In this document: positions 1 to 64,000 of the stretch, in pieces
Layout of the letters: each line of letters begins with the position of its first letter
How positions within the stretch are numbered: the first letter of the stretch is position 1
Assembly: GCF_001761485.1 (NCBI RefSeq)
Contig: NC_090774.1
Coordinates: 2,666,001 to 2,730,000, forward strand
Source: Yarrowia lipolytica
Lineage: Eukaryota > Ascomycota > Dipodascomycetes > Dipodascales
Direction: 5' to 3'
Length of the DNA: 64,000 bases
The notes under the pieces: model-generated
What the model saw: the letters and a program-made list of their open reading frames with translations, nothing else
What the model was told of the DNA's origin: nothing
Databases searched by the model: none
Translations under genes and position numbers: made by a program

Positions 1-2805
1 ACTCGGCTTCAGTACTAGAGGGATCTACAGAAGACGACTCGGGAGTAGGCTCAGCCGAAGTCCCAGTAATGTAAGACGCAACAGAGGACTCGGTGAAAGA
101 CTCGAGCTCAGTGGTCGAATTCTGAGAGACAACGGTAGTGCTGTTGGGGAACCCTACGGAAGTAAGAGAACCATCAAGAATCACAGACTCATTGCTCGCC
201 GTCGAAGGAGAATCGGTAGTCACGGGAGACTCTGAGGTGGGAGGAGACGTAGTGATAACTGGCTCGCTGGTAGTCGAATTGGCGAAATCCGTTTCTGACG
301 AGGAGGTTGGCAAGGGAGTTGCAGTTTCGGATGTGGATTCAGTGGTACCTAGCGCACTCGTAGTCGAGTTGATGAAAGTAGTCTCAGACGAGGGGGTAGG
401 CAGGGAAGTGACAGCCTCCGAAGTGGACTCCGTTGTACCTAGCTCACTGGTGGTCGAGTTGATGAAGCTAGTCTCTGACGAGGGAGTAGGCAAGGGAGTG
501 ACAGCTTCCGAAGTGGAACCTGTGCTACCTAGCTCACTGGTAGTCGAGTTGATGAAGCTAGTCTCTGACGAAGGAGTAGGTAGGGGAGTCGCAGTTTCCG
601 ATGTAGACTCAGAGGCACCTAGCTCACTCGTAGTCGAGTTGATGAAGCTAGTCTCTGACGAGGGAGTAGGCAAGGGAGTGACAGTTTCTGGAGTGGAACC
701 TGTGCTACCTAGCTCACTGGTAGTCGAGTTGATGAAGCTAGTCTCTGACGAAGGAGTAGGTAGGGGAGTTGCAGTTTCCGATGTAGACTCAGAGGCACCT
801 AGCTCACTCGTAGTCGAGTTGATGAAGCTAGTCTCTGACGAAGGAGTAGGCAAGGGAGTGACAGCTTCCGAAGTGGACTCCGTGGAAGGCTCCACTGTGG
901 CCTCTGTAGACAACTCGGAGGTAGAGAGGGACTCAGTGGTGCCTGGTTCACTCGTAGTTGAGTTGATGAAAGTAGTCTCAGACGAAGGAGTAGGAAATGG
1001 AGTGACTGCTTCCGAAGTGTACTCAGTAGACGATTCAGAAGTCCCAGAGGCCGATTGGGGAGCCTCAGAGGTGGAATCAGGAGTGGGCTCGACTGAATAC
1101 TCCTCGGTGGTGGAGGGTCCGACGGTCGAAGAATCGTTCTGAGCAATCTCAGGATCACTTGAAGTGGTCTCCGGAAAGGGTTCCGAGGTAGGGTCTGACG
1201 TAACGGAAACGGTGGTAGACTCGGGAACGGGATCTGTAGATGACTCTGTGGAGGAAGGCTCCACCGACTCCGTAGAAGCCTCGGTGGTGGATTCAGGGGT
1301 AGATTCAACAGTCTCGACTGAAGAAGGGACCTCAGAAGTTGTCTCGGGAATAGGCTCGTTTGTAGAGGGCCCCACAGAAGATTCAGAAGAAGGCTCAACC
1401 GATGGAGACGACTCAACAGAAGAAGAGGGCCCCACTGGTGTACTTTCAGAAATGGGCCCAGTAGATGACGGCTCCACAGAAGACTCGACGGAAGATATGC
1501 TCTGAGGAATGGACCCGGTAGAAGACTCAAACACTGAAGAGGTGATGAGATCAGAGCTGGTTGTAGGGGTTGAGCTTGTGTTTGGAGTCGTAGCGGCAGG
1601 GGGAGTGGCCGACGTGGTAGGTGTGGTGCTTGTGGTAGGGGTGGCGCTCGTTGATGAAGTACTAGTTGTGGGAGTAGCAGTCACAGTGGGAGTTGTACTC
1701 GTTGTCTTCACACTAGTCGAAGTAGGCTTGGATGAAGTGGTGGCTATGTCAGTTTCATGTCTCAAAAATCCATCTCTCTCCGTCTCTCATACTCACATCT
1801 TTCAGATCCAGATCCAGATCCTCCTCCGTTGAGGCTGGGGATGTTGCTTCCAGGCTGCTGGTTGGTGGCATATCCACCTCCGTTTCCTCGTCGTGTCCAT
1901 TCATTTCCTCCAGTACCGCCAGGAGGCTTGTCATACAGAACGTATGAGTAAGAGTTCTTGTAGAGGGAAGCCTGGTTGGTGATTCGTGAAAAGTATTGAA
2001 TCTCCACAGAAACATTGTCGGGAATGTTTTCCAGGCGGGCAGTGAACTGCTTGGGTGTCACCGAGGTGTAGGTAAGGTACTTGGCCACGTTTGAACCCAG
2101 GACCCATTCCTGCTTGGAGAAGCCACCCATATCATTGAGGTTGTACCTAAAAATCAGACGGGTATTGGCCATGAGGGTGCCCTGGTCGAAAAATTCGGTG
2201 TTGCCATCGGATCTTGTGTCAGTGATCTCAGCCCGGTTGTAGGGCGAAGTGGGAAGTCGAAGATGCCAGAGAACAAGACAACAGCCGTTCAACTCTCCCC
2301 ACTTGAGGGCATTATCCGGGTTTGTAGTACCCAGAAGAGTGACAGTGTCTTTGAGTGTGGGGCCACCAACCTGAGGAGTAACTGTTACGGTGGTGGGACC
2401 TGTAGTCTTGATCTTGTTGGCGTCGAAAAGCGTCTGAATGTCGACGGCACCTGAAATGGCGTCGTTCTTGGTGGCCACGTAGTCTGTGTAGGTACCGGTG
2501 AAGACTGGTCCGTTGTTTGTGATCTTGAGAATGACGTTTCCGTCAGCGTCCTTAACATCGAAGTTGAAGTTGTTTAGTCCAAAGCTGAGCTTGTCATCAA
2601 CTGTGAACTTGAAATAGTCTCCAGGCTGGATGTTGTCAGCGAAAGGCTTGAGAGAAAAGGAGAAGTTCATGTTCCAGACATCGTTAGTGGTTCCCTTCTT
2701 GCCTCCGTCGGAGGCTCTGGTGACATCCAGAGACCCGAGAGGGCTGGGAACTTGCTTGGCGAGAGCCAGAGCAGCTAGCAGAATGAAAATGAGTAATTGG
2801 TGCAT
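1..2805 (-). CDS. Als-like cell-wall adhesin, 5' part (runs off left edge)
   Basis: Two exons: 2805-1797 and 1743 to beyond base 1, separated by a 53-base intron (1744-1796; donor GTGAGT, branch and acceptor CTGACATAG). Splicing shifts into a frame I followed without a stop from 1743 through the repeat units. Residues 1-16 are a signal peptide (core LLIFILLAALALA). Next comes a domain of about 300 residues, rich in Thr/Val beta-strand pattern with a GDYFKF motif, resembling the ligand-binding N-terminus of Candida Als adhesins. A Gly/Ser linker (GGGSGSGSE) follows, then a Ser/Thr/Pro/Glu stalk whose 30-residue units carry an NST sequon. Expected role: surface adhesion or biofilm, with a C-terminal GPI anchor outside the window. 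The Als assignment is by motif feel only; a generic fungal mannoprotein is the alternative. The exon-intron structure is firm. Confidence 0.8.
271..900 (-). repeat. 90-bp tandem repeats in adhesin stalk
   Basis: A phase marker (tagtcgagtt or a near copy) recurs at 271, 361, 451, 541, 631, 721 and 811, exactly 90 bases apart, and again at 955 after a 54-base insertion. On the minus strand each unit encodes 30 residues containing TPLPTPSSETSFINSTTSEL or a close variant. Units starting at 541 and 721 differ by one base over 90, so the array also has a 180-bp higher-order period, a sign of recent expansion. Being a multiple of three, unit gain or loss keeps the frame. Confidence 0.93.
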
Positions 2806-5650
2806 ACCGTTCCAGAGAGGGCACGCTGGAGTTTTAAATACTCTCGAGCGCTTGGAGATGCAGTCGGGATGGCCTCCAAATACTGCAATCGCCGCTCAGT
2901 AACTCAAACTCCAAGCACAAGAGAGAGTGCTATAAGACGAAATAAAAGGCCAATTGATGGGTTTGTAAGACGATGAAGCCGCCAAAAACGACCATATTGG
3001 AGCGAATAGCACCATTTCAACCTACCCATGGCTCCCCCATCTCCACAGATCTCCATGATAGTCCTTGCAATGTCAACCACCGTTCGCCTCAACTTCCTCT
3101 TTGATCATTCATTCGCCGACCCAGAGTTGGCGAGAGCGTCCCAGACGTGCATCATCGGAGAAGAGAACGCAAAGTCAACCGCGGAGGCGAGTAAAAAAGC
3201 AAAGACGGGAGGCCAAGTGCTTGAGAAACAAGCCAAAGTACAGTAACAGTTTCCACGCTCGAGTCAGTCTAACTCTAGTGCAACGAGAGGCATTAGGTTT
3301 CCGTTAGTTTGTGAGCTGATATGTCTCGAGATGTTATGCGATCTCTGATTTTGAGCCTCGGTGTGTGTCTCGGCTTCAAATGAATCCCATTGTGGATGCT
3401 GTTTCATTTCTCCCGCGCGGAGAGGTGTCTTGCAAAAAGTGTAAAAGCAAATATCAGAAAAACAAAGCGCAGTACTTGTATTAGGTCGGATAGAGTTGGC
3501 GCATCAACGCACCGAAGGACAATAAGGGTTACTTCGGCAACATGGTTCTTGACATCTAGACGAAGAAAGAAGCAATTCCCGGTGGTTTATTCGGCTTGAA
3601 GAATAGATTTATTAACTAAAATTATCCAGTTACCCTACAAGTTTTCTCGATATTGACGTTTTCAGATCCGTGCTTCTTTTTTTAAACTCACATCGCTAAA
3701 CCAAAGTTTCGACTATATGCACTCTATCAGGCTGCCTAACACCCCAAAGACAAATGTTAAAAATAGGCTGTGGCTGGTGTTTGGCGACTTGTTCATTGGT
3801 AGACGAAGTTGTGTTAAAGATGGGGAGAAAAAGTGAGTGGCACGAGTTGTATTCACAGTTTCTGAGGGGAAGAGCAGCTGAAAACCAATTTGAGAAGTCT
3901 CACCAGAGTCTCAAATGGTACCTGCTCCACCCAGCAGCAACACCCAGCACTCTCCACCCTCTCCCATACAACGTTGTTGAGACGATTCAAAAGAAACGAC
4001 TGAAAACTCCTTCTTTTCAAAACTCTACCAGTGAAACTCTTGCATCCAACCCCTTTATTGATCCAAAAAAAACAATATAGCGGTTCCGCACATACACGCA
4101 TACATGTACGTATTTCTCTCTCTGATCTGAGCGCTTTTCTGGTCGTTCTGCACGGCGCTCTCTCCTTCGCTTGTCCTTCACTTGTCGATCTACAAGTGGA
4201 TCCTCAAGGGTATCTTGCTGATCTGCTGATCTGCTGATCCGGGGTATGTACTGTTTGGGATAGAACGCTACATGGAAGCCCGGGATCGGCATTGGAGGCT
4301 TCTACCCTTGTTCATGTTGATACAGCACCAAACACGTACAAGCAGCTACCGATCATTGCGACTAATGGGCAGCAAGAGAGAAAAAGAAATGCGACCAATT
4401 TGGGGAGACCCCAAGATTCCGCTGGTTAGAATGGCCTCGGTAGTGCGCATTGATGGAGTTTTTTGAAACCAATAAACGGTTTCTATTGCTGCTGCTTGCA
4501 AAAAGCAACCAACTGCCCGTTGAACCCAAAGCAATACGGCACGATTGGCGACAAGAGACAGCGAAACAATCGCTTTCAACGGTGAGCAGAAAAATTGCAC
4601 CATTTCTGAGAGCTTGTTTCTAAACACTTCGATTGTAAGTAGTCTTGTGGGTAATTGGTACTTATAGATGTTGAATTATTCTGAGGAGTGGTCGAAGACA
4701 AACGTATAGCAGATTGAAGGTCAAAGGAATCTCATATGATGCATTTAAAAATCTTGGACGAGAAAGATTGTGCCAGTAGAGATTCATCCAACTGTGTCTA
4801 GGACTAACACAGCCACGTTTCCCACTTGCACCGTCGCCATACCGCACCCATGTCTCAACATGCAAGTGGAAGCGGTGTTTGCTTACTCTCAGAGTGTATG
4901 GGACTAAAATGTACTGGTATATACTCTATGCTAGAGGTGGGCTCGTATTGGCTCGTGGTTTCTTGCATCAATAGAGGTCAAAGCTTCCCCCTAGCCATTC
5001 TAATAACTATTGCATCTGTTAGCCCCGTTGGATGGTGATCTATCCTAAACGCGATCTGCGAGATCTAGAGAAGATATTTTCGCCTAGAGTCAAACACGAG
5101 CAATGTACGAGCACACTAAGTAGCTTTTCGAACACCGAGCTCCTTGTCTCTGCTATTTGTTTGCGCAGTTTCCTGTGGCTGCAAAAACCAGGTAGCTCGG
5201 GATGCAGATAGAACTGCAGGGTGACACAGGACAAGAAGCCAGCCGAGACAGCAAGTGCAGATATTACAGGGAACCGAGAATGCAGCGGGAGAAGACGCAT
5301 ACAAGGGTATTATACTTTATCGGGCCGTCATGTAGCCGTGGAAAGATGAGCGGCCGATCCGGGGATCATAGATGTATGTTATGGTGTGTGTAGAGAGAAG
5401 TTTTCCTATTTTACAAGTACCATCTTTTGATCCAGAGGTGGACAATTGATTATCGATGGAGCTTCTAGTACGAGTCCAGTATGTAGCGTAGATGTTGAAT
5501 TGCTGGATAACGAGGGCACTCTTCCATCACCTCCACCAATTAGCTACAGGCACCCTCTTCTGCTCTTTGTTCAATGTCCAGAGCAACGAGAGAGCTGAAA
5601 GAAATCAGAGAAAAAGCATCTGGAAGTACAGTGAGGAGAAACACTTTCTT

Positions 5651-5710
5651 TTTCCCATGGACCTGTATCTTTTCCCATGGACCTGTATCTTTTCCCATGG
5701 ACCTGTATCT
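5651..5710. repeat. Three perfect 20-bp tandem copies
   Basis: The unit tttcccatggacctgtatct occurs three times without mismatch at 5651, 5671 and 5691, in non-coding sequence. Each unit contains an NcoI-like CCATGG palindrome. Function unknown. Confidence 0.95.
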
Positions 5711-8146
5711 TCTCTTTTCGTCATTGACATCTCGACAAACAAGCTTGGCCTTCAACCCGCTCCCGCGTATATACAGGAGAATCAGACCTGTCCAACTCTC
5801 CGACTAACTTTGTGCTTTTATTGCTTTTAGCCACCCTCAATAATGGTCTCGTGCCTCCGCCATCTAGTAGTAAGACATCTCAGCCTCGTTCGGCAAGCGA
5901 AAAAGTGCAGCTGTGCGTTCGTTTGCAAGAACAGGGACCCTTTGGCACCTGTCCCGCCTGCACTAGAGATGTCCAGTTGCAGTGGTGATGCGCACTTTGG
6001 AAGCAATTGCTACTAGCTGGTTCTAGAATTTGGTGCCTTGGCCGTTACGGACTCGCTTTCTGAGTCCTCTTCGGGTCTCTGAATCAAGAAATTACCTTTG
6101 AAAAACCTACAAGTACATAGACGATGTACGTACCCCGGTCGTAGATAGAGTAGAATGGTTTGTATAGTTCCTTTGATGCAAAACTTGGCTTTTACCGCCT
6201 CAGTCAAGCTTTGAAAAGTAAGAAAACAGCCCACTTTTGACGGTCTATTTGGTGCAGGTACAAAGAAGTATCGCCGTTATCTCCGCAGGGTGCATAATAG
6301 AGTGTCCACTACAATAGCGGGCTGTCATATTGGTGCATAAAAGTTTGTAATAGCTGACTACTCATGAGTAAGAGGTCGCTGGTGCAGTACGGAGAGTTCT
6401 CCGACAAAATTTATAAATGTCGGCACTATTATCTTGTATACGTTTGTCAGCTTCTCATTGGTTGCTCGGGAAGAACTTATCATGGTTGGTTAAGGAGAGT
6501 AATTGCTCTATACGACCGTATTGATTTGGGTTGTTGAGTGTAAAAGGTAGCCACCAGATTCTAGATGGCTGGTTCCTAGTGGAGTGTCCACTTTTGAAGT
6601 TTTTTATGACTTGAGTGACCAAACAATGTCTTCCTGGGGTGAGACGACATGGCTCTCTATGCTTCAGGCCAGCCTTTCATCTCAAACACAGACTAGGGTA
6701 GTTGGTAGTGGTAGTCTCCATGGTTGTTAATGATCCATAGAACAGCTGGGCATTGAAGTCCCAATGTCGGAACTTGATATTCGTTTAAATAAAACAGCTA
6801 GCTATAGGAACCGGTTAGGTATGCCCGAGTCCCACCATCGTTATTTGTTCGTTATTTCCATATATTCAGGAACAAGGCACTTCTCTGGGGTCCCCCTCTC
6901 TGAAAATCTCGTTAGCTAGTGTCTCAATCATTTTTCAATGTTTTGTCCTACTTGGAATGTGTATTAATCAGTTGTACTCGGTGAGACTTGACTGCGTACA
7001 AGTAAGATGCTTGTAGTTCAACAAGTACTGGTACATACAATGGAGGGAAAATACAAGCATGAATACCTCAGCCTGGGTTGTCAAATCGACAAACTGCACT
7101 CTTTGCGAAGTCTTTGTTTCAAAACGTCTAGAATAACAGCCAAAGATTACACCGGTCTACCGGTCTACCTATAGAGCCCTTAAACAGATGCTCCAACAGA
7201 CAAAAGGCATACTTGTACTTGTACCCTCCTGAACAAAGGAGTTCTCGGCCTTACCGAAGCTTCCACTTGTACAAAAAGCAAACAATCAATCAACTTCCCT
7301 CCTTCTAGACTCATGCCTTTCTTCTGACTACAAGTAATACTCCAACTCCGATCCGGTCCATATGCCGTTCTATTTACAGTTAGGATTCTTGAGCGGGTCA
7401 ACTAAATGGCTCTTTAAAACTCAAACCCAGAGTTCCGTGGGGGGTTCGGACAATGCAATAGCACAACGCAGTTGGCAGCCTGCGTTTAGGAAAGAGAGGC
7501 TGGCTTCCCGAGGGTTCTGCAATTGATTCTGAATTGATCTGATTTCGACTCTCTCCAAGGCATTTGTGCAAGTACTTGTACTTGTATTAGTAATGGTACG
7601 TACAGTATTAGTAATTTCCTGTATCTGGAGTGGATAGGCGACTTAACAACACGGCCAAAGGCTCTTACTATGGCACAAAAGTATTTTAACAACAGGATTG
7701 AGTGAGTTGATGTGTTTTTGACCCAAGAAACACGTCTTTCACATCCCCATACGAGCCCTACCGGCTGTTCAACATCAGCACATCCTTGCAATACAGTCTT
7801 CCCAAAAGGGCAGTTTGACAACACTTGCGAAAAATGGCTACTTGCAGTCGACAATGACAAGGGTCTTTTTTGGAAAACAGTTGGAAACATTTTCAAGCAC
7901 TTCTTCTTCTTCTTCATCTCTCCATACTCACCGTTAGTGCAATACTACTACTTGTAGTATCTCGTACCAGCCCCTTGGTGAAGTGACTAAGAACCTTAAA
8001 ACGCGTCTCGCGATGCAGATTAATTGATTTTTTTAGGCTTGGGCCTTGCACACTCCACGTTATTTTTTTCCACAGTGAATTCGCTAGGTAATTGGTTGAG
8101 TATGGGTGAGTATGAGAGAGATGGGGAGGGAGATATGTGGCTAAAA

Positions 8147-8178
8147 CACGTGGCCAAAGCACGTGATCGAACCACGTG
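8147..8178. promoter_or_regulatory. Triple CACGTG E-box array, 13-bp spacing
   Basis: CACGTG occurs at 8147-8152, 8160-8165 and 8173-8178, so starts are exactly 13 bp apart. CACGTG is the core site of fungal bHLH factors such as Cbf1. It lies 90-120 bases upstream of the first ATG of RIF1, or inside its first intron if the upstream exon described under RIF1 is used. Confidence 0.75.
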
Positions 8179-8265
8179 ACCCCGTATTTGGGCTGGTGGT
8201 GGTTCGATCTGAAGACGTGGCTGGTGATCTGGGTGGGTGGTGGTTGATGCCAACATGTCACGAGT

Positions 8266-11200
8266 ATGATTCTGAGCAAGACTAACCCAGTGGGCAACTT
8301 CCGAACCCGAAGTCGAAATGCCCATCGCAAGACACAGGTCGAGGAGGTGGCTGAGGTGATTGAGGTGGAGGAGAGCGACAGTGATCAGGACATGGAAGTT
8401 GAGGAGGAGACTGAAGAGAAAGAAGAGGATGAGGACGAGGATGCTGAAGAGGGGGAGGAGGACGCGGAGGACGAGGAGGACGAGGCAGAGGGGGAGGAAG
8501 AGATTGAGGTTGAGGAGGCAGAGGGGGAGGAGATAGATGTTAAAACTGACGCTGACGCGGAGGCTGTCGACGACAATTCATCGTGTGAACCATCTACCGA
8601 GAACGAAGAAGAATCAGACCGATCTCGAGGAACGGAGACCGAAGAGGAAGAGCCCTGTGAAGCTGCCGAAACGAAACCCAAGCCCATCAAGACCACAAAC
8701 GGAACATCCAAGCCCAGCTCAGAAGCTATCACGCCCAAGAAGAAGGTCTCTTTCACCTTCCAATCGACTCCCAACACTCCCACTTCAACTGGAGGTATTC
8801 TGAAAAGAAATGGTCAACCTCTTGATCAGAAAATGACTCGTGAAAACCTCAAGAGTGCTCTGGCAAACGCTACCAGAAAGCTGACTCAAACCGACCAACT
8901 AGGAGGCCCTGATGACTCTGGCTTTGGAGATGGAGGACAACGGTTCTCAATCTACAGCAGTTTAAATAGTTTTCTGAGAGTAGACGTCTCTCAGGACGAC
9001 ATGAAGAGTCTTGCATCACACGCCCGCGTTCTCTCGGAGTGCGCCAAGAACGACATTATGACTGCCGACAAGTCCAAAAATGCCCTGGACACCCGAGTAG
9101 TCATCCAAGCAGTGCGGTTTCTGGCCTATCTTCTTGTGGATCAGAATGTGGCTGAAACAGTGGACCCCGACATTGTCAACTGGGTCGTGAACCAGGGTCT
9201 GAGCAAGATCTCCGACTCCAACTGCTCCAAATCTGTCCTTGGCGGCTACTTGCATCTTCTGAGTCACCACCGAGTGTGCAAGAACGTTGTTACACCGGAA
9301 ACAACGTCCCTGCTGTACACAGAGCTGTCTCGAAGCGAGAAAAAGAGCTCGACGGCACTCACAAGCGAAGTTCTGTCAATCTATCAGACTGTGGCGGTCG
9401 TTCACCCAGCTAGAGCTCTTCAACATGCATCTCTCTGGCTTCCTCGAGTTCTTTGTTTGTCCATGGATTGCCGATCTGGACTCAGAAGCCAGGCTCTGTC
9501 TGTTCTGTCCGATTTCATTATTGCTGCTGGACCCAACAGCAAGGGATTGACAGCCAAGGCAACCCGAATTCTCACCTCTTCCTTCTCTCTCGAGATTGCC
9601 AGAAACGAAGGCGCACAACTGCCTGCTTGGCTCAAAACAAAGGACACACTTGCCGAAACGATTCTTCAGGCGGCGGCTGACTGTCCGGCAGAGGACCCCC
9701 TTTACGAGCTCTGGGGGCTGACCCTGCTCATGGCTCCCATGGACGCCGAGTCATCCATCCATAGTTGGAACATGCTTCCTCAATGGATGAACGTGCCTGC
9801 AACTGCGTCTGTTGTCAATGTCGCTCTTCTTAAGGCATGTAGATACGTTGTTCACACACACACACGGAAGCATTTGGTCAAGTACCCTGTCGGTCTGCAA
9901 GCACTTGCTACCAGATCAGGCAATACGCTGCTGCTGTGCATCCAGAGCTTAGGCCAGACTGGAAGCCAGCTGGTGGATCAGCAGTGCCTCTCTCTGTTCA
10001 ACCAAACACTCAACACACTTTTGGTTCCTCTTGAAACAAATCAGTTGACTCTGAAGGCAAACTCACTGCTCTGGGACTCCTATATTCGACCCACTCTTGC
10101 AATTATGAGCGCCAATACTTCTCTGGCCAACGTGGCCTGTGCCTCTTTGGCGTGCCTCTTGAGATACGACCAAAAGGTCCAGAAGGACAGAGAGCCAGTT
10201 TTCAGCACCAGCATTCGTCAGCTCCTCACATCTTTGTCGCCCAGATGGGTCAAGGCCAACTACGACAAAATCATCGACGTTGTCAAAACAATTCCCTTGG
10301 ATACTTCTGGGCCCAGTTTTCTGGCCGTCTGGTCGGCACTGGTGAACAACATCTCGCACTCTGCCGCCAGGGAAATCCATCCCAGCCCGGAAACGTCTGG
10401 CTTTGTCATGTCAGCCTGCAAACTACATCGTCACATGACCTCTAAGACTCCTCTGGACCATAAAGCTTTCTATAGCTCGGTTTTCGCGGTGGCAGGGCTT
10501 CCGCACTGCATCGATAAGGTCATTGAAGGTACTACGCCCGCAGCATACATGTTCGAGACACTTGTGGACGCCGAAGAGATCCCCTCCGAGGCGAAGAAGT
10601 ACCTCCAGTATATCTATTCACAGCTGTCTACCGCTGCTCGACGGTTCCAGTTCACCCAGAGCATAGCCAAGGTCGCCCACAGGCACGAGTCGCTTTACAA
10701 GATTGTTCTGGACCACACCGGGGAAGATATCAACGGTCCGGAGATGTCTAATCTGTCTCCCAAGGGGATCTACACCATTCTGGCTTCCCCCAACAGACCT
10801 GCGTACCCGGACACATGGTTTTCCATTCTCAAATCGGCTACAGAGATGATTCGGAAGGATGCCTTCCTTGGGTCTACTCAGGAAGTGCTCATTGAACCTC
10901 TTCTGCAGATCATTGATGAGTCGCTACAGCCCCAGGTATGTCTTCTCGGTATTGAGCTGATCGACAAGAAGCCTCGAGGAACTTCTTCACCCATGTTCCG
11001 ATCTCTCACAACCGACATTCCCAAGGACTTCATGCATCTGGGTGCAGTTTCTTCCAAGCTGGCGACACCGGAGATTGTCAACGCCGTCAGAACGTGTCTG
11101 AACACTCTACCAGACCATTCCATGCCCTGTTTCTTCTACAGATTTGCGCCTGTCGTGATCCAGGCCATTTCAACTACTCCGGAACAGCACAGGAAGTTTC

Positions 11201-11871
11201 TGTGCGATAGCATTGTGCGGAAGCTACGGAACGGGCCCATGTTAACAACAAAAGTGTATTTGGACCTGCTTGTCACCCAGATCTTCCCATCTTGGTTCGA
11301 GGAGTACCAGGATGAACTAAAGAAGAAACAGGCTCCCTTGGTTGCGTTTTGGAACGAGTTGCTTGGCAACGACACCCAGATCGTTCTGGACGAATCCGTC
11401 ATGAATATGCTGCTCTTCAAGTTCGTGTCTACTCGCCAGGAGGTGTTCTATCACGGCCAGAAACTTGAGAAGCCCACACGAGCAGGCCGAAAGTCATCAT
11501 CTAGGAGCGACGCCAGTCCCTCTGTATCTCCCAACATGTCTCCCACTAAACGAAGAACAGATTCGCTGGAGTTTGAAGATGGTCCTCGGCGCAACAAGTC
11601 CAGACGACTGTCAGCTTCACCAGTCAAGTCCTCGCCACTTAGAAGATCTTCTCCTCGTCTGCAGGAGCTTGTCAAAGTCGAGTCTCAGATACGAGACGTG
11701 GAGGTTGGCCGGTGTGTTGGAGGGTTGGATGATCTGGCACTTCAAACCGATCAGGCTGTTGACCACCTAAGTGAACTCGAAGGTGTGACTGCCAGAGAAA
11801 TTGAGCAGATTGAATCGACTCTCATTGGAGCTCTTTTCAAGTTGAACCAGCTCAAAAAGAATATTGCATAG
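8266..11871 (+). CDS. RIF1: RIF1-like telomere and replication-timing protein
   Basis: Product of 1201 residues. A very acidic tract (about residues 24-125) is followed by two PP1-docking motifs: KKVSF at residues 159-163 (RVxF class) and GGILK at 176-180 (SILK class). Then comes a long helical-repeat region of the kind found in the Rif1 N-terminal HEAT domain, and a Ser/Arg-rich stretch plus a short helical C-terminus. Rif1 recruits protein phosphatase 1 to hold back origin firing and acts at telomeres and breaks. The start is uncertain. An intron-like tail ACTAACCCAG ends at 8290, and ATGG followed by GTGAGT lies at 8102-8111. Splicing 8106-8290 would give an in-frame start MVGNFRTRSRN, replacing MILSKTNPVGNF. 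The 8266 start is used because it needs no splicing. Shorter than budding yeast Rif1 (about 1900 residues). Confidence 0.8.
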   Translation: MILSKTNPVGNFRTRSRNAHRKTQVEEVAEVIEVEESDSDQDMEVEEETEEKEEDEDEDAEEGEEDAEDEEDEAEGEEEIEVEEAEGEEIDVKTDADAEAVDDNSSCEPSTENEEESDRSRGTETEEEEPCEAAETKPKPIKTTNGTSKPSSEAITPKKKVSFTFQSTPNTPTSTGGILKRNGQPLDQKMTRENLKSALANATRKLTQTDQLGGPDDSGFGDGGQRFSIYSSLNSFLRVDVSQDDMKSLASHARVLSECAKNDIMTADKSKNALDTRVVIQAVRFLAYLLVDQNVAETVDPDIVNWVVNQGLSKISDSNCSKSVLGGYLHLLSHHRVCKNVVTPETTSLLYTELSRSEKKSSTALTSEVLSIYQTVAVVHPARALQHASLWLPRVLCLSMDCRSGLRSQALSVLSDFIIAAGPNSKGLTAKATRILTSSFSLEIARNEGAQLPAWLKTKDTLAETILQAAADCPAEDPLYELWGLTLLMAPMDAESSIHSWNMLPQWMNVPATASVVNVALLKACRYVVHTHTRKHLVKYPVGLQALATRSGNTLLLCIQSLGQTGSQLVDQQCLSLFNQTLNTLLVPLETNQLTLKANSLLWDSYIRPTLAIMSANTSLANVACASLACLLRYDQKVQKDREPVFSTSIRQLLTSLSPRWVKANYDKIIDVVKTIPLDTSGPSFLAVWSALVNNISHSAAREIHPSPETSGFVMSACKLHRHMTSKTPLDHKAFYSSVFAVAGLPHCIDKVIEGTTPAAYMFETLVDAEEIPSEAKKYLQYIYSQLSTAARRFQFTQSIAKVAHRHESLYKIVLDHTGEDINGPEMSNLSPKGIYTILASPNRPAYPDTWFSILKSATEMIRKDAFLGSTQEVLIEPLLQIIDESLQPQVCLLGIELIDKKPRGTSSPMFRSLTTDIPKDFMHLGAVSSKLATPEIVNAVRTCLNTLPDHSMPCFFYRFAPVVIQAISTTPEQHRKFLCDSIVRKLRNGPMLTTKVYLDLLVTQIFPSWFEEYQDELKKKQAPLVAFWNELLGNDTQIVLDESVMNMLLFKFVSTRQEVFYHGQKLEKPTRAGRKSSSRSDASPSVSPNMSPTKRRTDSLEFEDGPRRNKSRRLSASPVKSSPLRRSSPRLQELVKVESQIRDVEVGRCVGGLDDLALQTDQAVDHLSELEGVTAREIEQIESTLIGALFKLNQLKKNIA

Positions 11872-12128
11872 ACTAAATTAATTATTCATATTAGAGGCTC
11901 GATAGTGTTGAGATCTCCACTCTTTCTTCTCAATGAGGTTAGGCTGGTCTAAGTTGTAATACAGGTACCTACTCGTACAAGTGCGTGAAACACATGTGTC
12001 ACTATTTTTCTGATTACTGATATATTGCTTGCTGCCTGCTGTTTCACTTGATATTAAGGCATAAATAGTACTTGTTTTTTGTTTTTGTTTTTTGCTACCA
12101 GGGTAGTTTTCGTAGCTCCGAACTGCGG

Positions 12129-12815
12129 CTAATCATAGTAGGTTCTCACGAGACCAACGAGAATCTCGCAGCCTGCAACCACTCCATCCACAACCTTGAC
12201 ATGGGGAGCCACCGAGCTGATCACGTCCTCCATGCCTGCCATACCAGCGCACCCCAGACAGATGACCGTGGCCCCCTTGTCTAGAGCCGCCAGGGTGGCC
12301 TGTGCGATTCTCTCGTTGACCAGCGAGGTGTCAGCCTGATGCAGTTCCAGCACTCCCAGCCCGGTGCCAAATGTGCCCACAAAGGTGTTTGCAGGCACGT
12401 AACGGCCCACAGCCTGATCCAGTACAGGTTCCCACTGACTGCCGGTTGTGACAATGGCAAACTTGCCTGTATCTGGCAGTCCCACGCTCATATTGAGACT
12501 GAGAGAGTGCAGAATGGCGGCCTGGAAGATGCCCATAACTGGCCGATTCGTGTGTTCACGAAGAATGTTGACGAGCGCATGGTCGGAAAAACACGCCACC
12601 AGGAATCCATCGTGCTGGTCGAGCACTGGAAGTAAAGCTGGAAGACATGCTGCTGCCGACAAGGTGCCTGTGGTGTAGTCGTTGATGGAGTCTGGGCCGG
12701 TGGAAGGACAGGTGAAAAACTTGAAGGTGAAGTCGTGGGGCGGGTCAAGAATGTCCTTGAGTCCGTGGGTCACGGACTGCGACGAATTGGGGTTGATGAT
12801 GAGGATCGAGGGCAT
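12129..12815 (-). CDS. DCG1: DCG1-like Asp/Glu/hydantoin racemase family protein
   Basis: 228 residues from the ATG at 12815. The frame extends 33 codons upstream, but that segment is His/Gln-rich and unlike the family, whereas MPSILIINPNSSQS is the family's usual N-terminus (a strand followed by NPNSS). Two Cys-centred segments typical of the Asp/Glu racemase fold are visible: VACFSDHAL and ICLGCAGM. The yeast DCG1 gene is nitrogen-regulated and linked to allantoin use; the substrate here is not known. No intron. The tail-to-tail neighbour is RIF1. Confidence 0.85.
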   Translation of the reverse strand: MPSILIINPNSSQSVTHGLKDILDPPHDFTFKFFTCPSTGPDSINDYTTGTLSAAACLPALLPVLDQHDGFLVACFSDHALVNILREHTNRPVMGIFQAAILHSLSLNMSVGLPDTGKFAIVTTGSQWEPVLDQAVGRYVPANTFVGTFGTGLGVLELHQADTSLVNERIAQATLAALDKGATVICLGCAGMAGMEDVISSVAPHVKVVDGVVAGCEILVGLVRTYYD

Positions 12816-15162
12816 TTCAACAAGTCGTACCGAAGGAAAGGGGGCGCCTATTGGAGAAGTGCCGGTTTGGATGTGTGCCTGTTGAATGTGTTTAATATGT
12901 GTGTATTGATGCACGGCTGTACGGGGTAAATGCGGAGATGATCAAGGGCCTGATACTGCACCACGGATTATATATATGGTTGGAGCTGGGGTGTCCATCT
13001 ATCTTTTAGGTCCCACTATACCCCGATACGGGTATTATCAAGAGGTATTATGGCTGGCCGATTATGCTGTGGTTGTTGTCTTTAGACGGGTGTGGGGGGG
13101 GGGGGGCTTTGGGCATGTGTCTTTTCCAAGTGCTGTGGTTGGTGTTTTTGGAAAATAAAAGCAGTCGTAGACTCAGAAAACTCGGCAGAACGGAACTGGA
13201 AAGTCTGGAGCGTCTGCACCGCTTCCTACACTGAAGTGGTCGGATCCTCCTAATGATCCTCTTCAAATTAGGTACGTTCCACTCTAATCATAAATAAGGG
13301 ACAGAGATCATCTTCGGAGGCCTTATTGCAGTCTGAATAGGGGGGTCTGCAAGAGTGCTGTGTCGGTGAAAGTGCGGGACGTGGAAAGGTTGGGCGCAAG
13401 TAAATAAGTATCGTACGAACAGGAAAATGAGTGGTACGTACAAGTGCCGGTACCAACAAGGCTTTATATATCCGGGACCGTTTATGGAATGCACATATCT
13501 CTTCTCTAGGCGTCTTCCCACATGCTCCTCATCGCTCGTACTACTCGTACTCGCAATAGTCGCTGTTGACAATGGGACAATATGACGTCAGGTCAACAAT
13601 TTTCTTACAAGTACCGCATTTATTGTACCATATTGGGCACACGTGTAGCAAAAATATCGGTGTCGGTTGCTCGGTTCTGCATGGGTGGTGGTAATATCGG
13701 TGACCGAATCCGCTCTGCCGATCGCTGCTTAGTCAGATCTGATAACGAGACCCGACATCGAATCACTGCGTGCCCTCCATTCTCCCCATGCGCCACGCTC
13801 TGGCGGCTGAAGTTTGACGTTGTCGTACCAAGGAGACGTATGTGGGCGCCCCAATGGCCCATCTGTCGAGCAGTAGCTCGTGGCGAAAGAGGCTCAACAA
13901 AAGGCCGGGGGAGTTAGGCTCCGTGGCACGGTGGCGCAATGGGGCTTATTATGGCGTGTGGCTTGACTTTGTGGCTTGTCATATCTGAGCGACATGACGC
14001 AATAGCCCGCCGCTACTCCCGTCAGTCCCTACAAAGCGTCGCACTGGCAGTAGCGCCAACTTTCATGCTGGCCCAAATAGAGTGGCAAGTATGACTAGGT
14101 TCATGCGGCTGGAGCCTCGGTTGTGGGGATGCGTGTTAATCTGCCAAAAGGGGCATATTGGAATGCCGGGGAGTGGCTGCGGTGATCAGGAGGAGAGCAC
14201 CGAGTGTTGGTTCGAGGCCGTCAATGGCTGGTATTATCGCCCGCAGTCAGAGCTACACTAATGGCTGAGCTCGTACATGGCCAGTCAGTCTGTCTGTTCT
14301 CGGTGGGTAACACTACAGACCAGCTAATGTATGAGCTTATCGGAGTATTACTAAGGCAGTGGGGGGTCGAGGTGTGCCAGAGTACAGCAGCAGGAGCGAG
14401 CAGAACGGCCACAAGATACAGTATTGTACGTAGAGTGTGCGAGTCTATTGTATCGTACAACCGAGAAAGACTGAGCAATTGCAACATGGTCGGTCGCCTT
14501 TTTTGTGGGGTACTTGTAGACTTTATTTCATGTTTGTTGTTTCGGCTCGCCTTGTCGCGCCGGTTGTTTTCGTCAAATGCCGGTATTGCCCGCCACAACC
14601 ACTGACTCATTGACAGACAAGCCCCTCTTCGCCATCAGATAGTCGCACTCTGTTGTGTGACGTGAGTCAGCCCCGTGCATAAGCCCTACGTCTGGACCGC
14701 TACATTATTTCATAGCACAGCAACAGAGCCGAGTTTAATGGTTTGAAACCTAGGTGGAAGAGGGGCGGGCGAGGTATCGTACTGTGGGTGCGATAGTTCA
14801 CCAGTCACGCTGGTGGGCCATTCTCTTAGCACATTTCCCCCCTCCCAAGTCCCCTCAACCCCCAATGTAACCCTCAACCTCCCACAGCTCAGTAGCACAC
14901 GTGCAACTAGTTAGTAACAACCCCCCTCCGTCCAGCTTCTCTTTCACACTGCTTAGAGTTCGGGTGCCAACGTTGCCAAACTACCCTGACGTGCTAACAA
15001 AGGAAAGCGTTTTTTACCACCCTCTGCATATATATCCAAGGTTGCTGCACCCCCAAGGACCGATATAACACCAATCTTTTTTTTTTTGCCCAGGCATCCT
15101 CACACACTCCACACACACACACACATACACACTCACAAGACACTCACCATACATACATCACC
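12816..15162. other. Divergent intergenic region DCG1 / ZWF1
   Basis: 2.3 kb without a convincing gene. It contains a run of 13 G at 13094-13106, GTAC-rich motifs near 13434-13452, and several overlapping chance frames on both strands (for example 14204-14605 plus against 14221-14610 minus). The last 140 bases are the ZWF1 promoter and leader. Confidence 0.7.
15028..15162 (+). promoter_or_regulatory. ZWF1 core promoter and leader
   Basis: A TATA-like catatatatcc lies near 15028-15036, about 130 bases before the ATG. It is followed by a T-rich run near 15078-15088 and a CA-rich leader (cacacacacacacat) up to the start codon. This layout is common for strongly expressed yeast genes. Seen by eye; no transcript start is known to me. 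Confidence 0.6.
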
Positions 15163-17099
15163 ATGACTGGCACCTTACCCAAGTTCGGCGACGGAACCAC
15201 CATTGTGGTTCTTGGAGCCTCCGGCGACCTCGCTAAGAAGAAGACCGTGAGTATTGAACCAGACTGAGGTCAATTGAAGAGTAGGAGAGTCTGAGAACAT
15301 TCGACGGACCTGATTGTGCTCTGGACCACTCAATTGACTCGTTGAGAGCCCCAATGGGTCTTGGCTAGCCGAGTCGTTGACTTGTTGACTTGTTGAGCCC
15401 AGAACCCCCAACTTTTGCCACCATACACCGCCATCACCATGACACCCAGATGTGCGTGCGTATGTGAGAGTCAATTGTTCCGTGGCAAGGCACAGCTTAT
15501 TCCACCGTGTTCCTTGCACAGGTGGTCTTTACGCTCTCCCACTCTATCCGAGCAATAAAAGCGGAAAAACAGCAGCAAGTCCCAACAGACTTCTGCTCCG
15601 AATAAGGCGTCTAGCAAGTGTGCCCAAAACTCAATTCAAAAATGTCAGAAACCTGATATCAACCCGTCTTCAAAAGCTAACCCCAGTTCCCCGCCCTCTT
15701 CGGCCTTTACCGAAACGGCCTGCTGCCCAAAAATGTTGAAATCATCGGCTACGCACGGTCGAAAATGACTCAGGAGGAGTACCACGAGCGAATCAGCCAC
15801 TACTTCAAGACCCCCGACGACCAGTCCAAGGAGCAGGCCAAGAAGTTCCTTGAGAACACCTGCTACGTCCAGGGCCCTTACGACGGTGCCGAGGGCTACC
15901 AGCGACTGAATGAAAAGATTGAGGAGTTTGAGAAGAAGAAGCCCGAGCCCCACTACCGTCTTTTCTACCTGGCTCTGCCCCCCAGCGTCTTCCTTGAGGC
16001 TGCCAACGGTCTGAAGAAGTATGTCTACCCCGGCGAGGGCAAGGCCCGAATCATCATCGAGAAGCCCTTTGGCCACGACCTGGCCTCGTCACGAGAGCTC
16101 CAGGACGGCCTTGCTCCTCTCTGGAAGGAGTCTGAGATCTTCCGAATCGACCACTACCTCGGAAAGGAGATGGTCAAGAACCTCAACATTCTGCGATTTG
16201 GCAACCAGTTCCTGTCCGCCGTGTGGGACAAGAACACCATTTCCAACGTCCAGATCTCCTTCAAGGAGCCCTTTGGCACTGAGGGCCGAGGTGGATACTT
16301 CAACGACATTGGAATCATCCGAGACGTTATTCAGAACCATCTGTTGCAGGTTCTGTCCATTCTAGCCATGGAGCGACCCGTCACTTTCGGCGCCGAGGAC
16401 ATTCGAGATGAGAAGGTCAAGGTGCTCCGATGTGTCGACATTCTCAACATTGACGACGTCATTCTCGGCCAGTACGGCCCCTCTGAAGACGGAAAGAAGC
16501 CCGGATACACCGATGACGATGGCGTTCCCGATGACTCCCGAGCTGTGACCTTTGCTGCTCTCCATCTCCAGATCCACAACGACAGATGGGAGGGTGTTCC
16601 TTTCATCCTCCGAGCCGGTAAGGCTCTGGACGAGGGCAAGGTCGAGATCCGAGTGCAGTTCCGAGACGTGACCAAGGGCGTTGTGGACCATCTGCCTCGA
16701 AATGAGCTCGTCATCCGAATCCAGCCCTCCGAGTCCATCTACATGAAGATGAACTCCAAGCTGCCTGGCCTTACTGCCAAGAACATTGTCACCGACCTGG
16801 ATCTGACCTACAACCGACGATACTCGGACGTGCGAATCCCTGAGGCTTACGAGTCTCTCATTCTGGACTGCCTCAAGGGTGACCACACCAACTTTGTGCG
16901 AAACGACGAGCTGGACATTTCCTGGAAGATTTTCACCGATCTGCTGCACAAGATTGACGAGGACAAGAGCATTGTGCCCGAGAAGTACGCCTACGGCTCT
17001 CGTGGCCCCGAGCGACTCAAGCAGTGGCTCCGAGACCGAGGCTACGTGCGAAACGGCACCGAGCTGTACCAATGGCCTGTCACCAAGGGCTCCTCGTGA
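15163..17099 (+). CDS. ZWF1: Glucose-6-phosphate 1-dehydrogenase
   Basis: Exon 1 is 15163-15246 (28 codons) and exon 2 is 15687-17099; the 440-base intron 15247-15686 has donor GTGAGT and tail GCTAACCCCAG. Product of 498 residues, normal for the family. The NADP-binding loop GASGDLAKKKT spans the end of exon 1 (residues 18-28). EKPFGHD is at 153-159 and the catalytic signature RIDHYLGKE at 181-189. The enzyme oxidises glucose-6-phosphate to 6-phosphogluconolactone in the cytosol and makes NADPH, which matters for lipid synthesis. A purely ATG-initiated frame would begin at 15765 and lose the dinucleotide-binding loop, so the spliced start is clearly right. Codon use is strongly biased, fitting high expression. 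Confidence 0.98.
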
Positions 17100-17823
17100 G
17101 TATTCAAACAATTTGTTCCAGTCAAGAAACTTGACTAGCGGACATTCGTTCCCCCCTTATCCACCTACTAACACTAGTTAAGATTTGAAACGGATGCTAA
17201 ATTATAGCAGCGTTACTACCTTTTTTATTAGGCGAAGACCAGTTTGTAGACTAACAATGATGCTGTCAAATTGGCGATGTACTGTTTACTGTAAGTATGA
17301 GAATTGATTTTTGTTCACATTGCTGTATTCTTTTCGTATAGTAGCCCCCCATCTCGTAGCTACAGCAGATTGAGTTTAGTTGTAAGCAATATTATTGAAC
17401 TGTATGTGGAAAGTGACAGCGTGAAGAGCGTGAAAAATGCATGGTAAAAGAGAGCTATGACGTCATGCCATACAGTTCCCCTCCAGCGTATCTGATCAAC
17501 ACGTTTTTTATCGTACATTAGGGTCTAGACCGCAGCTTTTGGCAGTGCAGTGACAGGTGCGATTACGCAAGCGTTGAGGTGGGCGATATCGGTGGTGATT
17601 ACAAGTACAGGTTAGTGTCATGTATTGATATCAGTTAGTTAGTATGTGTATATGGTTACAAGTGGAGATCGTATCAGTCATTCCGACAGTTTCATCAGAC
17701 AGACGGTGTACTTGTACTTGTAGCTGATGAAATAGTAGTCAGGCTGACAACAGTCAATGCATAGTGAGATTGAAAAGAGCCATGTAAACGTCAGCATGTG
17801 TTAAGACTAAAGGCAGCCACCGA
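17100..17823. other. Convergent intergenic region ZWF1 / YEN1
   Basis: 724 bases between two 3' ends. AT-rich, with GTAC-type repeats (gtacttgtacttgtag near 17708). No gene seen. Confidence 0.7.
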
Positions 17824-20114
17824 TCAATCCGACAACTCAATCAACTCCGGTTCTGGTGGAAAAGCAAAGGACTGCAGAGGCTGAGAGTAACCATCATTGG
17901 AAGATGTAAAGGTTTGGAGGTTCTGGGAGAACTGATTGTCAGAGTCCCGTGTGCCAATTCGAGTGGCTCTCTGAATCTTCACAGGTGAACTATCGAGATT
18001 TACTGTTGTTGGCACATCTTCTTCGGTCGACTCTTCAGTGTCCGAGAGAACTATGGTAGCCCCCAGGTTGTCTGGGGCATTTCCAACTCCTTCCACCGTC
18101 GATGTTTTCGAAGACAGGAAGCTGAGCGTTGATTGTTTTCTAGCCTTTGAGGCCTTCGTGGGACTTGCACCAGCTGATTTCTTCTTGGCGACTTTGTTTG
18201 CTGGCTTCCGTGAAAGAGCAGCAGCAGATCGGGTCAAGCCAGGAAGCGCAGATTGTTTTGTGGCTGGTTTACTGCTGGTAGAAGTCTTTCCCATGGCTAA
18301 GTCCCAGTCGAAGTCGTCTCCATAACCGAACTTTCCATCATATGAAGCCGGCTTCTCATCTGTGATCATAATCTCCTCGGGACTAGATACAATCACTGGC
18401 GCAAACGGTTCGTCGGCAATGATGATGTCGTCCGAATCAGAAATCGCCTGTGGCATGGTCGTCTCATTATGCTTGTGAGGAGAAGCAGTCTCAAGTGGTT
18501 TAGTGACGGTGAAGAATGAAGTGATAGAGGCGCAGGAGGACGAGGAAGACGACTTGGCGTGTTTCTTATTAGCTCGAGGCTTTTTTGCTCTTGGCTTGGT
18601 CAAATGGTCGACATAGACCTGCTTGTAATCGTACTGGCTCTGCATCAGAATGCTGGCAGATACAGAGCTCTTTATACGACGACATGCATCTTCTCCACAA
18701 TGACTGCACTTGTGATTGGGGTACTGTACAATGTAGTAGGGGCAGTACTCAATGAGATAGACGTCTTTATCGCATGACTTGTCACGCTGGTTGACAAACC
18801 TGAAATACTTGCTGTGGTTGTTATCCTTCAGATAACGAACCATTTGAGGACGAGCCATTCGTTTGAACCACAGAGTATCGTCACCTTCTTTAGTGATCCA
18901 ACCCAGCTCCTTACCATAGTCTCTGAAAAATTTGTGATCAAGAGTGAACTCGGGAACTGTGGTGAAGTTATATCTCTTCACAATCTTAGGAGTAGCATAA
19001 GATTCAATGTTTGCCAGCTCAGGAGCAACAACCACAGCGTTGTTACCAATGTTCCTATCCATGTTTTTGAACAGGTCACTCCTGGGAACGATAGTCTTCT
19101 TGAGCAGCTTCGATCCATCCTTGGACATTATTGGCACAGGAGGTTGGACGATTTCTGCTTGCAGATCTTTGGCCCATAGGCGCAGCTGTTTCTCCTTCTT
19201 TGGCCTCTCGAAAACAACGTTGCTATTTGGATCAAGTTTGGATATCTCGTATAACCTCTCGGCCCAATCTCCTCCCTGAGCAATAGCTCCAGCATATGCG
19301 TCCGCAATGAATTTGCCTCCAGTGCTGTAATCTCCTCCTCGTAAAATAGCGTAACACAGCAGCTTGGATGGAGAAGCCCACTTGTGGTCGTCAGGCATCT
19401 CGTAGATAGCAAACCGTCCATCCACATTCTGTTTAGACTTGGTAGCGTTCTTGTCCTTTTCCTTGTCGCTGTCCTTGTCTTCAGAAGGATTCTTACCCTT
19501 GGCCTTCTCTTTCGTCTTCTTCAGCTTCCGGACAATCTTTCGAGCTCCAAAAATAATCACATCCGAGTCCTCCGTGTATGCAAAGTCAGCCGGTCCATGC
19601 CTCTGCATATGAGCACACTGGGCCTCTCCTTCTCCAGCTGCATCCACCACTGGAATTCTTAGTGACGCAGCGATCTCTCTGAAAGCCGTAATTTCAGCCT
19701 GTTCCTTGGTGTAGTTCGGCCGTTTCTTGAGTCGCTTGACAGCAGGCTTGTCTTTTCCATCACAAACAAGCACGATCTTGATGCCGGCCTCCAGAAAGTT
19801 GGAACAGATGTTGAAGAAGGACGCCTTTTGGATCTTTTGAGATTCGGCCATGTTCATGACGACGGGGGCGGTTTTGTTACCCCCAATGGCTTCCCTGTTC
19901 TGGAAAAAAGTGAGGTACAGATCGACGGCCAGAATCGGTTCTCGACCATGTTTCTCGTAAAACTTCTTGCCAAATCCTTCTAGGGAGATTCCTCCAGACT
20001 CGGGGGTCTCGTATGCTCCCCGACAGTCTTCGATTTCTTGCCAGAAGCTGAGTCAGTAAAAGTCATTGGTAATTGGTTTGATTGCGCATTTTGTACTCAC
20101 TCGCCAACCCCCAT
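17824..20114 (-). CDS. YEN1: Holliday-junction resolvase of the XPG/GEN1 family
   Basis: Exon 1 is 20114-20101 (only 14 bases, ATG GGG GTT GGC GA) and exon 2 is 20047-17824; the 53-base intron has donor GTGAGT and tail CTGACTCAG. Product of 745 residues starting MGVGDFWQEIEDCRG, the classic N-terminal Gly-led motif of FEN1/XPG nucleases. Metal-binding acidic residues are visible at D47 (LAVDLYL), D101 (VCDGKDKP), EGEAQ 144-148 and EDSD 164-167. A helix-hairpin segment follows (GGDYSTGGKFIADAYAG). The C-terminal third is Lys/Ser/Asp-rich and probably regulatory. Acts in the nucleus on late recombination intermediates. Without the tiny exon the catalytic N-terminus would be missed. Confidence 0.93.
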
Positions 20115-21033
20115 ATTGTCGACTGGGTGCTGTTGTGGGTCCACCTGTGGTGAGCTTCAGAAGTTTAGTAGTTTTGACAAGTTTGCAGAATTCAAGCACT
20201 GTAAATTTAATCCTGATTCAGCCAAACATAAACAAATAGACATGACAGGAAGGGGAATGTCGAAGTACAGTAACAATTGATGAAAACCAGAAGGAGACAG
20301 CAAACAAAACAATATCCCTCATCGCCACCAAGCTACTGTATCTCCCCGTGACATCTCTCTCATTCTGCTCGTACTTGGCATCTCATCATCATAAACATGT
20401 CTCATGCACTGTACTCACAATGGAGATGACCTCCAACCCCAACCAACACGGGATAATCATTTCGGCGGTTTAGTATGAACGTACGAGTACCATTACTGTA
20501 GGTACGTAATTGTAAAGTAAAGGGCTTCTCAGGTTACTGTAACACAAAAACCCCTCAATCACTCCAATTGACATTTATCAGGCATTTCAGCTCAGAATTG
20601 ATGTCCGTCATCAGTCACGAAAAGACGCTCATTTCAGCCTTTGATTAGTGATACTATTTGTATCAAATAAGAGCTAAAAAGAACGGCGAGATATATGTTC
20701 TAGTGTTATTATCCACAATTAAGTGACCAACTACTCCACCTGCCTTCTTTGCGCGCCACAATGACACTTTTCGAGCGCCCACTGGTATGACAGCTCTGGG
20801 AGGATCCCAAAAAACGTCAAAAACAAAAACGTCATATATTCAGCATGTGAGAGGGTCTAGAGTCAATAAAGCAACTGTTGAGGGTGGAAATCCTCTTACA
20901 TAATAGACTGGTGCCGTTAATATGTAAGTGTCTTATCCCCAGAACCCTTTAGAGACGTTCCAAAAACTTTTAAGATCACGTGACTGTGTCCACAGATGTT
21001 AGCAAAAGTAGAGTTTTGGGAGGAGCAAGTCCG
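20115..21033. other. Intergenic region YEN1 / tRNA-Arg
   Basis: 919 bases holding the YEN1 promoter and the upstream flank of the tRNA. A GTAC-type cluster (cgtacgagtacc, ggtacgtaa) lies near 20478-20510 and two aaaacgtca copies near 20810-20835. No gene seen. Confidence 0.65.
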
Positions 21034-21104
21034 GCTCCACTGGCCAAATGGTAAGGCGTCCGCCTCCTAAGCGGAAGACTGCGGGTTCGAGTCCCGTGTG
21101 GAGT
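21034..21104 (+). tRNA. tRNA-Arg (anticodon CCU)
   Basis: 71 bases fold as a cloverleaf. The acceptor stem is GCTCCAC with GTGGAGT (first pair G-U). The anticodon stem TCCGC/GCGGA encloses loop CTCCTAA, giving anticodon CCT, which reads AGG. The T stem GCGGG/CCCGT holds loop TTCGAGT. The internal A box (TGGCCAAATGG, 21041-21051) and B box (GGTTCGAGTCC, 21084-21094) are intact. No intron. A T-rich pol III stop follows about 30 bases downstream. Not fused to a 5S rRNA gene, unlike some tRNA genes in this species. Confidence 0.95.
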
Positions 21105-21239
21105 GTGTCTAAAATTAAAATTCTTTAATTTTAGGTTAAGCTTTTTGACATGTCTCTCCCAAAGTCGGAACCATGATCTATCTCGCCTTTAATTATATCA
21201 TACTCGATCCACTTCGCTCCGCTCCATCTTTTTTGCATC

Positions 21240-22718
21240 ATGTTCTTCTCGCATCTCGGAAAGAAGAACGGCGGCCCTACAGCAAAGTCTTCCGATGTCA
21301 AACGCAAAGTGACCAAGGTCAAAACCCGCAAGCCAGTGGTTACGTCGGTTTCCAAATCGCCGTCTCCTAGTAAGACGGCTCCTCCACCCGCCACAGCAGC
21401 AGCAGCAGCAACAGCAGCAGCCAAGCCTTCGACGCCTCGAAAAAGTCGACGAAAGACGCCAAACATTTACCAGCTGTCGAAGAGCTCGTTGTCCGAGGTA
21501 GACACTGAAGAAAGTGAGCGTGAAGTGAGCTCTTCTCTCTCAACTCCGGGGCTCTATGAACTCGTGCCCCGAGATATTGTGACAGCTGGCTTTGGATCGG
21601 CCGAACTCGCCACCTCCATCCACATCACTAACGCCTCCGAATCGGGCAACTTGAGCATGACGGACATTTACGAGCCCGTGTCGACCGACAAGTCGCTCAG
21701 TGACCGGGTGAAACTGGGGGCACTGTCATGTGACTTCGTCGAGGACTACAGTCTCATCAAACCCAAGGTCCCCGGCGAGTTTGAGCCCGTGCGAGAGATT
21801 CTCAGCATTATGGAAATGACAGCTCTGCATTTCGTGGACAAGGGCGCGTCGGAGGAAATCAAACATCCGGTCATGGATGACTGCATCATGAGACGGTTCA
21901 GACGATCGTACGAGGGAGGCGATCTGGAAGGCATGAAGACTTCCATGAAGGAGTTTGACGAGGTGGTGAAGACACAGCGAGCCGAGGGCGCCATTCTGGC
22001 CAACCTCAAACAGCTCACTGCAGTACCTCAGGACCTAGCATACTTTCTACTCAACCAGGTATACAGCCGAATCGTGTCGCCGGAATCTAAAAGCCTACGG
22101 GACTACAAGGCATTTTCCAACAACGTCTACGGCGAACTCATGCCCCCATTCATGTCCACAGTGTTCCAGAAGACAGACTTGCAGCCCAGTTCTGTGTTTG
22201 TGGACCTTGGATCGGGAGTGGGAAACTGCACATTACAGGCTGCTTTGGAGGTGGGCTGCGAGAGTTGGGGATGCGAAGTGATGACCAACGCTTCGAGTCT
22301 GGCAGAAAAGCAGAAAATAGAGCTTTACAGTCGGGCCAAGATGTTTGGAATCAAGACCGGAGACATTCATTTGGTGGCGAGTAGTTTTGTGCATAACGAC
22401 GAGGTGCATTCGGCCATCTCTCGCGCAGATGTATTGCTGGTAAATAACTATGCATTTGACGGCACTCTCAACGCGCATTTGCTAGACATGTTTTTGGATC
22501 TCAAGGAGGGATGCAAGATTGTTTCGCTCAAGTCGTTTGTGCCAGTAGGCCATGTCATTTCCGAACATAACATTGAGTCGCCTGTCAACATTTTGAAGGT
22601 ACAAAAGTTGGACTTTTACTCGGGCTCCGTCTCCTGGACGGCTGCAGGAGGAACATATTACATTTCGACCGTGGACAGAAGTGCCATCAAGGCGTTTTTG
22701 TCGAAGGGTGGATATTAA
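21240..22718 (+). CDS. DOT1: Histone H3-K79 methyltransferase
   Basis: 492 residues. The N-terminus is Lys/Ser/Pro/Ala-rich and basic (residues 1-80), typical of the DNA- and nucleosome-binding tail of Dot1. The C-terminal catalytic domain has the AdoMet motif VDLGSGVGN around residues 321-329 and the family's NNYAFD near 402-407, followed by LKEGCKIVSLKSF. Expected role: mono- to trimethylation of H3 lysine 79, telomeric silencing and the DNA damage checkpoint. The start is the first ATG of the long frame and no splice signal suggests another. The 3' end may overlap the last exon of ATG16 on the other strand by 32 bases. Confidence 0.95.
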   Translation: MFFSHLGKKNGGPTAKSSDVKRKVTKVKTRKPVVTSVSKSPSPSKTAPPPATAAAAATAAAKPSTPRKSRRKTPNIYQLSKSSLSEVDTEESEREVSSSLSTPGLYELVPRDIVTAGFGSAELATSIHITNASESGNLSMTDIYEPVSTDKSLSDRVKLGALSCDFVEDYSLIKPKVPGEFEPVREILSIMEMTALHFVDKGASEEIKHPVMDDCIMRRFRRSYEGGDLEGMKTSMKEFDEVVKTQRAEGAILANLKQLTAVPQDLAYFLLNQVYSRIVSPESKSLRDYKAFSNNVYGELMPPFMSTVFQKTDLQPSSVFVDLGSGVGNCTLQAALEVGCESWGCEVMTNASSLAEKQKIELYSRAKMFGIKTGDIHLVASSFVHNDEVHSAISRADVLLVNNYAFDGTLNAHLLDMFLDLKEGCKIVSLKSFVPVGHVISEHNIESPVNILKVQKLDFYSGSVSWTAAGGTYYISTVDRSAIKAFLSKGGY

Positions 22719-22913
22719 GGCTGGGTTAGTAAATAAGTGTATATTAGTATTGTTGGTAGACGAGTACGTGTAGACGAACAATCGAATGCACCGTAGCAGC
22801 TGTCACGTAGTCATCATCACATCATATACGCGGCCGGAACGTCGTTGTCGGTTTGCTAGCGTCACGCGCCACCGCCAATAGCTCCCAACACCGTCATAAA
22901 AGCCCTCCTATAC

Positions 22914-23479
22914 TCACCTCTCGAGAAACGCATTGGCATCGTTCATCTTGTCGGCATCAGCAGCAGCCTTGGCTACCAGTCTCTGAACAAGAGTTTCGTT
23001 CTCCTGTTGCAGAGCCTCGGTTTTCTGTTCCAGGACATTCAGTTGGATCTGGTTTGCCAGCATGTCGTCCTGCAACAGTAACAACGCTTTTGCCTGCTCC
23101 TTGTGTTCTTCTGTCTTCTTTGCAAGGGCCGTTTCCAGCTCCCGGTTATGTTTCTCCAGTCGTTCGGCGTTGGTTCGATGGGTCACGTTCAGTTGCATGA
23201 GATTGTTGAGTCGCGGATTCACGTCATGCGTGCCTTCCTCATTATTTCTGTGTTAGTTACTTCAGAGAAGCTGTCTCATCAAAGTGATATACTCACTCTG
23301 ACGAACTGGACGGGGTGGCTACTGCTCTGGTAGCGGCTGTGTGGACTGTGTTAGCAGAAGTACCAGGGTCGATGTGGCCACGTGTGATACTCACAGGCCC
23401 GATAGACCTCGGCCATTGAGTGGTCGCCCTCGTCTCTTTTATCGAGAGCTACTGAAAGTGCTTCTTCCCAGCTGTTCAT
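22914..23479 (-). CDS. ATG16: Autophagy protein Atg16
   Basis: Exons 23479-23395, 23345-23297 and 23247 downward; introns have GTGAGT donors and GCTAACACAG and CTAACACAG tails. Product starts MNSWEEALSVALDKRDEGDH (Atg5-binding helix). A Ser/Thr linker and a long coiled coil (NVLEQKTEALQQENETLV) follow, ending ADKMNDANAFLER. Atg16 dimers hold the Atg12-Atg5 conjugate that lipidates Atg8 at forming autophagosomes. The frame reaches a TGA at 22914-22916, but this stop overlaps a perfect GTGAGT (22912-22917). A TACTAACCCAG tail ends at 22721. Using that intron (22721-22917) adds SLNIHPSTKTP and ends at 22687 inside the DOT1 tail. Intron 1 has a second acceptor 9 bases on. Confidence 0.85.
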
Positions 23480-23979
23480 GGTGTGGCGTGGAGGAGGCTA
23501 AGGAACCTGGAATGGTGTGCATGATTATGCAGTCAGCCGGAGTTAATTAGATCAATGGTGTGAATAAAGAGGACTTCATATTTTGCTCCTTGGATGTGGT
23601 AATTACAAGATCTTAAAAATTTCTGATCACTTAATCGCTAGTGAATCAATTGATAGTGTTCTCCGGCCAACCAACAGCCAATAATGTAATGATATCGGTA
23701 TTTGAACATGCCCTTGATGTACTCAGCTTTAGTTGGGAAAGCTTCTTGATACTTACTATATTGTGGAGTCTTTCGTGAAACCCCCAACTCCCTCTTTACT
23801 CCACGAAATAGACAGCTTGAAAGTGAAATCTAATGAAAAATAGTACCTAACACGAACCCAATATATATCTATTCTATATGTCAACTCGAATACCAACTTC
23901 ACGACTCCCTCCTTGCCCGCTTCTCTTTCTCTCACTTTTAAGTTTATAAATTTCACCTCTGAATATTCATCATACCAAC
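23480..23979. promoter_or_regulatory. Divergent promoter ATG16 / MRF1
   Basis: 500 bases. AT-rich with a tatatatcta segment near 23862-23872, about 110 bases before MRF1, and a pyrimidine-rich leader (ctccctccttgcccgcttctc). No gene seen. Confidence 0.55.
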
Positions 23980-25205
23980 ATGCAACTGCGATGGGCGTTG
24001 AAAGCACCATGGATGGCGCAGCGGTCTGTCCGGCTGTTCCACACCACCAGCATCAGTGAGTGTGTTCTTTTACGTGTCTTCCCACACCCCAAGACAGCCC
24101 CACTAACCCAGCATCGGTCCGAAAACTGCATCCGATCCTGCTTGGCAAGGCAGAGAGTATGAACAAGGAGTACGAGGCTCTTCAGGCGAGCCCTAACGAG
24201 GACCAGTTCAAGGACAAGAAGCTCATTGCGAAAATCAACTTGCTTGGTCAGGTGACGCACGAGCTGGACTCGTACAGAAACTCGATTGTGCAGTACGACG
24301 AGCTCATGAGCATGTGCGATGATCCCGAGCTGAAAAAGGATGCTGAAGATGAGATCCCCACCGTCGAGGCTGAGGCTGAGAAGGCTATCAAGAAGCTCGA
24401 GACTTTGCTTCTGCCCACACATCCTTACGGCGACATCGGCTGTATCATCGAGATGCGCCCTGGTATTGGAGGAGAAGAGGCCTGTTTGTTTACCGACAAC
24501 CTGCTGAACATGTACACTGGCTATGCCGACGAGATGGGCTGGCCGTACCAGATCACTAACGTGACTCGTAACGACAAGGGTGGCATTACTGAAGTCATCC
24601 TTTCAGTAGACGGAGAGGGAAGTTACAACATGCTTCAGCATGAGGGAGGAGTTCATCGAGTCCAGCGGGTTCCTGTCACCGAGTCTTCTGGACGAGTCCA
24701 CACATCTGCTGCCGCTGTTATCGTTTTGCCCCAGATATCAGAGAGTTCCGTTGCTGCTGATGACATTCAGTTTGCTCCTGGCGAGGTGCGAATCGATGTC
24801 ATGCGAGCTCAGGGAGCCGGAGGACAGCATGTTAACAAGACCGAGTCGGCCGTTCGACTGGTTCATATCCCCACCAAGACAATGGTTGTGATGCAGAACT
24901 CGCGGTCACAACGCCAGAACAAGGAGATGGCCTTTATGATTCTCCGAGGCCGTCTGGCTGAACAGAAGCGACGCGAACAGGCTGCAAAGAGCAAGAACGC
25001 AAGAACCAGCCAGGTGTCTGCCACCGACCGATCTGACAAGATCCGAACATACAACTTCCATCAGAACCGAGTCACGGACCATCGATGTGGGTACAGCGGT
25101 AACTTGGACGTGGTCATGTCGGGCAAGAAGCTGGATGCAGTGTTGGAGGCTCTGGAGGACCATTTTAGAGAGGAGTCCATCAAGGATCTCGAGGTCCAGG
25201 AATAA
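23980..25205 (+). CDS. MRF1: Mitochondrial peptide chain release factor 1
   Basis: Exon 1 is 23980-24055 and exon 2 is 24112-25205; the 56-base intron has donor GTGAGT and tail CACTAACCCAG. Product of 389 residues. Exon 1 encodes a basic amphipathic mitochondrial presequence (MQLRWALKAPWMAQRSVRLF). The release-factor core follows, with the catalytic GGQ at residues 262-264 in GAGGQHVNKTESAVRL and the region VPVTESSGRVHTSAA just ahead of it. The C-terminal domain ends with the family's SDKIRTYNFHQNRVTDHRCG. It hydrolyses peptidyl-tRNA at stop codons in mitochondria. An unspliced reading would start inside the intron at 24060 and lack a sensible presequence. Confidence 0.96.
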
Positions 25206-25621
25206 TGTATATAGCGAATTTTGGATGTATTAATACTGTCAAAGCTGTTTTAAAGCAGTTGTTAGGTGTCGTAACGAGTACTGATCAAAGGCTCCTATGG
25301 TGCGTGGGTCCAAACTACTTGCTTGTAGATTCAAGTAAGCTGACCAAAGATCAAGTAAAGCTAACTAAAGCGACGATAAGGCGGGTCATGGAACAATGCA
25401 ACAAAACTGCGTTATTGTGTATGAAACCACAGAGTCGCAACTGATATTCATTTTCTATTCAGTCGTGAGTCATTTTCCATATCTATCTCCTGTTCTCCCC
25501 AACATCAGATAGCAGCGATGGTGCACGACATGGGTAAGGGCTTAACAGCACTACGTACGCGATCTCTAATTAATTTACCACTCGAATTCATCATTCCTGT
25601 CTCTACTTACTAGCACACACA
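25206..25621. other. Intergenic region MRF1 / Snapin-like gene
   Basis: 416 bases with the MRF1 3' flank and a short promoter. A pyrimidine-rich leader precedes the ATG at 25622. No gene seen. Confidence 0.6.
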
Positions 25622-26205
25622 ATGTCTCTCGAAAACGAGGAAGCCTTGGCGTCACTACGCAGCGACATGGACACGGTGGTTCAGAACACGCTGAACCCGG
25701 CCATCGACACAACAGCCTGGAAAATCCGCGCCATCCACGAGTCCCAGGTGGTGCTCTCCACCGTGTTACATGGCCTAAGCATATGTGAGTGTGGTGTGAT
25801 GCATGGACAGAGGCTTGGTTGTGTGGTTTCTGACAATACTGTACCATGGGGGTGGTTTACAATCAAGAGCAGGGTTATTCAGTGAGGGACACCATGGCGA
25901 CGCCCTTTGCAACAATGCGGCCCGTGCAGACCAATTATCGAATGCTAACCGTGATTGTGGCAAGCACGATACGATACGATAAGATACGACATGACTTACC
26001 CGTTATGGGGCATTGTCCAATCGGACCTTGGGCCCTCATTCCCACTAACACAGCTCTAAAACACTACCAGGAAACCACCAAGGACCTGGTGGCGGTGTCT
26101 AGCATATCTGCACAGATCCGGGATGCAGAGGCCCGTCTGGAGAGCGTCAACAAGACGCTTGCGGCGGTGGAATCGCGGCTTGCTCGCATCAACTCCATGG
26201 TCTGA
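25622..26205 (+). CDS. Snapin-like BLOC-1 subunit (SNN1/BLOC1S7 family)
   Basis: Exon 1 is 25622-25784 and exon 2 is 26054-26205; the 269-base intron has donor GTGAGT and tail CACTAACACAG, and the frame is kept. Product of 104 residues. The pattern NPAIDTTAWKIRAIHESQV corresponds by eye to the human Snapin segment with RESQV, and the end ARLESVNKTL...RLARINSMV corresponds to the Snapin C-terminus ending RLRRLNHSV. The whole protein is predicted coiled coil. Snapin/SNN1 is a small BLOC-1 subunit acting in endosomal cargo sorting. Neither exon alone looks like a gene, so it is easily missed. Homology is my reading of the pattern; another small coiled-coil protein is the alternative. Confidence 0.72.
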
Positions 26206-27031
26206 GTGAGTCCTACAATTGTAGTCTCACATGCCCTGGTCTGCGGGGAAAAGAGCCACAAGCCATTTCCCAGAATATATGCTTTTCTGTATGGCTGTGT
26301 GGACACTTCCTCAGACAGCAGCAGTCTAAGCTAACGGCTGCTCAGAGGTCGATCCATTGCATGCAGCTCCAGTCGGAGTTGAGAGAATCGGATTTACAGC
26401 ACGTCTAATATTTATTCCCGTGTCGATTATTATCATCTCTTTATTTCGAGCCGCTTCTGCAGGTGTGGAGAAGAGAGGCCCCTTGCGTGTTCGGGTGAGA
26501 CAATGCTGGGTTCGCTGACAGTTGCATTGTGAACCCACCCCATGTCATTGTATCAAGTCGTAGACGTGTGAATTACGTCACTTTTATGTTCCTGATATTC
26601 ACATTCAGACAAAAAGCCAAAAAGAGACTCTTCGGTGTACCCCCGCTCAAATAGAGTTGCTTTGTTGGGTTACCGAGCCTGACAAGCCCCGAACACGAGG
26701 GCCGTATTCGTTGGACTATGGCACTTGTTGGCGGGATGGTGGGGAATAAGTACAGCTCCAGTAGTCACATTGTGAGTGTAATCGCCCTGGCTAAAATGTA
26801 GAAGCCACTTCGCCTGCAACGGCAGCACAGTCGTGGTACTGTTCATCCCACAGGGCCCGTCACTCAACACATGGTCTCTAACTAAGCCCCCACCACATCC
26901 CCAGTTTATCACCTGCAAACAGCATGTGCCATGCAAACCAGTAATTAGACTTTGAAACCCGCAATATAATGTCGAGGACATAATCGCTCCTTCAAACTAA
27001 CCACCGAATCCATATTGCAACCCGTCTCGCC
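26206..27031. other. Intergenic region upstream of OSH3
   Basis: 826 bases. A minus-strand frame at 26670-26981 (103 codons) has no motif or codon bias and is taken as chance. Holds the OSH3 promoter. No gene seen. Confidence 0.6.
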
Positions 27032-29422
27032 ATGGAAACCATCGAAGTGGCCTCGCGGTCGTTTGTCATCAAGTGGGTCACTGCCCCCGAGGGCTCCGCC
27101 ATCACCTTCAAAGTTCACCCCCTGAAAAAGTCCATCAACGTGGGCATCTTCGAGAAGGAGCGGAGCAACAACTTGCAGGTCGAAATCGAGGCTGAAGGAC
27201 ACAATGCCGGCCGACGAGCCTCCATCTCGGCTCCCCACTCGGGAACCATCGAAAAACGACTTGAATCAAGCGGATTGTCCCCTGTTCTGCCGCTCAAAAA
27301 GTGCAACGCCAACGAACAGTCCGAGGGAGTCTACAAGGTCCCCAAGGGAAAGGGAGGCATCTACGCCCTTGTGTTCGACAACACCTTCTCCAAAACCACA
27401 CCCAAAACCGTCCATTTCACTGTCCAGGCCATGGAAGAGGGACATGCGGCTAACAATGCTCCCCATACCCTTGTCTCCGAGACCGCCGTATCCGGTATCC
27501 TGCTCAAAAAGCGACGAAAGAAGCTCCAGGGATACACCCGACGGTACTTTGTTCTGGATCTCAAGCTGGCCATTCTCAATTACTACACAGACCCCAAGTC
27601 CAACTCGTTGCGAGGCTCTCTGCCCCTGACCTTGTGTGCCATCTCTGCCTCCAAGGCCCAGAGACTCATCTTTGTGGACTCGGGTATGGAGGTGTGGAAC
27701 CTCAAGGCCCTCAACGACGCCGACTGGCAGATCTGGGTCGACACCTTTGAGCGGATCAGAAAGGGCAAGAGCGGAGGTGCTGCTGACGAACCTGTTCCCG
27801 CAGTCGCTGCTGTGACCGCACCTGACCAGGAGAAGTTTGCTCAGCTTGTGGCCAAGCTACGAGAGACCAAGGATATTTCCGATGTGGCTGCTCAGGAGCC
27901 CGGCGCTTCCAACGTGACCAAGGACCTCAATGCGCGCCTAGCAGCGCTGTATCTCGAGTTCACCGACGTGGTGTCCCATGTTGCTCATGAGAGCGCCATG
28001 TACTCACAGCCCATGGCCAAGCGAGCGTCCTTTAACGGCTCCATCATGTCCGAGCATGACACTTTCTACGACGCTGAGGAGAACCCCGACAAGGACGGAG
28101 TTGTGTTCCTGGACGACGACGCTGTTGACGACGATGACGACGGAGCTGAGCACGACTCCACAGACGAGGAGGACGAGGGACACCATGTTGCTCCTGTTGT
28201 CCATGATGCTGATGACGCTGATGATCTGTACCCACTGCATGAGGTTCAGCCGGTCAAGCACCGAGTCACTCTTCCTGATGCTGCTTCCACCCCCCCTTCC
28301 ATGTTGGGTATCCTCAAGAAGAGTGTCGGCAAGGATATGGGCTCCATGGCCGTCCCCATCACCACCAACGAGCCTATTTCTGCTCTACAGAGATTCGCCG
28401 AGATGTTCGAGTACCCCCAGCTGCTGGACGAGGCTGAAAACGTGCCTGCCAATGACGGAGAGCGAATCATCTACGTGGCCACCTGGGCTGTCTCCTACCT
28501 CGCCTCCATGCGAGCTAAGGAGCGCGCTCTCCGAAAGCCTTTCAACCCTCTTCTTGGAGAGACCTATGAGCTGGTTCGACCCGATCTCGGTTACAGACTC
28601 ATCTCTGAAAAAGTGTGTCATCACCCTCCCGTTATGGCTCTGCATGTAGACTCCGAGCATGGCTGGTCTGTGGCCCACTCGTCTGAGCCCGTGCAGAAGT
28701 TCTGGGGTAAGTCGATGGAAATTAACTACCTGGGCCCTATCGTCGTTAAGTTCCGACAGTCCGGCGAGGTTTTCCACTGGAGCAACCCCACCACGTACCT
28801 GCGAAACATCATGGCTGGTGAGAAGTACACCGAGCCTGTTGGCGACTTCACCATCTTCTCTTCCACCGGAGAGAAGGCCATTGTCGAGTTCAAGGCCGGA
28901 GGAATGTTCTCCGGTCGAAGCGAAGAGCTCAACATCAAGGCTGTTTCAGCTAATGGTTCTAACCTGCCCTGCTTCGCCTCCGGTAAGTGGACCGAGCAGA
29001 TCACCCTCAACAACGCCAAGGGTCAGAAGAAGACCATCTGGAAGGTCGGCAACCTCGTCAACAACCACACCAAGAAGTGGGGTTTCACCGAGTTCACCGC
29101 CGGTCTCAACGAGGTCACCCCCATCGAAAAAGGACACGCTTCCCCTTACGACTCGCGGTTCCGACCCGACCAGAAGGAGTACGAGGCTGGCCAGACCGAC
29201 AAGGCCGAGGCCGGCAAACAGGAGCTGGAGGAGAAGCAGCGGGAGCGACGAAAGGTGCTACAGGACTCGGGTAAGACGTACAAGCCCACCTTTTTCGAAA
29301 AGTCGTCTGGTTTGGACGGAGTCAACGAGCAGGGCGATCTGTACCTGCTTACCAAGGGTCCCAACAACTACTGGAACCGACGAAAGCAGGGCAACTGGGA
29401 GGGTCTTACTCCTTTGTGGTAG
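27032..29422 (+). CDS. OSH3: Oxysterol-binding protein, Osh3 type
   Basis: 796 residues, single exon. An N-terminal GOLD-like beta domain (about 1-130) is followed by a PH domain (about 152-248, KKRRKKLQGYTRRYFVLD to WQIWVDTFERI). A linker holds an FFAT-like motif near residue 343 (DTFYDAEEN) flanked by Asp/Glu runs, which would bind VAP proteins in the ER. The sterol/PI4P transfer domain (about 440-780) has KPFNPLLGETYE and the signature CHHPPVMA near residue 529. The GOLD-PH-FFAT-ORD order is that of yeast Osh3 rather than the short Osh4 type. Expected to work at ER-plasma membrane contacts in PI4P turnover and lipid exchange. Ends convergently with the transporter at 29890. Confidence 0.93.
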   Translation: METIEVASRSFVIKWVTAPEGSAITFKVHPLKKSINVGIFEKERSNNLQVEIEAEGHNAGRRASISAPHSGTIEKRLESSGLSPVLPLKKCNANEQSEGVYKVPKGKGGIYALVFDNTFSKTTPKTVHFTVQAMEEGHAANNAPHTLVSETAVSGILLKKRRKKLQGYTRRYFVLDLKLAILNYYTDPKSNSLRGSLPLTLCAISASKAQRLIFVDSGMEVWNLKALNDADWQIWVDTFERIRKGKSGGAADEPVPAVAAVTAPDQEKFAQLVAKLRETKDISDVAAQEPGASNVTKDLNARLAALYLEFTDVVSHVAHESAMYSQPMAKRASFNGSIMSEHDTFYDAEENPDKDGVVFLDDDAVDDDDDGAEHDSTDEEDEGHHVAPVVHDADDADDLYPLHEVQPVKHRVTLPDAASTPPSMLGILKKSVGKDMGSMAVPITTNEPISALQRFAEMFEYPQLLDEAENVPANDGERIIYVATWAVSYLASMRAKERALRKPFNPLLGETYELVRPDLGYRLISEKVCHHPPVMALHVDSEHGWSVAHSSEPVQKFWGKSMEINYLGPIVVKFRQSGEVFHWSNPTTYLRNIMAGEKYTEPVGDFTIFSSTGEKAIVEFKAGGMFSGRSEELNIKAVSANGSNLPCFASGKWTEQITLNNAKGQKKTIWKVGNLVNNHTKKWGFTEFTAGLNEVTPIEKGHASPYDSRFRPDQKEYEAGQTDKAEAGKQELEEKQRERRKVLQDSGKTYKPTFFEKSSGLDGVNEQGDLYLLTKGPNNYWNRRKQGNWEGLTPLW

Positions 29423-29889
29423 GCTGGTAGTTTAGACATGTAGACTATTTACCAATGAGATATGATTTTGATAAGCAGAGTGGAACTATAGCGATTGTGT
29501 TGCTACAAGTAAAAAAATTGGGATTTATATGTTGTTTCCAAGGGGCAAGTGGCATGTGCCCATCTACTAAAGAGCTCCATGCCTGTTGTTGTTACTCCGG
29601 TAACACTTCTATAACAACTTCCAGGTAACACTGCGTGTTCGACATGAGTATTCAACTCACTCGTTAACCCCTGCATTGAGAGCACAATCGAGGCATCTCG
29701 ATCACACGACTCGTGCGATATGCTTCTTGGCAGGACTCTCATTTCGATACACTTTGTTGTCTTATCTCTATCAATATCAAGCTTGAAGGCTATGTCCCGC
29801 AAGTTCGTTCGATCTACAGTGTGCTGGTACTTGCAACCACCTCAGGTTTCAGGTCATAAAATTAATAAATAAATGCAATCATGCTAGCA
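29423..29889. other. Convergent intergenic region OSH3 / transporter
   Basis: 467 bases between two 3' ends. A minus frame at 29503-29802 has no coding signs. AT-rich aataaataaatg near 29862 may serve 3'-end formation of the transporter. No gene seen. Confidence 0.6.
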
Positions 29890-31128
29890 CTACTCTTCAT
29901 CGTCGTCCATCAACTCGTCCTCGTCTTGTCTATTGATGACGACAAAGGACAGACACAGAATAATAGCGCCAAAAACGTATGTTAGTGAGGGCAGCGACCG
30001 TTTGATAAACAGGTCGCCTGCCATGGCCAGAGGCACGGTGGCCCCTAGGCCGACGGTGACCACCAGCGGCGAGGTCATGAGCATGGCCAGCACCCAGAAA
30101 AAGTCGGACACCAGAGTAGCAGCGGCGTTGGCCAGCACTATGAGCCACACTTTCTCCGTTTGGGGCAGACCAAACTTCTCCACTCCAAGGTAGTCCAAAA
30201 GAGGGATGGTGGGCCACAACAGGAGAATGTTGAACAGACCCACAAAGCCCAAAAACATCTTTGTGTTGATTCGAGACTCGTCCCCGACCTTAACCTTGAG
30301 CAGTGTCATGTAGAACCCGTAAACCACCGCTCCAGCCAGCGCCAGAAGATCCCCAAAAACAATGTCGCTGGTCTGGACACCCATTCTGGTCTGAGTAGCG
30401 ACGGAATCGGCCTTGGAGACGAGAAACACGCCGCACATGCTGAACACCAGGGCCAGAAGCTTGGTGGCTGTGAAGGCCTCGACGCCGAATGCAGATCCAA
30501 TCACCAGGGTGAAAAAGCTTGACGTGCATGACAGAATTGTCTGCGAGCTGACGCTAGTGTATTTGAGAGAGGCGTTTGTGAGGAAGTTGGAGAAGAACCA
30601 GAGTATGCAAAACTGGAGCGAGAGAATGGCCGTCTGTTTGGTGCTCAGTAGCTCGTCCTCGTCCTGTCCTGTGAGTTGTTCCACGGACTTGAACGGAGTG
30701 AGTTTGGGCGACTCGTCCGAGTTTTCATCAATGACCGAGTACTCGGGGGTCGCTGTTTTGTTGCCGCGCACCTTGCGGAACATGGTGGGAATCAAATAAA
30801 CGCTGAAAACCGCAGTGTTCATATATGTGAGGAAGTAGGGCTTGGGGTACTCTCCTGTGGAGAAGATCGAGTTGACCAGAAAGCCAGAAGCCACCCACAA
30901 AAGCACCACCAATCCCAGCAGAATCAGACCCACTCGCCACCGACGGCGTCTTAGCGCGCGGCTCTTCTTGTTATGTTTTTTGGCGGACGCGTCGAATTCA
31001 TCAATGATTCCACTGGAGCCGGAAAGCGTGGGTCGCAACTCCAGAACCGATCCTCCGTTGTGAGACTGGCGTCGACTTTGAGAGCCCATACTGGTATAGT
31101 CGGGCGAAGGATGAGTCTCGTGTAGCAT
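29890..31128 (-). CDS. SLC35F-type drug/metabolite transporter family membrane protein
   Basis: 412 residues if the first ATG is used; the ATG at 31089 (MGSQSRRQS) is an equally good start. A basic cytosolic segment (KKHNKKSRALRRRRWR) precedes about ten hydrophobic helices, beginning VGLILLGLVVLLWVASGF. The segment FCILWFFSNFLTNASLKYTSVSSQTILSCTSSFFT is characteristic of the SLC35F5 / yeast YML018C-THI74 group, whose members sit in vacuolar or other endomembranes. The substrate is unknown. The C-terminus is acidic (RQDEDELMDDDEE). No intron signals seen. Confidence 0.82.
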   Translation of the reverse strand: MLHETHPSPDYTSMGSQSRRQSHNGGSVLELRPTLSGSSGIIDEFDASAKKHNKKSRALRRRRWRVGLILLGLVVLLWVASGFLVNSIFSTGEYPKPYFLTYMNTAVFSVYLIPTMFRKVRGNKTATPEYSVIDENSDESPKLTPFKSVEQLTGQDEDELLSTKQTAILSLQFCILWFFSNFLTNASLKYTSVSSQTILSCTSSFFTLVIGSAFGVEAFTATKLLALVFSMCGVFLVSKADSVATQTRMGVQTSDIVFGDLLALAGAVVYGFYMTLLKVKVGDESRINTKMFLGFVGLFNILLLWPTIPLLDYLGVEKFGLPQTEKVWLIVLANAAATLVSDFFWVLAMLMTSPLVVTVGLGATVPLAMAGDLFIKRSLPSLTYVFGAIILCLSFVVINRQDEDELMDDDEE

Positions 31129-32735
31129 TTGTGTCTGTGTAGAAGTAGTTGCGAATCTTCACTGTGCCATTTGCTGTCCTTGCTTGAGAATGTGGGAGCG
31201 CTCTTCCTTATCAACCACTTATCTTTCCCCTAAAATTTTGGCTTCCCAAACGGGTAAAACGAGATGATGTTAGGTCACGTTACCTCAAACAATGCACTGC
31301 AGTTTTTTAGTAAAGTTATTCCTGAGCAACAAGCCCGTGTCACGTCCAAGAACAGATACAACCACCTTGCGTGGGGGGGGGGGGGCAAAGTGTCGATATA
31401 TGGACCGCCAAGTGCTCGGACTACGATAATCGATCGATAACACGTGACATGCTCTGTTTACCATCGTTGTTGCTGCGGGCTGTGGCTTATCACTCCTCTC
31501 CAATGATGCCATCCCTAATTAATAACAACCGAACAAACCTTGTGCCGTGCGCCAGTTGTATCCGAGTGATGATGACATACTCGTACATGACTCAGGGCGG
31601 TTACTCGGGTGTGTGCATGAAAAGATGCAGTGAAGTGGATATCGTGGAGATGAAACGGAAACGATGTGGCGCATGAGATGAAGGGCCACAATGCGAATCC
31701 AGTCGTTGTCGTGTCCCGACGTCGTCCGTCCGTGTAACGACTCCATCCATCTCACACGTGTATACAGCCGATCTCCTTGTTACATTGTGGCTTGGTCACT
31801 TGATGGCAATTTCGCACTCGCCTCGAGTTAACCTCTCAGCCAGTGCTGTTTGGGAATGCACAGGGGCAAGAAGTGCGACCAGTTGAAGGCGGGGAAGAAA
31901 AGGGTCAAATTGGAGCGCTACGATGCCGCCGATAAGCCCGCAGGCAGTTCCTATGCCGTGTGTACGCATCTGATGTGCTTTAGGCGTCCTACAGCAGTAT
32001 AATACGCAACTTGTACCAGCCTGTTTGCATCCCACTAACTTCCAACTTCCCAGTGAGACGAGTGAAACAAAACAGATGACGATAGCTATGAAAGTCGTAT
32101 ATAAGACAGTTTATGCGGGGGGACATACTAGCAGAAGGCTCCAGTTGTGTTTGGTAGCCTTTATGGCTTGTATAAATCATCGTTGCAGCTGTTAGTGTGC
32201 CAAAATATGGGGTACTCCTTCGAGATCAGTGGGATGAGGAGAGGAGATGCTGTAGCTACAAGTACAAGTATAAGTAGTGGTGGACAACATAACAAAACGG
32301 ACTTGTCGTGCTACTGAAGTGGAAAACGAGTCTCCAGATGAACGCTCTTTAGTTTCTGTTGTTATACATGGTTCCTTTATCCGCCATTGGCCCATGACGC
32401 GTTCTATTCCAAATACGCACTACGATGCTGGATGCTGGATCACCATGAAGGCACCAAGTAAATTTCCAACTAATAAGTCAACAAACTCCGGTTAATTTGT
32501 TAATAACTGGCCCCAAAAAATTCCACGCAAAATTCAGGAAATCGGCACCCACCTGTTCATTGATTTTTTCACGCGCTTCTCGTACTTCTCACTCACGGAC
32601 TTCTTCTGTTTTCCCTATATAGATCCTCCCGATCACATGACATCAACATGTGCATTTCCTGCATACGCGAGATGGTAAACGCGTTTCCAAAATATATTTC
32701 ACAGCACATACGATACAATAGCATGCCCTTGGAAA
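31129..32735. promoter_or_regulatory. Divergent promoter region transporter / SUN protein
   Basis: 1.6 kb with no convincing gene. It holds a run of 13 G at 31373-31385, a palindrome ATCGATCGAT at 31429-31438 next to CACGTG at 31441-31446, and a GTAC-type cluster (tacaagtacaagtataag) near 32258-32274. Short frames on both strands lack motifs. Confidence 0.6.
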
Positions 32736-34910
32736 ATGTTCTCAAATACGCCGTTACGATCCAAGAGTAGAGACAGACACGCTGGTGGCCTCAAGTCGCG
32801 TAAGAGCGTGCAATGGCAAACAGAGACCGAAAAACACGACCCTCAAACGTCGACTCTGGAAGGAAATAGAAGCCCCAGGCAACCACACAACTCGTCCGAA
32901 CTGTCGTTAGACGGATCCAAGCGACATCAGGATTTTTATGACTACAGTGAGGAGCAGGCCTTGTTCGATTTGCTGCAATCAGATCCCGAAAAGGTGACCC
33001 AGATGCTCACGGAGATGGACATCTCTGAAGAGGAGGAACATGGGCTACAGCAGGAAGACAAAGCATCTCTCGTGAACACAATTCAAGAACTGGCCTTAAA
33101 AGGGGCCGAGTACACGGGGGACGCGTTGCGCAAGGGCGTCACTCCTGCCGTCAAGGCTCTCCTGGCTGCGGCATTCTTCTACTACGTCGCTACGCATGTT
33201 TCGTTACCTGGTATCGGCAACAACAACAAGATCCCAGCATTCGAGCCTCCGGTCGAACCACCACAAGACATCTCCGAGCTGTCTAGCCGACTACAGAGAC
33301 TCGAATCTGAGCTGTCTCGCGTTGGTTCGGATTCAGATAGCTCTTCTGAATGGATCTCAATCAACAAGGTGGTCATTAAGGAGCTTCCCTCAAAGGTGGA
33401 GTCCGTGGAGAAGGCGCTTGGAGGAATTGATGTGGAGGCACGAAAGCTGGGAAAGTCCATGGAGAAAATCACAAAAGATACCCGGCTTCTTCTGGACGAC
33501 AACAGCGCCTTCTCCGATACTCAGAAGAAGTGTGTTTCGGAGCTGGAATCGCTCAAGCAGCAGCTCGTCAGACAACGAGAGGCAATCAATGCCATCAAGT
33601 CGAATGAAATGGATACCACGCCTGCTCTGGCTATTCTGGGAGGCACTGTTGAACGAATTGATGGAGACTTGACAAGATTGGCTGCTGATCTGGAGAAACA
33701 AAGGAAGCTGGACTCCAAACATATCACTCAGCTAGTCACTGAGGCCATTGAGAAGGCTGTGCCAGAGAACCGGCCTGATTTATTCATCGATACCAAACAC
33801 CAATTTGAAGATTACATTGCCTCTATTGTTCCAGAAATCAAGGCCGAAGTTCTGGAGATTGTTTCTTCCTCTAAACATGCCACTAACGACACGGTTGACT
33901 TCTCTGCTCTCATTTCCAAAGCTGTGGCTCAAAAGGTGGCTGAATTGGACTTGGAGTCTCTGTTTGTTAACCCCGACGAGCTCAAAACAGTTCTAAATGA
34001 AGAGATTGGACAGGTGAAGAGCCATGTGGATGCCAAGGTTGGAAAGGTGGAAACAGAAGTCGCACAAGTCAAGTCAGAGGTTGGCCAAGTCAAATCGGAG
34101 GTGGACCACATTCAGTCAAACATCCGCCATATCGAGAGTGAGGTGGCTCAGGTTGAGGCCAACAAAACTTCCACATCTCGAACACCTAGAGAAGAGGGGG
34201 TTGCAGAGAAAATCATTAACTTTGCCTCGCTGATCAACGGGGCTCGAATAGATACAGAACGCACCACTGCTCTCTATGATCCCTGGAGTGGAAGTAACCC
34301 CGTGTACTGGGCATTCCGAAGATCTCTCTCTACTATGGGCATTGGAAAGCCTCTCGTCCGAAGACCCTGGGTGGCTCTCATTGGGGACATGTCTGGAGGA
34401 AGCTGCTGGCCTTTCAATGGACGAAGGGGCCAACTGGCAGTCAAGCTGGCCGCCAAAATGGTGCCCACTTCGTTCTCTCTACGACACGCAGTGGCAGCCG
34501 ACGACATGTTCCTGGGTTCAGCACCGCGGTTCTTCAATATCTGGATCAAGGTAGACGACTCCAAGCTCAGAGACCAGATCAACACTGCGTCTGAAGCGTA
34601 CCGCCCTTACAACATTCCTTGGGACTACATTCTGGTCGGCCAGTACGAATTCGACCCTGCCGAGAATGCCAATTCATGGTACCCAGTGCCCCAGAACATC
34701 CGCAACCTCGAAATCCAGACTGAGGAGACCATTTTCGAGTTTGTTGAAAACTGGGGCCATGACAGGTTTACTTGTGTGTATCAAGTGGGTGTCCATGGTG
34801 TTCAGGCCATTTCAGAAGAGGAGGAAGTTGAAGCAGAGGTGATTGAAGAGACTGAAGATATCACAGCCGAAGAAGATCAGGAAGATCAGTCTGTTGTGAA
34901 AGACGTCTAG
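32736..34910 (+). CDS. SUN-domain nuclear envelope protein (Mps3/Sad1-like)
   Basis: 724 residues. A basic, Ser-rich nucleoplasmic N-terminus (1-135) is followed by one membrane helix near residues 139-156 (VKALLAAAFFYYVATHV). A long coiled-coil lumenal region with repeats such as KVETEVAQVKSEVGQVKSEV follows, and then a SUN domain from about residue 500. SUN hallmarks are GGSCWPFNGRRGQLAVKLA near residue 553 and the final YQVGVHGVQA. The C-terminus is acidic. SUN proteins join KASH partners across the nuclear envelope, anchor telomeres and, as Mps3/Sad1, serve the spindle pole body. A TM-coil-SUN order is typical of the family. Confidence 0.9.
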   Translation: MFSNTPLRSKSRDRHAGGLKSRKSVQWQTETEKHDPQTSTLEGNRSPRQPHNSSELSLDGSKRHQDFYDYSEEQALFDLLQSDPEKVTQMLTEMDISEEEEHGLQQEDKASLVNTIQELALKGAEYTGDALRKGVTPAVKALLAAAFFYYVATHVSLPGIGNNNKIPAFEPPVEPPQDISELSSRLQRLESELSRVGSDSDSSSEWISINKVVIKELPSKVESVEKALGGIDVEARKLGKSMEKITKDTRLLLDDNSAFSDTQKKCVSELESLKQQLVRQREAINAIKSNEMDTTPALAILGGTVERIDGDLTRLAADLEKQRKLDSKHITQLVTEAIEKAVPENRPDLFIDTKHQFEDYIASIVPEIKAEVLEIVSSSKHATNDTVDFSALISKAVAQKVAELDLESLFVNPDELKTVLNEEIGQVKSHVDAKVGKVETEVAQVKSEVGQVKSEVDHIQSNIRHIESEVAQVEANKTSTSRTPREEGVAEKIINFASLINGARIDTERTTALYDPWSGSNPVYWAFRRSLSTMGIGKPLVRRPWVALIGDMSGGSCWPFNGRRGQLAVKLAAKMVPTSFSLRHAVAADDMFLGSAPRFFNIWIKVDDSKLRDQINTASEAYRPYNIPWDYILVGQYEFDPAENANSWYPVPQNIRNLEIQTEETIFEFVENWGHDRFTCVYQVGVHGVQAISEEEEVEAEVIEETEDITAEEDQEDQSVVKDV

Positions 34911-35197
34911 ACGATGTCAACAATCTAACATCGGTGTACAACATGTAATGTATCTAATATTTATCTACTAATATATCACAAATATAAGCAAACATATGCT
35001 AAATACGAGTATACCATGGGAAGAGATAATGTCAGTCCCCCGAGATGGCATGTTTACGGGTTCTAATGGTGCTAAAATCCCTTCATGGTCAGCAAGCTCA
35101 CGCTAAAACTGCAATTCACCTCCATCATTGATTCCCTACGCTCGTCATTAATAATCGGTTTATGCTCTATATGATTGTTTCGTGTCATCCTCAATCT

Positions 35198-38100
35198 TCA
35201 TCCTAACGAAGGATACTTCTCATTAAAATTGGCCTTCCAGTCATCGTCCTCGGTCATGACTCGGACGGGCTTTCGAGGGGGCAGATCAGGCTTATCAGGA
35301 GCAGTCGACAACTTGGGCGACTGCAGATGCACTGGCTTGGGCGAAGGTCGCGGCGGAGGAGCTCGCTCGTCAGTCGACACTCGAATGGGAGGTGCACTTC
35401 GAGCAGGAGCCGTGTTAACACGCGCAGGCACCGATTTTGTTGGGGCTAGTCCCCCATCTTCGCCGCCACCGTCAGACTCACTCTCGGTGTACTTGCCGTA
35501 CCCAGAGGCGGTTTTTCGGGGAGGCGAGGGTCGTCGGTTGATAAGAGCATGAATCCGACCCTGGATCGAGCCGCTTCGCGAGAACCGCTTGTGTTTGTGA
35601 TGCTCCCGCTCACGTGATCGACTACTGCCGCTGTCTTCGTCCACCCGCGACTCCACTCGGCTGAGATCCAGACTTTTTCGGGTCACTGGGGGGGAGGTGG
35701 CAGCTTTGGAAGCGGCAGCTTGGGCAGCAGCCTGAGCGGCCGAAGCAGAAGAAGACGAGCCACCAGCCGCATTAGCAACATTGGCCTTGGCATGGGCTCG
35801 CAGCTCCTCTTGGCGCATCTCGAACCGCTGCGCGTCTAGTGACTTTCGACCTCCGTCTCTGCTCCTTGAAGTAGCAGAAGTGTCGTGTCGTGAATGGCGC
35901 TCGTCCATGGACCGGCGTGACCGTCGCTCGGGCAGGTGATCCTCGTCGTCAGACACGCCCTCCTGCTTGCTCAGCGACTCAAACGACTTGCTCCACCGAT
36001 TGTTGCGCTTGGGTACATTCAGATTGAAGGCCTTTTCCATGGTGGGCATATGTTCGTCGGCACTGTCTTCGTCGGTGTCCGTGTTGCCGCCGTACTCCTG
36101 GCTCTCTCGCTTGTGTCGGTGGTGTCGGTGGAGCATCTTGTTGATGCTGCGCCGTCGTCTATGGTCGTGGGAACCCTGGGGTGACGACAGGTCCTGTTTG
36201 GAGCCGCTGCTGAGGCTGCGGAACAGCTTCCAGCTGCTGCTGCCCTCGCGATGCTGCTGGTCCTGCAGAAAGTCCACAGACGAGTCAATGTGGTGGTGTG
36301 TGCGGTCGTCCAACACTACGGTGGTTTCGTGCTCCGAAAGACCGGTGAGAATGGCCTGCAGCTCGTCGTGGTCGTTGAGCGGCTTCCCGGTAGCTACAGT
36401 GGGGGCAGTACCTGAGTAGTCCGTGTACTGGAACTGGGGCACGTCCTCACCTCCATGATCGGACACGATGGACGCACGTGACGAGTTTTGTCGCATGTAC
36501 AGGGAGTTTGGCCGGGCAGGTTTTCGAGGAGGAGGCATGGTGTTGGTGGGCGAAGCTTGAACCGGAATTTGGGGCAGAGGCTTGGGAGGTTTAGCAGCAG
36601 CAGCAGAAGCAGTAGCCACCGGAACAGCCATAGGTGTCGCTGCAGATGACACTGGGGCAGAAAACTCATCCCGATAACTTCGATCAACCTTCGGCTGGTA
36701 GTATCCTCCGTCATCGGACGATTCGGAAGACACAGTAACTCCTGCCAGGTGGGTAGACGATTCGGCAGAGGCGGCAGCGGAGTACTTGGCTGCCGCATCC
36801 TCAAGGTATGGATTGTTGGATTTGTATGACTGGACAGGGGGAGATGCACTCTTGGCTTTGAACGATGGAATGTTCACAGGCGCAGAGACGTCGTTGTTGT
36901 TGCTGTTGCTGTTGCTGTTGATGTTGATGTTGTTGGAAAGAGAAGCGGGTGCCGTCTGGGGAGACAGTTGGGGTGTGTCTTGTACCGGAGGAACAGGCAT
37001 GGACGGCACGGGTGCAGGGGCTGAAGTAGCAGGAGGCACTGAGTTTCGAGAAATGTCGTACGAATTGTCCCGGGTGGCTCGTGCAGAAGCATGCTCAGAC
37101 ACGCCTCGCGACGGTGGCATATCCCACAGATTGTTGCTTTCCAACGACCGCGTGATTTCCTCCACTGTGGGGTACCGGGCTGCGGCCTCATCGGGATCAA
37201 ACGCCTCCAGACTGCTTTGGCTTGCATTCCGAGAATGTCCCGCGGGGACCTCCAGCTGTGAAGATGCCTGCACTGGAACAGCTCCAGCTCCAGCTCCAAC
37301 CACAGCCGAGGCTTGTTGGGCCAGCAGGGGAGGAGAAGGCTGGACTGGAGGAGAAGGAATAGCCGAAGAAGAGGGCTGCTGCACAGATCCTGCAGGCTGT
37401 CCCATAGGCTGACACTGTTCTAACGCCAGCCTTCGCTCCTCCTTGCGTTTGTAGTACGTCTGTGTGATGTGTTCGGGCACAGGCACGTTGCGCAGTCGAC
37501 ACAGCTCCTGGATGGTCTGGTAAACGTTTGGCCGGTTTCGGGGGTCTTCTCGTAGAAGCACGCTGATGAGGTGTTTCAGGCCATCCGAGTAGTGTGGCTG
37601 TTGCGGGAACGAAAACTGCGCGTTGAGCACCGCCAGCTGACCCTGCTGTTCAAAGGGTGTGATGTAGTAGCACAGCTTGTAAAAGAAGACTCCCAGAGCC
37701 CAAATGTCGGACTTTTCGTCAATGGGGAAGCCCCGCATAATGTCAATCATCTCGGGCGCTCGGTACTGAACGGTTGTGTGTCGCTGGATATCGTCGTCCA
37801 GAATGCGGAACTCAATCTGGTTTCGTGGTGGCCGCAGCACTGGGGAAACGGATCCAAAGTCACACAGCTTGAACTTGCCGTCGCCGCTGATAAGAACATT
37901 TTCAATCTTGAGATCTCGATGCAGTAGCGGTTGGTCCAGATAGTGCATGCAGAAGACGGCCTCGGCAATGTTGCTGCCGATGGTGAGCACTTCGGCCTCA
38001 GACAGCCGCTCTCGTAGCCGCTCGTTCATAAAGTCAATCAGGCCGTTTCGTGAGCAGTACTCCATGAGCAGGAAGACCTCGTAGCCGGGGCCGTTGGAGT

Positions 38101-38735
38101 TGCGGGCTGCGTGCGAGTCGATGTACTGCACAATGTATTCGTTTCCTGCCAGTCGTTTCTGGGTTAGTATGTAGTGTAACAGATATGTTGGTGACAGCGT
38201 TGTGTGTGGTGCGTTGAGTGAGAGCGGATGGAAACAGCGTTGTGTAGTGGCAACAGTTGGTGGCAGCGGTTGTGTTCCAAATACCATCGTTCTTGTAACC
38301 CCCATTGTCGGTCCGTGGTCGTTATCCAGGCATCTGAAGCAGTTCTTGTCATTAAAAAACCACTCGGTCGTTCAGCGGTTCATTTACTCAGACGTTTGTC
38401 ACCCCTTCATCACTCATTCACGGTAATCGCCATCGCTGACCCTACCCACGATGTTCCAACCCACGCTGCCCACATTCTGCTTTCATCACCCCCCTAATGC
38501 TACTCACCATGGCGTCCACCTCGCATCGAAGCAGATTCAAACTGGGCTTGTCGGGGACGGCAACCCGCTTCAGACAGGCCACGCTGGAGCCGCGAAAGTC
38601 GGGCGAAATGTCGCACGTATACACATGCGCAAAGCCGCCCTCGGAGATGTATTTTTTGATGGTCACGGCATGCGATCCCACCGTGAGCTGGGTGCCCGGA
38701 GGATATGCTCCCGGCGGAGCCTCTTTGTGCGTCAT
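35198..38735 (-). CDS. Ark/Prk-family actin-regulating Ser/Thr kinase
   Basis: Exon 1 is 38735-38508 (76 codons, ends on ATG) and exon 2 is 38158-35198; the 349-base intron has donor GTGAGT and tail TACTAACCCAG. Product of 1062 residues. The kinase domain comes first: SEGGFAHVY loop, K56 in VACLK, HRD at 156-158, DFG at 176-178 and the APEM segment. The remaining 700 residues are Pro/Ser/Gln-rich with many PxxP stretches and polybasic runs, as in yeast Ark1/Prk1/Akl1 and animal AAK1/GAK. These kinases phosphorylate Pan1/Sla1-type endocytic adaptors to dismantle actin patches. Which paralogue it matches is not decided. An unspliced start at 38305 would lack the glycine loop and catalytic lysine. 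Confidence 0.92.
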
Positions 38736-39938
38736 GTTGTGGATGTCGTGTGTGCACCGCCTGCAATTGCTCGCTCAGCTAAGAGGTATGCTGTGTCGTG
38801 GTTTTGTAGGCAGACCGGTGAAGTGTGCTTATTACAACCAACGTAGTTGATGAGCTGTTATGACTGTGGGTTGGGGCTATGCAGGAGGGACACAGGTTTG
38901 GTGCATTGGGAGTGGCTAGACCTGAGAGGCCATGGTACAAAGGTATAGTATCAATGACTTTGGGTGCCAAGCCGCGGGTGGTGTGACCCCGCCAGACTGG
39001 TATAGATATATATAATCTGTTACGCTCCATCGTCTCTTCATTCATCCTTATCACTGCATTCTTACACACCCGCCAGTGACGTAATGGGAGTTACAACACG
39101 CACGGTCTTATATACATGTGTGTTGCGTGCACACCGGCTACAGTATGTGCGTTTCTTGCTCTAATTCCGTGTCCCAAGCCAACAAGGCAACCCAAGGTTA
39201 CACTTGAGTCCAGGGTCTACAAGTAGAGATGCTGGGTGTGGGGGGGGGGGGTATGTGGATGAGAAGGTCACGTGGCACGATTATGAGGAGTGCATTTTGC
39301 TCGTGGCGGCATTAACACTGCTGACCGCCGTTGCTAGCCCGCTACTCCCTCCTTTCCATCCTACTTGATGTTTACTTCCGTGGTTTGCGTTGCTCCGGCA
39401 ATCAAAGACTCTCAATATCTAAATTATCTCCATATTCGACAGCCTGCTTGTTTCAATCGGTCAGAACAAAAAGCAGAGCTATTTTTGGCCCTTCATGGAG
39501 CAGACACACACCCGCACAGGATATTTGCCACTCCACAGTCGCCACCGGACAGGGAAAAGGGTCGGTTATATAATCATTTGAGTTAAATTGAAAAACGCCA
39601 AGAACAATGTGAACATTGTGAACAACGTGGGTTTTTGCAGCTGACAATTGCGCAGTTAGTAGAGGGAGACCACCCAAGTGTGTGTACAGTTTGTATATAT
39701 ACGGCACACAGCAGTTATTATGGGGTCTGTCAAGCTGAACAAAGGTGTTGCCTTCGATTGGACATTTGGCTCCACACATCTGTTCCACATACAGCACGCG
39801 ATATATCATCATTGGGCAATTCCTCTATATATAAACAGCCCTCTGTCTACGATGGATGTTCCTCCTCACAGCTACTGCCAAACCGTAAGAGGGCAGTTGG
39901 TACTGTAAGGTATTCTCTCATCTCCCAGGTTTAGATGC
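38736..39938. promoter_or_regulatory. Divergent promoter region kinase / OCA1
   Basis: 1.2 kb. A tatagatatatataat segment lies near 39000-39015, a run of 12 G at 39240-39251 and a tatatata near 39695-39703. Minus-strand frame 39453-39812 has no coding signs. No gene seen. Confidence 0.6.
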
Positions 39939-40898
39939 ATGCAGTTGGTGAACACCTTCAACCTTAACCTGGCTACAGCCATTCATACCAGAACAGCACC
40001 AAAACAGCACAGCGGACACCTAATGCCATCCACGCCGTTTTCGTCGCCTATACAACAAAATGCCGTGCTAGCCGCCCCGCCGTTCGATAGCAACATCCCC
40101 CTTGCGGTGCCGGGGCTCGTCCGAAACCCTTCCCATATGCACCGAACCAGCATTGTGGAAGAGCTGGAACGTCACCAGCAGGACCAAAAGGCGGATCAGG
40201 AGCCTGGCTCTGTGTCCGATGCGAGCAATTCCGCTCTGCAGGAGTCCTCCGATCCTCGGCTCTCCACCACAGACAACACAAATACTCCCGAAATCAACGT
40301 CAACGATCAGCAACAGGAACAGCAGGTTGCTTCTGGAGAAGACACCGACCCTCCCAGCCCACGCATGAAGACCATCGTCAAGCCGCCGCCCATTAAGGTG
40401 GTGCCCCCGCTCAACTTTGGGCCAGTGGAGCGAAACCTGTACCGGTCTGGACAGCCCGAGCCCATCTCTTTCCCATTCCTTGAGAAGCTACGTCTCAGAA
40501 CGATTCTGTGGCTGGCCGTCGAGGACCCCAGCGACAACTTTCTGGCATTCGCAGACGACCACGAGATTGTCGTGCACCACCTGGGACTGGTCACCGAAGG
40601 AACCAACCCTTGGGATCAGCTAACGGAGTCGTCCATCGTGGCAGCCCTGCAAATCATCATGGACAGAGACTCGTATCCTTTGCTGGTGTGCTGTGGAATG
40701 GGCCGCCATCGTACAGGAACAATCGTGGGCTGTCTGCGACGACTGCAGGGATGGAACTTGGCCAGTGTCAGTGAAGAATACCGACGATACGCGGGATCTC
40801 GAGGAGGTCGAGCTCTCATCGAGCTACACATTGAGGCGTTTGACACGTCGCGGATCATTGTGTATCCAGAAAGCGCTCCCGAGTGGTGTTCTTCGTAG
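39939..40898 (+). CDS. OCA1: Oca1-type atypical protein tyrosine phosphatase
   Basis: 319 residues from the first ATG; a second in-frame ATG at 40024 (MPSTPFSSP) could also start it. The N-terminal 150 residues are Ser/Gln/Glu-rich and disordered. The catalytic domain runs from [17 protein letters not shown] to the end. The CX5R loop reads [11 protein letters not shown] and is followed by [19 protein letters not shown], almost the wording I recall for yeast Oca1. Oca1 works with Oca2/Siw14-type partners in oxidant-induced cell-cycle arrest and inositol pyrophosphate metabolism. Its CX5R loop is intact, so activity is plausible. Confidence 0.9.
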
Positions 40899-41029
40899 CC
40901 TTACGTCTAAGGTCTAATCACATATTTATCTATCGTGCCTTGCTTGTCTATAACTTATAGCTTTCTTTCCATTCAATGTATAGTTACCGTCCCATGCTTA
41001 TACCCTTGTTAACTTGTACCCATATTGTA

Positions 41030-41605
41030 TCACTGCACAACGTGAATGTTGAAGTAGACCACCGGCAACTGAGTGGTCTCAAACGTCACGTCGGCCTGGA
41101 TTCCCAGAGCGGCCAGAACTCCTCTAATGACACCCACGGGGAACCACAGGTACGGAGTAGCCCCCTTCATGGTCTCGACCTGGCCTCCCTTGGCACTCAT
41201 GCGTTGACAGCCTCGAAATTGGTTCTCCACAAACACAAACGTGCCTCTGTGGTTGGTTTTGAGATGGTCCACCTGCTTGTTGTACAGCAACAGCCACACG
41301 TCTTTGCAGATGAACTTCATCATGTCCAGCGTATCTGCAAAGTGTGGTCGTTCGTTGGAGAAGCTCTCGGCGATGCCCCGTCCCACACGGTATCCGTATC
41401 CCTCCACCCGGAAGTACACGTTGTCCAAGTGGCTTTCCGAGTCCACCAAGTATCCAAACGGAGCCATTTTGGAGCCCTCTTCCGGCTCTGTCAATTCTTG
41501 CGACACTCGGAGAGCTGCAGGGACCACTTCTGCCAGCAGCAGCTCCAGTGCTGTGCTCGAAACCATGCCCTCGTCGGCCGATAATGACTGTCGAGGTGTT
41601 GCCAT
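41030..41605 (-). CDS. TRS33: TRAPP complex subunit Trs33 (TRAPPC6)
   Basis: 191 residues. The Bet3-family pattern is clear: TLDMMKFICKDVWLLLYNKQ followed by LKTNHRGTFVFVENQF, and the C-terminal GVIRGVLAALGI. The N-terminus has MVSSTALELLLAEVVPAAL, the dimer helix of the TRAPPC6/Trs33 branch. TRAPP is the tether and exchange factor for the Rab Ypt1 at the Golgi. The divergent start of STE14 is 228 bases away, so the two share a compact bidirectional promoter. Confidence 0.93.
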   Translation of the reverse strand: MATPRQSLSADEGMVSSTALELLLAEVVPAALRVSQELTEPEEGSKMAPFGYLVDSESHLDNVYFRVEGYGYRVGRGIAESFSNERPHFADTLDMMKFICKDVWLLLYNKQVDHLKTNHRGTFVFVENQFRGCQRMSAKGGQVETMKGATPYLWFPVGVIRGVLAALGIQADVTFETTQLPVVYFNIHVVQ

Positions 41606-41833
41606 TGTGTGTTTGGTGCAATGCGGTGTGTGCTAATTAGGCAACGTCAATATCAAGCACTCGGCTCTGGTATGCGTGGTGCAAGGTTGGGAGTCGCGCA
41701 TACTGAAACTTTGCCTTGCACTGATATTGTACTAGAGCTATTGAGCTGTCCCTTCTCGGATCAGATCCTGACACAAGACGGAAACAAAAAAAGAGCGACA
41801 TATGCGCGAGGGGAGAATCGCAACAGCTATATA

Positions 41834-42793
41834 ATGGACCATGCCACGACCGCAGACGGCAACCTCACCGCCACACCAAGTCAACTACTCGACAAGATGA
41901 TTCCACCCAAAGACCAACCTACCATCGACTCTACGGTCTATGAAGATGGAGGAGGAGACGTGTGGGACACCATCATCAAGGAAACAGAGAGGAAATCACA
42001 AGATATTGACCAGGAACAAATTCCTGACCTCGTCTACGACACGCCAATCGCTTCAAGTGGCTCCTCAGGCAGATTCAAGATCCACAGAGAATCACTGCGC
42101 CCAGATCACGTGCCTGATTACTTTCCTACAGACAATCCTCTGGACTGGATTGCGTTGTCAGCAATGTTACTCGGAATTGTCATGGGCTCCTGTTTCCTAG
42201 CTGCCTTCTACGTCGACTTCTACCAACTGCCCTTCTACCTGGGTTCTCTGGCTCTCTTCCACTTTCTGGAATACTACATCACAGCGCGCTACAACACCCC
42301 CAAGGTATCCTATGAGAGCTACCTGTTTCGAAATGGAGCAGCCTACCACATTGCGCATGTTGTTTCGCTCGCAGAGTCGCTGATCGAGTACTACTTCTTC
42401 CCCAACCTACAGAACCGAAGCGATGTGCGTATCATCAGCGCCTGCGGAATCGTGGTAATGATCATTGGGCAGCTGGCTCGCTCGCTAGCAATGATCCACG
42501 GAGCCACAAACTTCTCCCACAGAATCGTCCAGAGAAAGACCCAGGAGCATACACTTGTAACCACAGGTATCTACTCTCTGCTGCGTCACCCGTCCTACTT
42601 TGGCTTCTTCTACTGGGCCTTGGGCACTCAGATGCTGCTGTTCAACTCTGTGGGCTTTGCGGCCTTCTTTGTAGTTCTCTGGGCCTTTTTCCGGGAACGA
42701 ATCGACTTTGAAGAGCAGTTTCTCGTCTCCTTCTTTGGCCAGGAGTATGAGGACTACAGAAACAAGGTGGGTACAGGTTTGATTGGCATTTGA
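41834..42793 (+). CDS. STE14: Protein-S-isoprenylcysteine O-methyltransferase
   Basis: 319 residues from the ATG at 41834. The frame is open further up to 41609, but that would run through the TRS33 promoter and gives an unlike-family N-terminus. A soluble acidic N-terminal stretch of about 110 residues precedes several membrane helices (WIALSAMLLGIVMGSCFLAAF onward). The ICMT signature is TGIYSLLRHPSYFGFFYWA, then RIDFEEQFLVSFFGQEYEDY. It methylates the prenylated cysteine of CAAX proteins in the ER. RHO1 in this window, with a CVIL end, is a likely substrate class. Confidence 0.93.
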   Translation: MDHATTADGNLTATPSQLLDKMIPPKDQPTIDSTVYEDGGGDVWDTIIKETERKSQDIDQEQIPDLVYDTPIASSGSSGRFKIHRESLRPDHVPDYFPTDNPLDWIALSAMLLGIVMGSCFLAAFYVDFYQLPFYLGSLALFHFLEYYITARYNTPKVSYESYLFRNGAAYHIAHVVSLAESLIEYYFFPNLQNRSDVRIISACGIVVMIIGQLARSLAMIHGATNFSHRIVQRKTQEHTLVTTGIYSLLRHPSYFGFFYWALGTQMLLFNSVGFAAFFVVLWAFFRERIDFEEQFLVSFFGQEYEDYRNKVGTGLIGI

Positions 42794-43015
42794 AAAGAAA
42801 ACAGAGTCGACTTTGATAGTCAACCATTGCATTCTCCATACTGTATTAGTTTGAATTTATCTTCTACACAAACATGTTATCGCATCATCCACAAGTCTTG
42901 AACTAATGTCTCCATACTCCTGTGTGTTATTTCTATACAAGTATCATATGATATGTGCCCGTCCAACGTTTGATAGCTAGTCACAATAAATTTATTCTTC
43001 TACATATAATACAAA

Positions 43016-44392
43016 TTAGTCCTCCATGGCGACATCCTTGTCCTTGAAGTTGTTGATGTCCTTGGCATCTCCACCCTCGAGGTTATCGTCGTCGTAAAAC
43101 TCGTTGGGGTGCTCAATCTGCTCGTCAATGGCCATCTGGGAGCCGCCCTTAGTGTCCTTGGCCTTGGCCGAGTCCTCCTCTTCATCTCCATCATCAGGAG
43201 CGTCTCGGGGCACATCGGTCATCTGCACAGAAGGTGCAAACTTGGTTCGACCAAGGTTGACAAGCACCTGGGTGAGAATCTTGTCCAGGTACTCGGGAGA
43301 GTTGGCATTCTGCATGTTAGAAGGTCGCACCTCGAGCTTATAGTCGGGTCCGTAGTATTCGTAGTAATCGTTGTAGGGGATATCCGGGCCCACCATCTTG
43401 TTGAGAAGCAGACCGGTCTCAAAAGTCCACGTCCTTGACACATTTCGCATTGTGTAGCCTCCTCCTCCGACCACCAGAACCGGCAAACCAAAGGACTTGA
43501 CGTAGTTGACGCAGTTGGCATGACCCTGCATGGACAGGTTGAAACATCCAAGACGGTCACCCGACAGCGAGTCACCACCGCATTGCAGGACAACGACAGT
43601 GGGCTGGTACCACTCCATGATGGCCTTGATGACGGGCTGGAACACGTTTTTGTAGTTTGTGTCGTCGATTCCGTCTCGCAACGGGAAGTTGACTGCGTAG
43701 TTTTTGCCCTTTCCGGCTCCGATGTCCCGCAGCTCACCTGTACCGGGGAAAAACTCTCCGTACTTGTGGAACGAGCACGTCATGACTCGGTCCGTGGTGT
43801 AAAAAGCCTCCTCAACTCCGTCTCCGTGGTGCACGTCGATATCAATGTACAGGACTCGGGGGTGGTATCTGAGCAGCTCGATGATGCCCAGCACAATGTC
43901 GTTGAGGTAGCAGAATCCGGACGCCTCGGATTTCTTTGCGTGATGGAGTCCTCCGGCCCAGTTGATGGCAATATCACACTTGCCTCTGTTAAGCCGGGCG
44001 GCTCCCTCCATAGATCCTCCGCCGGAAATTCCGCAGAATTCAAACAGACCGTCGAAAACGGGACAATCGTCTCCGACGTTGAACTTTGCCTGCTCCTTAG
44101 CAAAGTGCTCCATGTTGTCCGGAGTGACGCGCGACAGGAAATCGACGTACTCGTCCGTGTGGAACTGGCACATTTCCTGCTTGGTGGCAGGCTTGGCCCG
44201 GTAGATCTCCATGTGCTTGTAGAGACCGTAGTTCATGATGAGCGAGTGGGCCATTCGTATTCTGTGGGGCTTCATGGGGTGGCCGGCGCCGTAGGCGTAG
44301 TTGCCGACATCCGAGTCGTAGAAGTACGCCACCCGTTTTTTTTCGTTGGGCTTGACCGTGATGGGGTCAAACGGCTCTTGCGTAAATACCAT
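43016..44392 (-). CDS. RPD3: Class I histone deacetylase Rpd3
   Basis: 458 residues from the ATG at 44392 ([20 protein letters not shown]). A further 35 in-frame codons upstream look like leader. Class I HDAC hallmarks: [13 protein letters not shown], the active-site [19 protein letters not shown], metal-site [15 protein letters not shown], and [14 protein letters not shown]. The last 60 residues are acidic and probably regulatory. Catalytic subunit of Rpd3/Sin3-type complexes that remove acetyl groups from H3 and H4. No intron. A 390-codon plus-strand frame over the same DNA is its shadow. Confidence 0.97.
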
Positions 44393-45273
44393 GGTCTGGT
44401 GATGGCGGTGTGTGGTGCAAGAGGTGGTGGTGGTTATATGACGATGAGAGTGTGCTATACAAGCCCAGTTACAGAAAATATGCAGAGCAAAAGTCAAACC
44501 CGAGCGAGGATGTGTGAGGTTGGTGGATTATGGGCGCAAGTGAAAGGTGGCAAACACTCTCCTGTCACTGTAGCCAAACTGGTGGGGTGCATGAGGGGGG
44601 AAATCGGGTCTTTATATACTATTTCATGTGTCGAAAATATGTCTTTGCACAAAATGCGGCCGGCCGAGGGACTCTTTTTCATTGTACTCTGAACATACTT
44701 GTATGATGCTCAATTACCACTCACACACTGCCAAACAATAGCCTCTCCCAACTCTCCCAACGATGACTGTATGTAAGAAGAGAAGTGGAAAGCGCTGAAA
44801 AAGAAGTGCTCCGGTGCTGAAATTGGGATAAAAGATGGGGTGGCTGGCTCTCAAGAACAAACTGAGTATGTCGTTGGGTAGAAAGAGATCAAATCATTTA
44901 CACACACCTTCTCATATCTCCTCTCTGTAATTTTTTCAAGTACTGTACTGAAATGTGTGTGCTTGAAATTTCACAGTGTTTCCCAACTACTGTACAAGTA
45001 TAATTAGTATCATGTCCCAAGTGTCAGGCTAAACAACGATCATAGTCACCATCCCCGTTCTCATGGAGCATAACCAGTCCCATAAATGCCACGCAAGGTC
45101 TTGAACCACCCTTGAAAATATCGCCCAAATCTCCAACTCCAAGCACCGTCACGTGCTCATTCCCCATTAGGTGTCGGTTACATCACTTCTCCATGCAAGA
45201 TCATGCAGAACACGTAAGTACATGTACTCATACTCTCCATACTCCCCACCGGCCTCTTACAACCTGAAAAAGC
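44393..45273. promoter_or_regulatory. Divergent promoter region RPD3 / HUT1
   Basis: 881 bases. Contains tatatactatttc near 44612, GTAC-type motifs (caagtactgtac near 44938, gtacaagtataa near 44993, gtacatgtactcatac near 45218) and a CACGTG inside ccgtcacgtgctc near 45149. No gene seen. Confidence 0.6.
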
Positions 45274-46371
45274 ATGTCAGAGCTCAGAAAAAGAAACCAG
45301 GCTGCCGTCGCAGATCTGAGTGAAAATATCGAGGTCACAGAGACCGTTGAACTTACCGAAAAGAAACCCGAAACCACCAAATCAACCAAGGGACACATCA
45401 TCGATCTCATCATATGTGTCTCGGGCATCTACGCGTCGTTTCTGACGTGGGCAGTGCTCCAGGAACGAATTGCCACCACACCATACGGTCCCGACAACAA
45501 AATCTTCCGAGCATCTCTCGTCATCAACACAGTCCAGTCGTTTCTGGCCGCTGCAGTGGGATACGCCTACCTGCAGTATAAACAGAGCCGCAGAGCAGCC
45601 AAGGGTCTAAAGAAGAACACCACGGTCTTCGACAGCATGTACACACTCAAACAGCTGTCGTTGGTGGCTCTCAGTCAGTCTTTGGCCTCTCCCTTGTCCT
45701 ACACTGCTCTCAAATACGTCGACTACCTTACCTCCATTCTGGCCAAGAGTTGCAAGCTGATCCCACTCATGGCACTACAAGTGACTCTTTACCGACGCAA
45801 GTTCCCGGCCTACAAGTACGCTGTGGTTGTTCTTGTAACAATTGGTGTCTCCATGTTCACCATCTTCCATGCTGCTCCGAAGAAGGCCTCTGGTGCCGGA
45901 TCTGAGCACCAGCTCTACGGTCTGGGTCTTCTTGGTATTAGTATGCTGCTTGACGGACTGACCAACTCCACCCAGGACCAAATCTTCCGAAAGAATGCAG
46001 ATATTACAGGGCCCCATGTTATGTGTGGCCTCAACCTGCTCACTGGTGTTTTCACCACTGTGTCTCTGCTGACCTTCTCTCGTCCTCAGCTAGATACTGC
46101 GATCGCTTTCATCCGACTGCATCCCGAAATCATGCGAGACATCGTTCTGTTCGGTCTCTGTGGAGCTGTGGGCCAGGTCTTCATCTTCCAGACCCTCGAG
46201 AAGTTTGGTTCTGTCGTGCTGGTGACCGTCAATGTGACCCGAAAGATGTTTTCCATGCTGCTGTCCGTTGTCTGGTTCAACCACCGGCTGACTCTCGGCC
46301 AGTGGGCTGGTGTAGCCGCTGTCTTTGGCGGTATTGGCTTCGAGGCCTGGATGAAGATGAAGAAGAACTAG
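45274..46371 (+). CDS. HUT1: UDP-galactose transporter homologue Hut1 (SLC35B1 type)
   Basis: 365 residues. A 45-residue hydrophilic N-terminus is followed by about ten membrane helices starting HIIDLIICVSGIYASFLTWA and VLQERIATTPYG, which is distinctive of Hut1. Also ALKYVDYLTSILAKSCKLIP and GLLGISMLLDGLTNSTQDQI. The extreme C-terminus KMKKN is a KxKxx-type ER retrieval signal. Hut1/SLC35B1 transports UDP-galactose or, in animals, ATP into the ER and supports protein folding there. No introns seen. Confidence 0.94.
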   Translation: MSELRKRNQAAVADLSENIEVTETVELTEKKPETTKSTKGHIIDLIICVSGIYASFLTWAVLQERIATTPYGPDNKIFRASLVINTVQSFLAAAVGYAYLQYKQSRRAAKGLKKNTTVFDSMYTLKQLSLVALSQSLASPLSYTALKYVDYLTSILAKSCKLIPLMALQVTLYRRKFPAYKYAVVVLVTIGVSMFTIFHAAPKKASGAGSEHQLYGLGLLGISMLLDGLTNSTQDQIFRKNADITGPHVMCGLNLLTGVFTTVSLLTFSRPQLDTAIAFIRLHPEIMRDIVLFGLCGAVGQVFIFQTLEKFGSVVLVTVNVTRKMFSMLLSVVWFNHRLTLGQWAGVAAVFGGIGFEAWMKMKKN

Positions 46372-46632
46372 ACCATAACGGAAAAGAATTGCAGTCTTCA
46401 CCAAAATCAAGGCTGGACAAAGCGAAGCAAATAAAATGTAACATAGCTATTTAATACATCTCTATACCACCTTATAATGACCTATCGTAGCACATCGTAG
46501 GTTTCCCCCCAGCTACCAACGACTCATATGCGCTCACATCTACACTCGGTTGGATTATCACCCCTTCCTCGCTTGGTTCGTCTGTTTGTGAATCTGTACA
46601 TCAATCATAATCTATTACTCTCTATACTCCCC

Positions 46633-48414
46633 CTACATGAAAGGTTCAATGTTGAACTCGATGCTGGAGGAAGCATAAGGAATCTCAAACTTGGCCAGGA
46701 CATTGGGATGCAGAATGCCCATCTCTCCAATTACCTTGGCCTCGGCTCCGTCCTTGGTTCGCAGGTGGATGGTGGCGCCTCGGCCGGGGAAGAAGGTCTC
46801 AGAGTGCGACTCCTCGATCCAGTAGCCTCGGGAAGTGGACTCCTTGGGGTTCTCGATCCACGAAACTCGCAGCATCTGCATCAGTCGGCCAAGAAGGCCG
46901 TGCACAGTCTCGAAACCGGAGGTCTTTCCGGAGTAGACGGCTCCGAAGTTTCGCTGGTTGTACGACTTTCGCTCGAGGGACTCGTCCTTGAAAACAACAT
47001 CACCGGTCTCAAACACCTTAATGGGCAGCGAGTGCTTCTTGTTCTCTCTGATAGTCTTGAGAATACCGGGGAGAAGCGAGGTTCGGATCACCTGGTACTC
47101 CTGTGTCTTGGGGTTGGCAAGGTGCACGGCCTGGCCCTCGTCCTTTCGGTTGAGGAAGGCAAAGTTCTCGTCGTGCGAGCACAGGGTCAGAGGCATCACC
47201 TCGGCCCAGCCGCTCATGGCCACCTCTCGTCGAACAATGTCGGACACCTTGTTGATGAGCTGGGGCTTACCGACGGTGGCAGACTTCATGGGGAGGGTCT
47301 TAGGCAGACTGTTGAAGCCGTAACCAATGGCAGCGTCCTCCATGATATCGCACTGATGCAGAATGTCGGATCGGGTGGGGGGGATAGCCACGTCAAGCAC
47401 ATCGGGGTTGGAAGTCTTGGAAGCCTGAAGCGACATCTTTGCCAGCAGCTTGATAATGTCGTCGGCAGACAGATCCAGACCCAAGCACGACTTGATGTAG
47501 GGAATCTCGGCCTGCATGACTCGAGGTGTCATCTCAGGGGTGATTCGAGTCTCACCATTGTGCTCGGAGACAACCTTGAGAGGTTCGACGGTGAAGGGCT
47601 CGGCGCAGTACTCGGAGAAAGCAGCGACAATCTGAGACAGAACAATCTCCAGACGGGTCTTATCGGTTCCAGTCACCTCAATGAAAATGTTCTTGGTGTC
47701 GGGAGAAACCTTGGTCTTGTCGGAGTTGATGATGGGGGGCAAAGAGCAGACAGTGTTGTCGTCGCCCATGACAATGTAAGGGTAGACGGGGGCGTCCTTG
47801 ATAATGTAGAGGAACTTTCCGAGGTTCTTGTCCTTCTCATAGAACTCCATGACTCCCTCTCCGGTGAGCTCCTTGGTCTGGTTGAGAGGCACGAAGGACA
47901 TCTTGGGGTCGTTGGGCTTGAAGGCCTTGTAAGCGTAGGGGCCATCCTGGACCATCTTGTCAAAGTCGTGGGTACCAATGGCCACCAGCTGTCGTCCACG
48001 ACAAATGTTGGAGTGCAGCTTCTCCTGCAGAGAAATGAAGGACTCGTACTTTCGCTGGTCGAGGGTCACGTTTCGCAGAATGGCGGCAGCAGCGTAGGGT
48101 CGAACCTCCGCGGTCTCGGGGTGAATGGTGAGCTCAAGCATCTTGGAGGGCTTAGTAAGCTTGATCTCGGGCACCTCGGCCCGGCCAAGGAACACATTGA
48201 GAGCCTGCGCAATACCCTCGATGCACAGCATGTCGTATCGGTTGGCGGGGATCTCAATCTTGAGCTGGGGACGCTCATCTCCAACGCAGTCGTTGGTGGT
48301 GTCCTCGTCCAGCTCGATTCCAAACTCGAAACAGAGCTCGTCGAACTCTTCGGTCGTGTAGGTCTTTCCAATGGCCTTGTACAGGTCCTCTTTGTCCACG
48401 GAGATGGTAGGCAT
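46633..48414 (-). CDS. FRS1: Phenylalanyl-tRNA synthetase beta subunit, cytosolic
   Basis: 593 residues, the normal length for eukaryotic beta chains. The start [20 protein letters not shown] is typical. [21 protein letters not shown] is the B1-type signature, with B5-like elements ([23 protein letters not shown]) and the catalytic-like core [16 protein letters not shown] and [19 protein letters not shown] further on. Pairs with Frs2 as an alpha2-beta2 enzyme charging tRNA-Phe. Strong codon bias produces an uninterrupted 643-codon frame on the opposite strand, which is an artefact. Confidence 0.97.
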
Positions 48415-49516
48415 GGTTGTCGCGGCTGGGTTTCAAAATCGAGGGTAGCTGATACCTGATCTGTGGTGCTTGATGCACTCGAGCTAGAATGACTCCTAAT
48501 TTTTCGTTACCCGGCCGACATAGTAGTGTGCTGCATGTGGGCGAGAATCAGACAGCGGTTTGAACGGGGGTATTGGAGGTGATTGGGACGGAAATTGGGC
48601 AATTATGATCAGGTGACCGACCTGGCTTACTCATGAAAAAATATCCCGGCATTTCGCATGCCATGCTGACTAATCGGGTCCTATATCAAGTGCATTTCAT
48701 TCATCGGAGTTAGCCTATTGTCTCGTTGTTGGAGTGAGAGGTATCGTACTCGTACCTGACACTGTAGCTTGTAGAACCTGTTGTGTCTGCGATTTAGTGA
48801 CTTTGTTCTTCATATTGATGACTAATAGACGTCTATTGATTGACGAGCAATGTCGTTGGTGTTCTTCTCGTACTATCGCCAGTATTGAGTCTGGTAAATA
48901 TACATACAAGTACATGCTCGTTCAGAAGAAACTTCGGCCAGGAGATATTACGCGAGCGTAAAGTGCATTAATATGTAAACATGGCGAGTGTATTTTTTAC
49001 TGCCCTGAGTATGAGCACAATATAACTAATTGTTGTATGAATGCAAGTACGTGTGCAAGTACCGGTACTTGTACGTATTAATGGATAGGATGTGTTTCAG
49101 TCATAGAAAAGGGGCTGTGTTTGGTTCATGCACGTGCCAAATTTCACCAAGCCGGTACTTGTACATGTACAGTATGTACAGGTATCGTACTATTGTAGGT
49201 GCTCTTTTTCGGTCGTCATTTCTTGTCACTATGTGGCGTCCAAAACCCCCTTCTACGAGAATTGTAAGAGTGTACAGTATCGTACCCATATTAACGTGTG
49301 TTCGTACGTATGATACCGTGTATATTTAGATTCAGTCAGCCCCTTCAGTGAAGCGAACTACAGCTATGATAGTCATCCACCAGAAGTATTACTCAATATG
49401 ACCATCCATTGTTATAAAAACTAGTTTGTAAGGGGCGTTCTCGTGGCGTGTAGGCGCGTGCTCGTGGCGTATAACGGTGCCCACAGTACGAGTCGATCTT
49501 CTTTTTCCGCGCGCGC
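48415..49516. other. Intergenic region FRS1 / RHO1
   Basis: 1.1 kb holding the FRS1 promoter and RHO1 3' flank. It is the densest GTAC/ACTTGTAC stretch of the window (48745-49320), with a perfect 16-bp palindrome CAAGTACCGGTACTTG at 49056-49071. Short frames on both strands are made of these motifs. No gene seen. Confidence 0.6.
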
Positions 49517-50128
49517 TTAGAGGATCACGCACTTCTTCTTCTTCTTGCCTGAAGTGGGCTCTCGTCCCTTGGGGCCAATGAGAGCGGCTCGGGTAGCGTG
49601 CTCAAAGATCTCCCGCACTCCGTCGTGGGTTCGGGCAGAGCACTCGAGGTACTTGAGTGCGCCAATCTTCTGGGCCACGGCGTTTCCCTCCTCGGTGGTG
49701 ACCGGTCGCTGGGACGTTCTTCTGAGCTCCTCGATGGTCTTGGGGTCGTTTCGCAGGTCCACCTTGCAACCGACCAGCAGAATGGGCACGCCCTGGCAAA
49801 AGTGCAGCACCTCGGAAATCCACTTCTCCTGCACGTTGTCCAGCGAGTCGGGCGAGTCGATGGCAAAGCAGATGATGATCACGTTGGAATCGGGGTACGA
49901 CAGGGGTCGCAGTCGGTCGTAGTCTTCCTGGCCGGCGGTATCCCACAGGGCCAGCTCCACTCGTCGGCCGTCAATCTCCACGTCGGTCACGTAGTTGTCG
50001 AACACAGTGGGCACGTAGACCTCGGGGAAGGTGCCCTTGGCAAAGACAATGAGCAGACAGGTTTTTCCGCAGGCTCCGTCTCCCACAATGACGAGCTTTC
50101 GTCGCAAATCGGCGGGCTGTGCTGGCAT
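49517..50128 (-). CDS. RHO1: Rho1 GTPase
   Basis: 203 residues. P-loop GDGACGKT at 16-23, switch [16 protein letters not shown], switch [22 protein letters not shown], and GCKVDLRND replacing NKxD as in Rho proteins. The polybasic tail KKKKKCVIL ends in a CAAX box with Leu last, predicting geranylgeranylation. Rho1 activates beta-1,3-glucan synthase, Pkc1 and formins at growth sites. No intron seen in the coding part. A C-rich leader and long promoter lie upstream. Confidence 0.97.
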
Positions 50129-51071
50129 GTTTGTATCGGTGTCGGTTTTTTGGTTCTTGTCGTCTGTTTAGAAGCTGGGGCGTGAGAAATCTCCTTTTTT
50201 TCCCCTTGCAAAACTAACCAAAGTGTGTAGTGTGTGCGTGTGTGTGTGTATACGTAAATGTAAAGTGTCTTCTTTTTGTTTGGCGAGTGTGCACGGTTCG
50301 GACCTCTACCGAAGAGTCTATCTGGGCAGCCGCACAGTGATAGGAGTCGGACAAGCGGTAGACGCGAGCCCGGAATGGTGTCTTAGGGGTGCCAACCACG
50401 CCACAAACGGGCCCTTGGAACTGCACTCTCCGAACTACACCACTCGGGTCGCGTTTCCACGTCCGTTTGTCCCCCGTTACGCCGTCTACGTGGCGCCCGA
50501 AACGCCAGCTTTCTATATATACCCCCTCATTCCCCTCGCCCATATCTACCTAACCTCAGAGTCCTCCCAACTCGCTCTCCTCGCCCCCAACGTTTGACAC
50601 TCTTTTTTTTTGCGCGTGCCACCGAACTGTATTGACGGGTGCGAAACAGCCTGGAGTCGAGTGTCGACTGGGAGAAAATAAAGGAACCTTTGGCCCCAAA
50701 CTCAAAAGTCTAGCGTCAACAACAAGTGACAAGCAAGAGACAAGCAAGAAAAGAGCCAAACAACGATACACTACAGCGCGCGTAGAATGTGAGTATCGTA
50801 CAGTACAGATGGGTGACAGGACAGTGACGTCAGTTGACGGGCATAATTGGACAGTACGAGTGCTACAAAGCGCCAGTGTCTGTTAGCTACATCCATTCAC
50901 GTTACATGTTCCATTCCACAACTAACGACAGCCGCTAATGCGATCCTAACACCACCTATGGTTATCTTGCTCCATCGCGAACGGACCCCTTATCATTGTC
51001 GCCCCCAACTATGGCACTGCCGATCAGTCGTGTGCTGCGTGCAGCATGCAGGATGGCGTCATCCACATGGC
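50129..51071. promoter_or_regulatory. RHO1 upstream region
   Basis: 943 bases between the RHO1 start and the 3' end of the secreted-protein gene. A TG/CA dinucleotide tract lies near 50224-50250. Frames such as 50223-50597 plus and 50214-50543 minus overlap each other and show no domain. A tatatataccccc segment lies near 50513-50525. No gene supported. Confidence 0.55.
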
Positions 51072-52220
51072 TCACATGAGAACCCGACCGTCAAATACGG
51101 CTGACCAGGTAATGGTCTTGTCATCGGTGTCAGAATCCTGCTGCCACGGAGATATCTCCAGATGCGAGTGGAGGGCGTGAGTGGAGTTCTTCTTCTCGGT
51201 CTGCGGCTCCTCGTTCCACTGAGACACCATGATGTTGTTTTGGCGCACAGTGTGCAACTTGCCATGACTCTTGGTAGCAATTCGAACGGTGCCTTTCAAC
51301 TGATCTCTCTTCGCAATGCGTACACCATGACCATTGGGATTCACCTCATCGCCACTTCCCAGCCTGCCATGAGTGACAGGATCAATCACACTCACTCTGC
51401 TCTCAGAAGTCGTGATCTGTAGACAAAAGCTTTGCTCGGTGACCACCTCGTTCACTTGGCAGAAGACGGAGCTGTACAGACTTTCGAGCCCCAGAGCACC
51501 GACCCACAGATGCGCAAACTCGTCAAAGAAGGGGGCTGATTGCACCAGAGCAGCTCGGGCTATGCCAGACGTGTCGGGACTGTTACACACCTCTTTCAGT
51601 CGCTGTTTGCACTGCTGAGCAGCTCCTGAGTGACGAGGCGAAACAGGCTCAGAGGTCTCTGGAGCTGGTTTGTGCACAGACTTGAATATTAGCGCCAGCA
51701 GTGGGTCTGAAGTGCCTATCATGTCCAAAAACAGCGGGAGTCTGCACTTGCGAGCGTTGATCTCTTTGATGACGAGATCTGGAGAGAAGGCGAACGGTTT
51801 GGTGTAGTTGGCAGGTACCAGGAGGAAGTAGTCGACTAGAGCATGGTACTGAGGGAGTCCAAACGGCACAGAGGTCTGCATGAACTGCGACATATCTCCG
51901 TCATCACACCCTGTCGAAAGATACTGGGTGCTGTTGAAGACGAACAGAAGGGTCGTGTTGACGGGAATGTCGACCTTGCGGCCGGCCAGATCCAGAGTGC
52001 GACAGTCCTGAGACAGCTCCTGTGAAATCGAAGCAAAGATGTCGGCTGTCATGGCATGAGGTAGGATCTTGTAGAAAGGATGGGAGTCGTCTTGATCGTC
52101 GGAAAACAAGGACACTTGGTCCATCCCCAAAATGATATCTCCAGGCGAAGGTGAGCTCCATGCTGTTGCGAAAGAAGATAGGAGCAGTGACAATATCTGT
52201 ACTGTTGTTGTTCTCCTCAT
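51072..52220 (-). CDS. Unrecognised secreted or lumenal glycoprotein
   Basis: 382 residues that I do not recognise. Residues 1-22 look like a cleavable signal peptide (VQILSLLLSSFATAWS). Sequons include VNTT, FNST, ANYT and KNST. There are eight cysteines after the signal peptide (DCR, GCD, KCR, QCK, VCN, FCQ, FCL and one more CCK-like spacing absent), allowing disulfides. A dibasic AKRD near residue 300 could be a Kex2-type site. No membrane helix or GPI-like hydrophobic C-terminus is seen, so a soluble secreted or vacuolar protein is likely. Codon use is like that of the neighbours, and the frame is uninterrupted. The neighbours RHO1 and SCO1 say nothing about its role. Confidence 0.7.
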   Translation of the reverse strand: MRRTTTVQILSLLLSSFATAWSSPSPGDIILGMDQVSLFSDDQDDSHPFYKILPHAMTADIFASISQELSQDCRTLDLAGRKVDIPVNTTLLFVFNSTQYLSTGCDDGDMSQFMQTSVPFGLPQYHALVDYFLLVPANYTKPFAFSPDLVIKEINARKCRLPLFLDMIGTSDPLLALIFKSVHKPAPETSEPVSPRHSGAAQQCKQRLKEVCNSPDTSGIARAALVQSAPFFDEFAHLWVGALGLESLYSSVFCQVNEVVTEQSFCLQITTSESRVSVIDPVTHGRLGSGDEVNPNGHGVRIAKRDQLKGTVRIATKSHGKLHTVRQNNIMVSQWNEEPQTEKKNSTHALHSHLEISPWQQDSDTDDKTITWSAVFDGRVLM

Positions 52221-52747
52221 TTGTGTGCCTACAGTACAAGTATTGTAGCAAAGTGAGGGACCACCTTATATTGAAGAAGCATCTTAAATGACGGACCTGA
52301 GAGCTACTTCGTAACTATAGAAGGTACAGCATTCGGTACTTGGAGCTCTCTGGGGATCTGGAAGCTATCGGGGCGCAAAAGTTGGGTTCTAGCTAGCGTA
52401 CAAATACGTTCGTAAGAGGTACACTCATACCCCTACTGTACCTACAGTATTTCTGCTATATGCATACTGGGAAGCACAATGATAACCATTGTATCAGGTT
52501 CACTCATTATCTTCATTGAAGTATCAATTATCATCCTCGTCACCTACAAGCGTACCAGTCCTTGATAGTATTAGAGCTGACAGGGCCATTCGTCCATTAG
52601 AGACGTTGCCAATCACTTTGCAAGTCATGTGCATTACCAGAGGCCATTTGCCTATCTACCGACCTTACAAGTAAGAAAATCATTTCGCTCATGATCTCTT
52701 GCTGCAGGAGAATATATTGCTGCTAGCTCAGCTATGTACACACTAGT
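52221..52747. other. Intergenic region secreted-protein gene / SCO1
   Basis: 527 bases with the promoter of the secreted-protein gene and the SCO1 3' flank. Motifs of the GTAC type (cctactgtacctacagta) near 52430-52447. No gene seen. Confidence 0.6.
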
Positions 52748-53665
52748 CTAGTAAAAGAAGGAACCAAACCAGCCCTTGCTCTTTCGGTCTCGGACAGCCT
52801 TGGGCTCCCAGGTCTTAATGTCCTCTCGGATCTTGGCCACGGCCTCCTCAGCAGTCAGGTTTCGTCCCAGCACGTCCAGGAACTGTCCCTCGGGATCCAT
52901 GAGGTAAAAGAAGATGGAGTGGTCAACGAGGTAGTCCTGACCAGGCTTGACGTTAGGAGGAGTGGAAAAGTAGACTCGGTAGGCCTTGCAGGTCTGCTTG
53001 ATCTCGTCATAGGTACCAGTAAGACCCAGAATCTGAGGATGGAACTCGGACAGGTACTCCTCTAGAACCTCAGGAGAGTCTCGGGCGGGATCACAGGTGA
53101 TAAACAGAGGCTGCAGCTGGCCGGGGTTGCTCTTGTTGACCTCGTCGATCATAATGGCCATCTTATCGAGCTCATCGGGACAGATATCGGGACACATTGA
53201 GAATCCAAAGTACAGAAGCGAAAACTTGCCCTTAAGGTCCTCACTGCTGAAAATACCGCCCTTGTGATCCTGAAGCACAAAGGGGCCGCCCACAAGGGGC
53301 TTGCCGTAGCCTCGGTTGGCCTCAGCCTCTCGTCGCTGGGTCACCTTGGCCTTTTCGCTCTGGAAGAACCAGTAGATACCCACTCCAGAGGCCACGAACA
53401 GAGCAAAGACCTTGAAGTCGAAAATGCCCTTGTATTGTCGTCGGTGCATCTCTCCGGGAGAAGCACCCTTGGAGACGGAGATTCGGGACAGAGGCTTTCG
53501 CTTGGGCTTGTCTCCTTCCGAAGAAGCAGGAGCCGCTTGTTGCTCGTTATCCTTGGGAGGCTGTGTGGAGTTCCATCGCTTCTGCAGAAGAGGCTGTGTA
53601 AGAGGTCGGGCGATGGCTGCGGATTGCAGCGGTTGCAGTCGTAAACGGGTCAATGTTCGAAGCAT
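52748..53665 (-). CDS. SCO1: Mitochondrial copper chaperone Sco1
   Basis: 305 residues. A basic mitochondrial presequence (MLRTLTRLRLQPLQSAAIAR) and a hydrophilic stretch precede one inner-membrane helix (FALFVASGVGIYWFF, about residues 86-100). The thioredoxin-fold domain follows, facing the intermembrane space. The copper-binding CxxxC is C158-PDI-C162, and the distal His is in VDHSIFFYLMDPEG. Sco1 hands copper to the CuA site of cytochrome c oxidase subunit 2. Both metal motifs are intact. No intron. Confidence 0.96.
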   Translation of the reverse strand: MLRTLTRLRLQPLQSAAIARPLTQPLLQKRWNSTQPPKDNEQQAAPASSEGDKPKRKPLSRISVSKGASPGEMHRRQYKGIFDFKVFALFVASGVGIYWFFQSEKAKVTQRREAEANRGYGKPLVGGPFVLQDHKGGIFSSEDLKGKFSLLYFGFSMCPDICPDELDKMAIMIDEVNKSNPGQLQPLFITCDPARDSPEVLEEYLSEFHPQILGLTGTYDEIKQTCKAYRVYFSTPPNVKPGQDYLVDHSIFFYLMDPEGQFLDVLGRNLTAEEAVAKIREDIKTWEPKAVRDRKSKGWFGSFFY

Positions 53666-54686
53666 TGTATGGTGTTGAGATGCGTGAAGATCAGGGCAAT
53701 GATGAGTTGCACCTGTAATTATGAGCTTTCCTCTGCATGCGATAGAGTTTCAATGTGTTACCCGGAAGTGGCTAGTGTGGCGTTATGAGGCGGCAAAGCA
53801 GATCGGGGTTTGATTTTGCCCGCAACGTGCAAAGTTTATTGACTACGAGTGAATGCAAGTACGAAAACAGTACTCGTAGCTACTATACAGAGAAGGCCGG
53901 CGGTTGTAGATCGTTGGAGTCGTAATATACAAGGTACAAGTTTCGTGCGATATCACAAAATTTTAAACAAAGTCATAATCTGTGTTACTTTGGCTTACTA
54001 ACTCTATTAACGCCAACTTATTTCCGGACCGAATAATTACTTTACGAGCAGACAATGACCTGACAATGGAGATATCTCCAGTAAGTCCGTATCGTACAGC
54101 AGTGTGCAAGTATCCTAGTTCAGACAGTATAGTGGTCGTGCGGATGACGCAGGGGTGATAATATTAGTAATATAAGAGGGCGGTCTCTTAGTAACGTACA
54201 CTGGGGGGTGCACAATGAGTCAGCCTGGTCCGTATATCGTTGCCCAAGCCGTATTCATTCCACTAAGACCGAAAACTAAGAGCAGCACACTAACTTAGGA
54301 TCTTGCCACCGAGACGACCCGTGACGTAGCAAAAGTGTGCATGGTGGCCCAGTTGGGACAAGACAAGTTGAGTGTGCGGTGTTAACAGGGAGGTTGTTCT
54401 AGAGGAGTAGATGCGGCGATAGAGGGCGTAGAGGGTCGGCGGAGGGGCGCGGGTGGTGAGAATGGGGCATTTCCAGCGGTGAGTCAACTATATATCAAGT
54501 CTATTAATCAGTTTGGCGGCTAGCTCCTCCACTATCGTCTCCCTCCGTCATGTCCGGTAGCATGCCACCAGCCCCTGCTAATAGAGTTCACAATCACAGG
54601 ACTATCTCCCTGCGCACCACGAGAGAAGTCCACCATCATCTTTTGAACACACACCAACAACACACCTTCGTGATTGTCTAGATACC
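53666..54686. promoter_or_regulatory. Divergent promoter region SCO1 / SEC4
   Basis: 1.0 kb. GTAC-type motifs (gcaagtacg, cagtactcgtagctac) near 53853-53885, a tatatatcaag segment near 54489-54499 about 190 bases before SEC4, and a CCACCA/ACACACC-rich leader. No gene seen. Confidence 0.6.
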
Positions 54687-55298
54687 ATGTCGCACTCCCA
54701 GAGAACATACGACCTGCTGATCAAGCTGCTGCTGATAGGCGACTCCGGCGTGGGCAAGTCGTGTCTGCTGCTGCGGTTCTGCGAGGACCAGTTCACCCCC
54801 TCCTTCATCACCACCATTGGTATCGACTTCAAAATCCGAACGATTGACATTGGCAATCAGCGGGTCAAGCTGCAAGTGTGGGACACGGCCGGCCAGGAGC
54901 GGTTCCGAACCATCACCACCGCCTACTACCGGGGCGCCATGGGCATTCTGCTGGTGTACGACGTGACGGACGAAAAGTCCTTCAACAACATTGAAAACTG
55001 GTACCAGAACGTGCAGAGCTACGCCAACGAGGGCGTCGAGCTCATTCTGGTTGGCAACAAGTGCGACCTCGATGAGAAGCGAGTCGTTTCCACAGAACAG
55101 GGCCAGGCCTTGGCAGATAAGTTTGGCATTCCCTTCTTGGAGGCCTCATCCAAGACCAACATTAACGTCGAGGAGTGTTTCTACTCGGTTGCCACTCGAA
55201 TCAGGGACACTGTGGCCAAGACCAAGGGCAACGAGTCTGGGTCGGGCGGCATCAACATCGCCGAGGGCGAGGAAAACTCCGCCTCCAAGTGCTGTTAA
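54687..55298 (+). CDS. SEC4: Rab GTPase Sec4 (Rab8 type)
   Basis: 203 residues. P-loop GDSGVGKS at 18-25, effector loop [46 protein letters not shown] and EASSKTN. The C-terminal CC is doubly geranylgeranylated in this family. The wording of switch I and II matches the Sec4/Rab8 branch, which drives docking of secretory vesicles with the exocyst at the plasma membrane. No intron. Confidence 0.96.
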
Positions 55299-56012
55299 CT
55301 GAAGAGGGTATATAGTATATTAATTGCGTCATGAATTATAGTAAGATGCCAGTCAGACTCTGTGATGTAGTGTTGTAAGTATCTACCAGTAGTACAATGG
55401 TTGGTTTCGCTTTCTTGTTAGGACACACTTCAGGACTATCGACCTACTTGTAGATCTTTAGATAAATACAAACGATTCCGTGTTCTCTATGGCAGTACTG
55501 TGAAAGATAAATCAACATGTTAGTATCATAATGGAGAAGTGTCGATACACTTTAACTAGCTACTTGTACTGGTACTTCTAGCTACAGTAACTGGTGGAAC
55601 CGCCCGTTCTTGTGCTGGTACTCGTACTGGTACACTTGTAGACTGCTCATTGAATCAATATCACCGCTCTACGGCGCCATCTAGCACGGTAATAAACAAC
55701 TTCAAAAAAGTATACCTCTGTCATCTGTCACTTCTATCGTACAAGTATGTACATACTGTACATGACGAGATTCTCCATAAATACTGTAGACTACAAGTAG
55801 CTAATCAAAGAGCCGTTCTATTTCTACGCCCACATTTTGTAAACCATTGTCCAACAATGACTTGTCTACGTTCTCATGAGGCCATGAGACCGAGCAAATG
55901 GCTTGTCCGACTGCGGTGGCTCACTCATTGGACCATTCACAAGCCATTGGTTCGCTCACGGGTCATTAACCACGCTCATGATCGTCAATATCCACATCTT
56001 TATGCTATACCC
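55299..56012. other. Convergent intergenic region SEC4 / NUFM
   Basis: 714 bases between two 3' ends, unusually rich in GTAC-type motifs (ctacttgtactggtacttctagctac near 55560; gtactcgtactggtacacttgtag near 55617; gtacaagtatgtacatactgtacatg near 55739). A plus-strand frame starting at 55650 continues antisense over NUFM and is rejected. No gene seen. Confidence 0.6.
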
Positions 56013-56548
56013 TTATTCAACACCCTTCTTGTTGAAGTAAACCCACTGGTCCTCCAAAGGCTTCTCCTCCAGCTCCTCCCAGGGCTTCCACTCGCTCATC
56101 TTCTTGGCGAGCTCGAGCTCCTCGTGGGCCTGGATGACCACCTCCTCAATGAGACCGGCTCCGATCTTGTTCTCGATCACCTCACTGACCTCGTTGTCCT
56201 CCACAATCTGCTTTCGGTGAGCAGTCAGGTTCTCGATGGACTGTCGGTAGACAGAGTCCTTGGGGTGCTTGTCTTGCAGCTCCTTGAGGGTGGCCTCGTA
56301 CAGGGCAATCAGTGCCGGTCGGGGGTTGGGATGCTGGTAGATACCGGTCAGACCGATAGGAGCTTTGTTAGTGGCATAGACAAGACATTCGTCTCCTGTC
56401 GTGGTGACATCAGACGTAGTTGTGTAGTGCACAGTCAGGTTTAAAAACCACATAGATACTCACTTCCCTCTCGCATCTGAACGAGGACGCTCTGGCCACT
56501 CTTCTGGACTCCCTTGGAGACGTTTCGCAGCAGCTGTGTGTATCGCAT
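56013..56548 (-). CDS. NUFM: Respiratory complex I accessory subunit NUFM (NDUFA5/B13)
   Basis: Exon 1 is 56548-56464 (28 codons plus one base) and exon 2 is 56362-56013; the 101-base intron has donor GTGAGT and tail CACTAACAAAG. Product of 144 residues. Starts MRYTQLLRNVSKGVQKSGQS, a basic mitochondrial-type leader. TPIGLTGIYQHPNPRPALIALY, GAGLIEEVVIQAHEELELAKKM and EWKPWEELEEKPLEDQW match the NDUFA5 pattern (IEEVILQAENEL, WKPWEPL in mammals). It belongs to the peripheral arm of NADH:ubiquinone oxidoreductase. An unspliced start at 56453 would begin inside the intron. Confidence 0.93.
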
Positions 56549-56937
56549 TTTTGGGGTTGTGTTCTGAGCCTCCGAGCTGAACCGTGATCTTGACGCTATT
56601 ACTACAGAGCTTGAGATTTTACCCTTCGTTTGGTTGGCCAGAACCTTGTTTGGGGGTTAGGGTTGGGAGTACATGGGCTTTGATGTATTACTTGGGGGGT
56701 TAAGTAATTATTAACAAAAGTGTTTAAGTTGGTAAATATGCAATAAATTACAAAAATGAGTATCAAAATCAATTTCTCCAGTAATTTCATGGTATATTTC
56801 ATATTCATCACCTTCCCGACATATCCATTACATCCCAGTAACTACTCTCCTTTCTTGTTATGATATTCATCTAAGTTCAAACATGCATCTCCACACTTTC
56901 ATATCTCCATCACCATCTTACTAACAACACACAGCAA
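56549..56937. promoter_or_regulatory. Divergent promoter NUFM / MEH1
   Basis: 389 bases. GGGGGTTAGGGTTGGG at 56653-56668 contains a TTAGGG core about 105 bases from the NUFM start. A TTACTAAC followed by acacacag just before the MEH1 ATG could be the end of a 5' leader intron. No gene seen. Confidence 0.55.
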
Positions 56938-57460
56938 ATGGGTGTCTTGCTGTCTTGCTTAAGAGGGCCCGTTGAGGAAGACCCTCCTGGTGTGAGTATT
57001 CATTTGATTGCCGGCATCTTTTCCCCACACACTCTCTCTATGCAGATTACTAACCCAGATCTCCGAAAATGAACCTCTTCTTGGAAACAACACAATCGAC
57101 ACCACAGACGATAATGCAGTGGACCCTTCGGACCGCCAGAAACGCATGTCTAACCTGCATCAGATTGTGACGAGCACCGGCTCGAATCTCATCGACGTCG
57201 GCGCGGTGGCCCAGGTCGAATCCCCGAACGGCATCACCCAAAAACGAAGTGCCTCCGACTTCAAGCGCCAGCTGGACCCCGAAACAGGCATTGTGGTGCT
57301 TGCTAGCGATGCTTCTCACGTGAGCAAGGCCAACCTGAGCGAAAAGGACAAACAGGTGGTTTCCAAGCATGTCGGCAAGTTTGTGGAGCTGGTTGCCAAG
57401 GAGTCCAACGTCAAGCCGGTGGGAAAACTGGTGCAGAACTTTTCCGAGATTCAGTCGTAA
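56938..57460 (+). CDS. MEH1: EGO/Ragulator membrane anchor Meh1/Ego1 (LAMTOR1-like)
   Basis: Exon 1 is 56938-56991 (18 codons) and exon 2 is 57059-57460; the 67-base intron has donor GTGAGT and tail TACTAACCCAG. Product of 151 residues. Exon 1 gives MGVLLSCLRGPVEED, a myristoylation glycine plus palmitoylation cysteine, and exon 2 opens with ENEPLLG, the acidic-dileucine style of Ego1/LAMTOR1 (yeast Meh1 begins MGAVLSCCRN and has ENEALL). The rest is helical with RMSNLHQIVTSTGSNLIDV. It anchors Rag GTPases at the vacuole for TORC1 signalling. Without splicing, the lipid anchor would be lost. Identity is from pattern, well supported. Confidence 0.88.
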
Positions 57461-57779
57461 CCAACGGCGAGACTAGCATAGTGTATTTATATTGTTGTTG
57501 TTGACCTCAAGAATTGGAGCGTAGCGAATGGTCTTGTATAGCTTTTTCAGTACAAGTAACTAATTGTACTCGTGGTATCATGTTGTACAATGAAGCGTAC
57601 GGCTGTGGAATGCATTTATGTGTACAGCAGTGTAGTTTGTGTCTCGGAATCAGTCTTTCAATGGTTTCTGATGCATCTCTTGCTCTCCCTTGAAGCACTA
57701 CGAACACCTCTCGTCAAATATCCATGAAATTCCAACCTTTACTCCGGCGGAGTTCAATAATCAATAAAAATACACCTAA
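57461..57779. other. Convergent intergenic region MEH1 / TAF9
   Basis: 319 bases between two 3' ends, AT-rich, with a gtacaagtaactaattgtactcg element near 57552-57574. No gene seen. Confidence 0.6.
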
Positions 57780-58340
57780 TTAGACCGCATCCTTCATTTC
57801 CTTATCCTCATTGCTGCTGTTGTTATTGGTCTCTTCAGCTCCCTCAACAGTCTCTTCTTCCTCCTCGTCCAAATCCCACTCCTTGGCAGTGAGACAGTAC
57901 TTCTCCGGGGGCAGTCTCAAGCCGTAGCCAGGCTGTACCTGTGGCAGAGCTCGTCGGTTACGTTCCTGTGCCATCTCCAGAAGCAGTTCTTTGGGTGGTG
58001 CTGGCTTGAACTGGTAGTTGACTCGAGCAGCAATAGCCAGTCGCACGTCTTCCACTGACAGAGCCGACGTGGAAACTGCTGCTGCTGCTGCGTTGGCATT
58101 TCCGCCAGATCCGCCGGAAACAGGGCCCGTCTTGTCGTTGTGAGAGTTGTTGGCGGCCGCAGCATGGTCCGAGTACAGCAGTGCATCGTGCAACACGCCT
58201 TGTGTATATCTGTAGGCAAAGTCCATGAGTTGAAGAGGCACCCGTTCCTGGTACGAGGTGACGCCCATGGAGGCCAGAATCAGATGCAGCAGACGCACGT
58301 CTCGCGGTGTGGCTGCGTTTGGAAGATCACCCGATTCCAT
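57780..58340 (-). CDS. TAF9: TFIID/SAGA subunit Taf9
   Basis: 186 residues. The histone-fold domain occupies about residues 10-125: PRDVRLLHLILASMGVTSYQ, DFAYRYTQGVLHDALLYSDHA, an Ala/Gly/Ser/Asn-rich insert, and LSVEDVRLAIAARVNYQF. This is followed by the family's PPKELLLEMAQERNRRALP and a short conserved tail (YGLRLPPEKYCLT). The C-terminus is acidic. Taf9 pairs with Taf6 in TFIID and SAGA. The low-complexity insert lies between histone-fold helices and is longer than I would expect. No intron. Confidence 0.95.
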   Translation of the reverse strand: MESGDLPNAATPRDVRLLHLILASMGVTSYQERVPLQLMDFAYRYTQGVLHDALLYSDHAAAANNSHNDKTGPVSGGSGGNANAAAAAVSTSALSVEDVRLAIAARVNYQFKPAPPKELLLEMAQERNRRALPQVQPGYGLRLPPEKYCLTAKEWDLDEEEEETVEGAEETNNNSSNEDKEMKDAV

Positions 58341-58945
58341 GTGTGTGTCTGTGTGTGTTTTTTTGTGTGTCTTTCTGGTAGACGGTTATGAGTGTGAATC
58401 TTTCTGTCCTTCTGATAGAGTTGCATGTTGGATCGTGCATTATTAGGTTCAGGTTATGAGTGGTGGGTAGTGGGGAGGTGCTGGTGAATCAGGGACCTGA
58501 CATAACTCTTATAAAAGTCGCAGTTGAGGTCTTTTAAAAAAGAGAAAGATGCCAAAAGGAAGTAGTTGTGTACCATCTGAGGGATATGTTGTCACCTCTT
58601 TCAAAAAATCAGATCCCAGGCATATGTTATGACGTGCTTGGCTCCCCACATACACTGCAATCCCACCCAAGAACGTGGATACATGAATAATACAGTCACC
58701 AACTGGTTATGACTAGGTCAACGAGGCCAATTGCACCAATTGAGCGCGCTCGTGACGTCCCCGCGACCTCCCCCTCGCGCCCATCTCCCTGCGCCCACCA
58801 GTTCCAACGTGACATATATTGGTCCTGTTTAACATTATGCTCTTCCACGTAGCACCAACACGGTCCCAACAGTACGACTACTTAAGCACGCCTCCTTCCC
58901 TGTTACTGCCACCACACAGCACAACAGCACACGATACTATCCACC
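58341..58945. promoter_or_regulatory. Divergent promoter TAF9 / ER cyclophilin
   Basis: 605 bases. A TG-rich tract lies near 58341-58372, a TGACGT core at 58753-58758, acatatattggtcc near 58811, and a CA-rich leader (ccaccacacagcacaacagc) before the ATG. TGACGT is also part of unfolded-protein-response elements, but regulation is only inferred. No gene seen. Confidence 0.55.
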
Positions 58946-59632
58946 ATGAAACTGTTTGCCACCATTGGAGTTCTGCTCGTGGCTCTTCTGGCCTTCTTTG
59001 TCCAGCCTGCACAGGCCGAGCCCGACGCCGAAATCACCCACAAGGTCTACTTTGACATCAAGCAGGGCGAGGAATCGCTCGGAAAGATCGTCATGGGTCT
59101 GTACGGAGACGTGGTCCCCAAGACCGTGGAGAACTTCCGAGCTCTGTGCACCGGCGAGACCGGCAAGGGCTACAAGGGCTCCAAGTTCCACCGAGTCATC
59201 AAGAACTTCATGATCCAGGGCGGAGACTTCACCCGAGGAGACGGCACTGGAGGCGAGTCCATCTACGGCCGAAAGTTCCCCGACGAGAACTTCCAGCTCA
59301 AGCACACCAAGCCTTACAAGCTGTCCATGGCCAACGCCGGCCGAGACACCAACGGCTCCCAGTTCTTCATCACCACCGTGGTCACCAGCTGGCTCGACGG
59401 CAAGCACGTTGTCTTTGGCGAGGTTCTCGAGGGCCAGGACATTGTCGACGCCATTGAGAACGCCCCCACCGGCGCTCGATCCAACCCCAAGGTCGACATC
59501 ACCATTGCTGATGCCGGAGAGATCCCCGTGGAGAAGTCCGAGACCAAGGAGGCTGAGCCTGCCAAGGAGGACGCCAAGGAGCCCAAGAAGGACGTCAAGA
59601 AGAAGGGCAAGTCCGACAAGGATGAGCTCTGA
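58946..59632 (+). CDS. ER-lumenal cyclophilin (peptidyl-prolyl isomerase B type)
   Basis: 228 residues. Signal peptide 1-24 ([22 protein letters not shown]). The cyclophilin domain follows, about residues 32-195, with catalytic [49 protein letters not shown] and [13 protein letters not shown] Lys/Glu-rich tail ends in KDEL, an ER-retention signal. It catalyses proline isomerisation during secretory protein folding, like yeast Cpr5/Cpr2 and animal PPIB. Codon bias is strong. The stop is TGA followed by CTAC. The same frame stays open for 59 more codons, listed separately, so a longer membrane-anchored form is possible. Confidence 0.96.
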
Positions 59633-59812
59633 CTACATGGCTCCAAAAAGAAGGCCATTGAAATCTATGATAACCTGCGGGACCGTACCCAGGCCGTGTA
59701 CCAGCGGGAGAAGCACAACGCCAGCTGCTTTTTTGTTTTTCTCTTCACCGCCGCTTGTGTGATTGCCATCAAGGCCCGAGGGTCTAATGCTATCAAGCAG
59801 CGAGCTGAGTAG
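59633..59812 (+). CDS. Possible readthrough extension of the ER cyclophilin, with membrane anchor
   Basis: Directly after the cyclophilin TGA (59630-59632) the same frame runs 59 codons to TAG at 59810. No ATG opens it, and a stop lies at once upstream, so it is not a stand-alone frame. Codons are native in style (AAG, GCC, GAG, CAG, CGA). It reads LHGSKKKAIEIYDNLRDRTQ, then KHNAS (an N-glycosylation sequon), a hydrophobic helix CFFVFLFTAACVIAI and a basic tail KARGSNAIKQRAE. In a signal-peptide protein this predicts type I topology, with the sequon lumenal and the basic tail cytosolic. UGA-CUA is a known efficient readthrough context in fungi and animals. Alternatives: a weak intron from GTCAAG near 59594 to AAAAAG at 59650, which would remove KDEL and stop in frame, or the end of an unseen spliced gene. 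Confidence 0.55.
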   Translation, partial: LHGSKKKAIEIYDNLRDRTQAVYQREKHNASCFFVFLFTAACVIAIKARGSNAIKQRAE

Positions 59813-60097
59813 AGTAATGTAATCGAGAATATGTTCAAGTGATAGTACAAGAACGAGTACATACTGTAGCTGTATGTACACAATTGAGTGGTACATCTAC
59901 GTACTTGTATGGTATTAAAGGGTACAGTAATTTACCCGCATAGTATCTGTATACTGTCCAAGATCTGCCTGAATATGCATCTTTGTCTGAATGGGGTATA
60001 ATATATCAGGTTAAATGCAATGTCTATATGCTGGAGGGGAGAGATAGCTTCCAAGAATTTGTCGGCCCCCGATTCATTCGTCGGCTACCTCTTATTC

Positions 60098-61360
60098 TCA
60101 TTTCGTGTTGTTCTTATTGACCATGTTGATCAATGGAATGTCGTCTCCAGAGTCTTGGGCCTCGTCGTCATACTCATAGTGCTCCTGAGGAGGAGGCTGG
60201 AGATGTTGAGGAAGGTCGTACTGTGTGCGTTTTTGCTGTTGCTGACGCTGCTGCTTGATGTAGGCCTGGTTCTGGTCTCTGATTTGGACTTCCTTAGCCG
60301 CGGCCTCTCTGATCTTTTGCAGCACCTGTTTATTAAGGGGGAACTGGGTACCGTTGCCCCGGGCCGCTTCACTGGGCTGGATAGGCAGCAGCCACATCCA
60401 CCACTTGTCGCCCATGACGAGCTGGAAGTTGCGTTTCCAGCCCACGTCAAACACGTTTCCGACCGTCTTGGACGTAGGCGCAAACGTGTATCTGTATGCG
60501 GCAGTGGGCACGGCAGACCGGTACTGGGTGCTTTCCAGAAACTCGACCGTGCTCTGGTTGTTGAACACGAGGTAGAGCGAGAAGGTGGCAAACGTGCCGA
60601 CCGCGATGGCAAACACCAGTGCCAGGACCATGAGGATCATGACGTTGACGGATATTGCGCCCACGTAGTCTGTGTTTCCGTCCGGGCCGCGCATGGCACC
60701 AATCTCCAGAATGTGGTTGTAGAAGACAAAGCCCGTAGAGCCGAGACAGAAGAAACACAGAATTGTCACGTACCACAGAAACAGCACAAAGTACTTGTGG
60801 TTGTGGAACCCGATGGCCGTGGCAAACCAGGGGCAGTAGTGGTCAAACTTGAGCACGCATCGCTTGTAGTTTGAGCAGTGGTGTGATCGGTCCGGTTTCC
60901 AGCCGATGCATTTGGTGCAGAACCGTAGACCTCCATTCTCCTTGGCACACACGGAGTTAGCCATCTCTCGAGGAGGCGTGAGATGTTGGCCTTCGGCGCT
61001 GCATGCGTTCTGGTACTCAACCAGTGGCACCGAGAAGTTGTCGATGTCGGTGGGGCTTCCGGGGCCCACCTTGCATACTTTGAGATAGAGCACGTTGCAC
61101 ATGATGCCGATAGCCACGCCCGCCACGCCGTAGACGCGCCAGAAGGTGGTGTCGGACTCAAACAACTGCGGTTCCCAGCACACCAGCCATGCGTGGACCC
61201 AGCAGGCCCAGATGATGAGGAAATTGACGACGAGCGGCAGGAACGCCTTGGCGCCTATGAAGCACCATTTTTCGCATGCAAAGCAGCATTTGCGGCACTG
61301 CATTTCGGGGAGTCGAGTGTCGTGTGGCACGCGTAGGTTGGTGTGGTGATGGTGACGCAC
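60098..61360 (-). CDS. PFA3: Palmitoyltransferase, Pfa3-like, with DHYC active site
   Basis: 420 residues from the first ATG; the ATG at 61303 (MQCRKCCFACEKW) is an equally plausible start. Two membrane helices (FLPLVVNFLIIWACWVHAWL; WRVYGVAGVAIGIMCNVLYL) precede the Cys-rich zinc domain: FCTKCIGWKPDRSHHCSNYKRCVLKFDHYCPWF. Two further helices follow, with TTxE-like QSTVEF. The architecture and CIGWKPDRSHHCS wording fit Pfa3, which palmitoylates Vac8 at the vacuole. The active-site tetrad is DHYC instead of DHHC, a variant otherwise known from Akr1. The C-terminus is Gln-rich and acidic. Paralogue assignment is moderately sure. Confidence 0.88.
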   Translation of the reverse strand: MRHHHHTNLRVPHDTRLPEMQCRKCCFACEKWCFIGAKAFLPLVVNFLIIWACWVHAWLVCWEPQLFESDTTFWRVYGVAGVAIGIMCNVLYLKVCKVGPGSPTDIDNFSVPLVEYQNACSAEGQHLTPPREMANSVCAKENGGLRFCTKCIGWKPDRSHHCSNYKRCVLKFDHYCPWFATAIGFHNHKYFVLFLWYVTILCFFCLGSTGFVFYNHILEIGAMRGPDGNTDYVGAISVNVMILMVLALVFAIAVGTFATFSLYLVFNNQSTVEFLESTQYRSAVPTAAYRYTFAPTSKTVGNVFDVGWKRNFQLVMGDKWWMWLLPIQPSEAARGNGTQFPLNKQVLQKIREAAAKEVQIRDQNQAYIKQQRQQQQKRTQYDLPQHLQPPPQEHYEYDDEAQDSGDDIPLINMVNKNNTK

Positions 61361-61719
61361 TCCACTGATACTAAGTTAGAGTAGATCAGATCAAATCGGT
61401 CAGACACGAAAAGTAAGGGAAAAAGAGAATCTCCAGGGTGAGCAGGATGTGTTTGTTGTTAACTGTTTTGTACACCGACCGATTGTCTAAGCAGATTGTC
61501 TCATATTCGATTATTCATCACTGTTACATGCCGTCTTATCTGGTCCATTTGCCACCATGGCTGTGCATACTCACTATATATGTACTAGCGCTACATATTC
61601 TACTATGCTAAGAATGATGAACTGGCAGAAATATTTGTATGTGGCATCCCCTCATCCTCGGTCAAATCAGAGATCAATTAATACTGGATCAACTACTTAC
61701 TTGCAACTCATAATCTCGC
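61361..61719. other. Intergenic region PFA3 / ACB1
   Basis: 359 bases between two minus-strand genes, holding the PFA3 promoter and ACB1 3' flank. A TCTAACTTAG just upstream of the PFA3 start could be a leader-intron end. No gene seen. Confidence 0.5.
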
Positions 61720-62249
61720 TTAGTTGTACTTGTCGGAAAGGGTCTGGACAAGAGCAATGTACTCCTGCTCAGCCTCCTCCTGAGACTTGCCCTTGAGCTT
61801 GTCCCAGGCGTCCCACTTGTACTTGGCCTTGAAGTTGAAGGCGCCGGGTCGGTCGGTGTTGTTGTCGCCGACGGTGGCCTGCTTGTACAGTCCGTAGAGC
61901 TGTGTTAGTAGGGGAAAACGGGCCGGACTGATGATCGATATGGGCTGTGTTGCACCCTGGATAGCCCGTGGCACCCTGGTTCTGATGCGAACATGTGTCG
62001 TCAATTCAATCAATACATGTGCCCTTGTTAATGAGACACGAACAGACCCTCCGGGTATGCTCTCATCTTCTCTCAATACTCACCTCAAGAAGCTCGTCGT
62101 CGGAAGGAGTCTTGGGAAGCTTCTGCACAGAGTCGGCCTGAGTTAGTAACTTGGTTTTTGGAGCAATTGCGCCTTTGTGTCTGTGCGACTTGGTCGATCG
62201 CTCAATGGCGCCTGCTACTCACAGCGGCGGTGAATTCGGCGGAAGGCAT
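61720..62249 (-). CDS. ACB1: Acyl-CoA-binding protein
   Basis: Three exons: 62249-62223 (9 codons), 62137-62084 (18 codons) and 61899-61720; introns of 85 and 184 bases have GTGAGT donors and tails TACTAACTCAG and TACTAACACAG. All junctions are phase 0. Product of 86 residues, the usual ACBP length: MPSAEFTAA, then ADSVQKLPKTPSDDELLE, then LYGLYKQATVGDNNTDRPG. The ligand-site wording KAKYKWDAWDKLKGKSQEEA is diagnostic. It binds long-chain acyl-CoA in the cytosol and supports lipid metabolism. Two introns in an 86-codon gene is dense for this genome. Confidence 0.97.
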
Positions 62250-63935
62250 GGTGGTAATGTGGGTGTTGTGTGGAGATGACGACACCTCGAGCGGTGTATA
62301 TGGCGTTAGTTTTAGGGTTAGGGGTGTTACCAATGCGGCAACTAAGTGTGCATGCGTGCCGAGGTCCCATCACAATAGTGGCCCTTGTTGGAACCCAATC
62401 AATGCTGGGGGTTTTTGTTGAGACGAGCAAACGGACCTTTTTGTGGTAGCTGGGCGGCGCAAAGGGGGGTTTATTGTGTAATGTGAGCTGATCTGGAGTG
62501 AAAACTGGTCCCATTTAGTCCATTATACAGCTCTGTGAGCAACCAGAAAACAATGTGTTCTGACCCCAACGCTGTCTAGACGGGATCCAAGTGCATGATT
62601 AGCGCAATTAAGGGTGAAAAAGGAGATGAGATGGAGGGGAGAAGACGTACGATTGTTGTTGTTGTTGTTCGGTATTGATTGTTGTTGGATTTAGTTTACA
62701 GATTGTACTGCAACTTGTAGGAGTACGTACATGCTGTGGTTGGACTCTTGACCTCAAACTAAATACGTACATACTTCTAACTAGATAGTCAACCAAGGAA
62801 CAACACGAGAGTAGAGCTCCAGTATATAGTTTAATGACGATGCTGTTCATATTAAAATAAAAAATGTGGAACTTCTGGAGAAGAACTGTGGTTATTACAC
62901 CTCGGTATTCGGCCTCAGTTCATTATCGATGCTGATATACTTCCATTACGCTTTGATGAATGGCACCATATGACCATTATTATACAAGTGAACTGATGGT
63001 GCCTGAGGTCTATGCATTACTCGGAGCAGCAATCAAGATGATGATAGTTGTGCGGGTAGGACCTTGGAACAAGTGGTACAGTAGCAATGATGATGAAGAG
63101 GAAGCAAGAAGATGCTATTTGGCAGAAAAACCAATTACGTAAAGTTGGCGGTTCTTTCAATACGCTAGCGTGAGCGGCGTGAGCGGCGTGCTGCGTCTCA
63201 ACAGGTTGATCTACAATATAATCGCCATTATCTTACATGTAGGATGCGCAGGCCTGATATCGTTGGGTATCACTTAGGACCGGTTGGGGCGATATGGTCT
63301 TAGTCAGCATATTACACGAGTAATGGCACTTTTGCTCTCACTTATCGCCGTTACTGGCATTTTGCTCGACTTTGCTACCTGTGGTCATCATTACTAAGCC
63401 ATATCGAAGAGGTCTGAACGTCAAGATCAAGCAAGGTCAAACAAAGACCAGGTCAAAGGTCAAGGTCAACATGACATAACCCTCGACTAGTGTCAGCTCT
63501 TTGTCACGCCGACAAAGGCAAAAGCGGGAGTCTCACCAGTGCCGTTTCTCCCCACCACATTGGAAGTTTCAGTGTACCAGTACGTACTTGGTGATGTTCG
63601 TGGATTAAGGGGAGATCGTATGCAGGAGGCGAGTGGACAACTAAAAGCTGAACAGGAGAAATTTATGTGACTATGGGGTGTTCATTTGGGTGGTCGGTGG
63701 TACTTGGTAAGTACGTGCTTGTACTTGTACAAGTACTTGTATTTTATTTTATTTCATCTTGTGCGTTCGTTCATTTTCGAGGCCACCAGTCTATCTTATA
63801 CCTACCCTACTTATTCTATATATACAGTCCAAACTGTCGCTATAAACAGCCAAAATAAACATCACACACCACCAGATCCCTTAACTGACCACACCGACAG
63901 CCACCAATATCCCCAATACGACCCTGTTTTCGTCC
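62250..63935. promoter_or_regulatory. Divergent region ACB1 / right-edge gene
   Basis: 1.7 kb. Near ACB1: TTAGGGTTAGGGG at 62312-62324. In the middle: a gttgttgttgttg tract near 62653 and a twofold gtgagcggc repeat near 63171-63188. At 63434-63469: four direct AGGTCAA copies. At 63721-63736: the perfect palindrome GTACTTGTACAAGTAC, then a tctatatatacag TATA-like segment near 63814-63826 and a CACACACCACC leader before the ATG at 63936. No gene seen. Confidence 0.6.
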
Positions 63936-64000
63936 ATGAAAATTCTCCCCCAAGCCCACACCCAGTTTGCCGGCAAAACAGACGTGGTACAACATTTACT
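63936..64000 (+). CDS. Start of a gene leaving the right edge
   Basis: An ATG at 63936 opens a frame that is unbroken to the window end (21 codons, MKILPQAHTQFAGKTDVVQH). Support comes from position: a TATA-like element about 115 bases upstream and an A/C-rich leader like those of ZWF1 and the cyclophilin. The peptide is too short to identify. Confidence 0.45.
   Translation, partial: MKILPQAHTQFAGKTDVVQHL

Follow-up and report, generated by a model that had tools for sequence, protein, structure and literature searches.

Readthrough of a UGA stop codon followed by CUA has been described in fungi and in mammals. According to the account in PMC4207609, readthrough in Ustilago maydis needs no more than UGA CUA, and UGA CU(A) is active in human cells, with functional examples in the fungal enzymes Tpi1, Art1, and Rpe1 and the mammalian enzymes LDHB and MDH1, where the stop precedes a conserved C-terminal extension that re-addresses the enzyme by appending a peroxisomal signal. 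Post-stop extensions of another sort are found in Drosophila, for which eight readthrough extensions with predicted transmembrane helices are described, with no endoplasmic reticulum (ER) retention signal in any extension (PMC3840789), and in Arabidopsis, for which 8 of 144 readthrough products are reported to have predicted transmembrane helices, conserved in relatives (PMC9293766). Readthrough that adds transmembrane helices is a kind of event already known. Membrane-associated cyclophilins of the secretory pathway have likewise been reported: Drosophila NinaA, going by two titles cited in PMC3433705 (Stamnes 1991; Colley 1991), is a cyclophilin homologue that is an integral membrane protein and is required for the synthesis of rhodopsin, and Saccharomyces cerevisiae Cpr4 (Group H) is given as a cyclophilin of the secretory pathway that has a putative transmembrane domain, its group being reported as absent from Yarrowia lipolytica (PMC1618848).

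The cyclophilin B gene of Y. lipolytica shares with Tpi1, Art1, Rpe1, LDHB, and MDH1 the UGA CU(A) stop context and a conserved C-terminal extension; however, whereas those enzymes gain a peroxisomal signal, the extension here is a candidate membrane anchor on a lumenal ER enzyme and would bury its KDEL signal. A hydrophobic helix after the stop is common to this locus and the Drosophila and Arabidopsis cases, but the latter come from ribosome-profiling data and none is described as a KDEL protein, whereas the yeast case is known from sequence alone. The proposed anchored form would, by description, be a membrane cyclophilin like NinaA and a putative transmembrane cyclophilin of the secretory pathway like Cpr4, which is, however, encoded by a separate gene. 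Literature searches recovered no ER foldase whose KDEL is buried by readthrough, as judged by titles and abstract starts. For cyclophilin B combined with stop-codon readthrough they returned only a genetic code expansion paper, by its listing, and, by title, none of the nine papers returned on UGA readthrough in Yarrowia concerned cyclophilin. The titles listed for Yarrowia included no ribosome-profiling study, which we count against readthrough.

We analyzed a window of 64,000 nucleotides (to which the coordinates below refer) from a genome of 20.5 Mb in six contigs. The cyclophilin B gene (58946..59632, plus strand; 228 aa) is flanked upstream by a minus-strand TFIID-31kDa gene (57780-58340) and downstream by a DHHC palmitoyltransferase gene in convergent orientation (60098-61360). 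Its product has a cyclophilin domain (PF00160; E = 7.3e-50), an N terminus that looks like a signal peptide (judged by eye only), and, directly before the TGA, the ER retrieval signal KDEL, read from the codons at 59618..59629. A KDEL-type C-terminal signal of this sort, as carried by ER-lumenal peptidyl-prolyl isomerases, is also present in the five closest relatives fetched (P0004, P0006, P0016, P0028, and P0045). All of these end at KDEL and 0/5 are fused to the extension discussed here, which counts against readthrough, the five being protein sequences and not a count of genomes. The linker that precedes KDEL, a yardstick for the conservation beyond the stop given below, is identical to theirs at only 11/31 to 22/31 positions, and the annotated cyclophilin of Yarrowia sp. 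C11 is close to the one here but not identical (82%).

Direct reading bore out the layout given by the first-pass annotation: the KDEL codons are followed by TGA (59630-59632) and CTA (59633-59635), and the frame stays open for 59 sense codons up to a TAG (59810-59812), so that the in-frame post-stop extension, hereafter the tail, occupies 59633..59812 on the plus strand. It reads LHGSKKKAIEIYDNLRDRTQAVYQREKHNASCFFVFLFTAACVIAIKARGSNAIKQRAE. What had been called a Lys-rich linker amounts to SKKK only. An N-A-S sequon (59717..59725), which is N-A-T in the relative P0002 described below, adjoins the hydrophobic segment CFFVFLFTAACVIAI (59726..59770), whose summed 15-mer score is -3.06 on a hydrophobicity scale; such a segment is found only beyond the stop of cyclophilin B. 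A sequon so near a hydrophobic stretch is probably too close for glycosylation, and this feature, although present and kept in the relative, carries less weight than had been claimed for it. The C terminus, KQRAE (59795..59809; KHRAE in P0002), places Lys at -5 and Arg at -3, resembling the dibasic K-x-K-x-x signals for ER retrieval, in which Arg at -3 is the weaker variant. Beyond the tail, TATGTA (59873) and TACGTA (59898) are candidate 3'-end elements (59873..59903), a role that we assume from yeast 3'-end signals; each is absent from 59633-59812, and their position downstream of the tail favors readthrough.

The stop and its next codon (TGA CTA, 59630..59635) form a published high-readthrough context (PMC4207609), in agreement with the earlier claim that it is established in fungi and animals. 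It is not fully optimal, the next base being C and not the favored G. The comparison sample, drawn from 264 kb of this genome (the window together with 200 kb of contig C1), comprised 83 non-overlapping open reading frames (ORFs) with a minimum length of 200 aa: TGACTA ends 1/83 of these, namely, cyclophilin B itself, with about 0.4% expected from base frequencies. No outstanding RNA fold was detected 3' of the stop at three lengths compared with shuffles (z = -0.22, -1.00, and +1.00), which, like the C after UGA CUA, counts against readthrough. The pattern GAYGARYTNTGACTA has its sole exact genome match at G000:C5:2725621-2725635, and a control pattern read backwards also matches once; thus, the uniqueness of the match is not itself significant.

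In the same sample, the post-stop frame is open for at least 59 codons in 7/83 ORFs, cyclophilin B included, so the openness that had been called unexpected for a chance 3' untranslated region is ordinary and was overstated; taken alone, it would suit a chance open frame. The codon usage is another matter, and here the first-pass annotation was right to see a coding style: with a codon score trained on genes of the same 264-kb sample, the tail reaches 21.0, the highest of the 83 post-stop frames (runner-up, 15.7; the remaining 81, at most 4.8), or 0.356 per codon, where the median for genes is 0.235. Over this stretch the two remaining forward frames score -22.8 and -20.2, and the antisense frames score 6.4 (mildly positive), -15.9, and -14.7. 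An 87-aa antisense ORF runs over the tail (59633-59896, minus strand) and probably just mirrors the coding strand. As a weaker control, among 14,852 overlapping stretches of 59 open codons taken from outside long ORFs, 217 (1.5%) score at least 21, in a pool that still includes short unmasked exons; 184 of the 14,852 contain a 15-mer as hydrophobic as that of the tail. By score, the first ten codons after the stop rank within the top 3.5% of intergenic 10-codon stretches that are open, which speaks for readthrough, and the first five sum to a slightly negative value, which speaks against it.

A search of 5.8 billion proteins with the tail recovered one match, P0002 (49 aa; E = 6.3e-15), encoded on a 4418-base contig. 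The two align without gaps over 49 residues, the hydrophobic segment and the C terminus included, with 35/49 positions identical (71%). The juxtamembrane AVYQREKHNA is identical (10/10), the hydrophobic part, including the preceding Ser, is identical at 14/16 positions, and the C-terminal tail is identical at 9/13. The sequon is kept as a sequon (NAS/NAT) and the C terminus as K-x-R-A-E. The N-terminal ten residues of the alignment match at only 2/10 positions, but the differences are conservative (shuffle P = 0.0036). The conserved homolog practically refutes a chance open frame in the 3' untranslated region. The conservation of the post-stop frame, for which the first-pass annotation had looked to sister species, is thus seen at the amino acid level, in one relative only; the in-frame extension is conserved as protein to that extent. 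Nothing else speaks as strongly for a tail that is translated now or was until very recently, and by the sequence evidence it is very probably protein-coding. Even if the tail is an independent small protein, it is a conserved coding segment, and in our searches P0002 alone matched it significantly.

Beyond P0002, the tail itself is its sole match in its own genome, and it recovered no Pfam family; searched as a single sequence, it matched nothing in the PDB. A two-sequence profile gave seven weak PDB matches (best E = 0.088, Utp10), which we judge to be chance. A search for a fused cyclophilin-tail protein (about 159 to 505 aa) matched only the cyclophilin of the query itself at E values up to 10. 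Among the best 120 of 7951 cyclophilin matches, compared by the longest contig per row, none showed the 4418-base length of the P0002 contig, so the linkage of P0002 to a cyclophilin is unproved. One scan each with P0002 found DNA of the relative neither among 63 stretches of viral_contigs nor among 93 stretches of genome_contigs.

P0002 is a separate short ORF, and its Met aligns to Ile11 of the tail, which weighs against readthrough and suggests an alternative that we regard as possible but doubtful: that the tail is an independent single-pass small membrane protein of about 50 to 60 aa encoded directly 3' of the cyclophilin gene. It would have to start through an upstream exon joined by unusual splicing, from a near-cognate codon, or, were the assembly to differ, from a nearby ATG brought into frame. 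The free-standing relative fits such a protein, as does the very strong conservation of the juxtamembrane and hydrophobic parts, which would be natural in a small protein that binds particular partners and exceeds what a generic anchor requires, another point against readthrough. So does an ATG at 59637..59639 on the plus strand, four bases past the stop and one frame off the tail, where it opens a 41-aa ORF. However, the tail has no in-frame ATG, all four ATGs in 59561-59812 standing in another frame, and an independent gene would leave the TGA CTA context and the shared frame as coincidence. Moreover, P0002 is the sole such ORF found, although the database contains cyclophilins of several Yarrowia-clade sources. 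A single tail ORF beside five close cyclophilin B proteins is odd for an ordinary AUG-started gene, although short ORFs are called unevenly; it is what readthrough would lead one to expect, since the tail would then usually lack a start codon of its own. A gene caller could list such a start-less extension only where a start codon happens to stand in frame, which softens the objection drawn from P0002.

The missing in-frame start and the Ile that stands here in place of the Met of P0002 could also mean that a small gene has recently decayed here, losing its start codon in this species, and that the tail is translated no longer. We consider this unlikely: the frame has no stops, uses codons as genes do, and is strictly conserved in amino acid sequence, and its coding-like codons continue upstream of the position of the P0002 Met.

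The first-pass annotation had also raised splicing between the end of the cyclophilin gene and the tail. A fusion protein much like the readthrough product would result if alternative splicing dropped the KDEL and stop and linked cyclophilin with the tail, and malate dehydrogenase isoforms arise by alternative splicing in Yarrowia. Canonical introns of Y. lipolytica are reported to begin with GTGAGT in 73.0% of cases, with 409/2421 introns non-canonical (PMC13309789), a proportion that leaves some room for an independent protein with an unusually spliced upstream exon. In a donor scan of 57000-59720, the cyclophilin coding sequence contained no site that matched GTGAGT with at most one mismatch. 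All 11 candidates, each with one mismatch, lie upstream of the cyclophilin ATG, among them GTGGGT at 58463, the fourth most frequent motif. No CTRAC followed by AG within 12 nt occurs in 58900-59900. The four branch-point-like words in 59400-59760 each have two mismatches to ACTAAC, and the two beside the tail stand 14-17 nt from an acceptor-like AG; CTAAC is reported to be present in >92% of introns (PMC2911113). As far as a scan of the DNA can tell, the usual Yarrowia splice signals are missing near the tail, so splicing ranks low. The same absence of a usual donor in the cyclophilin coding sequence and of a usual branch point and acceptor near the tail tells against a spliced start for an independent protein, and we hold the alternatively spliced fusion to be very improbable.

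The sequence, the frame, the stop context, and the conservation of the tail as protein in one relative are observed here. Taken together, they lead us to favor, at roughly even confidence, low-level UGA readthrough that would yield a membrane-anchored ER cyclophilin comparable to NinaA. This is the core of the interpretation offered in the first-pass annotation, of which one part stands, namely, a tail that is conserved, in frame, and placed after a known readthrough context with neither an in-frame ATG nor usual splice signals, and the other, passage of the stop, is a proposal. Under readthrough, most ribosomes would halt at the UGA and release soluble, KDEL-retrieved cyclophilin, and a minority would insert an amino acid at the UGA of the leaky UGA CUA and go on to append 59 residues. 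The hydrophobic segment, of about 15 residues, would then stop transfer at the translocon, giving what we infer to be a type I membrane protein with the cyclophilin domain in the lumen, KDEL internal and inactive, and a cytosolic, basic C terminus of 13 residues, in which Lys(-5)/Arg(-3) may take over retrieval from KDEL. Such a form might serve to keep the isomerase beside membrane-protein clients. The anchor of NinaA belongs to its normal ORF, unlike the post-stop tail here. More tentatively, a little short of even confidence, the readthrough could be programmed, switching the foldase between a soluble KDEL-retrieved form and an anchored one that hides KDEL within the chain and is retrieved through its dibasic tail in the cytosol. 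If readthrough does occur, the leakiness of a stop codon would set the ratio of the soluble to the membrane-bound form of an ER folding enzyme, to our knowledge an uncommon role for readthrough, and Yarrowia, which is without the Cpr4 group, would obtain from its cyclophilin B gene an anchored cyclophilin comparable to NinaA.

The comparison of post-stop frames also drew attention to the start of the window. The runner-up frame (score, 15.7) runs for 120 codons after a plus-strand ORF at 138-1142 and lies opposite a long S/T-rich ORF, of which it is probably a shadow. On the minus strand of this region (2-2805), two adjacent ORFs, 1762-2805 and 2-1765, overlap by 4 bases in different frames. 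The former has an adhesin-like N-terminal part by eye, and the latter is a long S/T-rich repeat region that is open at the window edge; a change of frame may have divided a single cell-surface gene into the two.
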